47,322 nucleotides of DNA from Flavobacteriaceae bacterium (GTDB taxonomy: Bacteria; Bacteroidota; Bacteroidia; Flavobacteriales; Flavobacteriaceae), in the NCBI GenBank assembly GCA_022424955.1, contig JAKMGK010000073.1, positions 1 through 47,322 of the forward strand, given 5' to 3'. The translations under genes and the position numbers were made by a program. Positions 1 to 47,322 of this stretch are shown here, piece after piece. The notes below the pieces were generated by a model. That model made no database searches. It was given only the letters and a program-made list of their open reading frames with translations, and was not told the origin of the DNA. Position 1 is the stretch's first letter; the number at the start of each line of letters is the position of its first letter.

Positions 1-149
1 GTTTAAATATTTCTCTTTATATTCACAAATACGTTTGAATAAATACTCTTGATATTACGAGTAATTTGATTCCCAAAGTTTGTTATTAGTAATTTATATT
101 GAGAAAGTTATGAGAACACCTATTTGGTTAAAAATCTCGTTCCATATCT

Positions 150-1997
150 CTACTCCACTGTTACCGACTTCGCTAAATTCCTGGGTTGATCTACATTACA
201 GTCGCGTTGTACTGCAATATAATAAGAGAGCAATTGTAAAGGAATGGTCGAGAGGATGGGGACAAAGGCCTCTGGTGCATCTGGAATTTCAAGGCAGTAA
301 TCTGCGAGTGCTTTCACTTGAGTATCCCCTTCACTTACAATAGCAATGATTCGCCCTTCTCTGGATTTAATTTCTTGGATATTGCTCACCACCTTCTCAT
401 AATAGCCTTTTTTAGTGGCAATCACCACTACGGGCATCTCTTTATCGATTAATGCGATGGGGCCATGCTTCATTTCTGCAGCAGGGTAACCTTCGGCATG
501 GATATAAGAGATTTCTTTGAGTTTTAAAGCCCCTTCTAAGGCTACTGGAAAGTTGTATCCTCTCCCTAAATAAATACAGTTCTGTGCTGTTTTAAAAGAG
601 GTAGCGACCTCTTCAATAAAGGGTTGGGATTCTAGAATTTTCTCCACCTTAGTGGGTAAGGATGAAAGCTCTGTTACATATTCTTGGTATTGAGATCTTG
701 AAAGGGTTCCATTTGCCTTTCCAAGATATAGTCCAATTAAAGAAATCACAGTGATTTGTGTGGTAAAAGCTTTCGTCGAGGCAACACCAATTTCTGGGCC
801 GGCATGGGTGTAACAACCCGTGTCTGTAATTCTGGAAATGGTTGATCCCACTACATTACAAATGCCATATACAAAGGCACCCTTTTCTTTGGCAATGTTA
901 ATGGCTGCAATGGTATCTGCTGTTTCTCCTGACTGTGAGATGGCTATCACAACATCGTCTGGGTAGATAATGGGATTGCGGTAACGAAACTCTGAGGCAT
1001 ATTCTACCTCAACGGGAATGCGGGTAAAATCTTCAAAAAGATATTCTGCTACTAAGCCTGCGTGCCATGAGGTACCACAAGCAACAATAAGAATTCGTTT
1101 AGCATTCAAAAATTTACTATCGTGTTCACGAAGGCTGGAAAGGGTAATGACCCCTTCGTCGCTCAATAATCTTCCGCGAAGCGTATCTTGAATCGCTTTA
1201 GGTTGCTCAAAAATCTCTTTGAGCATAAAGTGATCATAGCCTCCTTTTTGAATGTTTTCAAGGCTCATTTGAAGCTTTTCAACATAAGGCTCTGCTATAC
1301 TATCGTCGTTAATTTTTCTAATCTTAATGGGTTTCCCCATACGAATGATGGCTAGATGCTCTTCTTCTAAATAGATGGCTTCTTTTGTGTATTCGATAAA
1401 AGGAGTAGCGTCTGAAGCGACAAAAAATTCATCTTCTCCTATCCCTATCGCTAGTGGACTCCCAAGTCGAGCAGCAATTAATTCATTGGGCTTTCTGCGA
1501 TCAAAAACAACGATAGCATATGCGCCGATAACTTGAGACAAGGCAATTTGTACTGCCTTCCCTAATTTAACGCCTTGTTGCTGTTGAACATCTTCGATTA
1601 GATTGACCAAAACTTCTGTGTCGGTATCTGAAGAAAAAGAGAATCCGCGATGGATTAATTCCTCTTTTAATGAAGCATAATTCTCAATGATCCCATTGTG
1701 GACAATGACAAGATTGCCAGAGTTAGAAGTTTGTGGGTGGGCATTGGTGTCATTTGGGACACCGTGGGTAGCCCATCTAGTGTGCCCCAGTGCCAGGGTG
1801 GCTTGTTGTGCGGGATTTGAGGCGATAAGTGCTTCAAGATCGCTCACCTTCCCTTTTGTCTTTAAAGTGTGTAATGATGTTCCATTGTAAATGGATATTC
1901 CTGTTGAGTCATAACCGCGATATTCTAATCGCTTGAGTCCTTTAATAACAATTGGTTGGGCTTGTTTGTCCCCAATATAGGCTACAATTCCACACAT
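150..1997 (-). CDS. glmS: Glutamine--fructose-6-phosphate aminotransferase (isomerizing)
   Basis: Makes glucosamine-6-phosphate from fructose-6-phosphate and glutamine in the cytoplasm, the entry step to UDP-GlcNAc, peptidoglycan and LPS. The 615-residue product has the usual family length. It begins MCGIVAYIG, so after Met removal Cys is the N-terminal nucleophile of the class II glutaminase domain (about residues 2-220). Two SIS sugar-isomerase domains follow (about 285-420 and 455-600; ACGTSWHAG and SQSGETADT are visible). The C-terminus DQPRNLAKSVTVE is the typical sugar-binding tail. It follows the DUF4270 gene after 6 nt and is probably its operon partner. No glmS ribozyme-like leader is possible in that gap. 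Identification is essentially certain. Confidence 0.98.
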   Translation of the reverse strand: MCGIVAYIGDKQAQPIVIKGLKRLEYRGYDSTGISIYNGTSLHTLKTKGKVSDLEALIASNPAQQATLALGHTRWATHGVPNDTNAHPQTSNSGNLVIVHNGIIENYASLKEELIHRGFSFSSDTDTEVLVNLIEDVQQQQGVKLGKAVQIALSQVIGAYAIVVFDRRKPNELIAARLGSPLAIGIGEDEFFVASDATPFIEYTKEAIYLEEEHLAIIRMGKPIKIRKINDDSIAEPYVEKLQMSLENIQKGGYDHFMLKEIFEQPKAIQDTLRGRLLSDEGVITLSSLREHDSKFLNAKRILIVACGTSWHAGLVAEYLFEDFTRIPVEVEYASEFRYRNPIIYPDDVVIAISQSGETADTIAAINIAKEKGAFVYGICNVVGSTISRITDTGCYTHAGPEIGVASTKAFTTQITVISLIGLYLGKANGTLSRSQYQEYVTELSSLPTKVEKILESQPFIEEVATSFKTAQNCIYLGRGYNFPVALEGALKLKEISYIHAEGYPAAEMKHGPIALIDKEMPVVVIATKKGYYEKVVSNIQEIKSREGRIIAIVSEGDTQVKALADYCLEIPDAPEAFVPILSTIPLQLLSYYIAVQRDCNVDQPRNLAKSVTVE

Positions 1998-2003
1998 AAA
2001 ATT

Positions 2004-3812
2004 TTAATTATTGAAATCAGTATAAATCACTTCTAATTTTAATCGTTTATACTGCAATTCTTGCGGTGGGTTAGGGCCTACTAAATAAGTCCCAAGTGGA
2101 TTTTGCAATGCAGCCAAAGGATAAAAAATGTCTTGATCATCAGAAAGCTTTGCGTTTTTGACAAAGACTGAGTTGATATTAGCGGTTACCACTAATCCAA
2201 GTGCTACATTATCTGAAAGGTCTTCGTTTTCAGAACGGATTAAATTAGAAACGTGTTCTGTGATTCTAAATTTATAACGATAGGGTATACCGTCTTGGTA
2301 TTCTAAAATACCACTGTGAATGGTTTTGTTGAGCAAATTATTTGCTCCTGCAGTTGGATCAGAATAATAGTCTGCTAAAGGAGTGTTGTCTTCTATTCTG
2401 TAAAGGTATAGACGATCTGCTATTAAGTCTCCTTCCGACCAGTTTTCTGTGAGTGCAGGATCTACATAAAAAACGAGATTGGCTTCATTGATTAAAATAT
2501 TTGAAGATCTAAAATCGGCTAGGGTAGTTGTTGTATCGTCTTGATCAAAAAGTTTTATTTGCCCTACATTTCCTAGTCCTCCATTGAGCATTAAACGCTC
2601 TTGGGGGTTTGTATTTACAGTGACTTGTTCGTTTTCTAAATGATTAATTTGAATCCCGCTAGGACTAATAAAATAGGTTCGTGAAGTAGGTTCAATCACG
2701 TCGTCTGAAGTATCCTCTGTGTCTTGGTCCTGATTGACGTCATATTCATAATTTAAACGAATTGTCGCCCCAGAAAGGTTAAGTAACATATAAAGGTCTT
2801 CTGCAGTGTTCTCCATTCTAATATTAATCCCTTTGATATGGTTTTTGAAATTGCCATCGTTTGCAAGTGCATCACTTCCTTCAGCATCTAATATTTTTTC
2901 TTGAAAATAAGAGATCTCTAAGGGGATGCGAAGTCGTGGAGAAAGTCTTGTTTCTACTTGTGTAGTTTCATCAATATCTGGTGTTTCAGGATCGTCTTCT
3001 GTATAGTTAAAAGTAATCTCCTCGAAGTCTAATTCAAAAGGACCGTCATATAAACTGTGCCCTGTAAACCCTTCCTCATAAAAGTCTCTCCCAGAGAAGT
3101 AACCCGTTGGTGTTTCAAAGTTATTATTGGGGTCTAAAGCGTTAAAGTGATAGGTGAGCTCTGTAACTTTTAAATTAAAACTTGTGTTGGGATTCCCAAA
3201 AATAGAATCTATTTCATAAAAATTCTCCCCTGCATCATAGCCACTGCTATCGGTATCTTCATTATCTGGGATTCCGTCTCCATCAGAATCTGCATCTAAG
3301 GGATTTGTTCCTCCTTGAGATTCTAATAAATCGACCACTCCGTCACCATCTGTATCACTTTGATTATCGTCTGGATCAATGTCTAAAGCGTCAATTACAC
3401 CATCTCCATCTCGATCATTTTGATTCACTAAAAAAGGGATCTCTAAAAATACTGATGTAACTCTTTCGTTTTCGTTAATTACATTGACGTTGTCTTCGTC
3501 TCCGGTCTCTTCTTGCTCTTGGGTATAAATCCCAAATCGCGGATTTGTAGCAATGGATAATTGCGAAGTGATATTCGCTTTTTTCAGTCCAAAGTTGGGG
3601 AAATTATAGGCCCCAAAATGTACTACTCCTAATTGATCTGACTGAACATCTTCAAGGTTATTTACACTTACAAAAACAGGGAATTCTCTTGCTTCCGTGT
3701 CAAACTGATCTGTGGCAATTAAATCTACTCCTACAGAGTTAAATTCTTGATTACAAGCAGTAAGAAAAAGGGCCAAAACTCCTAAACGGAATAACTTTTT
3801 TACGATTGTCAT
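2004..3812 (-). CDS. DUF4270 family lipoprotein with TSP3-type calcium repeats
   Basis: A 602-residue predicted lipoprotein. I chose the ATG at 3812 because it gives a clean lipoprotein signal (MTIVKKLFRLGVLALFLTAC, lipid Cys about residue 20); an upstream in-frame ATG at 3857 would overlap the preceding gene. The body matches what I know of the DUF4270 family of Flavobacteriia, whose function is not established. Residues about 133-190 carry three Asp-rich DxDGDGxxD units (DRDGDGVID, DTDGDGVVD, DSDGDGIPD), typical thrombospondin type 3 calcium-binding repeats. It lies between the short GT5-like gene (7 nt upstream) and glmS (6 nt downstream), so the three are probably co-transcribed. Function unknown; surface or outer-membrane location is inferred from the signal. 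Confidence 0.85.
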   Translation of the reverse strand: MTIVKKLFRLGVLALFLTACNQEFNSVGVDLIATDQFDTEAREFPVFVSVNNLEDVQSDQLGVVHFGAYNFPNFGLKKANITSQLSIATNPRFGIYTQEQEETGDEDNVNVINENERVTSVFLEIPFLVNQNDRDGDGVIDALDIDPDDNQSDTDGDGVVDLLESQGGTNPLDADSDGDGIPDNEDTDSSGYDAGENFYEIDSIFGNPNTSFNLKVTELTYHFNALDPNNNFETPTGYFSGRDFYEEGFTGHSLYDGPFELDFEEITFNYTEDDPETPDIDETTQVETRLSPRLRIPLEISYFQEKILDAEGSDALANDGNFKNHIKGINIRMENTAEDLYMLLNLSGATIRLNYEYDVNQDQDTEDTSDDVIEPTSRTYFISPSGIQINHLENEQVTVNTNPQERLMLNGGLGNVGQIKLFDQDDTTTTLADFRSSNILINEANLVFYVDPALTENWSEGDLIADRLYLYRIEDNTPLADYYSDPTAGANNLLNKTIHSGILEYQDGIPYRYKFRITEHVSNLIRSENEDLSDNVALGLVVTANINSVFVKNAKLSDDQDIFYPLAALQNPLGTYLVGPNPPQELQYKRLKLEVIYTDFNN

Positions 3813-3819
3813 GGGTGTT

Positions 3820-4620
3820 TTAAAGGAGATTCGTGTTAAAGAAGTTGACATAAGCATCTTCTGCTTGGCTATCTTGAAAAGACATCACGGGTTTGTTACT
3901 GGCTGCTATCGCTTTAGTCACAGTAGCTGGAACATCTTCCCCAGCTAGGATTAAACCATCTGAATGCGCTACAGCTAATTGCATTAATTGCTCATAGTTT
4001 GGTGTAGCAAGTGAAGATAAATCTTCTTCAATTTGATCAAAAGCGATCTTATCTTTTAATTGAGTATTTAAAACTCCTCCTAAATCATCTGGATAAATAG
4101 AGCTCACTATTTTACTTTGTTCAAAAATAGGGTCTTGCGCAAAATACGTTTTCATGTACAAGGGGAAAAGCGAGGTAAACCATCCATGTAAATGAATAAT
4201 ATCTGGAGACCAGTTTAATTTCTTAACTGTTTCAATAACGCCTTTTGTAAAGAAAATCATGCGCTCATCGTTGTCTGGGAAAAGTGTTCCGTCTTTATCG
4301 TGCAATATTTCTTTGCGCTTAAAGTACTCTTCATTGTCAATAAAATAGACTTGCATGCGCTCTTTAGGAATAGAAGCCACCTTAATAATCAGAGGCATAT
4401 CCATATCGTTGATCACTAAATTCATCCCAGAAAGACGAATAACTTCGTGCAGTTGATGGCGTCTTTCGTTAATGAGTCCATAACGGGGCATAAAGATCCT
4501 AGTTTGACCTCCAGCATCGTTAATAGATTTAGGAATTTTAAACGAATTGATTGATCGCTTGGTTTGAGGAAGATAAGGAATAACCTCCGAAGAAATTATA
4601 AGTACTTTTTTATTTTGCAT
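3820..4620 (-). CDS. Short glycogen/starch synthase-like protein (GT5 N-terminal domain only)
   Basis: A 266-residue protein resembling only the N-terminal Rossmann domain of GT5 glycogen/starch synthases (full enzymes are about 470-500 residues). Visible matches are the N-terminal strand VLIISSEVIPYLP, the segment GGQTRIFMPRYG and the motif WSPDIIHLHGWFTSLFP, which corresponds to the PDxxHxHDW region of GlgA. The ADP-glucose-binding KxGGL motif is replaced by QTKRSINSFKIPKS, the Asp of HDW is Gly, and the C-terminal GT-B domain is absent. Catalysis as a normal glycogen synthase is therefore unlikely. It may be a regulatory or binding protein. First gene of an apparent operon with the DUF4270 gene and glmS, divergent from panC. 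Confidence 0.8.
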   Translation of the reverse strand: MQNKKVLIISSEVIPYLPQTKRSINSFKIPKSINDAGGQTRIFMPRYGLINERRHQLHEVIRLSGMNLVINDMDMPLIIKVASIPKERMQVYFIDNEEYFKRKEILHDKDGTLFPDNDERMIFFTKGVIETVKKLNWSPDIIHLHGWFTSLFPLYMKTYFAQDPIFEQSKIVSSIYPDDLGGVLNTQLKDKIAFDQIEEDLSSLATPNYEQLMQLAVAHSDGLILAGEDVPATVTKAIAASNKPVMSFQDSQAEDAYVNFFNTNLL

Positions 4621-4654
4621 AAGGACATTTTTACCTACTACGGCGAAAGTTTAG

Positions 4655-4662
4655 CAAAATTA
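4655..4662 (-). promoter_or_regulatory. Putative -7 promoter element for the GT5-like/DUF4270/glmS unit
   Basis: The plus strand reads CAAAATTA, so the minus strand reads TAATTTTG, an exact match to the Bacteroidota -7 consensus TAnnTTTG. It lies 35 nt before the ATG at 4620. I see no clear -33 TTTG partner. Confidence 0.45.
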
Positions 4663-4693
4663 CAAAAAATCTTCCTACCATTAGAAAAAACAG

Positions 4694-4701
4694 TACTTTT
4701 A
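4694..4701 (+). promoter_or_regulatory. Putative -7 promoter element for panC
   Basis: TACTTTTA differs from TAnnTTTG at one position and lies 20 nt before the panC start, in the divergent intergenic region. No good -33 element was seen. Confidence 0.35.
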
Positions 4702-4721
4702 GCCTGTTAATCTTTTCCTAA

Positions 4722-5561
4722 ATGATGGTTTTTAAAGAACAATTGCAATTAAAAAAACATCTTGCCCTTCATAAAAAAGCCACTATTGGTCTTGTTCCTA
4801 CCATGGGAGCCTTACATGCTGGGCACTTAGCCTTAGTAGAGCAAGCCCTTGAGGAAAATGATTATGTCATTGTTTCTATTTTTGTCAATCCCACTCAATT
4901 TGACGATCAAAAAGACCTCAATGCTTATCCTAAAACACTTGCTGCAGACCTACAAAAACTTAGCACTTATGGAGAAAAAGTCTTTGTTTATGCGCCAGAA
5001 GTCAAAGATGTTTATCCCGAAGAAACAACTACAAAGCAGTTTAACTTTGGCACACTAGAAACCACCATGGAGGGGACGGCAAGACCAGGTCACTTTCAGG
5101 GAATGGCAACCATCGTCTTTAAACTTCTTGCCGGTTTTATGCCTACCCGAGCTTATTTTGGGGAAAAAGACTATCAACAGCTGTCTATCATTCACGCCCT
5201 TGTAGCGCAAAAAAAACTTACTATCCAAATCGTGAATTGCCCGATTGTTCGCGAAAAAGATGGACTTGCTATGAGTTCAAGAAATACTCGCCTCTCAAAA
5301 GAACAACGGGCAATAGCCCCCTTAATCTATCAAACTTTATTACAAGCGAGGGCATTAAAAGAAAAGAAAGAACTCCCTCAAATAAAACAATGGGTCGAAG
5401 CTTTTTTTAATGCACATCCTGCCTTTAAGCTCGACTATTTTTGTATCGCTAATGCACAGTCTCTTCAACCTGCAACCACTTCTCGAGAAGGAGAAAAAAT
5501 TAGAGCATTCATTGCTGTAAAATTGGGGGACATCAGATTGATTGACAACATCAATTTTTAA
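4722..5561 (+). CDS. panC: Pantothenate synthetase
   Basis: Condenses D-pantoate and beta-alanine with ATP to give pantothenate, the precursor of coenzyme A; cytoplasmic. The 279-residue length is normal. Clear family motifs are VPTMGALHAGHL (HIGH-like ATP site), IFVNPTQF, RPGHFQGMATIV, FGEKDYQQL and the KMSKS-like AMSSRNTRLS. Two adjacent ATG codons (4722, 4725) could both serve as start. It is followed after 12 nt by panD, which supplies its beta-alanine substrate. Confidence 0.97.
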   Translation: MMVFKEQLQLKKHLALHKKATIGLVPTMGALHAGHLALVEQALEENDYVIVSIFVNPTQFDDQKDLNAYPKTLAADLQKLSTYGEKVFVYAPEVKDVYPEETTTKQFNFGTLETTMEGTARPGHFQGMATIVFKLLAGFMPTRAYFGEKDYQQLSIIHALVAQKKLTIQIVNCPIVREKDGLAMSSRNTRLSKEQRAIAPLIYQTLLQARALKEKKELPQIKQWVEAFFNAHPAFKLDYFCIANAQSLQPATTSREGEKIRAFIAVKLGDIRLIDNINF

Positions 5562-5569
5562 TATCTTTG
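5542..5569 (+). promoter_or_regulatory. Putative internal promoter for panD
   Basis: TTG at 5542-5544 and TATCTTTG (exact TAnnTTTG) at 5562-5569 are 17 nt apart. The -7 element overlaps the panC stop codon and ends 4 nt before the panD ATG. A transcript from here would be nearly leaderless. Confidence 0.4.
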
Positions 5570-5573
5570 CGCC

Positions 5574-5924
5574 ATGCAAATAGAAGTATTAAAATCTAAA
5601 ATCCATAGAGTTACCGTTACTGGTGCCGACTTAAATTATATTGGTAGTATTACCATTGATAAAGACTTAATGGATGCCGCTAATCTTATTGCGGGAGAAA
5701 AAGTGCAAATAGTGAACATCAATAACGGAGAAAGGCTAGAAACCTATGTTATTGAAGGGGAGCGTAAAAGCGGAGAAATCACCTTAAATGGCCCTGCCGC
5801 CAGAAAGGTGCAAAAAGGTGATGTAATCATTATCATAAGCTACTGCACCTTAGCCATAGAAGAAGCAAAAAAAATACAACCCCAGCTGGTTTTCCCTAAC
5901 GAAGCGACAAATCTGTTGAATTAG
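5574..5924 (+). CDS. panD: Aspartate 1-decarboxylase (pyruvoyl enzyme precursor)
   Basis: Decarboxylates L-aspartate to beta-alanine for pantothenate synthesis. The 116-residue proenzyme contains the self-cleavage site YIGSITID. Cleavage between Gly24 and Ser25 creates the N-terminal pyruvoyl group on the alpha chain. The motifs ITLNGPAAR and [10 protein letters not shown] are also typical. It sits directly downstream of panC and 1 nt upstream of the TTG-started membrane protein gene. Confidence 0.97.
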
Positions 5925-5925
5925 T

Positions 5926-6894
5926 TTGGAAAAATCAAGCCTTAGAAAAATCATTAAAACCCTTATCCCTTTATTAATAGGGGTGTTGTTTATTTATCTT
6001 TCCATTAGCAACACTTCAGAGGAAGACCGACAGACCATTTACAACTCCATCAAAGATGCGCATTATGGTTATATCTTTTTATCTCTGGTACTTGGGTTAT
6101 TGAGTCACTTTTCAAGGGCTTACCGCTGGAACTTTATGCTCAATCCCATGGGCTATCACCCCAGACTGATCAATAATACTTTAGCGATTTTTATCACCTA
6201 TATAGCTAATCTAGGTGTTCCGCGTTCTGGGGAGTTTTTCCGGGCTACCGTTTTACAGACCTATGAAAACATCCCCTTTGAAAAAAGCTTTGGGACCATT
6301 ATTGCAGAACGTACCATAGACTTACTCATGCTGTTGCTAACCATAGGACTGGCCTTAACCCTTGAGTCAGATTTAATCTATTCCCTTTTAGAAAAAAAAG
6401 CCATTAACCCATACAATGTACTGGCCATTCTTTTTGTGTGTTCTTTAGGAGTTTACTTTTTAGTCAGACAACTTAAAAAATCCACTCATCCGCTGGCCCA
6501 AAAAATCAATGGTCTTCTTAACGGCTTAGCCGAAGGTTTTCTCACCATCATTAAAATGAAAAAAAAGTGGGCGTATCTTTTTCACACCCTTTTTATCTGG
6601 GTGATGTACATTGCGATGTTCTACATCATTAAATTCTCTTTACCAGAAACACAGGGGCTAGGTTTTGAAGCGCTTTTAATTGGCTTTATTGTTGGGGCAC
6701 TCGCTATTTCTGCCACTAACGGGGGAATTGGAATTTATCCTTTCTCTGTTTCTTTGGTTCTTATTAGTTACGGTATTTCAAAAGAATCTAGTCTCGCCTT
6801 TGGATGGATCATGTGGACAGCACAAACGGTCATGGTCATTCTCTTTGGTAGCCTTTCTTTTTTTCTTCTTCCGCTGGTCAATATAAAAAAGTAA
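5926..6894 (+). CDS. YbhN/UPF0104-type membrane protein (lysylphosphatidylglycerol synthase TM-like)
   Basis: A 322-residue polytopic inner-membrane protein with about seven or eight hydrophobic segments. Typical family features are the SHFSRAYRWNFML segment, the PRSGEFFRA motif and the late AISATNGGIGIYPFS glycine-rich loop. It resembles the flippase-like transmembrane part of LPG synthases but has no lysyl-transferase domain, so aminoacylation is not expected. Lipid transport is possible but unproven. The start is TTG at 5926, one base after the panD stop. The first in-frame ATG lies far inside the conserved region, so TTG must be used. It is probably translationally coupled to panD. Confidence 0.85.
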   Translation: MEKSSLRKIIKTLIPLLIGVLFIYLSISNTSEEDRQTIYNSIKDAHYGYIFLSLVLGLLSHFSRAYRWNFMLNPMGYHPRLINNTLAIFITYIANLGVPRSGEFFRATVLQTYENIPFEKSFGTIIAERTIDLLMLLLTIGLALTLESDLIYSLLEKKAINPYNVLAILFVCSLGVYFLVRQLKKSTHPLAQKINGLLNGLAEGFLTIIKMKKKWAYLFHTLFIWVMYIAMFYIIKFSLPETQGLGFEALLIGFIVGALAISATNGGIGIYPFSVSLVLISYGISKESSLAFGWIMWTAQTVMVILFGSLSFFLLPLVNIKK

Positions 6895-6941
6895 CGCCTC
6901 GTTTTTTTTGAAAGGCCATAAGGCTTCGTTAATTTTAACCC

Positions 6942-8303
6942 ATGAGTAAAGTAAAAAAAGCATTTTTTTGCCAAAAATGCGGTACCAAACACGCCCAGTG
7001 GCAAGGGCAATGCAACAGCTGTAAAGAATGGAACACCCTAGTAGAAGAAGTGATAGAAAAGCCTGCGGCCAAAGGATGGACAGCCCCAGATAAAGCGAAA
7101 GCATTAACTTCTCAGCCTATTCCTATTGCAGCTATTTCAACGAATGAAGAAGCCCGCATACATTGTCCAGATCAAGAGCTCAACAGGGTTTTAGGAGGAG
7201 GGCTTGTGCCCGGTTGTGTCACACTGCTCGGGGGAGAGCCAGGGATAGGTAAATCCACTTTACTCTTACAGATTTCGTTGCAAATACCCCTTAAAATCCT
7301 TTATGTTTCTGGCGAAGAAAGTCAACGACAAATTAAACTAAGGGCAGATCGTATTAACGCAAAAAACGATCATTGCTATGTTTTGAGTGAAACACAAACA
7401 CAAAAGATTTTTCAACAAATCAATGAATTAGTTCCAGATATTGTTATCATTGATTCTATACAAACCCTGCAAACACAATACATCGACAGCAGTCCTGGAA
7501 GTGTCTCACAAATTAAAGAATGCACCGCAGAACTAATTCAGTTTGCTAAAAAAACCCACACCCCTGTCATCCTTGTAGGCCATATCACTAAAGACGGGAA
7601 TATCGCAGGACCAAAAGTCATGGAACACATGGTCGATACTGTTTTACACTTTGAAGGGGATCGCAATCATATTTACCGCATATTAAGAGCACAAAAAAAT
7701 CGCTTTGGCTCAACGGCAGAAATAGGAATTTATGAAATGCAATCTAGTGGTTTAAGAGGGGTCAATAACCCTAGTGAATTACTGTTGTCTCAAAACCCAG
7801 AACATATGAGTGGTCACGCCATCGCTAGTACCATGGAGGGAATGCGCCCTTTAATGCTAGAAATCCAGGCATTAGTAAGCACCGCCGTTTATGGAACTCC
7901 TCAACGCAGTACAACGGGCTTTAATGCAAAACGACTCAATATGCTTTTAGCCGTTTTAGAAAAACGCGCTGGCTTCCAATTGGGGGCAAAAGATGTCTTT
8001 CTCAATATTACCGGTGGTATAAGCAGCGAAGATCCTGCCTTAGATTTAGCAGTCGTCGCAGCTATTTTATCCAGTCATCACGATATCGCCTTACCCAAAA
8101 ACACTTGTTATGCCGCAGAGATTGGCCTTTCTGGCGAATTACGCCCAGTGCCTAAACTCGATCAACGCATTAGAGAAGCAGAAAAACTGGGCTTTGATGC
8201 CATTATAACAGCGAACTTCAAGCAAAAAACCCTTCCAAAAACTGGAATTCATATCATTATGCGCAATAAAATTGAGGAAGTCGTGTACCAATTATTTGGA
8301 TAA
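6942..8303 (+). CDS. radA: DNA repair protein RadA (Sms)
   Basis: Branch-migration ATPase/helicase of homologous recombination. The 453-residue length is standard. It carries an N-terminal C4 zinc finger (CQKCGTKHAQWQGQCNSC, residues about 10-27), a RecA-like ATPase with Walker A GGEPGIGKST and the RadA-specific motif QKNRFGS. A C-terminal Lon-protease-like domain (about residues 280-453, DVFLNITGGISSEDPALDLAV) completes the set. Gene order with panC-panD-YbhN is common in Flavobacteriia. Confidence 0.97.
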   Translation: MSKVKKAFFCQKCGTKHAQWQGQCNSCKEWNTLVEEVIEKPAAKGWTAPDKAKALTSQPIPIAAISTNEEARIHCPDQELNRVLGGGLVPGCVTLLGGEPGIGKSTLLLQISLQIPLKILYVSGEESQRQIKLRADRINAKNDHCYVLSETQTQKIFQQINELVPDIVIIDSIQTLQTQYIDSSPGSVSQIKECTAELIQFAKKTHTPVILVGHITKDGNIAGPKVMEHMVDTVLHFEGDRNHIYRILRAQKNRFGSTAEIGIYEMQSSGLRGVNNPSELLLSQNPEHMSGHAIASTMEGMRPLMLEIQALVSTAVYGTPQRSTTGFNAKRLNMLLAVLEKRAGFQLGAKDVFLNITGGISSEDPALDLAVVAAILSSHHDIALPKNTCYAAEIGLSGELRPVPKLDQRIREAEKLGFDAIITANFKQKTLPKTGIHIIMRNKIEEVVYQLFG

Positions 8304-8339
8304 AAAAACTACCTTGTTTCAACTTAAAATACTTCCCCT

Positions 8340-9680
8340 ATGGAAAAAATCATTCAAGCCTTTTTAGATGAAGTAGGACAACGCAATCAAAACGAGCCAG
8401 AATTTATGCAGGCCGTTACAGAAGTTGCAGAAAATGTAATCCCATATATTGTCCAACACGATATTTATTATGGACAAAACATCTTAATGCGAATGGTAGA
8501 GCCAGAACGCGTGGTTTCTTTTCGCGTCGCATGGATTGATGATCAAGAAGAAATTAGGGTTAATCGTGGCTATCGTGTTCAAATGAACTCAGCCATTGGC
8601 CCTTACAAAGGGGGCTTGCGTTTCCACCCGTCTGTCAATTTAAGTGTGCTAAAATTCTTGGCCTTTGAGCAGGTATTTAAAAACAGTTTAACCACCCTCC
8701 CCATGGGCGGAGGAAAAGGAGGATCAGATTTTGATCCCAAAGGAAAAACAGACACAGAAATTATGCGTTTTTGTCAAAGTTTTATGTCTGAACTTTATCG
8801 CCATATTGGCCCTAACCGGGATGTTCCAGCAGGAGATATTGGTGTTGGCGGTCGAGAAATTGGCTTCCTTTTTGGACAATACAAGAGATTGAATTCAGAG
8901 TTTACGGGTGTCTTGACTGGAAAAGGGGTGAGCTGGGGAGGCTCTTTAATCCGCCCTGAAGCCACCGGCTATGGGGTTGTTTATTTTACCCAACAAATGT
9001 TAGCGACAAAAAACAGTAGTCTTGAGGGGAAAAAAGTAGTCGTCTCCGGCTCTGGAAATGTAGCACAATACGCCTCTGAAAAAGTACTACAACTAGGCGG
9101 AAAAGTTTTGACCATGTCAGATTCTTCTGGATTTATCTATGATAAAGAAGGGATTGATAAAGAAAAACTCGCCCATATTATGGAGCTCAAAAACGAAAAA
9201 AGAGCCCGTATCCATGAATATCTTAATAAATATCCCCACGCAGAGTTCCACAAAGGAAAAACCCCCTGGGGAATTCCTTGTGAGGTCGCCTTGCCTTGTG
9301 CTACGCAAAATGAATTACATGAGGAGGACGCAAAACAATTATTAGCCAACGGCTGTATTTGTGTTGGGGAAGGGGCAAACATGCCTACCACGCCAGAAGC
9401 CATTCACCTCTTTGTTGAAAACAAGATTTTATTTGCCCCTGGAAAAGCCTCTAATGCAGGAGGAGTAGCGGTTTCTGGGTTAGAAATGGCCCAAAATTCT
9501 TTGCGCTACAGCTGGTCGAGAGAAGAAGTCGATAATCGCTTACAAGTCATTATGCAAGACATTCATCAATCTTGTGTCGAATATGGAACAGAAAACGGCT
9601 TTACCAATTATGTAAAAGGAGCGAACATTGCAGGCTTTGTTAAGGTTGCAGACGCTATGCTCGCACAAGGAGTGGTTTAA
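8340..9680 (+). CDS. gdhA: NADP-specific glutamate dehydrogenase
   Basis: Interconverts 2-oxoglutarate plus ammonium and L-glutamate. The 446-residue length fits the hexameric bacterial NADP-type enzyme. Visible are the glutamate-binding segment GPYKGGLRFHPSVN, the catalytic-Lys motif PMGGGKGGSDFDPKGK, DVPAGDIGVGGREIG and the Rossmann loop VVSGSGNVAQYA. It stands 36 nt after radA and 8 nt before recO, so recO may share its transcript. NADP rather than NAD specificity is inferred from overall similarity. Confidence 0.96.
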   Translation: MEKIIQAFLDEVGQRNQNEPEFMQAVTEVAENVIPYIVQHDIYYGQNILMRMVEPERVVSFRVAWIDDQEEIRVNRGYRVQMNSAIGPYKGGLRFHPSVNLSVLKFLAFEQVFKNSLTTLPMGGGKGGSDFDPKGKTDTEIMRFCQSFMSELYRHIGPNRDVPAGDIGVGGREIGFLFGQYKRLNSEFTGVLTGKGVSWGGSLIRPEATGYGVVYFTQQMLATKNSSLEGKKVVVSGSGNVAQYASEKVLQLGGKVLTMSDSSGFIYDKEGIDKEKLAHIMELKNEKRARIHEYLNKYPHAEFHKGKTPWGIPCEVALPCATQNELHEEDAKQLLANGCICVGEGANMPTTPEAIHLFVENKILFAPGKASNAGGVAVSGLEMAQNSLRYSWSREEVDNRLQVIMQDIHQSCVEYGTENGFTNYVKGANIAGFVKVADAMLAQGVV

Positions 9681-9688
9681 TTTTTCCT

Positions 9689-10408
9689 ATGCTGGTAGAA
9701 ACTAAAGCCCTTGTTTTACATAGTATTAAATACAACGATTCTAGTTTAATCGCCCATTGCTATACAGAAACCCTAGGCATACAATCTTTTATGCTGAAAG
9801 GAATTCTTTCTGCAAAAAAAGGAAAAATACGCAAAGCTCATTTTCAGCCTTTGACCTTGTTAAAACTACAATTTCAACACAAAAACAAAGGTGGCTTAAA
9901 TTTTATCAAAGAGCTTAGGGTAGAACAACCTTATCAAAGTATCTATGCTTCGATTGATAAAAACACCATTGCGCTCTTTTTGTCAGAAGTATTGTATAAA
10001 AGTCTTAGAGAAGAAGAAACTAATCCGCTCTTATTCGAATACCTGGAAAATGCTGTGTTATGGCTAGATTCCCACGATACTATTGCTAATTTTCATTTGC
10101 TGTTTTTGTTGAAACTCACCCAATTTTTAGGCTTTTATCCCAATGCGCAAGAATCACTGGGAGAATATTTCAACCTAGAGGATGGATGTTTTACATTAGA
10201 GCAACCCCTAGCGCACCATCTGACGGGGAATACCGCTATGCATTTAAAGCAATTAATGGGCATGAATTTTGCTTCAGACAATTTGCCAAAATTAAATCAA
10301 ACATCAAGGCGCGAATTAATAAATGCATTAGTACAATATTTTGAACTTCACTTACATGGGTTTTCTAAACCAAAATCTCTCGAAATACTTCATCAAATCT
10401 TCCGCTAA
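9689..10408 (+). CDS. recO: DNA repair protein RecO
   Basis: Helps load RecA onto SSB-coated DNA in the RecF pathway. The 239-residue product starts with the OB-fold region (MLVETKALVLHSIKYNDSSLIAHCYTE in pieces, then FMLKGILSAKKGKIRKAHFQPL). A helical domain follows with the family-like segment ALFLSEVLYKSLREEE, and it ends HGFSKPKSLEILHQIFR, typical of Bacteroidota RecO. No CxxC zinc motif is present. Its 3' end overlaps the start of the downstream receptor gene by 53 nt. Confidence 0.93.
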   Translation: MLVETKALVLHSIKYNDSSLIAHCYTETLGIQSFMLKGILSAKKGKIRKAHFQPLTLLKLQFQHKNKGGLNFIKELRVEQPYQSIYASIDKNTIALFLSEVLYKSLREEETNPLLFEYLENAVLWLDSHDTIANFHLLFLLKLTQFLGFYPNAQESLGEYFNLEDGCFTLEQPLAHHLTGNTAMHLKQLMGMNFASDNLPKLNQTSRRELINALVQYFELHLHGFSKPKSLEILHQIFR

Positions 10409-12881
10409 ACAATGGCTTTTTTTTGTGTGGATTATGCTTTTGACCATAATGCATTTACACGGACAATCCATCACTGTTATTGACGCCTTTACCCAACGCC
10501 CCCTAGAAGAAGTCATGGTGGTCAATCAAAATAAAGAACGCTATAGTTCTTCAGATATCAGCGGGAAAATTGACCTTGAGCAGTTTATAGTTTCAGACCT
10601 ACTCACTTTTCAATTAATGGGTTATGAAACCTTATCACTCTCTCTAGAAGAAATCAAAGACCGGGGAAATGTGATTGCCCTTTTTCTGGACGAAAAACAA
10701 CTGGAAGAAATTGTTTTATCTGTTGCGCGCACAGCAGAACAATCTAGAAAAATTGCCGAAAAAGTAGCTGTTATCAATCAAAAATCAATTGCTACTCAAT
10801 CGCCTGCTACAGGGGCAGACTTGTTGTTACTAGCCCCTAGTATTCGTTTACAAAAGTCACAAGGTGGAGGAGGGAGCCCTGTCTTAAGAGGTTTTGAAGC
10901 AAATCGCGTTTTACTCGTAGTAGATGGTGTGCGATTAAACAATGCGATTTATCGATCTGGACATTTACAAAATGCCATTACAGTGGACCCCAATAGTATT
11001 GAGCGTGTTGAAGTTATTTATGGCTCCTCTTCTGTAGGCTATGGGTCAGATGCACTAGGAGGCGTGGTTCACTACTACACAAAAACCCCAAAAATTAATA
11101 ATAGTCAACCCTTGATGAATGCCTTCTCCTCGACTTATAACAGTGCTCAAAATGCCTTTATTAGTCATGTTGAAACAGAGGCCAGCTTTAAAAAATGGGC
11201 GAGTTATACCAGCCTAACCTACTCTAGCTTTGGAGATTTAAAAATGGGTAAAAATCGTCAACATGGCTTTACAGATTGGGGCTTAGTCCCTGCTTACTCT
11301 AGAAATAATGAAACCACTTACTATGCACAGCCCAGTCTTAATCCAGACCCCCATTTGCAAAAAAACGTAGGCTATACGCAATTTGACTTTTTAGAAAAAG
11401 TAGTGATTAACCTCCCTAAAGCTTCTCAATTACTGCTTAATTTCCAGCTGTCGAACTCTTCTAATATCTCGCGATTTGATAAATTAAACGAATATATCGC
11501 TGGAAGTCTTCGCTTTGCAGAGTGGTTCTATGGCCCCCAGAAAAGAGCGCTTTTTTCTCCACAATTAAAGCTTTTCCCCAAAAATAAATTCTTGTATAAA
11601 GGAACTATTACTGCCGCTTATCAAGCACTTGAAGAATCAAGAATCCAACGAAAATTTAATAGCTTAACCCGCGAAACGCAAAAAGAAAAAGTCAAGGTTT
11701 TAAGTATTAATGGGGATTTTGAACTCGCCAAAAAAGAGCGGAGTAGTATTGCCTATGGTTTTGAACTCGTCAGCAATCGCATTGTCTCTACAGCAATCGC
11801 AAAAGATTTAGTCCTCTCAGGAAATAAGATCACTTCGTTCAATAATTTAAGGCCCATCCCGACCCGTTACCCCAGCGATGGAAGTCAATACAATACTGCA
11901 GCCCTTTATGGTAATTTTAGGCTTGATTTCTCCTCAAAAACAAGCTTTTCATTAGGAGGAAGATTTACCACAACTCATCTAAAAGCCAACTGGAAAGAGA
12001 CCGCTTTGATTGATGCTAACCTCAATAAAGTTAATGTCAAAAACAACGCCCTTACTGGAAGTTTTTCTGTCTCTTATCGTCCCAAGACTCCATGGAGAAT
12101 CAACCTTTTATTGTCAAGTGGTTTTCGTTCTCCTAATGTAGACGATCTAGGGAAAATAAGAGAAAATAAAGGGATGTTACTGGTCCCTAATACAGATTTA
12201 AAACCAGAATACGTTTATAATATTGATGGGGGAATTGCCTATACTCCAGCACAAAAAAACATGTGTTTTAATCTGCGCTTTTACCATAGCTCGCTTAGGG
12301 ATTATATAGGTAGAATGGCCTATGAATTAGCAGCAGACCAAACTACCCTTGCTCCTGCAACAGTTGAGTTTAGTAATGATATTGTCACCACTCAAGCCAA
12401 TATTAATATAGGAAATGGTCGTATCTATGGCCTCTCGTTTGAAGGAGGATTAAAGTTATTAGAAGGACTTGACCTCAACGGAAACTTTACCTATACCCAT
12501 GCAGCCCAGAATGAAATGATAGGCGCCTTACCCTCAATTCTCCCCTTTTACGGAGGAGCAGTTTTACACTACAAAAAAGATGCATTTAACCTAAATCTTA
12601 ACTACACTTTCAATAGTCAAAAAAAACCAGAAGACTATAGCTCTGGAGGAGAAGACGGTCTTGAAGAAACCCCTCTCTTAGCAACAGTAGACAATCAAGC
12701 TGTTTTTGCAGGGACCCCTAAATGGTCTATCTTTTCTTTAAGAGGGAACTATCAGCTTAACAAATCAGTCCTTCTAAATGCTGCAGTTGAAAATATTTTT
12801 GACTTGCACTATCGCACTTTTGCTTCGGGGATTTCTGCCCCTGGAAGAAGTCTTATTTTGGGGACACAGGTCAACTTTTAA
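10356..12881 (+). CDS. TonB-dependent outer-membrane receptor
   Basis: An 841-residue outer-membrane transporter energised by TonB-ExbBD. I chose ATG 10356 because the signal peptide (KQWLFFVWIMLLTIMHLHGQS) follows it. ATG 10341 is also in frame but only adds residues inside recO. After the signal come a carboxypeptidase-regulatory-like domain (ITVIDAFTQRPLEEVMVVN, about residues 45-120), a plug domain (RGFEANRVLLVVDGVRLNNAIYR split over about 150-260) and a 22-strand-type barrel ending in a terminal Phe (TQVNF), the usual BamA recognition signal. The sequence GSSSVGYGSDALGGVVHY resembles haem/siderophore receptors, but the substrate is not determined. Its stop overlaps the stop of the convergent GNAT gene. 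Confidence 0.92.
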   Translation: MGFLNQNLSKYFIKSSAKQWLFFVWIMLLTIMHLHGQSITVIDAFTQRPLEEVMVVNQNKERYSSSDISGKIDLEQFIVSDLLTFQLMGYETLSLSLEEIKDRGNVIALFLDEKQLEEIVLSVARTAEQSRKIAEKVAVINQKSIATQSPATGADLLLLAPSIRLQKSQGGGGSPVLRGFEANRVLLVVDGVRLNNAIYRSGHLQNAITVDPNSIERVEVIYGSSSVGYGSDALGGVVHYYTKTPKINNSQPLMNAFSSTYNSAQNAFISHVETEASFKKWASYTSLTYSSFGDLKMGKNRQHGFTDWGLVPAYSRNNETTYYAQPSLNPDPHLQKNVGYTQFDFLEKVVINLPKASQLLLNFQLSNSSNISRFDKLNEYIAGSLRFAEWFYGPQKRALFSPQLKLFPKNKFLYKGTITAAYQALEESRIQRKFNSLTRETQKEKVKVLSINGDFELAKKERSSIAYGFELVSNRIVSTAIAKDLVLSGNKITSFNNLRPIPTRYPSDGSQYNTAALYGNFRLDFSSKTSFSLGGRFTTTHLKANWKETALIDANLNKVNVKNNALTGSFSVSYRPKTPWRINLLLSSGFRSPNVDDLGKIRENKGMLLVPNTDLKPEYVYNIDGGIAYTPAQKNMCFNLRFYHSSLRDYIGRMAYELAADQTTLAPATVEFSNDIVTTQANINIGNGRIYGLSFEGGLKLLEGLDLNGNFTYTHAAQNEMIGALPSILPFYGGAVLHYKKDAFNLNLNYTFNSQKKPEDYSSGGEDGLEETPLLATVDNQAVFAGTPKWSIFSLRGNYQLNKSVLLNAAVENIFDLHYRTFASGISAPGRSLILGTQVNF

Positions 12882-13468
12882 TGGATTTTTGCCACTAAAG
12901 CTTTTTTTAACTTCGGCCATTCGTTTTTTATTATACTAAGCACAACGCTGTCTCTTCTCCCTGTTTCTGCAGTACAATTATTGCGCAACGTCCCCTCAAG
13001 GGTGCAGCCAATAGCTCGCATTGCAGTGATACTTCTAGTATTTTTAGCGTCAGCTCTAAATTCAACTCGCTCCATCTCTAAAGCCTCAAAGGCATGGGTC
13101 AATAGTAATAACTTACAATGACGATTTAAACCCGTTCGTTGAAATTCTTTTCCATACCAAGTGTACCCTATACTTAAGGTTTTATGGTGAAAATTTATGC
13201 TATAAAAACGAGTAGAACCCGCTATTTTTTCGTTTTTCTTGTCGTACACTAAAAAAGGATAACCTGTTTCTTCTTCTCTTAATTGAAGTGCAGCTTGAAG
13301 ATAATTTTCTAGCTTTTCTTCCCCTGCAGCAGAGGTCAAAGAATAGGTCCATAAAGCGGGCTCTTTTAAAGAAAAAGGGAGGAAAAAAGCATGGTCTGTA
13401 GCGGATAAGGGTCGTAATTGAACACGCTCATTTTCAAGAATTAAGTCACTTTTAAAGTTAAATGCCAT
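12878..13468 (-). CDS. GNAT family N-acetyltransferase (RimJ/RimL-like)
   Basis: A 196-residue acetyl-CoA-dependent acetyltransferase of the Acetyltransf_3 (RimJ/RimL) type. Visible are the N-terminal strand ERVQLRPLSATDHAFF, the motif IGYTWYGKEFQRTGLNRHCK (acetyl-CoA region) and the late segment RVEFRADAKNTRSITAMRAIGCTLEGT in pieces, typical of the family. The substrate (protein N-terminus or small molecule) cannot be read from the sequence. It is convergent with the receptor gene (4-nt stop-stop overlap) and divergent from ileS. Confidence 0.88.
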   Translation of the reverse strand: MAFNFKSDLILENERVQLRPLSATDHAFFLPFSLKEPALWTYSLTSAAGEEKLENYLQAALQLREEETGYPFLVYDKKNEKIAGSTRFYSINFHHKTLSIGYTWYGKEFQRTGLNRHCKLLLLTHAFEALEMERVEFRADAKNTRSITAMRAIGCTLEGTLRNNCTAETGRRDSVVLSIIKNEWPKLKKALVAKIH

Positions 13469-13547
13469 AAAGAATGCAGGATGTTGTGGTTAGGTAAAGT
13501 GTAAATGTATAAAATTCCTTAATTTCGCAGCTTTAGAACAACACCCT

Positions 13548-16500
13548 ATGGGCTTTAATGAACATAAGCAACTTAATTTAGCGGCAACCGCTCAAGAGAT
13601 TCTTTCTTTTTGGGAAAAAGAATCTATTTTCGAGAAAAGTGTAAGTACACGAGAGGGGCAACCTCCTTATGTTTTTTATGAGGGCCCGCCATCGGCAAAT
13701 GGTATGCCGGGTATCCACCACGTTATGGCGCGTGCGATAAAAGATATTTTTTGTCGTTACAAAACCCAAAAAGACTTTCAAGTAAAAAGAAAAGCCGGTT
13801 GGGATACCCATGGTCTTCCAGTAGAATTAGGGGTGGAAAAAGAGCTAGGGATTACAAAAGACGCCATTGGGAAAAGCATTAGCGTTGAAGAATACAATCA
13901 AGCCTGTAAAAACGCAGTGATGCGTTATACAGACGTTTGGAATAAGTTAACCCAACAAATGGGGTATTGGGTGGATATGGAAGATCCCTATATCACCTAT
14001 AAATCAAAATACATCGAATCAGTATGGTGGCTATTAAAACAGATCTATGATAAAGATTTGTTGTACAAAGGATATACCATTCAGCCCTATTCGCCTAAAG
14101 CTGGAACAGGCTTAAGTTCACACGAGCTCAATCAACCTGGGACCTATCAAGATGTCACCGACACCACGATTACGGCCATGTTTAAAACTCTTCCAGCGAG
14201 CCTTCCAGAATCACTAAAAGAAGCTGGAGAGCTTAATATCTTAGCTTGGACAACAACTCCCTGGACTTTACCGTCTAACACGGCATTAACCGTGGGGAAG
14301 AAGATAGACTATGTTGTTGTGGAGACCTATAATCAATATACCCATCTCCCCATTAAAGTGCTTTTAGCAAAAGCTTTAGTCGGGAAACAATTTAGCGGAA
14401 AATACACCGCGGTTGAGACAGAAGACGCTTTAGATGCTTATGAAGCAGGAGCCAAAAAAATTCCTTACTTCTTGGGTCAAGAAATTAAAGGAAGTGAGCT
14501 AGTGGGAATTCGCTACGAGCAATTATGGCATGATGCCCCTTTACCCTTAAAAAATGCCGAAAATGCTTTTCGTGTTATTTCGGGTGACTTTGTCACCACA
14601 GAAGATGGTACAGGAATTGTTCATACTGCCCCTACCTTTGGGGCAGATGATGCCCAAGTCGCTAAAGAAGCTACCCCCCCGGTTCCCCCATTTTTGGTCC
14701 GTGGCGCAAACGCCAATGAAGTCCCCGTAGTAGATCTTGAAGGAAAGTTCCAGAAAAGCCTTCCAGAAATTGGGGGGAAGTATGTTAAAAACGATTATTA
14801 CAAAGAAGGAGAAGCCCCAGAAAAATCTGTCGATGTCGAAATTGCGATCCGTTTAAAGGAAGAAAACAGGGCCTTCAAAGTAGAAAAATATGTCCACTCC
14901 TATCCCAACTGCTGGAGAACAGATAAACCTATTCTATATTACCCTCTAGATTCCTGGTTTATCAAGGTGACCGATGTAAGAGATAAAATGGTTGCGCACA
15001 ATAACAAGATTAACTGGAAACCAAAATCGACTGGAGAAGGACGTTTTGGGAACTGGCTGGCAAATGCAAATGACTGGAACCTTTCCCGTTCTCGTTTTTG
15101 GGGAATCCCATTGCCTATTTGGCGTACAGAAGACGGAAAAGAAACGGTCATCATGGGATCGATGGAAGAATTGATTGCTGCGATTGAAAAATCTATTGAG
15201 GCTGGTTTTATGCAAGACAACCCTTTCAAAGACTTTGAAGTAGGGAATATGAGTGAAGAAAACTATGACCGCATCGACCTACATAAAAACAGTGTAGATC
15301 CCATCGTCTTGTGTAGCCCTTCTGGACAGGCTATGCATCGTGAAAGTGATCTTATTGACGTTTGGTTTGATTCTGGTTCTATGCCTTATGCCCAATGGCA
15401 CTACCCTTTTGAAAACAAAGAAATGATTGACGAAAACAATGCCTTCCCTGCAGATTATATTGCAGAGGGCGTCGATCAAACCCGGGGTTGGTTCTATACT
15501 TTACACGCCATTGGGACCTTAGTTTTTGATTCAATTGCTTATAAAAATGTCGTTTCAAATGGTCTTGTCCTAGACAAGAACGGGCAAAAAATGTCTAAGC
15601 GTTTAGGCAATGCCGCAGACCCTTTTGAAACCCTAGAAAAATATGGTGCAGATGCAACGCGCTGGTATATGATTTCTAACGCCAATCCATGGGACAACCT
15701 CAAGTTTGACCTCGACGGGATTGCAGAAGTCTCTAGAAAGTTCTTTGGCACCCTGCACAATACCTATTCCTTCTTTAGCCTATATGCAAATATCGATGGC
15801 TTTAGCTTTAAAGAAGCCCGTATTCTGGTTGAGCAACGCTCTGAATTAGATCGCTGGATCTTGTCTGAACTCAATCGTTTGATCGCAGAAGTCGATGCAG
15901 CTTATAACGACTATGAACCCACTAAGGCGACTCGTGCAATTGCTGAATTTGTTCAGGAAATCATGAGTAATTGGTATGTGCGTCTTTCAAGGAGAAGGTT
16001 TTGGAAAGGAGAATACCAGCAAGATAAAATTGCTGCTTATCAAACCCTTTTTGAATGTTTATTGAGTATTAGTAAGTTAATGGCGCCTGTCGCCCCTTTC
16101 TATGCAGATCAATTGTATCGCGATCTTTGCAACGCCACACAAGTTGAGGCCTTTGACTCTGTCCATCTTGCACAGTTCCCTGTGGCTGTAACAGAAAACA
16201 GAAACACTGCTTTAGAAGATCGCATGAGCAAAGCTAGAACCATTGCTTCTTTGGCCCTTTCGCTTCGCAAAAAAGAACAGATCAAGGTGAGACAGCCCTT
16301 ACAAAAAATCATGGTTCCAGTGCGCAATGCTGCAGAAAGAGAAGCCATTGAATTAGTTGCAGATTTAATCCAGTCAGAAATCAATGTAAAGTCGATTGAG
16401 CTACTAGACGATGCCAGCGATATTTTAGTCAAAGAAATCAAACCTAATTTTAAAGCCTTAGGCCCGCGTTTTGGGAAAAATATGAAAGCTGCTGTGGGAG

Positions 16501-16949
16501 TGATCAATACCTTAAACGACGAGCAAATTAAAAGCCTAGAAACTGGAGAAACACTTGCCGTTCAAATCAATGGAGAAGAAGCCGAGATTGAACCCAATGA
16601 TGTGTTAATCCAATCTAAAGACATCGAAGGATGGTTAGTGGCAAATGGCAACGGCCTTACTGTTGCCCTTGACATTCAATTAGATGATGATTTAATCAAT
16701 GAAGGGATCGCTAGAGAGATGATTAACCGCATTCAAAACTTAAGAAAAGATGCCGGTTTTGAGGTGACTGACAAAATTATCCTATATTTGAAAGAAGATG
16801 TTGCCCTTGTCAAAGTATTTGAAAAGCATCAAGCCTATATACAACAAGAAACATTAGCAAAAGAAATTGTACTGAAAAAGAATTTGGTCGACGGGGAAAA
16901 TGTCGAGTTTGACCAAATAAAGACGATTATTAACCTAGAAAAAGTTTAA
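13548..16949 (+). CDS. ileS: Isoleucyl-tRNA synthetase, eukaryote-like type (IleRS2)
   Basis: Charges tRNA-Ile. The 1133-residue protein is a long class I synthetase: Rossmann fold, CP1 editing domain (about residues 200-420, with GTGIVHTAPTFGADD), KMSKR at the second signature (KNGQKMSKRLGN), anticodon-binding domain and a long C-terminal region without a CxxC zinc site. Length and C-terminus fit the IleRS2 group. The first signature is unusual: residues 55-58 (13710-13721) read GIHH instead of HxGH. That exchange of the first and third positions is reported for some IleRS2 enzymes and linked to very high mupirocin resistance. Followed after 2 nt by the DksA-like gene. Confidence 0.97.
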   Translation: MGFNEHKQLNLAATAQEILSFWEKESIFEKSVSTREGQPPYVFYEGPPSANGMPGIHHVMARAIKDIFCRYKTQKDFQVKRKAGWDTHGLPVELGVEKELGITKDAIGKSISVEEYNQACKNAVMRYTDVWNKLTQQMGYWVDMEDPYITYKSKYIESVWWLLKQIYDKDLLYKGYTIQPYSPKAGTGLSSHELNQPGTYQDVTDTTITAMFKTLPASLPESLKEAGELNILAWTTTPWTLPSNTALTVGKKIDYVVVETYNQYTHLPIKVLLAKALVGKQFSGKYTAVETEDALDAYEAGAKKIPYFLGQEIKGSELVGIRYEQLWHDAPLPLKNAENAFRVISGDFVTTEDGTGIVHTAPTFGADDAQVAKEATPPVPPFLVRGANANEVPVVDLEGKFQKSLPEIGGKYVKNDYYKEGEAPEKSVDVEIAIRLKEENRAFKVEKYVHSYPNCWRTDKPILYYPLDSWFIKVTDVRDKMVAHNNKINWKPKSTGEGRFGNWLANANDWNLSRSRFWGIPLPIWRTEDGKETVIMGSMEELIAAIEKSIEAGFMQDNPFKDFEVGNMSEENYDRIDLHKNSVDPIVLCSPSGQAMHRESDLIDVWFDSGSMPYAQWHYPFENKEMIDENNAFPADYIAEGVDQTRGWFYTLHAIGTLVFDSIAYKNVVSNGLVLDKNGQKMSKRLGNAADPFETLEKYGADATRWYMISNANPWDNLKFDLDGIAEVSRKFFGTLHNTYSFFSLYANIDGFSFKEARILVEQRSELDRWILSELNRLIAEVDAAYNDYEPTKATRAIAEFVQEIMSNWYVRLSRRRFWKGEYQQDKIAAYQTLFECLLSISKLMAPVAPFYADQLYRDLCNATQVEAFDSVHLAQFPVAVTENRNTALEDRMSKARTIASLALSLRKKEQIKVRQPLQKIMVPVRNAAEREAIELVADLIQSEINVKSIELLDDASDILVKEIKPNFKALGPRFGKNMKAAVGVINTLNDEQIKSLETGETLAVQINGEEAEIEPNDVLIQSKDIEGWLVANGNGLTVALDIQLDDDLINEGIAREMINRIQNLRKDAGFEVTDKIILYLKEDVALVKVFEKHQAYIQQETLAKEIVLKKNLVDGENVEFDQIKTIINLEKV

Positions 16950-16951
16950 TC

Positions 16952-17335
16952 ATGAGTACTGTAGTAAAAAATCGATATTCAGATAAAGACCTAGAAGAAT
17001 TTAAAAGCCTAATTGAAGAAAAAATTGAGAAAGCAAAAGAAGATCTCGCTTTGTTAAAAAGTTCTTATATGAACAATGGAAACAATGGAACAGAGGATAC
17101 TTCTCCCACCTTTAAAGCTTTTGAAGAAGGGTCTGAAACCATGTCTAAAGAAGCCAATACACAATTAGCGCTTAGACAAGAAAAGTTTATTCGAGATCTT
17201 AAAAATGCCCTTATTCGCATTGAAAATAAAACCTATGGGGTTTGCCGTGTAACGGGGAAATTGATTCAAAAACAACGTTTGATTTTGGTGCCACACGCTA
17301 CCTTAAGCATCGAAGCCAAAAACATGCAAAAATAA
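16952..17335 (+). CDS. TraR/DksA-family protein lacking a complete zinc finger
   Basis: A 127-residue small regulator of the DksA/TraR family, which binds the RNA polymerase secondary channel in other bacteria. An N-terminal coiled coil (about residues 8-90, rich in Glu/Lys) is followed by the family end YGVCRVTGKLIQKQRL. Only one Cys is left of the C4 zinc site, so zinc binding is unlikely. That is usual for the Bacteroidota version. The gene lies 2 nt after ileS and 2 nt before a hypothetical gene, then lspA. Confidence 0.9.
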   Translation: MSTVVKNRYSDKDLEEFKSLIEEKIEKAKEDLALLKSSYMNNGNNGTEDTSPTFKAFEEGSETMSKEANTQLALRQEKFIRDLKNALIRIENKTYGVCRVTGKLIQKQRLILVPHATLSIEAKNMQK

Positions 17336-17337
17336 CA

Positions 17338-17955
17338 GTGTTGCGTCTCTTACTAGCTTGCTTGTTGATGAGCAATCTGTATGGACAAAATCAACACAAA
17401 CTTTTGTGGGCAGCCGCTGGATTTGATCTTGTTGCCCTTGAGCTCCCTTTTGCCAATACCGTTGTCGTCTCTACTTCCCTAGACAATACTATTGCACTGG
17501 ATTACCAAACCGAAGGCGAATACAAAAACCACCTTGTAATGCGGTCCTTTCAAATGGGAAAATCATTACAGCTAGTAGAGCAAAAAGGGCCTAGTTTTAA
17601 TGCATTCCACGATAAGCTTAGTGCACATAAAGTGTGGGCTTCTACTTTAACATTGTTTTTACCAGAATACTTTAAACTTCAATTAGAAGCGCAAAATGCT
17701 CGGCTAGAAATTAAGGGAAATTTTAGCAACTTATCCCTTAAACTACACGAAGGAGAAATTGTTGTGAAAGGGCAAGAAATTAGTGGTAATATCGAAACCC
17801 ATAGTGCAGATGTCCGCCTTTTTGGAAACAGTCATAAAGCAGCTGCACAATCAAAATATGGTGCAATTTACGGGCCCTTTAATCAAAAGGATCAAAATCA
17901 CCTTCATATCACTTCGGTCAAAGGAAATATTTCCCTTATTTCCCAGAGAAAATAA
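17338..17955 (+). CDS. Secreted hypothetical protein, possibly DUF4097-like
   Basis: About 205 residues from GTG 17338 (TTG 17341 is the alternative), 2 nt after the DksA-like stop. An ATG at 17242 in the same frame would lie inside the upstream gene and would put 30 unrelated residues before the signal peptide. The signal peptide is VLRLLLACLLMSNLYGQ. The rest is beta-rich with repeated short strands (LEIKGNFSNLSLKLHEGEIVVKG in pieces, then HITSVKGNISLIS), which resembles the DUF4097/putative auto-adhesin beta-helix. I do not recognise a specific function. Its position between a DksA-like gene and lspA suggests co-transcription only. Confidence 0.7.
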   Translation: MLRLLLACLLMSNLYGQNQHKLLWAAAGFDLVALELPFANTVVVSTSLDNTIALDYQTEGEYKNHLVMRSFQMGKSLQLVEQKGPSFNAFHDKLSAHKVWASTLTLFLPEYFKLQLEAQNARLEIKGNFSNLSLKLHEGEIVVKGQEISGNIETHSADVRLFGNSHKAAAQSKYGAIYGPFNQKDQNHLHITSVKGNISLISQRK

Positions 17956-17956
17956 C

Positions 17957-17964
17957 TACTTTTG
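17957..17964 (+). promoter_or_regulatory. Putative -7 promoter element for lspA
   Basis: TACTTTTG is an exact TAnnTTTG match directly after the preceding stop codon and 14 nt before the lspA ATG. No clear -33 element was seen. Confidence 0.45.
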
Positions 17965-17978
17965 AACTTTCAATATTC

Positions 17979-18623
17979 ATGAACATTAGACTTCCTAAAA
18001 TAACGTTCCAAACCGCACTCATTATCATACTGCTGATTTTAGGAATCGATCAAGCGTCAAAGATTTATATCAAACTCAATTACCCCTTATCCATCTATGG
18101 TCAAAAAGCCATTGTAGATTGGGGCTTTTTTAAGCTGTTGTTTATTGAAAACAAAGGGATGGCCTGGGGGACAAAAATCAACGACATTCTTCCCTTTTTA
18201 AGTGAAGATGTCGCAAAACTTTTACTCACTCTTTTTCGTTTAGTCGCCATTGGATACCTGGGGTTTTGGTTGTATTCACTCTTAAAAAAAGAAAGTTCAC
18301 AGCTTTTATTATTGGCCCTTTCTTTGATCTTTGCTGGTGCGATAGGTAACTTGATTGACTCGCTCTTTTATGGGGTGATTTTTTCTCACTCTTATGGGCA
18401 AGTCGCCACTTTATTTCCAGAAGAAGGCTATGCAACTTTCTTTTATGGTCATGTGGTCGATATGTTACAATTTCCCATCGCTTCCTGGACTTGGCCAGAA
18501 TGGATGCCCATCATAGGTGGAAAAGACTACACTTTCTTCGAATATGTCTTTAATGTTGCCGATTCAGCGATTAGTACAGGCGTTGGAATTTTGCTCTTCT
18601 TTAATAAAAGAATCTTCGGCTAG
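17979..18623 (+). CDS. lspA: Lipoprotein signal peptidase (signal peptidase II)
   Basis: Cleaves the signal peptide of prolipoproteins at the lipid-modified Cys in the inner membrane; several lipoproteins in this window are potential substrates. At 214 residues it is longer than the roughly 165 of proteobacterial LspA, as is usual in Bacteroidota. Four hydrophobic segments are visible. The motifs ENKGMAWG, AGAIGNLIDSLFYG (first catalytic Asp) and FNVADSAIS (second catalytic Asp) are present. Convergent with the 5-FCL gene, with a 4-nt overlap of the stops. Confidence 0.95.
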   Translation: MNIRLPKITFQTALIIILLILGIDQASKIYIKLNYPLSIYGQKAIVDWGFFKLLFIENKGMAWGTKINDILPFLSEDVAKLLLTLFRLVAIGYLGFWLYSLLKKESSQLLLLALSLIFAGAIGNLIDSLFYGVIFSHSYGQVATLFPEEGYATFFYGHVVDMLQFPIASWTWPEWMPIIGGKDYTFFEYVFNVADSAISTGVGILLFFNKRIFG

Positions 18624-19180
18624 AGAAAAGAGTAGATCTTTTCTGGGGTAATACAATACTGTAATTTTATATCGGTTTTTTCTGCTGGGATGAGCTCTTC
18701 TGGTGGAAAAAAAGACAGACCAATAAAGCGACATTCTGGATCGCATTGGGCTAAAAAACGGTCGTAATACCCCTTTCCGTAGCCTATTCTATTCCCTTGC
18801 AAATCATAGGTGAGCAAAGGGACAAAGACCACTTCAATTGTTGTTGGAGATACGGCAATTCCTCCAATAGGTTCAGGTATTCCAAATGAATTGGGTTTGA
18901 TAGCCGTCGCGTCTGTTAGTAGGATATGAGATAAATCAAAATTAGACTCCATGCGAGGGACAACTACCTCTTTGTCTTTTCCTTGTAAGAGGGTTAAAAC
19001 ATATTCCGTATCGACTTCTTTTAAGCTATGATTGCTTAAAAAAAGATGAAAATAGGTCTTTTCCCACAGGGCTAAAGACAAGAGTTGATTCGCAATTTGA
19101 AGGCTTTTATTCGCCACTTGCTCTGGGGTCAAAGCTTCCCTTTGTTTTTTATATGCTAGCCTAAGTGAATTTTTGTCCAT
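18620..19180 (-). CDS. 5-formyltetrahydrofolate cyclo-ligase
   Basis: Converts 5-formyl-THF to 5,10-methenyl-THF with ATP. The 186-residue form from ATG 19180 starts MDKNSLRLAYKKQREAL, the usual family N-terminus with the basic ATP-binding stretch. Seven upstream residues from another ATG look spurious. The diagnostic motif GNRIGYGKGYYDRFL is present near the C-terminus. Divergent from uvrC with a 58-bp gap. Confidence 0.94.
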   Translation of the reverse strand: MDKNSLRLAYKKQREALTPEQVANKSLQIANQLLSLALWEKTYFHLFLSNHSLKEVDTEYVLTLLQGKDKEVVVPRMESNFDLSHILLTDATAIKPNSFGIPEPIGGIAVSPTTIEVVFVPLLTYDLQGNRIGYGKGYYDRFLAQCDPECRFIGLSFFPPEELIPAEKTDIKLQYCITPEKIYSFL

Positions 19181-19211
19181 TATTTGCCTCCTTCTACACA
19201 AAGAAAAGCAT

Positions 19212-19219
19212 TATTTTTG
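19212..19219 (+). promoter_or_regulatory. Putative -7 promoter element for uvrC
   Basis: TATTTTTG matches TAnnTTTG exactly and ends 19 nt before the chosen ATG at 19239. A TTTG at 19183-19186 lies 25 nt upstream, longer than the usual spacer. Confidence 0.45.
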
Positions 19220-19238
19220 GCTTAGATCCTTTCGCTTC

Positions 19239-21035
19239 ATGGAACATACTGATCTTACTGTTCAACTTAAAACGCTGCCGAGTAGTCCTGGGGTATATCA
19301 GTATTTTGATTCCAAAGGAACCATTATCTATGTGGGGAAAGCGAAAAACCTCAAGAAAAGGGTCAATTCCTATTTTACTAAAAATCACGACAATCACAAA
19401 ACAAGGATATTAGTCAAAAATATTGTGACCATTGAACACATTGTGGTAGAAAGTGAAATGGACGCGCTTTTATTAGAAAATAACCTCATTAAAAAACACA
19501 AACCGCGGTATAATGTTTTGTTGAAGGACGATAAAACTTATCCATGGATTTGCATTAAAAAAGAACGCTTCCCCAGAATTTTCGCTACGCGGAAAATCAT
19601 CAAAGATGGATCAGAGTACTTTGGACCTTACACCAGCATGAAAACAGTGCGTACCCTTTTAGATTTGATTAAAGGGCTTTATCCTTTACGCACCTGTAAT
19701 TATGACCTATCAAAAGAAAAAATCGAAGCACAAAAATACAAGCTTTGTTTAGAGTACCATCTAGGGAATTGTCTCGCCCCTTGCGAAGATAAAATTGACG
19801 CAAGTCAATATGACGAAAACATCACTGCGATTCGCGCCATCATCAAAGGAAATTTTAAAGACTCTCTACTTCAGTTTAAACAACAAATGAAAGCGCATGC
19901 GGCCAACATGGAGTTTGAAGAGGCTCAAAAGATCAAAGAAAAACTGGACGTTCTTCAAAACTACCAAGCAAAATCGACCATTGTCAATCCTAAGATTTCT
20001 AATGTAGATGTCTTTTCTATTATCACAGACGAAGCCTATGGCTATGTCAATTTCTTACAGCTTTCTCATGGGTCAATAATTCGTTCCCACACCATTGAAA
20101 TCAAAAAGAAATTAGCCGAAACCAAAGAAGAATTATTGTCCCTTGCCATCATAGAAATACGCCAGCGTTTTCACTCCCAATCCCCAGAGGTCTATCTCCC
20201 TTTTACCCTTGACCTAGGAGACAAAATCAAAGTAAGCGTTCCTCAATTAGGCGATAAAAAACACTTGGTCGATTTATCAGAACGCAACGCAAAATACTTC
20301 CGTATGGAGCGCTTTAAGCAAATGCAAATTGTCGATCCAGGTCGTCACACCAATCGCTTAATGACCCAAATGAAAGCCGACCTGCGCTTATCTGAAGAAC
20401 CGCGACATATCGAATGCTTTGACAACTCAAACTTACAAGGCTCAAATCCTGTGGCGGCTTGTGTGGTCTTTCGCAATGGAAAACCTTATAAAAAAGACTA
20501 CCGTCATTACAACATTAAAACCGTTGAAGGGCCAGACGATTTTGCCTCTATGGAAGAAGTTGTTTATCGACGGTATAAACGCCTGGTAGAAGAAGGACAA
20601 TCCCTACCGCAACTCATTATTATCGATGGTGGAAAAGGACAACTTTCTTCTGCTTTAAAAAGTCTTGACCTTTTAGGATTACGCGGGAAAATTGCCATTG
20701 TAGGAATCGCTAAACGACTAGAAGAGATTTACTTCCCTGAAGACCCGATTCCACTGTATTTAGATAAAAAATCTGAAAGCTTAAAAGTCATTCAATTCCT
20801 ACGGAATGAAGCCCACCGCTTTGGGATCACTTTTCACCGAAATAAAAGGTCAAAAGGCGCGATCAAGTCGGGCTTAGATGCGATCCCAGGTGTAGGTGCT
20901 AAAACAAAAGAAACCCTATTGAAGAAATTTAAATCCTTTAAACGCATAAAAGCAGCAACAGAAAACGATTTGATTTTTGTGTTAGGCGAAAACAAAGGAA
21001 AACAACTCTACCAACATTTACACACCAAAACTTAA
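19239..21035 (+). CDS. uvrC: Excinuclease ABC subunit C
   Basis: Makes the dual incisions of nucleotide excision repair with UvrB. The chosen start at 19239 gives 598 residues beginning MEHTDLTVQLKTLPSSPGVY; the in-frame ATG at 19173 would add 22 non-conserved residues. Domains in order: GIY-YIG nuclease (residues about 10-95, GVYQYFDSKGTIIYVGKAKN), Cys-rich region, UVR motif binding UvrB (MEFEEAQKIKEKLDVLQ), RNase H-like nuclease (IECFDNSNLQGSNPVAA, IIIDGGKGQLSSAL) and C-terminal helix-hairpin-helix (LDAIPGVGAKTKETLLKKF). Confidence 0.97.
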   Translation: MEHTDLTVQLKTLPSSPGVYQYFDSKGTIIYVGKAKNLKKRVNSYFTKNHDNHKTRILVKNIVTIEHIVVESEMDALLLENNLIKKHKPRYNVLLKDDKTYPWICIKKERFPRIFATRKIIKDGSEYFGPYTSMKTVRTLLDLIKGLYPLRTCNYDLSKEKIEAQKYKLCLEYHLGNCLAPCEDKIDASQYDENITAIRAIIKGNFKDSLLQFKQQMKAHAANMEFEEAQKIKEKLDVLQNYQAKSTIVNPKISNVDVFSIITDEAYGYVNFLQLSHGSIIRSHTIEIKKKLAETKEELLSLAIIEIRQRFHSQSPEVYLPFTLDLGDKIKVSVPQLGDKKHLVDLSERNAKYFRMERFKQMQIVDPGRHTNRLMTQMKADLRLSEEPRHIECFDNSNLQGSNPVAACVVFRNGKPYKKDYRHYNIKTVEGPDDFASMEEVVYRRYKRLVEEGQSLPQLIIIDGGKGQLSSALKSLDLLGLRGKIAIVGIAKRLEEIYFPEDPIPLYLDKKSESLKVIQFLRNEAHRFGITFHRNKRSKGAIKSGLDAIPGVGAKTKETLLKKFKSFKRIKAATENDLIFVLGENKGKQLYQHLHTKT

Positions 21036-21107
21036 GCGTTAATTTATCCCTAAAGCAGTCATAGGCTCTAGAAGATTTTTATAAATTGCCAAACAAGAAA
21101 AATAGGC

Positions 21108-21908
21108 ATGAAAAAATGGTCCTTTTTTACATTCTTTAGTTTGTGTTGCTCCCTTTGTTTTGCACAACAAGACCTCCTTCCATCGGCTGTTTCCCAAAAT
21201 GCTTTTAAGGCTGGAGAATGGTTTGAGTTTCGCATTCACTATGGGGTTTTTAACGCAAGCCGTGTTACTCTGGAACTCAAGGCAGACACACTTGATCAAA
21301 CTCCCGTTTTCCATGCAAAAGGCTATGGCCGTACCACAGGCCTTGCGCGTTTATTTTTTAAGGTGGAAGATCATTATGAATCTTATTTTGGTCAAAAAGA
21401 CGGCTTACCGCGTTGGTTTATTCGAGACATCAATGAAGGGGGCTATACAAAAGACCTTGAAATTCGTTTTGATCACAAAAAGAAAATGGCCCATATCAAC
21501 GATAAAAAAAAGAAGAAGAAAGCTAGTTTTGCTATCAATGAAAATGTGCAAGATCTTATCTCTGCCTTTTATTATTTAAGGAATTTCTGTGACACCTCTT
21601 CCCTTAAAGAAGGAGAAGATATTCCCCTTAATATGTTTTTTGACCAAGAAAACTATCTGTTTAAATTGCGCTTTTTAGGGAGGGAAACCATCGAAACTGC
21701 CTTTGGAAAAGTGCGTTGCCTCAAGCTTCGCCCTTTTGTACAGAGTGGTCGCGTGTTTAGCGAGCAAGAAAGTGTTACCCTGTGGGTGAGTGATGACCAG
21801 AATAAAATCCCTGTAAAAATGCGTGCAGATTTAAGGGTTGGATCAATTGACTGTGATTTAGACCGCTTTAAAAATTTACAACACCCCTTTAATATGGAGG
21901 TAAAATAA
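21108..21908 (+). CDS. DUF3108 domain-containing exported protein
   Basis: A 266-residue protein with a Sec signal peptide (MKKWSFFTFFSLCCSLCFAQ). The mature part (FKAGEWFEFRIHYGVFNASRV, then LARLFFKVEDHYESYF and the C-terminal VTLWVSDDQNKIPVKMRADL) fits DUF3108, a periplasmic family of unknown function thought to have a lipocalin-like beta fold. A lysine-rich run around residue 130 lies in a loop. It precedes the M23 peptidase gene by 73 nt, so a cell-envelope role is plausible but not shown. Confidence 0.82.
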   Translation: MKKWSFFTFFSLCCSLCFAQQDLLPSAVSQNAFKAGEWFEFRIHYGVFNASRVTLELKADTLDQTPVFHAKGYGRTTGLARLFFKVEDHYESYFGQKDGLPRWFIRDINEGGYTKDLEIRFDHKKKMAHINDKKKKKKASFAINENVQDLISAFYYLRNFCDTSSLKEGEDIPLNMFFDQENYLFKLRFLGRETIETAFGKVRCLKLRPFVQSGRVFSEQESVTLWVSDDQNKIPVKMRADLRVGSIDCDLDRFKNLQHPFNMEVK

Positions 21909-21981
21909 CTGTTGTTAACTTTCTTAATAAGTGCCTGAAAAAGATAAAAGAATCCCTTAAAAGTTTGCGAAATTTGTAGTC

Positions 21982-23250
21982 ATGAAGCGTTTTAATTTTT
22001 CCGCCCTTATATACTTGCTTATCGCCTGCTTTTTACTTGCTTGTGATGAAGAAACTGCTACTGTCGAGATATCGCAAGAACAAGAAGAAATTGTTGTTGA
22101 ACCTGATCTACGTTATGGTTTTGATTTCAATCAATATACTGCCAAGCAGTTAAAAATAAAAAGAGGGGACACCTTTGGTGCCATTTTAGAACGCAATGGC
22201 ATAGATTATCCTCAAGTGTATGAAATTCTTCAGAGTATTAAAGGTGATGTGAATGTTCGCAAACTTCAAATTGGCAAACCATATACCTTACTCTATGACA
22301 AAGAAAGTATAAGCACTCCAAAAGCTTTTATCTACCATCCAGACGCTTTGGGCTATAGCGTGATTCAGCTGCGTGATAGTATTTATGGGAAACAAGTGAG
22401 TAAACCCATTAGAACCGTTGAACTAGAAGCAACAGGGGTGATTGAAAGCTCCCTCTATGAAACCATGCAAAACAGTGGATACAACAACATGCTTACCTAT
22501 TTTATGGCAGATGTATATGCATGGACCATCGACTTTACAAGACTAGATAAAGGAGATCGATTTAAGGTAATTTATACCGAAAAGTTTGTCGATGACTCTA
22601 TCTCTGTGGGAATAGAAAAGATCAAAGCAGCCTATTTTGAACATCGCGGAAAAGGCCTTTATGCCTATGAATTTGAGACAGACAGCATTAAAGGAATTAT
22701 AGATTATTTTGATGATAAGGCCAAAAACTTACGCCGGGCCTTTTTAAAAGCTCCCGTGAAATTTAGTCGCATCTCTTCCCGTTATAACCTTAAAAGAAGA
22801 ATCGCCTACTACGGCCGTGTCAAGCCCCACAAAGGAACAGATTATGCCGCTGCTGTGGGGACACCCATTATGGCCACTGCAAATGGTCGCGTCGCTAAAG
22901 CTAGTTACACTAGAGGAAATGGGAACTATGTAAAAATCAAACACAACAACACCTATTCAACCCAATACCTTCACATGAAACGCCGTAAAGTAAAGGTGGG
23001 GCAGTATGTCAAACAAGGAGATGTTATTGGTTGGGTTGGAATGACAGGAAATACCTCTGGCCCGCACGTCTGTTATCGTTTTTGGAAAAATGGTCGCCAA
23101 GTAGATCCTTTTAAACAAAAACTTCCAGAAGCTAAGCCCATATCTTCTGAATTAAAAAAACGCTATTTCGCCCATATTAAAGCAACCGAAAAACAATTGA
23201 ACTGTCTTGATTTCAAAGAAGAAAAGACAACAAACATCGCAATGAACTAA
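21982..23250 (+). CDS. M23 family metallopeptidase lipoprotein with altered HxH motif
   Basis: A 422-residue predicted lipoprotein (MKRFNFSALIYLLIACFLLAC, lipid Cys about 21). A LysM/OapA-like region is followed by a C-terminal LytM/M23 domain (about residues 270-385). Active-site residues visible are H283 and D287 (HKGTD), H331 (YLHM) and H362 (GPHVC). The second His of the canonical HxH zinc motif is Cys364 (codons 23065-23073 encode HVC). Family members cut peptidoglycan cross-bridges. Whether this one is active, a Cys-liganded zinc enzyme, or a degenerate activator is open. Followed by pgi after 2 nt. Confidence 0.9.
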   Translation: MKRFNFSALIYLLIACFLLACDEETATVEISQEQEEIVVEPDLRYGFDFNQYTAKQLKIKRGDTFGAILERNGIDYPQVYEILQSIKGDVNVRKLQIGKPYTLLYDKESISTPKAFIYHPDALGYSVIQLRDSIYGKQVSKPIRTVELEATGVIESSLYETMQNSGYNNMLTYFMADVYAWTIDFTRLDKGDRFKVIYTEKFVDDSISVGIEKIKAAYFEHRGKGLYAYEFETDSIKGIIDYFDDKAKNLRRAFLKAPVKFSRISSRYNLKRRIAYYGRVKPHKGTDYAAAVGTPIMATANGRVAKASYTRGNGNYVKIKHNNTYSTQYLHMKRRKVKVGQYVKQGDVIGWVGMTGNTSGPHVCYRFWKNGRQVDPFKQKLPEAKPISSELKKRYFAHIKATEKQLNCLDFKEEKTTNIAMN

Positions 23251-23252
23251 AC

Positions 23253-24890
23253 ATGGCATTACCAAACATCAACCCCACTACAACAAAAAGTTGGGAAAAA
23301 TTAACCGCTCATTTTAAAGCAATTAAAGACGAGCGTTTACAAGACTATTTTAACCAGGACGACAAGCGCTTTGATCGCTTCTCTATTCAATGGGAAGACT
23401 TTTTAGTTGACTTTTCTAAAAACCGTATTCAGCAAGAAACCCTAGTCCTCTTAGAAGACTTTGCCCATGAAATGGGATTAAAAGGGGCAATGGAGGCCTA
23501 TTTTGGAGGGGGAGTCATTAATCAAACTGAAGGTCGAGCGGTACTCCATACCGCACTTCGCGCACCCGAAGAAACGCAAATCTATATCGATGATCTAGAC
23601 GTTATGCCAGAGGTCCATGCGATCAAAGCTAAGATTCGTTCTTTTTGTGATAAAGTAATTAGCGGTGAGCACAAAGGATTCACAGGAAAGGCCATTACCC
23701 ATGTAGTCAATATCGGTATTGGCGGCTCTGATTTAGGTCCCGCTATGATAACAGAGTCACTTCAATATTATAAAAATCACCTCAACGTTCAGTTTGTTTC
23801 TAATGTAGAGGGAGACCATGTTCGCGAGGTCATGAAAACCCTTGATCTAGAGACCACCCTTTTTGTCATTGTTTCTAAAACTTTTACTACCCAAGAAACC
23901 TTGAGTAATGCGAATACCCTTAGAGAATGGTTTTTAAGCCATGCGGGGGAAGAAGCCATTGCGCAACATTTTGTCGCCATTTCAACGAATTTAGAAAAGA
24001 TTGCTGCCTTTGGGATTGCTCCAGAAAATGTCTTTCCCATGAAAGACTGGGTTGGTGGACGTTTTTCGCTTTGGAGTGCTGTGGGCTTAAGCATCGCTTT
24101 GGCCGTTGGACCAGATCATTTTGACGCCTTATTAGTAGGGGCGCATAAAATGGACAAGCATTTTAAAGACAGTCCTTTTCAGGAAAACATTCCTGTTGTA
24201 CTGGCTTTAATTAGCATTTGGTACAACAACTTTTGGGAAGCCGAAAGTGAAGCCATTATTCCCTATACGCAATATTTACGCAACCTGCCTGCCTACCTAC
24301 AACAAGGCATCATGGAAAGCAACGGGAAAGGGGTTGATCGCAATGGAGAAAATGTCGAATATCAAACCGGAACCATTATCTGGGGCGGATCAGGAACAAA
24401 CGCACAACACGCCTTTTTTCAGCACATTCACCAAGGGACGAAATTGATCCCGGCCGACTTTATTGGGTTCAAAACCTCCTTGTATGGGGAAGAAGACCAC
24501 CAACACAAGTTAATGGCGAATTTTATTGCCCAAACAGAAGCCTTAATGCGTGGAAAATCGATGGCAGAAGCTGTTAATGAATTAATTGAAAAAGGCCTGT
24601 CGGAAGACGAGATCGAAACCCTTGCCCCCTTTAAAGTGTTTGAAGGAAACAATCCCACTAACACCCTTTTAATTGATGCCTTAACGCCAGAAAGTATTGG
24701 AAAACTAATCGCTCTATATGAACAAAAGATCTTTGTACAAGGCGTGTTGTGGAACATCTTTAGTTATGATCAATGGGGTGTTGAGCTAGGGAAACAATTG
24801 GCCAATACTGTTTTAGAGGACCTTAAAGGAGACAGCATTGCACAACACGATGCCTCTACCACTGCCTTACTCAAGCATTTAAAAAACTAA
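23253..24890 (+). CDS. pgi: Glucose-6-phosphate isomerase
   Basis: Interconverts glucose-6-phosphate and fructose-6-phosphate, and so also feeds GlmS. The 545-residue length is standard. Signatures are NIGIGGSDLGPAMITE, the substrate-binding SKTFTTQET, DWVGGRFSLWSAVGLS, the Glu-bearing MESNGKGVDRNG and the C-terminal catalytic-Lys motif DQWGVELGKQLA. It starts 2 nt after the peptidase gene and is convergent with recJ (2-nt gap). Confidence 0.98.
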   Translation: MALPNINPTTTKSWEKLTAHFKAIKDERLQDYFNQDDKRFDRFSIQWEDFLVDFSKNRIQQETLVLLEDFAHEMGLKGAMEAYFGGGVINQTEGRAVLHTALRAPEETQIYIDDLDVMPEVHAIKAKIRSFCDKVISGEHKGFTGKAITHVVNIGIGGSDLGPAMITESLQYYKNHLNVQFVSNVEGDHVREVMKTLDLETTLFVIVSKTFTTQETLSNANTLREWFLSHAGEEAIAQHFVAISTNLEKIAAFGIAPENVFPMKDWVGGRFSLWSAVGLSIALAVGPDHFDALLVGAHKMDKHFKDSPFQENIPVVLALISIWYNNFWEAESEAIIPYTQYLRNLPAYLQQGIMESNGKGVDRNGENVEYQTGTIIWGGSGTNAQHAFFQHIHQGTKLIPADFIGFKTSLYGEEDHQHKLMANFIAQTEALMRGKSMAEAVNELIEKGLSEDEIETLAPFKVFEGNNPTNTLLIDALTPESIGKLIALYEQKIFVQGVLWNIFSYDQWGVELGKQLANTVLEDLKGDSIAQHDASTTALLKHLKN

Positions 24891-24892
24891 TC

Positions 24893-26584
24893 CTATTCTT
24901 TTGGCCGAATGGCCTTGAGCTTTAATTGTAGTGAAATTGTCCCGTTCCACTCGTTTTCATCGAGCGTGTATAAAAGGTCAAATGCTGCGCCGCTTTTGAT
25001 GTGTTCAAAATGATTTGCCATGCCAAATCCTATCCCCACTAAGGGCCCGTTTGCAGTTTGCACCGATAGACGTAAATGACTTTGATCTTTCCCTACCACT
25101 TTGCTTTGTCCACTATCGACACAATTTGTGCTACAAAAAACAGGACGCATATTTTTTGGACCAAAGGGGGCCATTTGTGCGACAATACGATACAGTTTAT
25201 GATTCACCTCCTCAATGGGGAGCACTAAGTCATAGAGAAGAACTGGTGTTTTTTGTTCGGGTAAAATTGTTGTTTCAACTTGCTTTTCAAAAGCGGCTTT
25301 AAAGGTCGTTAATTGGTCTTTGTGAAGTGTTAATCCAGCTGCATACTTGTGCCCGCCAAATTGCAACATGTGGGCTTTACAGGCATCTAATGCGTTATAA
25401 ATATTAAAGCCTTTTACAGATCGAACAGAGCCTACATAGTTCTCCCCAGACTGCGTTAAAACAACCGTGGGTCGATAATGGTTTTCTATCAAGCGAGAAG
25501 CGACTATCCCCACAACACCTTTATGCCAATCTGCTGCAAAAACGACTGTTGCTGGAAAATCCTCTTCTTTTCTCTGCTTTATTTGATTGAGTGCTTCTTG
25601 GGTAATTCGTTCGTCTGTGGCCCTGCGTTCAGTATTAAATTGCTCAATGGCTTCTACCAGTTTTTTGACCTCATTGTAATCTTTGCTTGTCAATAAATCA
25701 ACAGCTACTAATGCATGATCCATGCGTCCAGCAGCGTTGATGCGTGGGGCAACTTTAAACACTAAATCGGTGATGTTGACTGGCTTCTTTAATGACCCAA
25801 GCAAACTTTGAATCCCTGGTCGTGGATTTTGGTGCAATTGCGCCAAACCAAAAAAGCACAAGGTTCTGTTCTCCCCTTCCATGGGTACAATATCTGCGGC
25901 AATGGCTGTGGCAACAAGATCTAGATAGGGGAAAAGTTTTTCTTCGGGTTCGTCCCAGCTTTCGCTTAAGGCTTGAATCAGTTTAAACCCTATACCACAA
26001 CCGCACAATTCATCAAAGGGATAGTCACAATCGGATCGTTTAGGGTCAAGTAGTGCCGTCGCCTGTGGAAGTTCTTCCCCAGGCAAGTGGTGATCACAAA
26101 TAATAAAGTCAATACCTTTTTTTTTGGCATAGGCCACTTTATCGACTGCTTTAATCCCACAATCTAAGGCGATAATCAACTGGATTCCTTTTTCAACGGC
26201 AACATCAATTCCCTTAAAAGAAATGCCATAACCTTCAGTATAACGATCAGGAATATAAGGGGTGATTTTTTTTGTTTTTTCGTTCAAAAAAGAAGACATC
26301 AAAGCGACAGAAGTCGTCCCATCAACATCATAGTCTCCATAGACCATAATGGCTTGATCTTCTTCTAGGGCGGCATGAATACGGGCCACCGCCTTGTCCA
26401 TATCTCGCATTAAAAAAGGGGAGTGTAAATCCTGCCACTGAGGTCTAAAAAACGCTCTGGCAGCACCAAACGTATGCATCCCCCGCTGAACTAAAAGAGC
26501 CGCAATAATCGAGGAAACCCCCAGCTCTTTTTGAAGCTGCTGAACGAAACTTTGTTCTGGTTCTGAAATAGCTTCCCAACGCAT
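24893..26584 (-). CDS. recJ: Single-stranded-DNA-specific exonuclease RecJ
   Basis: A 5'-3' ssDNA exonuclease for recombination and mismatch repair. The start at 26584 (MRWEAISEPEQS) lies 2 nt after the rsmI stop; an earlier in-frame ATG overlaps rsmI. The 563 residues contain the DHH phosphoesterase motifs MVYGDYDVDGTTSVAL and FIICDHHLPGE, then GCGIGFKL, the DHHA1 motif FGGHKYAAGLTL and a C-terminal OB-like domain. Last gene of a four-gene minus-strand group. Confidence 0.96.
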   Translation of the reverse strand: MRWEAISEPEQSFVQQLQKELGVSSIIAALLVQRGMHTFGAARAFFRPQWQDLHSPFLMRDMDKAVARIHAALEEDQAIMVYGDYDVDGTTSVALMSSFLNEKTKKITPYIPDRYTEGYGISFKGIDVAVEKGIQLIIALDCGIKAVDKVAYAKKKGIDFIICDHHLPGEELPQATALLDPKRSDCDYPFDELCGCGIGFKLIQALSESWDEPEEKLFPYLDLVATAIAADIVPMEGENRTLCFFGLAQLHQNPRPGIQSLLGSLKKPVNITDLVFKVAPRINAAGRMDHALVAVDLLTSKDYNEVKKLVEAIEQFNTERRATDERITQEALNQIKQRKEEDFPATVVFAADWHKGVVGIVASRLIENHYRPTVVLTQSGENYVGSVRSVKGFNIYNALDACKAHMLQFGGHKYAAGLTLHKDQLTTFKAAFEKQVETTILPEQKTPVLLYDLVLPIEEVNHKLYRIVAQMAPFGPKNMRPVFCSTNCVDSGQSKVVGKDQSHLRLSVQTANGPLVGIGFGMANHFEHIKSGAAFDLLYTLDENEWNGTISLQLKLKAIRPKE

Positions 26585-26586
26585 GT

Positions 26587-27264
26587 TTATTTTTTTGATT
26601 TCCCGCTCAAGCACAAAACAAATTCTCCTTTAGGGGCTTTTTGTTCAAAATGTGTGATGGCTTCTTTTAAGCTTCCGCGAAAGGTCTCTTCGTGTAGTTT
26701 TGTCAATTCTCTAGAGACAGAAATCTGTCGCTCTTCTCCGCAAGAGCTCGCTAATTGATTTAGGGTCTTTAATAATTTATGGGGGGACTCGTATAAAATA
26801 ACCGTTCGATCTTCTTCTGCGATCTTTTCTAGCCGAGTTTGTCTTCCTTTTTTAGGTGGAAGGAAGGCCTCAAAAATAAAACGATCATTAGGTAAACCAC
26901 TTAAGACCAAGGCGGGGACAAAAGCTGTCGCCCCAGGAAGACATTCTATTTCAATCCCTTCTTTAATCGCTTCTCTTACCAGTAAAAAGCCTGGATCTGA
27001 AATCGCCGGGGTTCCCGCATCTGAAATCAATGCAACGCTTCTGCCTTGCTTTAAATCGCGAATAATCTTAGGCAAGCTAGCGTGTTCATTATGCATATGA
27101 TGGCTGTGCAAGGGAGTGCTGATGTCAAAATGCTGCATTAATTTTGCACTAGTGCGGGTGTCTTCGGCTAAGATGAGTTCTACTTCATTAAGAACCTCAA
27201 CCGCTCTAAAGGTCATGTCTTTAAGATTCCCAATGGGGGTCGGTACAAGAAAAAGTTGTGCCAT
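26587..27264 (-). CDS. rsmI: 16S rRNA (cytidine1402-2'-O)-methyltransferase
   Basis: A SAM-dependent methyltransferase that modifies C1402 in the ribosomal decoding centre. The 225 residues include the family start LFLVPTPIGNLKDMTFRA, the segment ILAEDTRTSAKLMQHF, the glycine-rich ALISDAGTPAISDPG and LPGATAFVPALVLSGL. Slightly shorter than the E. coli enzyme (about 286) because the C-terminal HTH region is missing, as in other Bacteroidota. It directly abuts the DoxX-like gene and recJ. Confidence 0.95.
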   Translation of the reverse strand: MAQLFLVPTPIGNLKDMTFRAVEVLNEVELILAEDTRTSAKLMQHFDISTPLHSHHMHNEHASLPKIIRDLKQGRSVALISDAGTPAISDPGFLLVREAIKEGIEIECLPGATAFVPALVLSGLPNDRFIFEAFLPPKKGRQTRLEKIAEEDRTVILYESPHKLLKTLNQLASSCGEERQISVSRELTKLHEETFRGSLKEAITHFEQKAPKGEFVLCLSGKSKK

Positions 27265-27621
27265 TTATGTTCTAACCTGGTCTTTATAATGATAGGAAAT
27301 ACTCAAAAGAAGTATCGCTATAATGGCAAGGAAATATTCGCCATCTCCTATTATGAGGTGGGCAGATAGGGCCAAAATAAAATCAAAAAACAGCCCGGCA
27401 TAAGCCCACTCAACTAATTTTTTATATTGATTATTTAAAAGCACTGTGGCAGCGATTGCTTTTGCAATTCCCAGGGGTACAATAATGTAAAGCGGAAATC
27501 CCAGAGCAGTAAATTCTTTCGAAACATCGGCTGTTTTAATAAGGTATGCTATTCCGCTTCCCAGCATCATTGCCGCCAATAAAATGGTTACAGTCCAGTA
27601 AAAAATCCTTTTGATTTTCAT
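27265..27621 (-). CDS. DoxX-like family membrane protein
   Basis: 118 residues with four hydrophobic helices (YWTVTILLAAMMLGSGIAYL; FPLYIIVPLGIAKAIAATVLL; WAYAGLFFDFILALSAHLI; FLAIIAILLLSISYHY). The spacing and the GIAKAIAATVLL segment fit the DoxX-like family of small membrane proteins. The precise role is unknown. The stop codon lies immediately beside the rsmI start, so the two genes are likely co-transcribed. Confidence 0.75.
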   Translation of the reverse strand: MKIKRIFYWTVTILLAAMMLGSGIAYLIKTADVSKEFTALGFPLYIIVPLGIAKAIAATVLLNNQYKKLVEWAYAGLFFDFILALSAHLIIGDGEYFLAIIAILLLSISYHYKDQVRT

Positions 27622-27630
27622 TTTCAGTCG

Positions 27631-28230
27631 TTAAAAATTAGATTCGAGGCATTTTAAAAAACGGGCTTCAAACTCTTCCTTCCCTTCCCAAAAATCATAA
27701 TCTGGCTTGACCATTTGTTCAATAAAGTTTTGGGCTTCTTCCCAGCTACTCAAGGTTTGTACTTGCGAAATAACCCTTTGATAGTCTTCTTCGCTTTGAT
27801 CAAAAAGATTGTTGATAAAGGCTAAGCGATCGTTTAAGCCTATTTGTATTCCTTTCCCTAAAATATCGTTTAAATTTTTAGGGCCTGGGCTTTCTGTAAG
27901 GGATTCTAGCGGGGCTTGTTCCTTGCTTTTTAGTTCTTTTTTAATAAAAACGGGGTTGGCTACCGTGGCAAATAAATTTTCGATAGCGGCAGATTCTTCT
28001 TCTAACGGAAGTTCTGTGACTAGTGCATTAATTTTTTCGGTAACCGGGATAACTTCACGTTGTTGATCCTGATCAAGCTGGATTGTTTGCTCTTGATTGT
28101 GTTCTAAAATAACAAGCGCTTTGTATAGTGCTTGCACTTTTTCAAGCAGCTCTGTTGCAGTAGCGGTTTCTTTTTGCGCTAGAATTTCGTGGGCCAGCCT
28201 TTCGAGTTCTTTTTTAATGGGATTAAGCAT
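27631..28230 (-). CDS. Conserved hypothetical protein of Bacteroidota
   Basis: A 199-residue cytoplasmic protein without signal or membrane segment. The N-terminal 70 residues are strongly helical (KKELERLAHEILAQKETATATELLEKVQALY in pieces), probably a coiled coil. An acidic linker follows, then a C-terminal block IGLNDRLAFINNLFDQSEEDYQRV and SSWEEAQNFIEQM that I recall as recurrent in Bacteroidota hypotheticals. No enzymatic motif is visible. First gene of the group with the DoxX-like gene, rsmI and recJ, divergent from tdk. Confidence 0.75.
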   Translation of the reverse strand: MLNPIKKELERLAHEILAQKETATATELLEKVQALYKALVILEHNQEQTIQLDQDQQREVIPVTEKINALVTELPLEEESAAIENLFATVANPVFIKKELKSKEQAPLESLTESPGPKNLNDILGKGIQIGLNDRLAFINNLFDQSEEDYQRVISQVQTLSSWEEAQNFIEQMVKPDYDFWEGKEEFEARFLKCLESNF

Positions 28231-28240
28231 AGAAGCATTC

Positions 28241-28268
28241 TTTAGAACAAATTGTTTTGATACCTTTG
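28241..28268 (+). promoter_or_regulatory. Putative promoter for tdk-alr
   Basis: TTTA at 28241-28244 (one change from TTTG) and the exact -7 element TACCTTTG at 28261-28268 are separated by 16 nt. The element lies 42 nt before the chosen tdk ATG at 28311. Confidence 0.5.
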
Positions 28269-28310
28269 TCAGGGGGAAGGATTATAAACCTTCCTGGTGA
28301 AATTACAAAA

Positions 28311-28937
28311 ATGTTTTTAGAAAATACGGTAAATCAAAATGAACAATTTGGCTGGATCGAAGTGATTTGCGGTTCCATGTTTTCTGGGAAAACCGAAGAA
28401 TTAATTCGTCGCTTAAAACGCGTACAAATTGCGCAGCAGAGGGTAGAGATTTTTAAACCCGCCATCGACACGCGTTATGATGATGAGTTAGTTACTTCGC
28501 ATGACCAAAACCAAATCCGCTCTACTCCAGTACCCGCTGCCGCAAATATCCCACTTTTAGTAAATGATTGTGAAGTGGTGGGGATTGACGAAGCGCAGTT
28601 CTTTGACGACGAAATTGTCCAAGTATGTAATGATCTGGCTAATCGTGGAGTTCGTGTTATCGTCGCCGGATTAGACATGGATTTTAAAGGAAACCCCTTC
28701 GGGCCTATGCCCGCATTAATGGCCACCGCAGAATATGTGACTAAGGTACATGCCGTTTGTACACGTACTGGGAATCTTGCGCAATTTAGCCATAGAACTT
28801 CTTCAGACGATGGGATTGTAGTACTAGGCGAAAAAGAGACCTATGAACCTTTAAGTAGAGCGGCTTTCTATAAAGAAAATCAAAAAAAGCAGGGTCAAGG
28901 GAAAGAAAAAGCACAAAAACAAAAAAAGAAGCTGTGA
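28311..28937 (+). CDS. tdk: Thymidine kinase
   Basis: Phosphorylates thymidine with ATP (salvage). ATG 28311 gives 208 residues starting [19 protein letters not shown]; an in-frame ATG 54 nt earlier overlaps the putative promoter. Walker A is [11 protein letters not shown], the Walker B-like region [13 protein letters not shown] and the substrate loop [18 protein letters not shown]. The zinc-ribbon Cys pattern is incomplete ([15 protein letters not shown]), as in many Bacteroidota. The end is Lys/Gln-rich. The stop overlaps the alr GTG start by 4 nt, indicating translational coupling. Confidence 0.95.
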
Positions 28938-30019
28938 CCCAACTCGAAATAGACCTTAACAACTTAACACACAATTACAATTGTTTGCGACAAAAACTTG
29001 CTAGCGATACAAAATTTATCGCCGTGTTAAAGGCCAATGCCTATGGTCAAGGGGCGATTGAAATTGCCCAAAAGTTAGTCAGCCTTGGGGCAGATTGGCT
29101 CGCAGTTGCTTATACTGAAGAAGGGGTTTCATTGAGACAGGCCGGAATTCAATGTCCTATCCTGGTCTTTTACCCACAGTTTGAAAATATCGATCGATTA
29201 ATTGAGCATCAACTCGAACCGGCTCTTTATAGTACTGCTTTTATTTTGGCTTTTTCAAAGGCGCTTCACGCCAAAAATAAGACCCATTATCCTGCTCACC
29301 TTAAATGCAATACTGGACTTAACCGTATTGGTTTATCAGAAGAGGACCTCAATGCTTTTTTAGCTCAAAAAGAAACCTTACCCTTTGAGCTTAAAAGTGT
29401 TTATTCCCACCTGGGTGCCTCTGAAAATAAAAAGCCTTGTACTTTTACAGAGAAACAAATCACGCGATTTTTAGCCCTTAAAACTAAAGTAGAACAAGCC
29501 TATTCTACCCCTCCTCTTTTTCATTTGGTCAATACTTCTGGCATTTTTAATTACCCAGAATGCCATTTTGATGCAGTGCGCTGCGGGATAGGATTATATG
29601 GTTTTGCAAATCAAACCGATTGGGATAAATCCCTGCTTCCCATCGCTCGATTAAGTAGCTCAATTGTACAATTGCACACTGTAGAAAAAGGAGAAAGTGT
29701 GGGGTATAATCAAGGCTGGATTGCGGCTCAAAAAAGTCAAATCGCTGTACTTCCCATAGGTCATGCAGACGGAATAAACAGAAGTTTTGGGAAAGAAGTT
29801 GGGGGAGTTTGGATCAATGGTCAACACGCCCCTATTGTAGGAAATGTTTGCATGGATATGATCATGGTCGATGTCACTAATATCAACTGTGAGTTACACC
29901 AAAAAGCAATTCTTTTTGACACAGAACATACCGCAGATCATTTCGCTAAAAATGCAGGGACCATTTCTTATGAATTACTCGCCGCACTCTCCCCTAGAAT
30001 AAAGCGGATCATTCTCTAG
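28934..30019 (+). CDS. alr: Alanine racemase
   Basis: A PLP enzyme converting L- to D-alanine for peptidoglycan. The start is GTG 28934 inside the tdk stop (overlap GTGA). The 361 residues include the PLP-lysine motif [39 protein letters not shown], the catalytic-Tyr region VGYNQGW and the C-terminal [11 protein letters not shown]. The family length (about 360-380) fits. Confidence 0.96.
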
Positions 30020-30073
30020 TTGTTTTATTTGTAACATTTTGTTGTGTCCTTGAGAATATCTCTCAGCAGGTTG

Positions 30074-30101
30074 TTGTCTCTTAGATTTATTTCTACTTTT
30101 G
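30074..30101 (+). promoter_or_regulatory. Putative promoter for asd
   Basis: TTG at 30074-30076 and the exact -7 element TACTTTTG at 30094-30101, 17 nt apart, end 15 nt before the asd ATG at 30117. This is one of the best-spaced promoter candidates here. Confidence 0.55.
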
Positions 30102-30116
30102 CACAAAATAAAAGAT

Positions 30117-31112
30117 ATGAAAATTGCCGTTGTTGGTGCTACCGGTATGGTAGGAAATGTAATTTTAAAGGTATTAGCCGAACGTAATTTCCCCTTGACA
30201 GAGTTAATCCCTGTCGCTTCAGAACGATCTGTAGGAAAGAAAGTTGCTTATCAAGGAACCGACTATACGGTGGTAGGCTTACAAACAGCCGTTGATATGA
30301 AGCCAGATGTCGCCTTGTTTTCTGCAGGAGGTGAAACCTCTCTAGCGTGGGCCCCTAAATTTGCCGCTGCCGGAACGACCGTTATCGATAATTCTTCTGC
30401 ATGGAGAATGGATCCAGAGAAAAAACTGATCGTGCCAGAAATCAATGCTAATCTTTTAACGGCAGAAGATAAAATTATTGCTAACCCTAACTGTTCAACC
30501 ATTCAAATGTTAGTCGCGCTTGCGCCGCTTCAAAGAGAATACGGAATAGAACGCCTTGTTATTTCTACTTATCAATCTATTACTGGAACGGGTGTTGCAG
30601 CGGTTCAACAATTAGAAAACGAATACGAAAACAAAAAGGGCGAGATGGCCTATCCTTATCCTATTCATAGAAATGCATTGCCCCATTGTGATGTTTTTCA
30701 AGACAATGGATACACAAAAGAAGAGATGAAACTTGTCAAAGAAACCCACAAAATATTAGGGGATGAGAACATTCGCGTTACAGCAACTGCGATTCGCATT
30801 CCGGTAGTGGGTGGACACAGTGAATCTGTTAATGTAGAATTAAAAGGGCCTTCTACTGTAGAAGAAATTCGTCAGCTATTACATCAAAGTCCAGGAGTGG
30901 TAGTACAAGACAACCCCGAAACAAACACCTACCCTATGCCAATTTATGCCGAAGGGAAAGACGATGTGTTTGTAGGGCGTATTCGACAAGACTTTTCGCA
31001 AGACAACACCTTTAACCTTTGGATTGTTTCAGACAATCTTCGCAAAGGAGCAGCTACTAATACTGTTCAAATTGCAGAGTATCTCCTTGAAAAGGATTTG
31101 ATCAACAAATAA
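30117..31112 (+). CDS. asd: Aspartate-semialdehyde dehydrogenase
   Basis: Reduces aspartyl phosphate to aspartate semialdehyde (lysine, threonine, methionine and diaminopimelate pathways). ATG 30117 gives 331 residues starting MKIAVVGATGMVGN, the NADP Rossmann motif; an in-frame ATG at 30099 overlaps the -7 element. The active-site motif IANPNCSTIQM contains the catalytic Cys. RIPVVGGHSESVNVEL carries the catalytic His. DNLRKGAATNTVQIAEYL is the typical C-terminus. Confidence 0.97.
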   Translation: MKIAVVGATGMVGNVILKVLAERNFPLTELIPVASERSVGKKVAYQGTDYTVVGLQTAVDMKPDVALFSAGGETSLAWAPKFAAAGTTVIDNSSAWRMDPEKKLIVPEINANLLTAEDKIIANPNCSTIQMLVALAPLQREYGIERLVISTYQSITGTGVAAVQQLENEYENKKGEMAYPYPIHRNALPHCDVFQDNGYTKEEMKLVKETHKILGDENIRVTATAIRIPVVGGHSESVNVELKGPSTVEEIRQLLHQSPGVVVQDNPETNTYPMPIYAEGKDDVFVGRIRQDFSQDNTFNLWIVSDNLRKGAATNTVQIAEYLLEKDLINK

Positions 31113-31120
31113 TATTTTTG
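31113..31120 (+). promoter_or_regulatory. Putative -7 promoter element for the prolyl oligopeptidase gene
   Basis: TATTTTTG, an exact TAnnTTTG match, follows the asd stop codon directly and lies 27 nt before the next ATG. A TTG at 31087-31089 is 23 nt upstream. Confidence 0.4.
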
Positions 31121-31147
31121 TAATTTATAGGTTATAAACCGTTCGTT

Positions 31148-33286
31148 ATGAAAAAATTATTTGTTTTTCTTTTACCGATATTGCTTTTCTCCTGTGAGCA
31201 AGAGTCAAAACTAAAATACCCAGAAACAAAAAAACAGCCTGTTGTTGAATCCTATTTCGATTCTGAAGTTGTAGATAATTACCGCTGGCTAGAAGATGAT
31301 TTAAGCGAAGAAACTGCCGATTGGGTTAGCGCTCAAAATGATGTCACTTTTGCAGAATTAGAAAAAATCCCCTTTAGAAATGCTTTAGAAGAACGACTTG
31401 AAAAACTATGGAACTATGAAAAAATTGGTGCGCCATTTAAAGAAGGGAGCTACACCTATTTTTATAAAAACACTGGCTTACAAAATCAGTTTATTCTCTA
31501 TCGTTATAAAGAAAATATAGAAAACGCAAAAGTTTTTTTAGATCCAAATTCTTTTGCCGAAGACGGCACAACCTCTTTAGCTGGATTGAGTTTTTCAGAG
31601 GATGGATCAAAAGCCGCTTATTCCATCTCTGAAGGAGGTAGCGACTGGAGAAAAGTAATCGTTATCGATACAGAAACAAATAAAATCATTGAGGACACTC
31701 TCCAGAACATCAAGTTTAGCGGAATTGAATGGCTAAAAAACGACGGCTTTTTTTATTCTAGCTATGATAAACCCAAAGGGAGTGAACTCTCCCAAAAAAC
31801 AGACCAACACAAACTATTTTATCACCCTTTAGGCGGTACTCAAAAAAATGACGAACTCATCTTTGGAGGAACAGAAGAACAAAAAAACCGCTATGTGGGA
31901 GCACAAGTAACTGATGACGGTCGTTATCTATTAATTTCTGCTGCTATTTCAACCTCGGGGAACCAACTTTTTCTTAAAGATTTGACCAAAAAAGACTCTT
32001 CTTTAAAAGTGATGGTCAATCATTATGAAAATGATCACTACTTACTAGAAAGTTGTGGTGAAGAACTTTATATAGTCACAAATTATAATGCCCCTAATCA
32101 ACGTCTTGTTCGCGTTAATGCAACTAACCCCTCTGTCGATAATTGGGAGGATGTTATCCCTCATAAAGAAGAAGTTTTAAGTGTAACCGCAGGGGGTGGG
32201 TATTTCTTTGCAGAATACATGATAGATGTCATTTCACAAGTATACCAATATAACTTTGATGGAAAGAACCTAGGAAAAATTACACTCCCAGGCATTGGAA
32301 GCGTTAGAGGGTTTTCTGGGAAAAAAGAAGCCAAAAATATTTACTTTAACTTCACCAATTATGCTTCTCCTAGTGTAATCTACCGTTTTTCTCCCAAGAC
32401 TCAAGAAAGCGAATTATTTTGGGAACCACCCATTGATTTTTCAGCAGAGGACTATGTTTCGACACAGGTTTTTTATCCCTCAAAAGACGGCACAAAAATC
32501 CCTATGATCATTACCCATAAAAAAGGTTTAAAACTCAATGGGAAAAATCCAACTATACTGTATGGATATGGTGGGTTTAATGTAAGTATTACCCCCTCTT
32601 TTAGGATACAAAATGCAGTTTGGATGGAGCAAGGTGGAGTTTATGCTGTCCCTAATTTACGTGGAGGAGGAGAATATGGTAAAGAATGGCACAAGGCAGG
32701 AACTAAACTACAAAAGCAAAATGTTTTTGATGATTTTATCGCAGCTGCAGAATATCTAATAGAGCAAAAATATACTTCCTCAGACTTTTTGGCTATCCGG
32801 GGTGGTTCTAATGGGGGACTATTAGTGGGAGCTACGATGACACAACGACCAGATTTAATGAAAGTTGCACTCCCAGCGGTTGGTGTCCTTGACATGTTGC
32901 GCTATCATACTTTCACTGCTGGTGCTGGATGGGCCTATGACTATGGTACTGCAGAAGATTCTGAAGAGATGTTTTCCTATTTGAAAAGTTACTCTCCAGT
33001 TCACAATGTCAAAGAGGGAGTTGCTTATCCTGCTACCTTAATTACTACAGGAGATCACGATGATCGTGTGGTTCCTGCGCATTCCTTTAAATTTGCCGCT
33101 GAACTACAAGATAAACATCAAGGTGAAAACCCAATATTAATCCGCATTGAGACTAACGCTGGACACGGTGCTGGAACGCCAGTAAATAAAAGAATTAGGC
33201 AAGCTGCAGATATTTATGGTTTTACACTCTATAACATGGGTTATAGAGTATTGCCAGAAAAAACCTACACAAAGATTAAGGGATAA
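31148..33286 (+). CDS. Prolyl oligopeptidase (S9A) lipoprotein
   Basis: A serine peptidase cutting after proline in peptides. The 712 residues begin with a lipoprotein signal ([16 protein letters not shown]), so it is anchored in the periplasm or outer membrane. The N-terminal beta-propeller (about residues 70-420) starts with the family block YRWLEDD. The C-terminal alpha/beta-hydrolase has the nucleophile motif [11 protein letters not shown], the Asp in [11 protein letters not shown] and the His in [27 protein letters not shown] is also diagnostic. It ends at a strong bidirectional terminator. Confidence 0.96.
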
Positions 33287-33316
33287 AAAAAGACCGCTAT
33301 CAAGCGGTCTTTTTTG
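33285..33316. terminator. Bidirectional intrinsic terminator between S9A peptidase and accC
   Basis: A GACCGC/GCGGTC stem with a TATCAA loop is flanked by AAAAAA and TTTTTT, giving a U-tract on both strands. It closes the convergent peptidase and accC transcripts. Confidence 0.9.
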
Positions 33317-33318
33317 TT

Positions 33319-34659
33319 TTAGTCTTTCATTTCGAAACTCTCCATGAATTTTGTAGTATAGTCCCCTTTGACATAGTCGGGTTCTTCCATCAGTTGACGA
33401 TGGAACGGAATGGTCGTTTTGACTCCTTCAATGATAAATTCATCTAAGGCCCGCTTCATTTTATTGATGGCCTCTTCTCGTGTTTGCGCGGTAGTAATCA
33501 ACTTCGCAATCATCGAGTCATAATAAGGCGGGATTATATAACCAGAATACACATGGGTGTCCAATCTTACGCCATGTCCGCCGGGAATATGTAGGTTGGT
33601 TATTTTTCCTGGAGATGGACGAAAATCGTTATAGGGGTCTTCGGCATTGATACGACATTCGATAGAGTGCAATTTTGGCAGATAATTTTTCCCAGAAACA
33701 GGAATTCCTGCCGCAACGGTAATTTGCTCACGAATCAAGTCAAAGTCAATAACTTGCTCTGTAATGGGATGTTCAACTTGTATACGAGTATTCATCTCCA
33801 TAAAGTAGAAGTTACGATGTTTATCCACTAAAAATTCTACTGTTCCAGCGCCTTCATATTGAATAAACTCTGCTGCTTTTACCGCAGCTTCTCCCATGCG
33901 TTCACGCAGGTCGTCTGTCATAAAAGGAGAGGGCGTTTCTTCGGTCAATTTTTGGTGACGGCGTTGTACAGAGCAATCACGTTCTGACAAATGACAGGCT
34001 TTTCCAAAGCTGTCTCCTACGACTTGAATTTCGATATGGCGTGGCTCTTCGATCAATTTTTCTAGATACATGCCGTCGTTTCCAAAAGAGGCCGCGGCTT
34101 CTTGACGTGCACTTTCCCAGGCTTTTTCAAGCTCTTCTTCCTTCCATACAGCACGCATTCCTTTACCACCCCCCCCGGCAGTAGCTTTTAGCATGACTGG
34201 ATAACCCGCTTCTTCTGCAAGTTTTTGGGTTTCTTCAAAATCTTTAAGAATCCCCTCTGAACCTGGAATGGTAGGAACTTCTGCAGCTTTCATGGTGGCT
34301 TTGGCCGAAGCTTTGTCTCCCATTTTATTAATCATTTCGCTAGAGGCCCCAATAAATTTGATGTCGTGTTCTGCACACATCTTAGAGAACTTAGCGTTTT
34401 CAGACAAGAAGCCGTATCCTGGATGGATGGCATCGGCATTAGTGATTTCTGCGGCAGCAATAATATTCGCCATTTTAAGATAAGACTCTGCACTTGATGG
34501 TGGCCCTATACAGACTGCTTCATCTGCAAACTTTACGTGTAAACTTTCGGCATCTGCTGTAGAATACACCGCTACAGACTTAATGCCCATTTCTTTACAG
34601 GTGCGAATGATTCGCATAGCAATTTCACCTCGATTGGCAATTAATATTTTTTTAAACAT
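33319..34659 (-). CDS. accC: Acetyl-CoA carboxylase, biotin carboxylase subunit
   Basis: Carboxylates biotin on AccB with ATP and bicarbonate, the first half of malonyl-CoA synthesis. The 446-residue length matches the E. coli protein. Motifs: [19 protein letters not shown] at the N-terminus, the ATP-grasp loop [25 protein letters not shown] and [15 protein letters not shown]. Last gene of the pdxA-to-accC group, 21 nt after accB. Confidence 0.98.
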
Positions 34660-34680
34660 AAAAAAAGTGTTCGTTACCGT

Positions 34681-35178
34681 TTATGATGGGTCGATTAAAA
34701 ATAGTGGCTGGTCAAATTCTACAGGAGAAGAATCGTCCACCAATACTTTTACAATCTTACCACTTACTTCAGATTCAATTTCATTAAAAAGTTTCATGGC
34801 TTCGATCACGCATAAAACATCTCCTTCGTTAATTTGTTGTCCCACTTCAGCAAACATAGGTTTGTCTGGTGAAGGTTTACGATAGAAGGTTCCTATAATA
34901 GGAGATTTGACTGTAATATAGTTGTCGTTTTCTGCGGCAGGTTTTTCTGTAGCAGGAGTTTCAGCAACAGGGCCTGGAGCAGCCACTGGTGGTGGTGCTT
35001 GCAATTGATGCTGGGCAACAACTGGGGGCATTTGCTGAACGATAGTTGTGTTCTCTCCTGCTGATTTTCCGTCTCCAGTTTTAATAGTAATCTTTACATC
35101 ATCCATTTCAAGGCTTACTTCTGAAGCGCCTGATTTGGCAACGAACTTAATTAAGTTTTGAATTTCTTTGATATCCAT
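34681..35178 (-). CDS. accB: Acetyl-CoA carboxylase biotin carboxyl carrier protein
   Basis: Carries the biotin shuttled between AccC and the carboxyltransferase. The 165 residues have the N-terminal oligomerisation segment MDIKEIQNLIKFVAKSGASE, a Pro/Ala/Gln-rich linker (about residues 45-85) and the C-terminal biotinyl domain with the modified Lys in IEAMKLFNEI. It lies between fabH (13 nt) and accC (21 nt). Confidence 0.97.
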   Translation of the reverse strand: MDIKEIQNLIKFVAKSGASEVSLEMDDVKITIKTGDGKSAGENTTIVQQMPPVVAQHQLQAPPPVAAPGPVAETPATEKPAAENDNYITVKSPIIGTFYRKPSPDKPMFAEVGQQINEGDVLCVIEAMKLFNEIESEVSGKIVKVLVDDSSPVEFDQPLFLIDPS

Positions 35179-35191
35179 TGGTTCTATGATT

Positions 35192-36208
35192 TTAGTTTTT
35201 GTAGTCGTAATTCCATGTTAAATAGGCCGCTCCCCAGGTAAATCCACCTCCAAAGGCTGTAAACAAAAGTTTGTCCCCCTTTTTAAAGCTCGATTCAAAA
35301 TCAGCCAGTAAAAGTGGAAGGGTTGCGGCAGTGGTATTGCCGTATTTGTGAATGTTCGTTAATACTTTTTCTTTTGCGACAGCTAGGTGATGTGTTGTGG
35401 CGTCTATAATGCGTTTATTAGCTTGATGGGCTATGACATAATCGATTTTCTCTGGAGAAAGTTTGTTTTTAGCAATAAGCTGATTACTAGTTTCTGACAT
35501 GTGTTTTACAGCGTATTTAAAGACCGTTCTTCCTTCTTGTCTAACATAATGCTTTCCTGCACTAAAGCTGTGCTCATTGATAGGGTGAAGAGAACCTCCG
35601 TCGTGAATATTTAAATAATCTCTCCCTACACCATCGTTTCCATGAATCGCATTTTCAAAGCCATAATCGTTTGTTGAAGGTTCAAAAAGTACCGCTCCAG
35701 CACCATCCCCAAAGATGATACAAGTCGTGCGATCAGTGTAGTCAACAATAGAAGACATCTTGTCTGCACCAATTAATAAAACTCTTTTGTATTGATTTGA
35801 ATTGATAAAAGAGGCCGCGGTTGACATGCCGTATAAAAACCCAGAGCAAGCTGCAGAAATATCAAAGGCAAAGGCATGTGTCGCTCCAATTTCTGTAGCC
35901 ACGTATGGCGCGGTTGACGAGACTTGATAATCTGGGGTTATGGTCGCTACAAGAACGACGTCTATTGATGCAGGGTTGATATTGTTTTTTTGACAAAGGT
36001 CTTGGGCTGCTTTTATGGCCATAAAAGCGGTAGAATGTTCGGGGGTTTTTGCGATACGTCGTTCTGAAATTCCCGTTAGTGAACGAATCCATTCATCGTT
36101 TGTATCCACCATCTGTTCAAGATCATGGTTTGTCAATACTTCTTCTGGCACGTAACTTCCAACAGCTGTTATGGCGGCTTTTGTTACTAGAGAGCTATCC
36201 CGCTTCAT
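35192..36208 (-). CDS. fabH: Beta-ketoacyl-ACP synthase III
   Basis: Starts fatty-acid synthesis by condensing an acyl-CoA primer with malonyl-ACP. The 338 residues include the catalytic triad motifs: Cys in AACSGFLYGM, His in VIAHQANKRIID and Asn in HKYGNTTAAT. DTNDEWIRSLTGISERRIA is the usual N-terminal signature. An intrinsic terminator-like hairpin lies between rpmF and fabH, so fabH-accB-accC expression may be partly separate from the upstream genes. Confidence 0.97.
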   Translation of the reverse strand: MKRDSSLVTKAAITAVGSYVPEEVLTNHDLEQMVDTNDEWIRSLTGISERRIAKTPEHSTAFMAIKAAQDLCQKNNINPASIDVVLVATITPDYQVSSTAPYVATEIGATHAFAFDISAACSGFLYGMSTAASFINSNQYKRVLLIGADKMSSIVDYTDRTTCIIFGDGAGAVLFEPSTNDYGFENAIHGNDGVGRDYLNIHDGGSLHPINEHSFSAGKHYVRQEGRTVFKYAVKHMSETSNQLIAKNKLSPEKIDYVIAHQANKRIIDATTHHLAVAKEKVLTNIHKYGNTTAATLPLLLADFESSFKKGDKLLFTAFGGGFTWGAAYLTWNYDYKN

Positions 36209-36286
36209 TATAAGCTTTATCTTTTCCTTGAACGATTTGCATAGTGAAGATAAATGTTTTTTAATCGAAACAAAATCTTTTATATG

Positions 36287-36313
36287 AAAAATGCCCTCCT
36301 AAAAGGAGAGCAT
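36287..36313 (-). terminator. Intrinsic terminator/attenuator between rpmF and fabH
   Basis: On the minus-strand RNA, AUGCUCUCCU and AGGAGGGCAU form a 10-bp stem (one G-U pair) with a UUU loop, followed by UUUUU. It sits 24 nt after the rpmF stop and 78 nt before the fabH start. It probably reduces read-through into fabH-accB-accC. Confidence 0.75.
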
Positions 36314-36337
36314 CAAGCTTGATGAAATAAGGAAGAA

Positions 36338-36535
36338 TTATGCAGTTGCTTCTTCAGCACTGTCAATTAATACTTTCCCTTTGTAGTATAATTTTCCTTC
36401 ATGCCAGTGAGCACGGTGGTAGAGGTGAGCTTCCCCTGTTGTTTTGTCTACAGCAATTTGAGACGGTGCCGCTTTGTAGTGCGTTCTTCTTTTGTCTCTT
36501 CTTGTTTTCGATATTTTTCTTTTAGGATGTGCCAT
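36338..36535 (-). CDS. rpmF: 50S ribosomal protein L32
   Basis: A 65-residue basic ribosomal protein with the conserved start [20 protein letters not shown]. No CxxC pairs are present, so this is the zinc-free form. It follows the DUF177 gene by 17 nt, a widely conserved yceD-rpmF pairing, and precedes a terminator hairpin. Confidence 0.97.
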
Positions 36536-36552
36536 TTTCGTCCTGTTTTAGT

Positions 36553-37071
36553 TTATAGTAAATCTTTTAATTTATCCCATCGAGGATCGTTATTGTCTAA
36601 CTTTTCTTCTTTGGGTTGTAATTCTTCTAGTTTTTTTAATAATGCTGAATCTAAGGTTCCGTCTACTACTCCGGGATGAACTTTTTTAACGGGAACTGCC
36701 AAGACAATCATTTCATAAATGGGCTGGGCAACATTAACCTGATAACTTCCGTGAGGAAGAATTAAAAATTCATCATTATCATCGTCATATTCATCTCCAA
36801 ATTTTACGATCCAGTCTAGGCCAGTGTTAATCTGATAAGGAAATATTTCATTCGAAACATCACAGGTTAGCCCTAGGCTTCCTTGGGCAGTAAAGCTTAG
36901 ATTCATTAGACCGGGCTTTTTGTCGAAAAGTAGTTTTACTTTGACAGCAGGCTGGTCAAATTCATTAAATTCAAATGCGTTAAAGAACGTTGTGTCAATG
37001 TCAAATACAAAGGTATGTTTGCCGTCTTTAAGCCCTACAAATGGGAGGGCATATTCGGGTAGCGTTTCCAT
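36553..37071 (-). CDS. DUF177 (YceD-like) protein
   Basis: A 172-residue acidic protein of the DUF177/YceD family, associated with large-subunit rRNA accumulation and usually encoded directly before rpmF, as here. Recognisable parts are the N-terminal YALPFVGLKDGKHTFVFDID and the central LGLTCDVSNEIFPYQINT, where one Cys of the family Cys pair remains. The C-terminal DPRWDKLKDLL is also typical of Bacteroidota. Confidence 0.88.
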   Translation of the reverse strand: METLPEYALPFVGLKDGKHTFVFDIDTTFFNAFEFNEFDQPAVKVKLLFDKKPGLMNLSFTAQGSLGLTCDVSNEIFPYQINTGLDWIVKFGDEYDDDNDEFLILPHGSYQVNVAQPIYEMIVLAVPVKKVHPGVVDGTLDSALLKKLEELQPKEEKLDNNDPRWDKLKDLL

Positions 37072-37090
37072 AGGCTTGCCATTGAGGGGG

Positions 37091-37116
37091 CAAATTTACA
37101 AAAAAAATTATTCCAA
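37091..37116 (-). promoter_or_regulatory. Putative promoter for DUF177-rpmF
   Basis: The plus strand CAAATTTA at 37091-37098 is TAAATTTG on the minus strand, an exact -7 element, with CAA (TTG on minus) at 37114-37116 as a possible -33 (15-nt spacer). It lies 20 nt before the DUF177 ATG. Confidence 0.5.
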
Positions 37117-37143
37117 CCTTCTTTTAACCAAAGAATTATTGAT

Positions 37144-38166
37144 TTAAGCAGGAGTGTATTCTCTGTGGGCGCTTCGATTGAAAAATATTTGGCGGGCACA
37201 GAAAAGGGCTTCTTCAAAAGATTGTGTCTTTGCTTCGCCTTTCCCCGCAAGATCATATGCTGTCCCGTGATCTGGCGAAGTGCGCACTTTGTTTAAGCCT
37301 GCAGTGTAGTTTACCCCATTGCCAAAGGTTAATGTTTTAAAGGGGATTAAACCTTGATCGTGATAAGTCGCTAAGACAGCATCAAATTGATTTGGTAAAT
37401 TAGTGCCGAAGAAGCTATCTGCTGCATAGGGGCCAAAAATAAGGGTGCCTTGCGTAAAAATTTCTTTCATTACAGGACGTAAAATGGTGTCGTCTTCTTC
37501 ACCAATTACGCCATTATCTCCCGTGTGGGGATTAATCCCTAGGACCGCAATCTTTGGTTTTGCGATCCCAAAGTCTTCGATGAGAGACGTTTTCATTTTA
37601 GCCACCTTTGCTTTGATAAGTTCTGGCTGTATAGCGGTGGCAACTTCGCTAACGGGGATATGATCGGTTAAAAGACCCACCCTTAAACTATCACTTACCA
37701 TAAACATCAAGCTATCTCCCTCTAGTTCTTTTGCTAAAAAGTCTGTGTGTCCTGGGAAATCAAAATTTTCACTCTGAATATTGTGTTTGTTGATGGGTGC
37801 AGTGACCAAAACATCAAACTCTCCAGCTTTTAATGCTTTTGTCGCCGCTTTGAGAGAGGCTATCGCTACAGCTCCCGCTTCTTTAGTGGCTTGACCGAAG
37901 TTGGTTTCAAAAGCCCCCTTCAAAACCTCAACGACATTGATTTGATTATTACTGGGCTTTTTATTGAGGTCATAGGGCGCCAAAGCGCTTTGTAAATTGA
38001 AATGTTTTCGCTGGGCGCTTAAAAGCTTAGTACTTGCAAAAACAATAGGCGTAAAGAAATCAAACATGCGTTTGTCTTGAAAGATTTTAAGGATAATTTC
38101 TATCCCCACCCCATTAGGGTCTCCAATTGAAATCCCCACTTTTATTTTACGATCTCTAGCGTCCAT
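37144..38166 (-). CDS. pdxA: 4-hydroxythreonine-4-phosphate dehydrogenase
   Basis: Oxidises 4-phosphohydroxy-L-threonine in pyridoxal phosphate synthesis; alr elsewhere in the window uses PLP. ATG 38166 gives 340 residues starting MDARDRKIKVGISIGDPNGVG; an earlier in-frame ATG would overlap the intergenic promoter region. Metal-site motifs FPGHTDFLA and ATYHDQGLIPFK are visible, as is VTAPINKHNIQ. Divergent from ribE with 53 bp between the starts. Confidence 0.96.
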   Translation of the reverse strand: MDARDRKIKVGISIGDPNGVGIEIILKIFQDKRMFDFFTPIVFASTKLLSAQRKHFNLQSALAPYDLNKKPSNNQINVVEVLKGAFETNFGQATKEAGAVAIASLKAATKALKAGEFDVLVTAPINKHNIQSENFDFPGHTDFLAKELEGDSLMFMVSDSLRVGLLTDHIPVSEVATAIQPELIKAKVAKMKTSLIEDFGIAKPKIAVLGINPHTGDNGVIGEEDDTILRPVMKEIFTQGTLIFGPYAADSFFGTNLPNQFDAVLATYHDQGLIPFKTLTFGNGVNYTAGLNKVRTSPDHGTAYDLAGKGEAKTQSFEEALFCARQIFFNRSAHREYTPA

Positions 38167-38181
38167 TGCTTGATTATTTGC

Positions 38182-38189
38182 TACTTTTG
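38182..38189 (+). promoter_or_regulatory. Putative -7 promoter element for ribE
   Basis: TACTTTTG, an exact TAnnTTTG match, ends 30 nt before the ribE ATG. It is only 4 bp from the oppositely oriented pdxA element. Confidence 0.45.
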
Positions 38190-38193
38190 ACAA

Positions 38194-38201
38194 CAAAGTT
38201 A
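38194..38201 (-). promoter_or_regulatory. Putative -7 promoter element for pdxA
   Basis: The plus strand CAAAGTTA is TAACTTTG on the minus strand, an exact -7 element, 28 nt before the pdxA ATG. No clear -33 partner was found. Confidence 0.45.
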
Positions 38202-38219
38202 AACAATATCACCGAGCTT

Positions 38220-38807
38220 ATGTTTACAGGAATTATAGAAGATTTTGGCACCATTACTCAAATTGAAAAAGAAAGAGAAAATGTTCACGTTAGCTTAGAG
38301 AGTAATATCACCCCAGAACTCAAAATAGATCAAAGTGTAGCGCATAACGGAGTGTGTTTAACTGTGGTTAAAATTGATGGAAATCGTTATACCGTCACGG
38401 CGATTAAAGAGACCATTGACAAGACCAATCTTTCTGAATGGAAGGTAGGAGACAAGGTTAACCTAGAACGCGCCATGCAATTAGGGGCTCGCCTAGATGG
38501 ACATATCGTTCAAGGACATGTAGATCAAATAGGGCAATGTACTTCTGTCAAAGAAGAAGGGGGAAGCTGGGTTTTTGATTTTGAATATGACCCCGGCTTA
38601 AAAAATATCACCATTGAAAAAGGGTCTATTACCATTAATGGAACCAGTTTAACGGTGGTTAATTCTGGCATCAATAGCTTTTCTGTTGCGATTATTCCTT
38701 ACACCTATGAACACACAAACTTTCATACCTTTAAAAAAGGAACACAGGTGAATCTTGAATTTGATGTGGTGGGCAAGTACATTACAAAAATGCAACAACT
38801 GCAATAA
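38220..38807 (+). CDS. ribE: Riboflavin synthase, alpha chain
   Basis: Dismutates two 6,7-dimethyl-8-ribityllumazine molecules to riboflavin. The start at 38220 gives 195 residues with the invariant N-terminus MFTGIIEDFG; the longer frame from 38166 is not supported. Two lumazine-binding repeats are visible: residues 1-95 (NGVCLTVVKIDG) and 96-190 (LDGHIVQGHVDQIG, NGTSLTVVNSG). FMN-riboswitch structures were not seen upstream. An antiporter gene follows 36 nt later. Confidence 0.97.
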   Translation: MFTGIIEDFGTITQIEKERENVHVSLESNITPELKIDQSVAHNGVCLTVVKIDGNRYTVTAIKETIDKTNLSEWKVGDKVNLERAMQLGARLDGHIVQGHVDQIGQCTSVKEEGGSWVFDFEYDPGLKNITIEKGSITINGTSLTVVNSGINSFSVAIIPYTYEHTNFHTFKKGTQVNLEFDVVGKYITKMQQLQ

Positions 38808-38843
38808 AGGATTATTTCCTATCTTGTTGTCAAACTATATATA

Positions 38844-40112
38844 ATGGAAGTTCTTGAATTGACCACACTTTTGCTGATCCTTGCATCGGCTTTTTCTTTG
38901 ATTAATTTACGTTTGTTAAAACTCCCCATGACCATTGGGCTAATGATTTTAGCCATTGCGCTTTCTTTAGCTGTTTTAGGGATTGGCTTAGTTTTCCCTT
39001 CTTTTTTAGAAGCAGCTACAAGCCTGACAAAAGAGTTTGATTTTAGCGATTTGCTGGTCAATGTTATGCTTCCTTTTTTACTTTTTGCAGGAGCAATTAG
39101 TGTCAATGTTCACGAATTACTCAAAGATCGATTGACCATTTTATTTCTCGCCTCTTTTGGAGTGATTTTCTCCACCTTTACTGTGGGAACTGGCGTGCAC
39201 TGGTTGACACAACAATCGTTTTTTGGTTTATCAGAGATGGGTTTGACTTATGTGGACTGCTTGCTCTTTGGTGCATTAATTGCGCCTACAGATCCTATTG
39301 CCGTCTTAGCTATGGTCAAAAAAATGAACCTCTCCTCGATTACTGAAACCCGGATAGCGGGAGAGTCTTTATTCAATGACGGAATTGGAGTGGTGGTTTT
39401 CCTTACGCTTCTAAGCATTAAGATTGAAGGAGCAGAAAATATTACGGCGGCAAGTGTTGGCGCCTTATTTGCGACAGAAGTAATTGGAGGGGTAGCCCTG
39501 GGCGCTGTAATGGGATATTTAGGGTTACAACTACTCAAGTACATCGAGAATGAACACCTAGAATTAGAAGTCCTTGTGACACTTTCTCTTGTGCTTTTAC
39601 TTCCTATTATTTCCCACTATTTTCATTTTTCTGCCGTTCTTGGCGTAGTTGTAATGGGATTATTTCTCAATCAAAACATCGATACAGATAAAGAAGAAGA
39701 TGGGGTGCAAAAAGCCATGGGAGACTATGTCTATAAATTTTGGCATCTCTTAGACGAAACCTTAAATGCGGTGCTTTTTATCTTAATAGGGCTAGAAATC
39801 ATTCCGCTATTTGGAGATTTCAAACTCAATTATATTTTTATTATTGTACTGGTTATTGCCTTAGTAGTGGGGTCTCGTTGGATTGGAGTAAGTGTTCCTA
39901 TAGGGATACTTTCGCTCAAGAAAAAGTTTGAGCCTAAGACTGCTTTAATCATTACCTGGGGTGGACTAAGAGGTGGTCTTAGTATTGCGCTTGCCTTGAA
40001 CCTTCCAGATACTATGGGCGACGCAAAAGGGTTGATTCTTATCTTGACCTATGCTGTAGTGTTATTTACCATTTTAGTTCAAGGACTAACTCTTAAAAAA
40101 ATTGTGGACTAG
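38844..40112 (+). CDS. Na+/H+ antiporter (CPA1 family)
   Basis: A 422-residue inner-membrane exchanger with about 12 hydrophobic helices. Diagnostic CPA1 motifs are LLFGALIAPTDPIAVLAM (the APTDP segment), GESLFNDGIGVVVFLTLL with the ND ion-binding pair, and WGGLRGGLSIALALNLP near the C-terminus. It probably exports Na+ in exchange for H+, consistent with a marine or salt-exposed host. It has no cytoplasmic regulatory tail. Confidence 0.94.
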   Translation: MEVLELTTLLLILASAFSLINLRLLKLPMTIGLMILAIALSLAVLGIGLVFPSFLEAATSLTKEFDFSDLLVNVMLPFLLFAGAISVNVHELLKDRLTILFLASFGVIFSTFTVGTGVHWLTQQSFFGLSEMGLTYVDCLLFGALIAPTDPIAVLAMVKKMNLSSITETRIAGESLFNDGIGVVVFLTLLSIKIEGAENITAASVGALFATEVIGGVALGAVMGYLGLQLLKYIENEHLELEVLVTLSLVLLLPIISHYFHFSAVLGVVVMGLFLNQNIDTDKEEDGVQKAMGDYVYKFWHLLDETLNAVLFILIGLEIIPLFGDFKLNYIFIIVLVIALVVGSRWIGVSVPIGILSLKKKFEPKTALIITWGGLRGGLSIALALNLPDTMGDAKGLILILTYAVVLFTILVQGLTLKKIVD

Positions 40113-40137
40113 CTGTTTTATGCTAGATTTTTTCTGC

Positions 40138-40145
40138 TAAATTTG
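40138..40145 (+). promoter_or_regulatory. Putative -7 promoter element of the short RNA unit
   Basis: TAAATTTG is an exact TAnnTTTG element, with a T-rich stretch (TTTTA, 40116-40120) 17 nt upstream as a weak -33. A transcript would start near 40151 and run to the terminator at 40324, about 170 nt. Confidence 0.5.
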
Positions 40146-40159
40146 TGTTGAGTATTTCG

Positions 40160-40175
40160 CACTGTGACAACAGTG
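40160..40175 (+). other. Short leader hairpin
   Basis: CACTGT-GACA-ACAGTG is a perfect 6-bp stem with a 4-nt loop. It sits in the predicted leader 16 nt before the strong Shine-Dalgarno and could stabilise the 5' end or keep the SD region unpaired. Confidence 0.55.
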
Positions 40176-40191
40176 ATGTTTAATCTAATGT

Positions 40192-40203
40192 AGAAAGGAG
40201 GTG
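40192..40203 (+). promoter_or_regulatory. Extended Shine-Dalgarno, 12-nt complement of the 16S rRNA tail
   Basis: AGAAAGGAGGTG is fully complementary to CACCUCCUUUCU, the expected 3' end of flavobacterial 16S rRNA. Its core AGGAGG ends 6 nt before the ATG at 40208, the optimal spacing. I found nothing comparable before the other genes of the window. Bacteroidota ribosomes are known to sequester this anti-SD with bS21/bS18/bS6, so an SD this strong is unusual and probably regulatory. Confidence 0.85.
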
Positions 40204-40207
40204 TCTT

Positions 40208-40270
40208 ATGTCTTATGAACAACATTTAGGGGGTAACGGACAAAAGGTGCCTTTTAACGGGGCATTTTAA
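40208..40270 (+). CDS. 20-residue peptide ORF with strong SD (microprotein or leader peptide)
   Basis: ATG to TAA encodes MSYEQHLGGNGQKVPFNGAF. It has no signal sequence or hydrophobic segment and is Gly/Asn-rich at the end (GGNG, FNGAF). I do not recognise it. Support for translation is the perfectly spaced extended SD, a possible promoter upstream and an intrinsic terminator 24 nt after the stop. It could be a genuine microprotein, a leader peptide for the downstream 2OG-oxygenase operon, or a decoy ORF whose role is to hold ribosomes. There is no run of a single amino acid as in classical amino-acid attenuators. Confidence 0.6.
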   Translation: MSYEQHLGGNGQKVPFNGAF

Positions 40271-40275
40271 TCCTA

Positions 40276-40295
40276 CTCCTTATCTAATTAGATAA
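40276..40295 (+). promoter_or_regulatory. Anti-SD mimic overlapping a palindrome
   Basis: CTCCTTATCTA (40276-40286) is complementary to TAGAAAGGAG (40191-40200) with a single bulged A, giving 10 possible base pairs that would mask the SD. It overlaps the perfect palindrome TTATCTAATTAGATAA (40280-40295). In RNA the palindrome could instead fold on itself, and in DNA it could be an operator. The two RNA structures exclude each other. Confidence 0.55.
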
Positions 40296-40324
40296 AAGCA
40301 GACCGATGGGTCTGCTTTTTTTTG
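40294..40324 (+). terminator. Intrinsic terminator of the short RNA unit
   Basis: AGCAGACC-GATG-GGTCTGCT forms an 8-bp GC-rich stem extended by A-T pairs, followed by eight T (40316-40323). It lies 24 nt after the peptide stop and 35 nt before the 2OG-oxygenase ATG. Confidence 0.92.
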
Positions 40325-40358
40325 CTTTTTCTCGTACTTTTACTTTAATACTATTCTA

Positions 40359-41300
40359 ATGAAAAACATTCCTCGCGTCGATTTAAACGATTTCTTATCT
40401 CATGAACCCGCAAGAAAGAATGCCTTTGTTGCGTCTCTAGGACAAGCTTTTGAAAACATTGGTTTCGTTATCCTTAAAGGGCATTATTTAAGCAAGGATA
40501 AAACCGATCTTCTCTACAAGGAAATCAAGGCTTTTTTTGATTTAAGCGAGGCGCAAAAACACGCTTATGAAATTCCTGGTTTAGCAGGTCAGCGTGGTTA
40601 TACTTCTTTTGGGAAAGAAAGTGCTAAAGGAAGGACAGAAGGAGATTTAAAGGAATTCTGGCATTTTGGTCAATACCGAAAAAAAGAAAACGGTCCCGTT
40701 TATCCTAACAATGTTATGGTAGATGAACTCCCTATTTTTAATACCATTGGGGAAGAGATTTTTCAAACCCTTGAAAAAACTGGGCAGGCGGTCTTACAGG
40801 CTATTGCACTACACCTAAATTTAGCTGAAGATTATTTTGATGAATATGTCGCTTATGGTAATTCTATCTTGCGCGCGATTCACTATCCCCCGATTAAAAC
40901 CGAACCAAAGAATGCTGTTCGCGCAGCAGCACACGGAGACATCAACTTGATTACCCTCTTGATGGGCGCTCAAGGTAAAGGACTCCAAGTCTTAACCAAA
41001 GAAGGCGAATGGATCGATGCTATTGCAGAAGAAGGAGAGTTGATTATCAATATGGGCGATATGATGGCTCGATTGACCAATAATAAATTAAAGTCCACCC
41101 AACATCAAGTGGTCAACCCACCAAAAGAATTGTGGGGAACCTCTCGCTATTCTGTCCCTTTCTTTATGCACCCCAGTGGAGACATGTCCTTGAATTGTCT
41201 TGAAGACTGTGTTAGCGAAACTCACCCAAAGGGATATGAAGATTCTACCGCTGGAGAATTTTTAGAGGAACGTCTAAGAGAACTAGGCTTAAAAAAATAA
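40359..41300 (+). CDS. 2-oxoglutarate/Fe(II) oxygenase, isopenicillin N synthase-like
   Basis: A 313-residue non-haem iron oxygenase of the DIOX_N plus 2OG-FeII_Oxy type. The N-terminal part has IPRVDLNDFLSHEPARK and FENIGFVILKGH. The iron ligands are visible as HGD in AAHGDINLITLL and the distal His in STQHQVVNP. The 2OG-binding RxS is in SRYSVPFFMHP. The substrate is unknown, and beta-lactam synthesis is not implied. A weak TACTTTTA element lies at 40335-40342. Followed after 3 nt by the ABA4-like gene. Confidence 0.93.
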   Translation: MKNIPRVDLNDFLSHEPARKNAFVASLGQAFENIGFVILKGHYLSKDKTDLLYKEIKAFFDLSEAQKHAYEIPGLAGQRGYTSFGKESAKGRTEGDLKEFWHFGQYRKKENGPVYPNNVMVDELPIFNTIGEEIFQTLEKTGQAVLQAIALHLNLAEDYFDEYVAYGNSILRAIHYPPIKTEPKNAVRAAAHGDINLITLLMGAQGKGLQVLTKEGEWIDAIAEEGELIINMGDMMARLTNNKLKSTQHQVVNPPKELWGTSRYSVPFFMHPSGDMSLNCLEDCVSETHPKGYEDSTAGEFLEERLRELGLKK

Positions 41301-41303
41301 AAC

Positions 41304-41735
41304 ATGACCACAACAGAGCTACTCTTTACGATTGCAAATACGGCCATTCTTCTTGCATGGCTTCCATTATTGCTCGCCCCAAAATGGTCTTTTACAAAGC
41401 AAATGCTAGCCTTCCCTTATGCGCCTTTTATCTTAAGCTTTTTTTACCTCTTTTTTCTACTTAGTGACGGTGGCCTAGCCGAAGCAGATTTTTCCAGTTT
41501 AGCTGGAATCTTAGAACTGTATAGAAACGCTACCCCAGAGGCAGCAGCAGCAGGTTGGATGCACTATTTAGCCTTTGATTACTGGGTGGGGTGCTGGATG
41601 CTGCGCGATGCGCAAAAGAAAGCTGTACCTCATTTATTAATTGTTGTTCCGTTGTTGTGTACTTTTATGTTAGGGCCTGTGGGGATTATGCTTTATGTTC
41701 TCTTTACCCAAACTCGATTAGCATTTAAAAAATGA
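41304..41735 (+). CDS. ABA4-like family membrane protein (DUF4281)
   Basis: A 143-residue membrane protein with about four helices. The pattern FDYWVGCWMLRDAQKKAVPH and the late LGPVGIMLYVLF match the ABA4-like (DUF4281) family. The plant member ABA4 is required for neoxanthin formation; the bacterial role is unknown. It overlaps the PepSY gene by 4 nt (ATGA) and follows the oxygenase by 3 nt, so the three are an operon. A carotenoid or other lipid-modifying role together with the oxygenase is only a guess. Confidence 0.82.
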   Translation: MTTTELLFTIANTAILLAWLPLLLAPKWSFTKQMLAFPYAPFILSFFYLFFLLSDGGLAEADFSSLAGILELYRNATPEAAAAGWMHYLAFDYWVGCWMLRDAQKKAVPHLLIVVPLLCTFMLGPVGIMLYVLFTQTRLAFKK

Positions 41736-42427
41736 GCTATTCCACGATCAATAAATTTAGAAAAACCCATCGATTTTTAGGAATCTTTATTGGGATACAG
41801 TTTTTATTTTGGACCATTTCTGGCTTGTACTTTAGTTGGACCGATATTGATAAAATTCACGGAAATCATTACAAGAAAACCGTTGATAACGCAACCGTTT
41901 TTTTACCGCTTATAAAAGACACACTCTTACAACAATTACCCTTTCGACTACATAGCATAAAAGTAAAGTCAATTGGAGAAGAAAGGTTTTTCTGGGTGAA
42001 TGATTCTGTTTTAGTTGATCCAAATAGTGGTGTGATTCTCCCAGAAATTTCAACAGATCAAGCCATTGCGGTTGTTCAAGAACACATTCTTCCGGCCTAT
42101 CAACCCCTTAGTGCCGAACGTATCACAGCAGTAGGACCACACGATGAATACCGCGGGAGACCCCTTCCTGCTTTTAAAATTCCCCTTTCGGGGGAAGGAA
42201 ATCCTGTCGCTTATGTCGATGCGGTTAATGGAGAATTTCAACGCATAAGGCATACCCAATGGCGATGGTTTGATTTTTTATGGATGACCCATACCATGGA
42301 CTATCAAGGGCGCGATAATTTTAATACGCTTTTACTACGCGGTTTTTCGCTTTTAGGATTAATCACAGTGTTGAGTGGGTTTGCCCTTGCCTTTGTAACT
42401 TCGTCTTGGCTAAGAAAAAAAACTTAA
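41732..42427 (+). CDS. PepSY domain-containing membrane protein
   Basis: 231 residues: an N-terminal membrane helix (FLGIFIGIQFLFWTISGLYFSW), two PepSY-like periplasmic segments (AIAVVQEHILPAYQPLSAERI and PVAYVDAVNGEFQRIRHTQWRWFDFLWMTHTMDY in pieces) and a C-terminal helix (LLGLITVLSGFALAFV). It resembles the PepSY-TM proteins often linked to iron or redox systems. Last gene of the oxygenase operon. Its stop overlaps the stop of the convergent small membrane protein gene. Confidence 0.85.
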   Translation: MSYSTINKFRKTHRFLGIFIGIQFLFWTISGLYFSWTDIDKIHGNHYKKTVDNATVFLPLIKDTLLQQLPFRLHSIKVKSIGEERFFWVNDSVLVDPNSGVILPEISTDQAIAVVQEHILPAYQPLSAERITAVGPHDEYRGRPLPAFKIPLSGEGNPVAYVDAVNGEFQRIRHTQWRWFDFLWMTHTMDYQGRDNFNTLLLRGFSLLGLITVLSGFALAFVTSSWLRKKT

Positions 42428-42594
42428 TCTTTGGCCTGCTGTTTTGGAAGTATCAACGCAATCAAGATTCCTATCAATCCAAAGAAAAAACCTAGTAAAA
42501 ACCCCTCTATATGGCGACGGCCTTTTTTCTCTGATATAAAAGCACCGATTCCTCCAGTAACAACACCTAACGCTAATAGTATATAAATATTCAT
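42424..42594 (-). CDS. Small two-helix membrane protein (56 aa)
   Basis: ATG 42594 to TAA 42424 encodes 56 residues beginning MNIYILLALGVVTGGIGAFI, then a basic loop SEKKGRRHIEG and a second helix FLLGFFFGLIGILIALILP. The Gly-rich helices and basic loop resemble small membrane proteins of the superinfection-exclusion/antitermination-like type, but I cannot assign it. Its ATG lies 3 nt after the stop of the receptor fragment, so it was probably once the downstream gene of that receptor. Confidence 0.65.
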   Translation of the reverse strand: MNIYILLALGVVTGGIGAFISEKKGRRHIEGFLLGFFFGLIGILIALILPKQQAKD

Positions 42595-42597
42595 TTC

Positions 42598-42792
42598 TTA
42601 AAATAGATAAGACAATTCAATACAGATATTACGCCCTATCTCCCCTGCAAAATAGCGTAATCGATTTAAATAATTGCGATAATCAACATTAAAAATATTA
42701 TCAGTAGTAAGGCTAATATTAACTTTATCAAACACTTTAATTTCTAGTGAAAGATAAATTAGATGGTAAGCTTTAGGCGCTGAACTGATGTC
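42598..42792 (-). pseudogene. C-terminal remnant of a TonB-dependent receptor
   Basis: About 65 codons read DISSAPKAYHLIYLSLEIKV, then NISLTTDNIFNVDYRNYLNRLRYFAGEIGRN and LSYLF before TAA, written here in parts. This aligns with the end of the neighbouring intact receptor (DISTPPKGYHLL, then FENLLDTSYRNYLNRLRFYADELGRN) but is clearly diverged. An in-frame TAA lies ten codons upstream of the homologous part, so no start or N-terminal body is present. The fragment keeps the terminal Phe typical of barrels. It looks like the 3' end of a deleted or replaced receptor gene. Confidence 0.82.
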
Positions 42793-42831
42793 TAAAAGAA
42801 ATGAAAAAAAATATGATTAACTTACATGTTA

Positions 42832-45315
42832 TCAATGATTTATCTTGATTTGTAACATTATATTTCTTCCGAGTTCATCTGCGTAAAAACGTAATCGATT
42901 GAGATAATTTCTATAAGATGTATCCAATAGATTTTCAAAGATAATAGATATACTAATTTTATCTGAGAAAAATGGATAAGCCCCCCAATGTAGCTCCATG
43001 CCAAGAAGATGATAGCCCTTTGGTGGAGTACTAATGTCAACAATCCTGTCAACTCTTTTTCCATATTCAATAAAGGAAGTTTCAAAATTGTGATTTGGAA
43101 ATTGATTTTGACTTAAAGTAATTCTATTAGAAACAGCCATTGAAAATGATTTGAATTTAGGTGTTGAAAATTGAATATAATTAGTTGATGTAAAAGGGGG
43201 TATATTAATTAAAGGCGTCTTACTTTTTCTTTCATATCCTTGTATCCAAGAAGAAGTACTTCTAACTGTGAAATTTTTGTTTAGCTTAAGATTAAAGTCA
43301 AAATCGAACCCTCTAATTACAGAGCTTACGTCTCTATATTCCCAAACTGGAAAAGCACCTCTTATGGTGTACTCAATCCCAGTAGGCTCAATAATGATAT
43401 AATTATGACCAATACTATAATGAGGACTAAAATTGAATTTAAAATTCCCAATGTCTTTTTCAAAATCTAAAACTAATTTTTGTATAGTTTCACTTTTTAA
43501 GAAAGGATTTCCATACTCAATAGTTGCTAATGAATGATGAAGTCCATCACTAAACATCTCAGCAATATCTGGAGCACGCTCGGTATGAAATAAATTTAAG
43601 CTTAGTTTATACTCCTCCAATAAAGAAAGTTTTACCCCTGTGTTAATAGACAAATTATTAAAAATCAACCTTTGCTCTATTAACTTTTGATTTAACACTT
43701 CATTTATCACAAACGGGGCCAACATTTCGTCATAATTTTCTTCTTCCCAACGTTTATTTTTGTAGTATTTCTTGATGTGGTTGTTTTGGTGGCCAAAACG
43801 AAATCCAAATGCTAGACCAAGGCTATTCGATGGAATTAAACTAACAGTAAAATATGATCCTAATTCTGTTTTAAGGTAATCAGGAATTAATCTTCTTGTT
43901 CCTGTCTCTGGGTCTGATTGGTTATCCTGTATTTGGAAAAAAACTCCTGAGTCTAATGACCAATTAGATTTCTCCCACGTATAGTTAGATATTAAATCGT
44001 AGGTGTTCAATGTAAGATCAATTGCAGGCTTATATTTTAAATCCCCCCTTCTCACATCATACTCCTTCCTATTATTTCTTTGCCAACTAAATTCAGTATT
44101 TAATTTACCATTTGAGCTATTCCTTTTAGAATATTGGATACTAGCAGTATGATGTTTATTTATTTGTTTTGGTGAATTTACTTTATAATCAAATGGGTTT
44201 ATGACTGTGGGGTTGTTTGACTCAATTGCAAAAACTAAATCATTAACATTTCCTACATGTGAACTTCTTAGAATACCGATTTCTTGACTGAAATAACTGA
44301 AATCTGTTTTCCATTGGCTAAGAATTTTGTTTTTCCCTACCGTAAATGAAATATTTTTTTCATTGGTACCCGTATTAGAAAGTATATAATTTGGTGATGA
44401 AAAATCACCACTTCTTTTAATTGTTCCTTGAACTTTAAAATAATTTCCATTACTGAAAGATTTTGTCCAAGAACTAATAAAATTCATCCCGCGTCCATTT
44501 GAATATCCATTTAAAATTGATTTTCCGTACAAAGAGTCATTAATTAATGGAAGCTTTTTTTCTAGAACAATTATACCCCCGGGTGTATCTCCAGAATATT
44601 TTAAAACTCCTGCTCCTTTAACCAATCGAATTTCATCAAAGGCATTTTGATCTATATTAGGAGCATGATCTTGTCCCCATTGTTGATTTTCAATCTGAAT
44701 ACCATCATAAATTATTCCTACTCGACTCCCAAACATTCCATGAATCATTGGTTTAGCTATTCCATTTCCAGTAGTCAAAATATTTACACCACTAATTTGC
44801 TCCAAAGCTTTCGCTAAACCCCTTCCACTGTATTTGTCCTTTTGTAAATCAGAAAGTAAATAGGTCTTTGCAGAGGAGGAGAGTTCTCTAATTCTACTTC
44901 CCTCCACAATTACTTCATTTAAAGATTCAATGTGGTGCTCAGTGTAAAATTTTCTAAAGACTGACTTTTTTAAATTTACCTCCTGAAATAAATCCTTACA
45001 ATTTAGATGCGAAATTTTTAAGAGAATATTTTCTGGACATAGGTTTTTAAGTCTGAAAAAACCTTCATCATCGGAGAATACTGTTTGATCACTATTAACA
45101 ACTTTTATTGTTGCTTGACCAATTGGAGAGTTATCATGTAAGTCTAAAATTTGCCCCTCAAATTCCAGATCACACTTTTGGGAATAACAAAAAATTACGG
45201 CCAACAAGCATATGATGGCCGCAATTTTATTTTTATTAAAACTCTTAATGTTAAAATTATTGGAATTAGTTATTAATAGTTTAAAAAAAACTTTAAAAAA
45301 CTCATTCTTCAACAT
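42832..45315 (-). CDS. TonB-dependent receptor of the metal-type module
   Basis: An 827-residue outer-membrane receptor. The start at 45315 (MLKNEFFKVFFKLL) is preferred: it overlaps the lipoprotein stop by 14 nt, and the longer frame to 45393 lies wholly within that gene. A long N-terminus precedes the signal helix IAAIICLLAVIFCYSQ. A carboxypeptidase-regulatory domain follows (EGQILDLHDNSPIGQATIKV), then a plug (SSSAKTYLLSDLQKDKYSGRG, GIIYDGIQIENQQWGQDHAPNID in pieces) and a barrel. The QWGQDHAPNID stretch resembles Zn/Cu-type receptors. The protein ends KINH without the usual terminal aromatic. The coding sequence is AT-rich, with mostly AGA/CGA Arg codons. Confidence 0.9.
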   Translation of the reverse strand: MLKNEFFKVFFKLLITNSNNFNIKSFNKNKIAAIICLLAVIFCYSQKCDLEFEGQILDLHDNSPIGQATIKVVNSDQTVFSDDEGFFRLKNLCPENILLKISHLNCKDLFQEVNLKKSVFRKFYTEHHIESLNEVIVEGSRIRELSSSAKTYLLSDLQKDKYSGRGLAKALEQISGVNILTTGNGIAKPMIHGMFGSRVGIIYDGIQIENQQWGQDHAPNIDQNAFDEIRLVKGAGVLKYSGDTPGGIIVLEKKLPLINDSLYGKSILNGYSNGRGMNFISSWTKSFSNGNYFKVQGTIKRSGDFSSPNYILSNTGTNEKNISFTVGKNKILSQWKTDFSYFSQEIGILRSSHVGNVNDLVFAIESNNPTVINPFDYKVNSPKQINKHHTASIQYSKRNSSNGKLNTEFSWQRNNRKEYDVRRGDLKYKPAIDLTLNTYDLISNYTWEKSNWSLDSGVFFQIQDNQSDPETGTRRLIPDYLKTELGSYFTVSLIPSNSLGLAFGFRFGHQNNHIKKYYKNKRWEEENYDEMLAPFVINEVLNQKLIEQRLIFNNLSINTGVKLSLLEEYKLSLNLFHTERAPDIAEMFSDGLHHSLATIEYGNPFLKSETIQKLVLDFEKDIGNFKFNFSPHYSIGHNYIIIEPTGIEYTIRGAFPVWEYRDVSSVIRGFDFDFNLKLNKNFTVRSTSSWIQGYERKSKTPLINIPPFTSTNYIQFSTPKFKSFSMAVSNRITLSQNQFPNHNFETSFIEYGKRVDRIVDISTPPKGYHLLGMELHWGAYPFFSDKISISIIFENLLDTSYRNYLNRLRFYADELGRNIMLQIKINH

Positions 45316-45913
45316 GTACCTCAAACTCAATTTCAAAATCAGTTGCTCCACCAAAATCATTTCTTGTAGATCCTGTTTTTGAAGTCGGTTCATGAATGAG
45401 ATAACTAACTACATCTCCAGAGGTTTCACCTGTTGTCGTCCAGGTCGTTTTAAGGAATAATGGATTCCCATCACTATCGCTATTATCGTTCGAACCAGAT
45501 GCAATAGAAAAACCACTTAGCTCATCGGTTATTGCGTAAAATATTTGATGCTCATCGGCCTCCTCAATTACCTCCAATGTAATATTTTCAACATTATTTG
45601 GATCTGTGTCATTATAGATCAACATAGAGACGTTATAACTAGAATTAGGTTCTAATTCAATCTCGATATGCTCTCCTTCATGGCCATCATGATCGTCATC
45701 ATCATCCTCATCCTCATCGTCATGGGCATGACCCTCAACTTCGAAATTATATGTGATTGTTTCAGATGATCCAACTTTAGTTACCTCTAAAGTAACCAAG
45801 GTAATAACCTCCTCCTCATTAGCTGGTTCGGGATCCTCATCTTTAGAGCAGGCAGATATTAAAATAAATAGAAATAGGGGAATAATTGGTTTTAAGAATG
45901 TATTTTTTAACAT
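45302..45913 (-). CDS. Asp/His-rich lipoprotein, probable metal-binding partner
   Basis: 203 residues with a lipoprotein signal (MLKNTFLKPIIPLFLFILISAC). Residues about 62-83 hold a striking acidic/His run (HAHDDEDEDDDDDHDGHE, then GEH) suited to bind Zn, Cu or other divalent ions. The remainder is a beta-rich domain (ITYNFEVEG, IELEPNSSYNVSMLIYN, FEIEFEVHVEE). It overlaps the receptor gene by 14 nt, indicating translational coupling. It is probably a surface lipoprotein handing metal to the receptor. The metal is not determinable from sequence. Confidence 0.75.
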   Translation of the reverse strand: MLKNTFLKPIIPLFLFILISACSKDEDPEPANEEEVITLVTLEVTKVGSSETITYNFEVEGHAHDDEDEDDDDDHDGHEGEHIEIELEPNSSYNVSMLIYNDTDPNNVENITLEVIEEADEHQIFYAITDELSGFSIASGSNDNSDSDGNPLFLKTTWTTTGETSGDVVSYLIHEPTSKTGSTRNDFGGATDFEIEFEVHVEE

Positions 45914-45970
45914 GATATTAATTTTTAAGTGGATAGATTTGGAATTGACCCTTTTAGGTCATAGTAAACT

Positions 45971-46297
45971 CTAAAAAAGTTGTATCCTAGGTGGACCTCG
46001 AAGTGTATAATTTAAATCTACAGAATAAAAATCTCCCTCATCGAAAAAAGAAAATTTCTTTTGCTTAGAGGAATTAACAACCATTAAATCGGCTACAGAT
46101 GAAATTTCTAAACTAGGGGCAAATTGATAGTCTATTATGTTACAATCCAAATCAAGTGCATGAAGGTGAATTTCAGAAATTTCACAAGTACTGTGATCAT
46201 GCTCTTCAAAGAGGTGAGAAAAGGAACCTAAATAAGGTAACATCAATATAACCGTCAATAAAGAGGAAAAGAGAATTTTATTTAGGTTGAGTGCCAT
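45971..46297 (-). CDS. Small exported His/Cys protein
   Basis: 108 residues with a signal sequence (LNKILFSSLLTVILMLPYLGS) and the mature motif HLFEEHDHSTCEISEIHLHA, then LDLDC. The His and Cys spacing suggests a metal site. It resembles small flavobacterial proteins found beside TonB receptors of metal loci, but I cannot name a family with certainty. First gene of the module; a weak -7-like TACATTTA lies on the minus strand at 46320-46327. Confidence 0.7.
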   Translation of the reverse strand: MALNLNKILFSSLLTVILMLPYLGSFSHLFEEHDHSTCEISEIHLHALDLDCNIIDYQFAPSLEISSVADLMVVNSSKQKKFSFFDEGDFYSVDLNYTLRGPPRIQLF

Positions 46298-46407
46298 TTT
46301 TCTTAATAATTAAGCGAAGTAAATGTAGTTAATAATCTTTAATTTTTCACATAAGCTTTTTACATAATTACTATTCATTTCAACACTGTTTTGTATTGTT
46401 GTTTTGA

Positions 46408-46512
46408 ATGTGCCAAAACCCAATGAAGAAGCGTCCTCCTAATATGCACCAATGGGATGGTTATGATTCCTTAAGGCATTTTGTGATGGGAAGTAAAGTT
46501 CGACATTTCTGA
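46408..46512 (+). CDS. Possible 34-codon small ORF
   Basis: ATG 46408 (or 46423) to TGA 46512. The central part reads KKRPPNMHQWDGYDSLRHF and the end VMGSKVRHF, rich in aromatic and basic residues. A stop lies in frame directly before the first ATG. It fills part of the 273-bp gap between the metal module and the ABC transporter. Nothing independent supports translation; it could be a gene remnant or chance. Confidence 0.3.
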   Translation: MCQNPMKKRPPNMHQWDGYDSLRHFVMGSKVRHF

Positions 46513-46570
46513 TTATTACATGAAAATCGACATTTTTTGTATTCAAAGGGATTGTTGTATCTATGCAGCA

Positions 46571-47322
46571 ATGAAAGCAAAACAAAAAGTATCGTTTCAG
46601 TGGGCGTTTAAGGAATACATTTGGCCCCGTCGTAAAATTGTTTCCATTGGTTTATTCTTGATCATCATAAGAAGTCTTTCGGGCTTAGTGCTGCCTTATG
46701 CAAGTAAAGCACTCATCGACGAAGTAATTCCTTCTAAAGACATTGATGCCTTGACCTATTTATTAATTGCTGTAGGGGTTTCGCTCTTATTACAGTCAAT
46801 TAGTTCTTTTTCTTTAACACGTCTTTTGAGCGTAGAGGCACAACATCTTATTTCTGTACTTAGAGCAAATGTGCAAAAAAAACTGTTAAAACTGCCTGTT
46901 AGCTTTTTCGACAATCAAAAAGCAGGTGCCCTTGTGTCGCGAGTAATGACCGATGTCGAAGGAGTACGAAACTTAGTTGGGACTGGATTAGTTCAACTTT
47001 TCGGTGGGTCTATCACTGCTATAATTTCGTTAATAATACTAATCAACATCAATGGGTGGATGACGTTATTTGTCCTCCTTCCTGTGGGAATATTTGCTGT
47101 GATTGCCTTAAAAGCCTTTGGTCATATAAGACCTATTTTCCGCGATCGCGGAAAAATCAATGCTGAAGTTACCGGCCGCTTAACAGAAACCCTTAATGGG
47201 ATTCGTGTCATCAAGGGGTTTAATGCAGAAAAGCAAGAACAAAAAACCTTTGAACTAGGGGTAGAGCGCCTCTTTCTCAATGTCAAAAAAAGTCTTACCG
47301 CCACGGCATTTATGACCAGCGC
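46571..47322 (+). CDS. ABC transporter permease/ATP-binding protein, 5' part
   Basis: Open to the window end (250 codons, no stop). The N-terminal half of a type IV exporter (ABCB-like): basic start MKAKQKVSFQWAFKEYIWPRR, membrane helices such as SIGLFLIIIRSLSGLVLPYASK and a second near LTYLLIAVGVSLLLQSI. The diagnostic SFFDNQKAGALVSRVMTDVEG loop follows, and the coupling segment GRLTETLNGIRVIKGFNAEK. The nucleotide-binding domain is expected beyond 47322. Substrate unknown. Confidence 0.9.
   Translation, partial: MKAKQKVSFQWAFKEYIWPRRKIVSIGLFLIIIRSLSGLVLPYASKALIDEVIPSKDIDALTYLLIAVGVSLLLQSISSFSLTRLLSVEAQHLISVLRANVQKKLLKLPVSFFDNQKAGALVSRVMTDVEGVRNLVGTGLVQLFGGSITAIISLIILININGWMTLFVLLPVGIFAVIALKAFGHIRPIFRDRGKINAEVTGRLTETLNGIRVIKGFNAEKQEQKTFELGVERLFLNVKKSLTATAFMTS

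Follow-up and report, generated by a model that had tools for sequence, protein, structure and literature searches.

The window analysed here is the whole 47,322-nucleotide stretch of a Flavobacteriaceae contig, and it carries a short intergenic unit between genes for a Na/H exchanger and an oxygenase, both named from Pfam. The oxygenase gene starts 35 nt past the terminator of the unit on the same strand. The genes at 40359–41735 encode first a 2OG-Fe(II) oxygenase and then an ABA4-like protein, and several relatives share this arrangement. A preliminary description had reported a 12-nt Shine–Dalgarno (SD) sequence next to a 20-codon open reading frame (ORF), together with a promoter box and a terminator, and all of these are in place (Table 1). 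The exact 12-mer AGAAAGGAGGTG at positions 40192–40203 is the sole copy in the window and was seen in none of 100 shuffles; it ends 4 nt before the ATG, with a gap of 6 nt between AGGAGG and the ATG. The sequence from 40148 to 40322 is predicted to fold with −58.7 kcal/mol, compared with −36.5 kcal/mol for shuffles (z −5.6), and none of 200 shuffles was as stable. We predict a free-standing RNA of roughly 170 nt that would be transcribed from its own promoter and end at its own terminator.

Table 1 Predicted features of the short RNA unit in the window
Feature	Positions	Strand	Basis
TAnnTTTG-type −7 promoter box TAAATTTG	40138–40145	+	promoter-like sequence
5′ hairpin H1 CACTGTGACAACAGTG, loop GACA	40160–40175	+	covariation, loop conservation
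Extended SD TAGAAAGGAGGTGT, doubling as 5′ strand of P1	40191–40204	+	13 nt complementary to the 16S tail of relatives
20-codon ORF MSYEQHLGGNGQKVPFNGAF, ATG to TAA	40208–40270	+	start and frame kept, peptide not selected
Hairpin P2, 3′ half of the ORF, up to the first base of the stop codon	40244–40268	+	folding z-scores
Anti-SD mimic CTCCTTATCTA, 3′ strand of P1 (partner 40191–40200)	40276–40286	+	paired in the MFE of the window's unit
Intrinsic terminator, loop GATG	40294–40323	+	fold and covariation

The unit represents a conserved RNA family that matches no Rfam entry: searches of Rfam 15 with the window and eight homologous loci gave nothing above the gathering score, and the seven weak E-value matches all fell below it. 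Literature searches, which reached a minority of subscription papers, brought up no earlier description of the unit among the entries listed. A blastn-type search returned matches in 11 of 199 genomes of the family, two of which (L012 and L013) match the terminator region only. A covariance model built from nine copies scored 74–171 bits in 17 of 397 genomes of the same family, distributed over nine genera, and these 17 genomes all measure 1.3–2.2 Mb as assembled; sampled family genomes above 2.2 Mb gave no high-scoring homologue. The other 64 of the 81 genomes reported by this model reached at most 39.2 bits. Thirteen weak model matches from these 64 genomes (L031–L043) and the two terminator-region blastn matches were read by eye over 200 bases; they are mostly terminators and contain the unit in no case.

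A second model, built from 36 copies, found the unit in 17 of 19 genomes of the window's genus, in all seven of genus g53 (one copy decayed) and in 21 of 22 of genus g21, and over 296 genomes drawn from the order it recovered the window's own copy alone. Two congeners (G099 and G668) have no model match and no unit in the 500 bases past the same exchanger gene, and in G272 (L183/L139) the SD, 5′ hairpin, mimic and terminator have drifted together while a 21-codon ORF is still open. Absence from two of 19 congeners and decay in G272 indicate that the unit is dispensable.

A pattern scan of public species genomes yielded 43 stretches from metagenome-assembled (MAG) or single-cell (SAG) genomes, partly the same contigs as in the sampled genomes, with record titles of Bacteroidetes, Flavobacteriales, Flavobacteriaceae, Ca. 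Arcticimaribacter and, once, Crocinitomicaceae. No cultured host was found among them, all 43 being isolates of MAG or single-cell type, and viral contigs gave no match to the exact unit pattern. The hosts are apparently uncultured marine flavobacteria, a marine origin that we take from isolate names (North Sea, bays) and general knowledge.

To describe conservation within the unit, identical rows were counted once, which reduced 95 rows to 70 distinct ones. Pattern counts run over 68 rows, having missed L008 and L023, in both of which the ATG is visible and followed by 20 codons; the pattern view of homologue rows omitted L138, L182, L187 and L204. In the 70-row alignment, fitted to a covariance model, 96.1% of base-pair cells are paired, compared with 38–56% when the partners are slid by 1–3 columns, and 168 cells show changes in both partners, where shuffling gives 47 on average. 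An earlier MAFFT alignment of 36 rows had given 95.5% paired cells and 82 double-change cells, with one P1 pair double-changed.

In the 70-row alignment, double changes fall on seven of ten terminator pairs and on three of six pairs of H1, whose GACA loop is kept in 67 of 68 rows; L137 carries the compensatory H1 variant GCTATGACAATAGC. The GATG loop of the terminator (40305–40308) and its closing C-G pair read CGATGG in 65 of 68 rows, above a stem that covaries freely. P1, which joins the SD to the mimic, has 93.9% of its cells paired and three of nine pairs double-changed in the 70-row alignment; it is conserved mostly as sequence, which we counted against a switch. Measured against codon-shuffled sequences, P2 has z-scores that average −2.45 and fall below −1 in 40 of the 42 homologues; it shows two compensatory pairs within five subgroups, so that this hairpin rests mainly on its folding z-scores. 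In all of 45 loci but one (L068), a TAnnTTT[GA] box starts 26–30 nt upstream of GACAACAG; this count of 44 takes in near-duplicates and is uncorrected for chance.

The H1 loop GACA (40166–40169) is also complementary to a TGTC (40202–40205) that follows the SD core, and both are nearly invariant, TGTC being kept in 63 of 68 rows and missing from L135 and L136. A GACA–TGTC pseudoknot is possible, one with no covariation support. In predicted single-sequence ensembles for 65 rows, the SD core spends about 70% of the time in pairs, on average 43% in local ones and 27% in pairs with the 3′ part of the RNA (mimic included). At this last value, the prediction of a P1 switch is not a strong one for many members. 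The predicted cost of opening the SD is 2–8 kcal/mol, far below what pairing with a free 16S tail would yield.

A search of the window's own MAG with a 16S tail pattern gave no match. The relatives G099, G300 (two copies) and G281 carry ...GGAACACCTCCTTTCT in 16S context, and with this tail the unbroken complementarity extends over 13 nt (AGAAAGGAGGTGT), one more than the 12 proposed beforehand. The predicted pairing energy is −21.9 kcal/mol for the window's SD and −17.1 to −22.0 kcal/mol among intact units. Conservation likewise speaks for the proposal, with SD, ATG and reading frame all kept in relatives, and it rules out a chance SD. The preliminary description came through two checks that might have overturned it, for a mismatched tail (in relatives) and for an unconserved SD or ORF, and its notion of a distinct short RNA unit stands as that of a conserved and structured one whose extended SD is among its best-kept parts, along with the ATG and the 5′ hairpin.

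According to the accessible part of a study of F. johnsoniae, the anti-SD is hidden in normal ribosomes and extended SDs are favoured by ribosomes lacking bS21; the mRNA of rpsU, the bS21 gene, is described there as autoregulated in Flavobacteriales by ribosomes lacking bS21 (PMC9976891). A screen of 200 Flavobacteriales reported in the same accessible part limits SD-dependent control to rpsU (PMC9976891). An intergenic 20-codon ORF could, in our estimation, have been passed over if that screen scanned annotated genes only. The SD of the unit lies beyond the limit of about −13 kcal/mol of bS21-controlled extended-SD mRNAs, and it does not precede rpsU, which sits on another contig.

We compared the two SDs in 35 genomes with a readable rpsU start (that of G685 is unreadable), 32 of which have an intact unit; unit energies for G065, G081, G281, G290 and G327 came from separate energy calculations. 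In every one of these 32 the unit SD is strong; its predicted pairing exceeds that of the rpsU SD in 29, falls below it in G020 and G703, and matches it to within 0.1 in G675. Across the same 32 genomes, 24 have a strong rpsU SD (−16.3 to −21.5 kcal/mol), one has a weak one (−9.9 kcal/mol, G052) and seven, whose leaders were read, have none (G065, G081, G290, G686, G687, G688 and G702). Retention of the unit SD in these eight genomes with a weak or lost rpsU SD makes it unlikely that the unit is no more than an accessory to that SD. The three genomes without an intact unit (G099, G668 and G272) keep the rpsU SD, and are too few to test a link.

Several observations on rpsU itself arose from this comparison. 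Eight rpsU loci (L091, L097, L102, L104, L206, L210, L211 and L217), from seven genomes in four genera, have no extended SD, unlike the Flavobacteriales pattern given in the accessible part of the published work (PMC9976891). G290 has two rpsU copies, neither with an SD. In G300, a second S21-like stretch in two pieces (G300:C2:811634-811787; L105 and L106), one of them interrupted by a stop, is present in addition to the intact rpsU. Across 19 genomes, AAAGGAGGT-N3-10-ATG sites number 2–10 per genome against 1–8 in a reversed control, so that this short pattern alone is not diagnostic; at four such sites outside the unit, 2, 2, 17 and 17 codons follow the ATG.

ATG is present in 70 of 70 distinct rows, although the spacer varies in letters and in length. 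The ORF spans 19–21 codons in 64 of 67 readable rows and 25–26 codons in the other three (L077 and L080, cut by contig ends, and L179, with an N in its stop, are left out of this count). In 43 copies, the ORF measures 57, 60 or 63 nt exclusively, and the linkers flanking the mimic come in seven and eight lengths. Frame 0 is open in all 43, the other two frames being closed in 40 and 43. An open-frame test by shuffling, which includes the decayed L183 and omits L137, L138, L200, cut rows and rows with N, puts the joint probability that the second halves would stay open this often at roughly 3.5 × 10−4 over 13 diverged representatives; the figure is rough, rows of other lengths being omitted. 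Start, frame and stop are kept, as would be expected of a translated short ORF.

This constancy bears on the reading that the RNA is a decoy or sponge, in which the SD would capture 30S subunits whose 16S tail is exposed or immature, the ORF being incidental. The 13-nt complementarity, its predicted advantage over rpsU in 29 of 32 genomes and its retention where rpsU has no SD are all what such a decoy would be expected to show. However, an invariant start codon, an open frame and in-frame insertions or deletions would be superfluous for it, and we regard a pure decoy as unlikely. A trans-acting RNA that base pairs through the anti-SD mimic with the rpsU SD or with other mRNAs would agree with the conservation of TCCTTATCTA and of the GACA and GATG loops, and with a free-standing unit ending in a terminator. 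Against it, the mimic is kept in G081 and G290, and in an altered form in G065, three genomes whose rpsU has no SD, and this reading seems to us distinctly improbable.

Substitutions within the ORF bear on the peptide. In a set of 62 rows of 19–21 codons without N, 24 independent pairs with 129 differences give a pN/pS of 0.70 in frame compared with 0.67 and 0.83 in the shifted frames, so that the whole-ORF value is not below both of them; the differences are evenly spread over codon positions (44/38/47). From codon 10 to the end, the in-frame value of 0.73 is slightly under the shifted values of 0.79 and 0.84, which may reflect weak selection on the peptide. Many rows, from different genera, share the N-terminal pattern M[SF]Y...L[RG]. 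Together with the kept start, stop and frame, this is what would be expected if the RNA were a small mRNA encoding a functional microprotein of about 20 amino acids, produced chiefly by ribosomes whose anti-SD is free. Yet in a smaller homologue set, from which L069 was omitted for an N, variation in the first nine codons is low at synonymous sites as well, and neither the window's peptide nor those of four homologues match Pfam or NCBIfam. The preliminary description had suggested a sensor, a sponge or a microprotein source; the first two ideas survive the analysis, and the third is weakened by the lack of amino-acid-level selection in the substitutions. We consider a functional microprotein to have a small chance of being correct. 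Because the frame is kept without such selection, being translated seems to be what is selected, and the peptide not, or hardly.

Gene order sets the unit apart from its neighbours. Over 45 loci, a few of them cut, the exchanger lies upstream in 36 and an oxygenase homologue downstream in 23; seven loci, all from one group, lack the exchanger and have a riboflavin synthase gene adjoining the unit. Fifteen loci were picked from the 45, mostly for absence of the oxygenase, and seven of them (L005, L007, L010, L022, L068, L071 and L082) are followed by a gene on the other strand. Changing neighbours and a next gene that faces the unit make it look like a gene of its own. That the unit acts in cis as a leader or attenuator for the gene that follows, as the nearby same-strand oxygenase gene in the window and its homologues elsewhere might suggest, is very improbable, being largely refuted by this gene order, and we rejected it. 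One copy, L068:5233-5398, lies in the MAG titled Crocinitomicaceae, in an unrelated setting with none of the usual neighbours, and may reflect an older origin, a transfer or a mislabelled MAG.

The explanation that we judge best, and to which we give an even chance, is a partly self-closing short-ORF RNA that is opened by ribosomes with a free anti-SD and whose output is translation rather than the peptide. Because ribosomes lacking bS21 favour strong SDs in F. johnsoniae, the RNA may act as bait for free-anti-SD ribosomes. According to this model, the unit would offer its 13-nt SD and short ORF to ribosomes with an exposed anti-SD, such as those lacking bS21, and ordinary Bacteroidota ribosomes, whose anti-SD is hidden by bS21, bS18 and bS6, would start far less on the ORF. 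The SD would be partly shut by the internal anti-SD mimic or by a UCUU beside the start codon, and a free 16S tail is predicted to beat both pairings. A ribosome on the ORF would melt P2 and, at the stop codon, would cover the mimic 4–11 nt downstream, as the general size of a ribosome footprint implies, such that the SD might stay open for the next ribosome. The output would be translation itself, through occupancy of the RNA by ribosomes, through RNA stability or through the capture of such ribosomes. Transcription, use by bS21-lacking ribosomes, the switch and the output are the parts of this model that we infer, on top of the observed conservation, structure, free-standing position, complementarity and kept frame without peptide selection. 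More tentatively, with the balance against it, the unit might be a dedicated sensor or trap for ribosome state, non-coding in effect, with initiation by exposed-anti-SD ribosomes (lacking bS21 or newly assembled) as its sole job.

Parallels exist for parts of this proposal. In short regulatory ORFs such as uORFs and leader ORFs, translation matters and the peptide often does not. The unit is like them in keeping its frame without peptide selection and in having hairpins that a ribosome would melt, and unlike them in having its own terminator and no constant cis gene downstream. SgrS, a dual-function small RNA, likewise combines one small RNA with a short ORF; unlike SgrS, the unit has a peptide that is not selected and a trans target that is only conjectural. 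The rpsU mRNA, as described in the accessible part of the published work, shares with the unit an extended SD of 9–13 bp and about −20 kcal/mol in a group that avoids SDs (PMC9976891). The unit differs from it in being free-standing, in coding for an unselected peptide and in being kept where rpsU has lost its own SD. As a conserved, structured small RNA of Flavobacteriaceae, the unit also resembles Rfp18 and other Flavobacterium small RNAs treated in the accessible part of a second study (PMC9723704). Rfp18 is described there for the genus Flavobacterium, and it is by this description, not by sequence, that the unit is set apart from it (PMC9723704).

If the proposed explanation is true, a second conserved extended-SD RNA, and a free-standing one, would suggest another job for ribosomes with a free anti-SD. 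Were the sensor or trap reading to hold, specialised ribosomes would have a second target outside rpsU, perhaps the main one in lineages that no longer have an rpsU SD. The unit would also lend itself to use as a compact natural reporter in studies of the role of specialised ribosomes in Bacteroidota.
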